NCBI GenBank assembly: GCA_027028665.1
Contig: JALVIU010000112.1
Span: 1 to 5,290 of the forward strand
Length of the DNA: 5,290 bases
Direction: 5' to 3'
Source of the DNA: Candidatus Atribacteria bacterium
GTDB lineage: Bacteria > Atribacterota > JALVIU01
This document shows positions 1-5,290 of this stretch, in pieces. Under the pieces are notes generated by a model, which was not told the origin of the DNA, ran no database searches, and was given only the letters and a program-made list of their open reading frames with translations. The stretch's first letter is position 1, and every line of letters starts with the position of its first letter. The translations under genes and the position numbers were made by a program.

Positions 1-472
1 TCTTAAAGGCAGATGGATTGGAACTTATCTGTGGGAAAAATGTATTTTTTGCCCTTTCAAAAAGAGATGGTGGAATAAAGGAAGGCTGTGTTGATGCGAT
101 AACAAGTATCTGCTCCGTACCCTGAGGTCCTCCTACCTGAAGTGAATAGTTAGGCTTATCAGGTAACATATATGTTACTCCACCCCTTAGTAGATTCGAC
201 GTAGAGTACCTATTGGGGAAGATCAGCCTTACAACTCCCCTTGTATCTATATCGTACACTGCTACATAACAATTGATTGTAGGCCTTATATAGATCTTTA
301 GTTTTTCACCTACATAATACTCTTGTTTAGGTATAGTAACTGTAACCTTAAAACCAGGTCTTGGATTTACTATTATTACTTTTGGGTTGGGAGCTGCACC
401 ATAGGAAATACCCACATTAACAATTAAAACTAAAATTAAAACCAATAAAGTTAAACCATAAAATTTTTTCAT
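1..472 (-). CDS. Secreted DUF4384-type protein, 3' end beyond the window
   Basis: My own translation gives 157 visible residues from ATG 472 with no stop before the left edge, so the C-terminus is missing. Residues 1-3 (MKK), a hydrophobic stretch at about 5-20 and a small-residue region ISYGAAP (22-28) form a Sec signal peptide. There is no lipobox cysteine, so it is probably exported and not a lipoprotein. Residues about 40-130 look like a DUF4384 domain: a beta-rich segment with YYVGEKLKIYIRP, CYVAVYDIDTRGVVRLIFP followed by N-R-Y, YMLPDKP, and GPQGTEQILVIAS. In this family such domains occur alone or fused to other domains in bacterial envelope proteins; no biochemical role is established that I know of. 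It starts 19 nt after the ferredoxin-subunit gene with a good ribosome binding site, so it is likely co-transcribed, but a functional link to the complex is not shown. Family call is fairly firm; function is unknown. Confidence 0.78.
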   Translation of the reverse strand, partial: MKKFYGLTLLVLILVLIVNVGISYGAAPNPKVIIVNPRPGFKVTVTIPKQEYYVGEKLKIYIRPTINCYVAVYDIDTRGVVRLIFPNRYSTSNLLRGGVTYMLPDKPNYSLQVGGPQGTEQILVIASTQPSFIPPSLFERAKNTFFPQISSNPSAFK

Positions 473-476
473 ACCT

Positions 477-486
477 ATCACCCCTC
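477..486 (-). promoter_or_regulatory. Ribosome binding site of the DUF4384 gene
   Basis: On the minus strand the sequence GAGGGGTGAT ends 4 nt before ATG 472. It is one mismatch from the extended anti-Shine-Dalgarno complement (AAGGAGGTGAT) over its GAGGGGTGAT part. It supports ATG 472 as the start and fills nearly all of the 19-nt gap after the upstream stop codon, leaving no room for a terminator or separate promoter. Confidence 0.7.
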
Positions 487-491
487 TTTCT

Positions 492-965
492 CTATCTTTT
501 AGGTTTTAATCCTAAAAGATGAGATTTTTCATTTGCCACATAACCTAAATTATCTTTATATGAAACATCATTGTTTGCAATAAAAACAAAAGCCTCTTTG
601 TCTGTTTCCACCTGTATTCTCTCTCTGGAAAGTTTAAGAGAAAAAGAAGGACAAACATCCACACATAATGCACAAAAACAACATCTACCATAATCTATCT
701 TTGGTATCTTTTTTATCCTCTTTCCCTCTTCCACCTTCATATCTTTATACTTTGGATACTCTGTCATGGGCACCATTTCAATTGCATTTGGAGGACAGAT
801 CCTTGCACAGTTTCCACAACCTATACACTTCTCTATATCATTTATATGGAAACCTCTATAATTTTCAGAGGGCTCTTTTTTCTCATAAGGTACACGTACA
901 GTTACAGGTTTTTTAACTAAAAACTTAAGAGCTGATACAGGAGAAAAATAGTTTTTTATACCCAT
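492..965 (-). CDS. mbxN: NuoI-like 2x[4Fe-4S] ferredoxin subunit of an Mbx-type membrane complex
   Basis: This 157-residue protein is the polyferredoxin subunit that carries electrons into the peripheral arm, probably from soluble ferredoxin. Two complete [4Fe-4S] motifs are visible: CIGCGNCARICP with Cys47, 50, 53 and 57, and CCFCALCVDVCP with Cys95, 98, 101 and 105; Cys96 is an extra cysteine. Both have the CxxCxxCxxxCP form, so both clusters should be intact. An N-terminal segment of about 40 residues with an YRGFHIND lead-in matches NuoI/EchF/MbxN proteins, which lie along the membrane side of the NuoB subunit. The spacer between the clusters (58-94) is rich in Lys and Glu and a little longer than I recall for typical NuoI. 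ATG 965 follows the large-subunit stop by 8 nt. The family is secure. The mbxN symbol rests on the neighbouring subunits; echF is the alternative, disfavoured by the cysteine loss in the large subunit. Confidence 0.9.
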   Translation of the reverse strand: MGIKNYFSPVSALKFLVKKPVTVRVPYEKKEPSENYRGFHINDIEKCIGCGNCARICPPNAIEMVPMTEYPKYKDMKVEEGKRIKKIPKIDYGRCCFCALCVDVCPSFSLKLSRERIQVETDKEAFVFIANNDVSYKDNLGYVANEKSHLLGLKPKR

Positions 966-968
966 AAT

Positions 969-979
969 ATCACCTACCT
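969..979 (-). promoter_or_regulatory. Ribosome binding site of the NuoI-like gene, overlapping the upstream stop
   Basis: The minus-strand sequence AGGTAGGTGAT lies 3 nt before ATG 965. Its internal TAG is the stop codon of the NuoD-like gene, so termination and initiation sites share bases, a layout typical of translational coupling. Confidence 0.65.
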
Positions 980-2071
980 ATCTATTTCTGGAGGGCATAC
1001 ATCCAGACTAAACATTATTTGAGATACATCTGCAAGATAATTTCCCGGTAAAAGCTTTTCTAAAATATGTATACCGTGTGTCATAGAAGCACCTCTTATA
1101 TAAACCCTGTAAGGCTTATCCTTTCCATTGCTTACCATATAGTATCCGTATTCCCCTTTAGAAGATTCCACCTTCACATAGGCATCACCAGGGGGTACTA
1201 TAAATCTCATAGGATTGGGAACCTTTTCCCTTATTGGACCATCAGGAATATTATCAAGTGCCTGACGTATAATCTTTATACTCTCCACTACCTCCATCCG
1301 CCTTATCATTATTCTATCATAGGCATCTCCACCTGTAAGCACAGGGATCTCGAAATCTAATTCTCCATAGGCGGCATATGGATCATCTTTTCTGGTGTCT
1401 GCCTTCACCCCTGATGCCCTGAGATTTGGCCCTGTAACACCCCACTCTATAGCATCTTCTTTGTTTATTATACCTATACCTCTTGCTCTTTTCTTAAACA
1501 TATAAGAATCAAAATACAGTTTATTATAATCATCAAGGCGCTTCTCAAGATAATTCAATACATCCTTTGCCTTCTCAATAAAGCCATCAGGTAAATCCCT
1601 TCTTACACCTCCAGGGTATATAAATATATGATATACTCTCCCCCCTGTTAACATTTCAAACAGATCAAGAATAAAATCACGATCACTTATCGTCCAATTA
1701 GGAATAGTGTAAAGACCTATAGAACCTGCATGACCTCCAAATGTAAACAGATGAGAGGCGATCCTGGAAAACTCAAGCACTATAGTTCTAATGTATTTTG
1801 CCCGTGGTGGCGGCTCTATTCCTAAGAGTTTTTCTACCGCCATGGCGTAATTTGCCTCATTGGGGTCAGGATCTGGTACACAAATACGGCAAACTATAGG
1901 GACATTATGTATAAACCCCCTCATTTCCATTAATTTCTCAAAGCCTCTATGCAGAAAACCAGGATTAGGGGTAGCTTTTTTTACTACATTTCCTTCAAGC
2001 TCAAGAATAACACTAAAATTTCCTGTTATTCCTACATGTTGAGGTCCTATAAAGAGTTCATATGTCTTCAA
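974..2071 (-). CDS. mbxL: NuoD-like / hydrogenase-large-subunit-like catalytic subunit, three of four [NiFe] cysteines
   Basis: This 365-residue protein belongs to the NuoD / group 4 [NiFe]-hydrogenase large-subunit superfamily. Family marks are IGPQH (8-12), PGFLHRGFEKLMEMR (37-51), AVEKLLGIE (78-86), YPGGVRRDLPDGF (152-164), GPNLRASG (214-221) and a C-terminal IDR tail (363-365). The N-terminal CxxC is present as C61-R-I-C64, but the C-terminal DPCxxC is D-V-C359-P-P-E362, so the second cysteine of that pair is Glu. A Pro/Asp-rich loop VPDPDP follows C64. The quinone-site His of complex I (second His of HPSTHG) is T16 here. The protein ends at IDR, with no C-terminal extension of the kind removed during hydrogenase maturation. 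Hence neither a standard [NiFe] site nor a quinone site is expected, and an MbxL-type sulfane sulfur reductase role fits best. The start is TTG, preceded by a strong ribosome binding site; no in-frame ATG exists before residue 48, which would delete conserved sequence. Ech or Mbh hydrogenase is the rejected alternative. Confidence 0.88.
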   Translation of the reverse strand: MKTYELFIGPQHVGITGNFSVILELEGNVVKKATPNPGFLHRGFEKLMEMRGFIHNVPIVCRICVPDPDPNEANYAMAVEKLLGIEPPPRAKYIRTIVLEFSRIASHLFTFGGHAGSIGLYTIPNWTISDRDFILDLFEMLTGGRVYHIFIYPGGVRRDLPDGFIEKAKDVLNYLEKRLDDYNKLYFDSYMFKKRARGIGIINKEDAIEWGVTGPNLRASGVKADTRKDDPYAAYGELDFEIPVLTGGDAYDRIMIRRMEVVESIKIIRQALDNIPDGPIREKVPNPMRFIVPPGDAYVKVESSKGEYGYYMVSNGKDKPYRVYIRGASMTHGIHILEKLLPGNYLADVSQIMFSLDVCPPEIDR

Positions 2072-2075
2072 GATA

Positions 2076-2083
2076 CTCCTCCC
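2076..2083 (-). promoter_or_regulatory. Ribosome binding site deciding the TTG start of the NuoD-like gene
   Basis: The minus-strand sequence GGGAGGAG follows directly on the TAA stop of the NuoC-like gene (2084-2086) and lies 4 nt before TTG 2071. That TAA is in the same frame as the NuoD-like gene, so the start cannot lie further upstream. Of the four codons between, none is ATG, GTG or TTG, so TTG 2071 is the only usable start that preserves the conserved N-terminus. Confidence 0.75.
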
Positions 2084-2560
2084 TTACTTAGCTTCAGAGT
2101 CATATGTAATCTGAGAATATTTTCTACTATCAAAATCTTTCCTCATAGGAGGTATACCTTCCCAATCTTCCAGGATAAATGGGGTAAGCCCTGGATTTCC
2201 ATCAAAGTAGACGCCAAACATCTCATGTATTTCCCTCTCATATGTTTGTGCCTGATCCCAAAGAGGAAGCAGGGTCTCCTGTTTGGGATTATCACGATCA
2301 ATCTTTGTCTTTATAAGCACAACTATCTTCTCTTCATAAGAATAGAGGCCATATACAAGCTCAAACTTTCCCTCATCAATCCAATCTACACAAGTAATAA
2401 AGGAGAGGTGTCTAAACCCATTATCCTTTAGAAATTTTGCTATCTCTTTTACCTTTTCCTTCTCCACAGAGATATGTACTCGTTTTTCTTGATGTTCTGG
2501 AATAACTATCTCTACATCAGAAAAATTTCCTTTAATAAGTTCTACTACACCTTCCACCAT
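2084..2560 (-). CDS. mbxK: NuoC-like (30-kDa type) subunit of an Mbx-type complex
   Basis: This 158-residue protein is a structural peripheral-arm subunit of the NuoC / HycE-N-terminal family, which holds no cofactor and packs against the NuoB and NuoD subunits. The family signature is clear near the C-terminus: YEREIHEMFGVYFDGNPGL (107-125), then TPFILEDWEGIPPMRKDF (126-143), matching the E-R-E-x-x-(D/E)-x-F-G signature and the P-(L/M)-R-K-D-(F/Y) end. The earlier part (25-90) has the alternating strands and helix expected, including FITCVDW (54-60) and LVYGLYSY (68-75). Length is normal for a stand-alone NuoC or MbxK; there is no NuoCD fusion. It starts 2 nt after the NuoB-like stop and ends 12 nt before the NuoD-like start. 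Family call secure; the Mbx label comes from context, with EchD the alternative. Confidence 0.88.
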   Translation of the reverse strand: MVEGVVELIKGNFSDVEIVIPEHQEKRVHISVEKEKVKEIAKFLKDNGFRHLSFITCVDWIDEGKFELVYGLYSYEEKIVVLIKTKIDRDNPKQETLLPLWDQAQTYEREIHEMFGVYFDGNPGLTPFILEDWEGIPPMRKDFDSRKYSQITYDSEAK

Positions 2561-2562
2561 AA

Positions 2563-3096
2563 TTAATCTTCTCCCTCTATTATACCCCTATTTTTAAAAA
2601 CTTTATCTTGATTTGCCTTATATCTTTCATAATGTATCTTATATAATTTATATCCATTGGCTTCTCCCTTTTCAATCTTTTCTCGAAGTTCTAAAAAGGC
2701 TGCAAAGATCGCATCTGGTGCAGGCATACAGCCTGAGATATAGACATCCACAGGGAGATAATAGTCTAATTTGTTGATAGTTGCATAGGAATCCCAATAC
2801 ATACCACCATTTATTGTACATGACCCAAATCCTATTACATATTTAGGGTCAAGCATTTGCTCATATGTAGTAATAACCCTTTTCAGGGTTTTCACAGAGA
2901 GATAACCTGTTATAAGTAATACATCAGCCTGCCTGGGAGAGGCCATGGGTATAATACCAAAACGCTCCAGGTCATATCTTGAAGTCATAGAAGGAGGAAG
3001 TTCTATAGCACCACAACCAGTACAGAAGTGTAAAAGCCACATAGAACGGCCTTTAAACCAACGGGCAACCTTTCCTCCACGAAAGCTCTCTAACAT
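2563..3096 (-). CDS. mbxJ: NuoB-like small [4Fe-4S] subunit of an Mbx-type complex
   Basis: This is the small Fe-S subunit that passes electrons to the large subunit. From ATG 3096 it has 177 residues. Candidate cluster ligands are C25 and C28 in HFCTGCGAIELPPS, C93 in GFGSCTINGGMYWDS, and C123 in YISGCMPAPDAI, the standard NuoB / hydrogenase small-subunit layout. The spacing C28-G-A-I-E resembles the C-C-A-I-E of complex I with the second tandem Cys replaced by Gly, while C25 supplies a CxxC as in hydrogenases: a hybrid form. I chose ATG 3096 because AAGGAGGT stands 4 nt upstream. A longer frame can begin at TTG 3120, which would add eight residues, overlap the upstream gene and lack a site of this quality. 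The gene begins 10 nt after the NuoH-like stop. Family call secure; mbxJ follows from context. Confidence 0.88.
   Translation of the reverse strand: MLESFRGGKVARWFKGRSMWLLHFCTGCGAIELPPSMTSRYDLERFGIIPMASPRQADVLLITGYLSVKTLKRVITTYEQMLDPKYVIGFGSCTINGGMYWDSYATINKLDYYLPVDVYISGCMPAPDAIFAAFLELREKIEKGEANGYKLYKIHYERYKANQDKVFKNRGIIEGED
2571..2577 (-). promoter_or_regulatory. Ribosome binding site of the NuoC-like gene
   Basis: The minus-strand sequence GAGGGAG lies 10 nt before ATG 2560, inside the last codons of the NuoB-like gene. It therefore also encodes part of that protein's Ile-Glu-Gly-Glu-Asp tail. It is the weakest-spaced site of the operon. Confidence 0.5.
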
Positions 3097-3100
3097 AGAA

Positions 3101-3108
3101 ACCTCCTT
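3101..3108 (-). promoter_or_regulatory. Ribosome binding site deciding the start of the NuoB-like gene
   Basis: The minus-strand sequence AAGGAGGT is a full match to the consensus and lies 4 nt before ATG 3096. Its first two bases belong to the TAA stop of the NuoH-like gene (3107-3109). It sits downstream of the alternative TTG 3120 and so cannot serve that start, which settles the choice for ATG 3096. Confidence 0.85.
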
Positions 3109-3991
3109 AGATAAAGACAAATATAAGACTTATAAGTCCAAGAATTGCAGGCCACTTCCAATAAAATTTAAAGGCCTGATCCATTCTAAATCTCGGCATT
3201 ATTGCATTTATAAATATTGCCAGAAGGAATACCACAAGCATTTTTAATGAAAAAGTAATAATATTTGCACCCCCACCTAAGAATAGATCTACAAACAGGG
3301 CAAGTTCAGTAAATAAGTGAAGAGATGCGAATATCTGCAACATACCCAGATATTTACCCCCATATTCAACCATGGGTCCTGAATTTATCTCATGGGGTGC
3401 AATAGGTATATCAAAAGGCTTCTCCCCTAAAATACCCTGAAGAGCAATATCAAATACCAGAGCAGAAAGGGGTATAACAAATATGGCCCACCATCCTGAG
3501 GTAACCTGTTTTTGAATAATAGCTGAGATAGATGTAGTATTGTATTTTAATATTACTCCTACTATTGCCAAAACAAGGGGAAACTCGTATGAAAGCATAA
3601 GGGAAAGTCCTCTGGATACACCTATCGCAGCATTGGGATTGCCAGAGTCTCCTGCACCAAGGGCCATGCCCAGTGAACCTATAACACCTAAATAAAGAAC
3701 CAATATAAGATCTCCGTGCATAGAAAATAGTGCATATTTACCTATAGGGATAAAGAATAAGGTCAAGAGAGAGCCTGCTATTCCTATGGCAGGGCCCAGC
3801 ATATACATTACACCATGAGTTATATTATCCTCTTTGGTGAGCAATTTAAGAGTGTCAAAGTAAGGCTGAATCACAGGAGGACCGTATCTTCTATGGATCC
3901 TCGCTGTTACCTTTCTTGCAATACCTAAAAACAAAAGACCTATCAAAATTGCTATTATCGGAACGATAATAATATTATAGAGAAATAACAT
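3107..3991 (-). CDS. mbxM: NuoH-like membrane anchor subunit of an Mbx-type complex
   Basis: This 294-residue integral membrane protein is the anchor that joins the peripheral arm to the antiporter subunits (NuoH / HycD / EchB / MbxM family). About eight membrane segments are visible, near 4-24, 65-84, 94-112, 134-150, 168-187, 214-238, 247-264 and 280-294. Cytoplasmic loops carry family motifs: RRYGPPVIQPYFDTLKLLTKED (34-55), SYEFPLV (134-140), PFDIPIAPHEINSGPMVEY (192-210) and MPRFRMDQ (265-272). The acidic residues E136, D194, E201, E209 and E229 fall where this family keeps charged residues for the coupling pathway. The length is close to Mbx/Ech proteins and shorter than most NuoH. Its position before the NuoB-like gene is as in mbx and ech and unlike mbh, where the NuoH homologue follows the large subunit. 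ATG 3991 has an AGGAGG site. Family call secure. Confidence 0.9.
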   Translation of the reverse strand: MLFLYNIIIVPIIAILIGLLFLGIARKVTARIHRRYGPPVIQPYFDTLKLLTKEDNITHGVMYMLGPAIGIAGSLLTLFFIPIGKYALFSMHGDLILVLYLGVIGSLGMALGAGDSGNPNAAIGVSRGLSLMLSYEFPLVLAIVGVILKYNTTSISAIIQKQVTSGWWAIFVIPLSALVFDIALQGILGEKPFDIPIAPHEINSGPMVEYGGKYLGMLQIFASLHLFTELALFVDLFLGGGANIITFSLKMLVVFLLAIFINAIMPRFRMDQAFKFYWKWPAILGLISLIFVFI

Positions 3992-3996
3992 CTATT

Positions 3997-4003
3997 CCTC
4001 CTA
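3997..4003 (-). promoter_or_regulatory. Ribosome binding site of the NuoH-like gene, overlapping the upstream stop
   Basis: The minus-strand sequence TAGGAGG lies 5 nt before ATG 3991. Its TAG is the stop codon of the antiporter-like gene, so the two genes share the stop/ribosome-binding bases. Confidence 0.8.
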
Positions 4004-5290
4004 TACGATTAATTTCGAAAATATTAAAACAAAACATATGAAAATTATAAAGTAAAGAACATATGTTTCCAGGTTTCCATTATACCATAAACGGATAACG
4101 CCAGATCCTTTTACCACCCAGCTTGAAAGACTCTCGTACAATTTATGGGCACTTATCCTAAGATATGGGAGTATTACCTCTTCAAGAGGCCTGTAGAAAT
4201 AATAGGAGTAATGATAAGGGACATCCTCCCCTAAAATCTCTCCAGATGCAAAGGTATCCAGCTTACTAACCTTTCTGGATGGGGCGCCAAAGAAGAATAC
4301 CAAAAGCGCAATTACAAAGGCCCACCCTAAAAGAATAAATACCCAGAAGGCGTTCCAGCTTCCAAGAGGAGATGCTACTTGGGTCATTGTATAATTTATA
4401 GGTGCAAGACCTATCTCTCCTAAGATCTTAGAAATTAATCCAAGGACAAGTCCTGGGAATACACCAAATATGTATGCAAAGAATAGAAAGATAAGCATTA
4501 CTATTTGCATGGGCAGAGGAACCTCTTTTAGGGTAGCAAATTTTACTGGCCTTTGGCCAAGGAATATAGAATGGATCAATCTAAATACATACATAAAAGA
4601 AGCTGTTGTAGCCAGGAATAAAAGGGTTGCCATAAATATCATCTTGTTTGCAATAAGGGCCTCATACAGCATCCACTTAGAGGCAAACCCACCAGAAGGA
4701 GGAATTCCTGCAAGTGCAATTATACCTCCTAAAACCACCATAAAGGTAATTGGCATATTTGGAAGCAGGCCACCCATCTCACTTAACTTACGTGTTTTCG
4801 TTCTATATATTACACTGGCTACAGCAAAAAATAGCATGCCCTTAAACACTGCATGGTTAAGGGCATGAAATAGTGCCCCACCAACTCCAAGGCTTGTACC
4901 TATGAAGAGACCTGTTACAATATAGCCAAGCTGGCTTATACTGGAAAATGCAAGAAGTTTCTTCGCATCATCCTGGAAAAATGCCATAATAGCACCTAAA
5001 AATGCCGTTATAGCACCCAAAAGGGCAATAATATAAAATATACAAGAAAGACCGAAGGGTCCTCCTTTATATATAGATGATATAGTCTTAAAAAGTGGTA
5101 GGGAAAAAAGCGAGACAAATAGTGCAAAGATACCTAACTTACTTAAGATACCTGAAAAGAATGGTGTAAATCCATTAGGGGCCTCAGTATAGGCAAAGGG
5201 TGCCCATGTATGTAAAGGCATAAGGGCAGCCTTTACACCAAAAGCTATGGTAAAAAGTATCATGGTAAATATTAGATATCCAGGAGAAAG
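4001..5290 (-). CDS. mbxH': Antiporter-like (MrpD/NuoL/M/N-type) ion-pumping subunit, 5' end beyond the window
   Basis: The frame is open to the right edge, giving 429 visible residues; ATG 5263 is internal, since residues before it (LSPGYLIFT) continue the same membrane helix. The fragment begins at about the TM7 region, so roughly 200 N-terminal residues are missing, including the TM5 Glu. In fragment numbering, visible proton-path residues are K20 in VKAALMPLHTW, H142, H146 and K150 in FHALNHAVFKGMLFF, and K205 in PPSGGFASKW; LLAFSSISQLGY (112-123) is a further family motif. After about twelve helices the C-terminus has LDTFASGE, a charged amphipathic stretch YYFYRPLEEVILPYLR (about 363-378) extending to 393, and a last helix (410-429). 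This resembles the lateral helix plus extra TM of the subunit next to the NuoH homologue. Position beside mbxM suggests MbxH'; EchA or HyfB-like are alternatives. Family secure, exact paralogue inferred. Confidence 0.85.
   Translation of the reverse strand, partial: LSPGYLIFTMILFTIAFGVKAALMPLHTWAPFAYTEAPNGFTPFFSGILSKLGIFALFVSLFSLPLFKTISSIYKGGPFGLSCIFYIIALLGAITAFLGAIMAFFQDDAKKLLAFSSISQLGYIVTGLFIGTSLGVGGALFHALNHAVFKGMLFFAVASVIYRTKTRKLSEMGGLLPNMPITFMVVLGGIIALAGIPPSGGFASKWMLYEALIANKMIFMATLLFLATTASFMYVFRLIHSIFLGQRPVKFATLKEVPLPMQIVMLIFLFFAYIFGVFPGLVLGLISKILGEIGLAPINYTMTQVASPLGSWNAFWVFILLGWAFVIALLVFFFGAPSRKVSKLDTFASGEILGEDVPYHYSYYFYRPLEEVILPYLRISAHKLYESLSSWVVKGSGVIRLWYNGNLETYVLYFIIFICFVLIFSKLIV

Follow-up and report, generated by a model that had tools for sequence, protein, structure and literature searches.

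The question raised by this locus is what a hydrogenase-related large subunit with only three cysteines does, and whether these cysteines are remnants of the four that bind the [NiFe] centre and could hold a catalytic cluster of their own. The window, i.e. the whole stretch of DNA that was analysed (5,290 nucleotides of contig JALVIU010000112.1 from a Candidatus Atribacteria bacterium), carries on its minus strand the genes H, M, J, K, L and N, the order expected for an MBS/Mbx complex and found in Pyrococcus furiosus MBS. They encode an mbxH-type antiporter-like subunit (4001-5290, its 5' end cut by the window; PF00361, NF006419), the mbxM/NuoH-like membrane anchor (3107-3991, 294 aa; PF00146), the mbxJ/NuoB-like subunit (2563-3120, 185 aa), the mbxK/NuoC-like subunit (2084-2560, 158 aa; PF00329), the mbxL/NuoD-like large subunit (974-2071, 365 aa, TTG start) and a stand-alone mbxN/NuoI-like subunit with two [4Fe-4S] sites (492-965, 157 aa; Fer4 families). 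The window thus probably covers the peripheral arm of a bacterial-type Mbx/MBS complex together with some of its membrane arm; any Mrp genes upstream would fall beyond its edge. The gene after N, on the same strand and separated from it by 10 bases, encodes a DUF4384 protein (2-481) with a signal-peptide-like N-terminus, and no DUF4384-like gene was seen beside the examined relatives.

L is a full-length NuoD/MbsL homologue whose top PDB match is P. furiosus MbsL (6u8y_L, E=1.5e-123, about 52-53% identity), and the same MBS structure, 6u8y, ranks best for J. The AlphaFold2 model of L (mean pLDDT 90.3, pTM 0.91) is matched by Foldseek to 6u8y_L with a TM of 0.93, and also to complex I NuoD chains, a match that speaks for the fold of the modelled protein and not for its function. 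The residues to which the sequence-only reading drew attention are all present: C61 (TGC, 1889-1891), C64 (TGT, 1880-1882) and C359 (TGC, 995-997) are the only cysteines of the minus-strand ORF, and E362 is encoded by GAA (986-988).

Their correspondence to the hydrogenase ligands is different from the one first proposed, in which the three cysteines were three of the [NiFe] set. In the multiple alignment with MbhL (6cfw), HycE (7z0s) and other group 4 hydrogenases, the hydrogenase block E-R-[MIV]-C-G-I-C lies without gaps over C61-R62-I63-C64-V65-P66-D67 of the window, and the profile-profile alignment of 58 Mbx L proteins against six hydrogenases, also ungapped here, gives an identical register; the arginine of the R-x-C block (R62) is invariant. 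C64 is hence Cys1, D67 (GAT, 1871-1873) stands at the Cys2 position, C359 is Cys3 and E362 stands at the Cys4 position, while C61 lies outside the ligand positions. L retains two of the four [NiFe] cysteines, the same two as MbsL (C85 and C385, equivalent to C64 and C359), plus one extra cysteine. CRIC resembles the hydrogenase CxxC, but its register is shifted by three residues, a tempting misreading that the alignments correct; L is therefore no three-cysteine missing link from hydrogenase to MBS, and an evolutionary intermediate with three of the four cysteines is ruled out by the hydrogenase alignments.

In [NiFe] hydrogenases the bridging ligands are supplied by Cys2 and Cys4, the terminal ligands of the nickel by Cys1 and Cys3. 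Read in these terms, Mbx keeps the terminal-ligand pair (C64, C359) and has acids at the bridging pair (D67, E362), and a Ni-Fe centre is not expected in the window L. An acid, Asp or Glu, occupies position 67 in all Mbx, and in all non-hydrogenase rows but two NuoD rows. Position 362 had been taken for a special replacement; it is Glu or Asp throughout Mbx and complex I, in 115/115 non-hydrogenase rows with data, and for this reason E362 is an ordinary family residue and a sequencing error at its codon is excluded. The acids at both positions are kept by every Mbx relative sampled, and that at 362 persists even where all four [NiFe] cysteines are gone. Position 61 is mostly Glu in hydrogenases, Pro in Thermus complex I and Thermotogota Mbx, and Leu in P. 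furiosus MbsL.

An active group 4 [NiFe] hydrogenase, the reading that homology to MbhL and HycE would invite, is hardly credible. MBH (MbhL, 6CFW) and FHL (HycE, 7Z0S) share fold and ancestry with the window protein but have all four [NiFe] cysteines and a hydrogenase small-subunit loop, whereas here both ligand motifs are broken, Cys2 to Asp and Cys4 to Glu, and the J loop is of the MBS type. The L1 motif of group 4 hydrogenases, C[GS][ILV]C[AGNS]xxH (PMC7886697), has no match in C64-V-P-D67, nor in C61-R-I-C64, which brings Arg and Val and lacks the His, and where the L2 motif [DE][PL]Cx[AGST]Cx[DE][RL] would stand the window has DVCPPEIDR. Cys1 and Cys3 without Cys2 and Cys4 is the combination that marks an MBS/Mbx large subunit.

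The phylogeny gives the same answer. Relatives were collected from 43 genome loci and about 650 searched genomes, and the tree was built with the trait columns excluded. The split between hydrogenases and the rest (complex I and Mbx) has 100/100 support, so that a place for the window within the hydrogenase clade is discarded, and the Mbx/MBS clade (100/100) contains both 6u8y_L and the window L. Tree position and residue mapping hence agree with the earlier view of L as a subunit of Mbx/MBS type, not of a hydrogenase, with a necessarily incomplete [NiFe] site. The window falls in the RIC half of the Mbx clade (95/95), grouped with the loci L093, L104 and L105 (90/97, not starred), whose L proteins are 63-66% identical to it; P. 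furiosus MbsL, unlike the window, has Leu at the C61 position and occupies a long branch of its own within the Mbx tree. Searching the classes of the genomes G386 and G358 gave no relatives closer than those already found, a viral-contig scan gave no match, and a plasmid search gave matches all below 60% identity (39% among the matches listed, nuoD included).

Concerning the states at positions 61, 64 and 359, Thermococcales show L/C/C; nearly all Thermotogota and the Hippea-like genomes show P/C/C; the window, L093, L104 and a large clade spanning several phyla show C/C/C; and another bacterial clade, having lost all four [NiFe] cysteines, shows C/N/(V,T,S,A). The Thermotogota and Hippea-like Mbx otherwise resemble the window (L about 48-59% identical, RICVP[ED]PD and CPPEIDR-type motifs, CTGCG in J), although they differ in Pro61 and in N, to which an NfnB-like NAD(P)H domain is usually fused. 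CRIC is also found in L093 and L104 (~66% identical to the window) and 25 other rows, which makes a sequencing error at codon 61 unlikely. C61 varies even among the closest relatives: L105, one of the window's group of four, has Pro61 instead. C61 is neither unique to the window nor defining, recurring in many bacterial relatives and being Pro in a near sister, and is required neither for the fold nor for family membership. L is a normal Mbx/MBS large subunit with an extra cysteine common among bacterial relatives.

Two side branches deserve mention. The CRIN clade without Cys at 359 (L006-L010, L016, L025, L061, L086-L091, L101, L114, L128 and L131) has lost the four [NiFe] cysteines as complex I has; in some genomes a C/N complex occurs alongside a C/C/C one, the CRIN complex of L101 accompanying the CRIC complex of L093, and that of L114 accompanying L104. 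Within the C/C/C clade, L111 (1492-2586, plus strand) has C64 changed to Ala and C359 to Tyr, with C61 kept.

As to the catalytic site, the J subunit is informative. In P. furiosus MBS the catalyst is a site-differentiated [4Fe-4S] cluster bound by MbsJ C28, C93 and C123, a shorter J loop being the feature given for this three-cysteine, open-iron cluster (PMC7684303). The window J aligns without gaps with MbsJ (6u8y_J), its loop lacks three residues that hydrogenase small subunits have (L148 and L153 compared), and C36, C101 and C131 correspond to the ligands C28, C93 and C123, with C33 equivalent to the non-ligand C25; the J loop hallmark of MBS/Mbx is thus present together with all four cysteine equivalents.

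A catalytic Fe-S cluster or metal bound by L itself through C61, C64 and C359, with E362 as a ligand or an open site, was the suggestion of the sequence-only reading, and it is very improbable. It draws on the location of the three cysteines and E362 within the pair of loops from which hydrogenases bind their [NiFe] centre, and on the fact that C64 and C359 are kept or lost jointly with no exception. This joint behaviour, for which the tree gives about four changes per position and hence not enough events to test, may reflect a shared role, even though P. furiosus can do without the pair: activity is retained in the MbsL C85A/C385A enzyme, as it is in the MbsJ C25A enzyme, and the published MBS has three clusters only, in N and J (PMC7684303). 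Moreover, C61 is off the ligand position in both types of alignment, position 61 is Pro in the near sister L105 and Pro or Leu in nearly all Thermotogota and all sampled Thermococcales, and the acid at 362 is also kept without any [NiFe] cysteine, in the CRIN clade and in complex I. A ferredoxin-fed, complex I-like quinone reductase, which the shared NuoD fold and the high scores of NuoD family models would allow, is improbable as well; the quinone-binding His38 and Tyr87 of Nqo4 are Thr16 and Val65 in the window, J has CTGC at MBS spacing and not the tandem CC, and the tree places the window in Mbx.

A different role for C61 is offered by its surroundings. R141 and R121 of Yarrowia complex I are second-sphere residues of cluster N2 (PMC8042128); R62 aligns with R141 and follows the arginine of HRGxE by 20 residues, as R141 follows R121. 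Being beside R62, C61 is near the cluster in sequence terms, and it could be a fourth ligand or redox partner of the J proximal cluster that replaces MbsJ C25, such that bacterial Mbx of the C61 type would differ from P. furiosus MBS. The J position equivalent to C25 is Cys in 57/57 complexes with Pro or Leu61 and data, and Gly in 23/25 C/C/C complexes with data. However, these striking raw counts stem essentially from one clade and two single losses, and independent pairs on the tree show no association, so compensation by C61 for the loss of J C25 was rejected; furthermore, the window and L104 have both cysteines, and L127 combines Ser61 in L with Gly in J. The partner role for C61 is therefore unlikely. 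The broader version, in which C61 would be a ligand, a redox-active or a persulfide-carrying thiol of the J proximal cluster in many bacterial Mbx in place of a vestigial MbsJ C25, is a doubtful proposition, somewhat less probable still; if true, it would set these complexes apart chemically as a class of their own among hydrogenase-derived reductases, in which the window form still has both cysteines. The clade with GTGCG in J, i.e. with Gly at the MbsJ C25 position, comprises L094, L096-L100, L102, L106, L107, L111 and L115-L129, and its J is a natural counterpart of the C25A mutant.

The N subunit bears on the electron donor. Of the bacterial relatives in which the N gene is complete, nearly all (24 loci) have N fused to an NfnB-like domain, and it stands alone in two (L003 and L056); the fused proteins have an NfnB/GltD-like NAD(P)H domain and about 590-740 aa in total, and L093, L104 and L105 differ from the window in having such a fusion. 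The N of the region of L105 (L136, 10458-12749, plus strand, 763 aa) is fused to NfnB-like plus rubrerythrin domains, and the N of L137 is about as long (748 aa). The stand-alone N of the window resembles that of Thermococcales, and because it stands alone we infer ferredoxin as the donor; in most bacterial relatives the NAD(P)H-type domain fused to N may mean a reaction other than that of MBS.

Taken together, our analysis indicates that the complex is most likely a ferredoxin-dependent sulfane-sulfur reductase, another case of an already known type. Reduced ferredoxin would pass electrons to the two [4Fe-4S] clusters of N and from these to the proximal [4Fe-4S] cluster of J, held by C36, C101 and C131 with one open iron, which is predicted to cleave polysulfide or other sulfane sulfur; the H and M membrane subunits would couple this cleavage to ion pumping, and L would serve as a wall of the chamber. 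To this whole proposal, an Mbx/MBS complex with an open-iron J cluster cleaving sulfane sulfur and coupled ion pumping, we assign a probability of roughly 0.8. Thermotoga mbx is induced by S0 (PMC9431562); in the literature consulted, P. furiosus MBS is the only complex known to have been assayed, which counts against the proposal for the window.

The comparison with P. furiosus MBS nevertheless extends to the stand-alone N, to L with the same two [NiFe] cysteines and acids at the other two positions, and to the cysteines and short loop of J. The relatives can be regarded as natural experiments on the MBS mechanism, since they include complexes whose J lacks the C25 equivalent and complexes that have lost all four [NiFe] cysteines, and show C64 and C359 being lost as a pair. 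These observations are consistent with published work that places catalysis at the open-site cluster of J and not in L.
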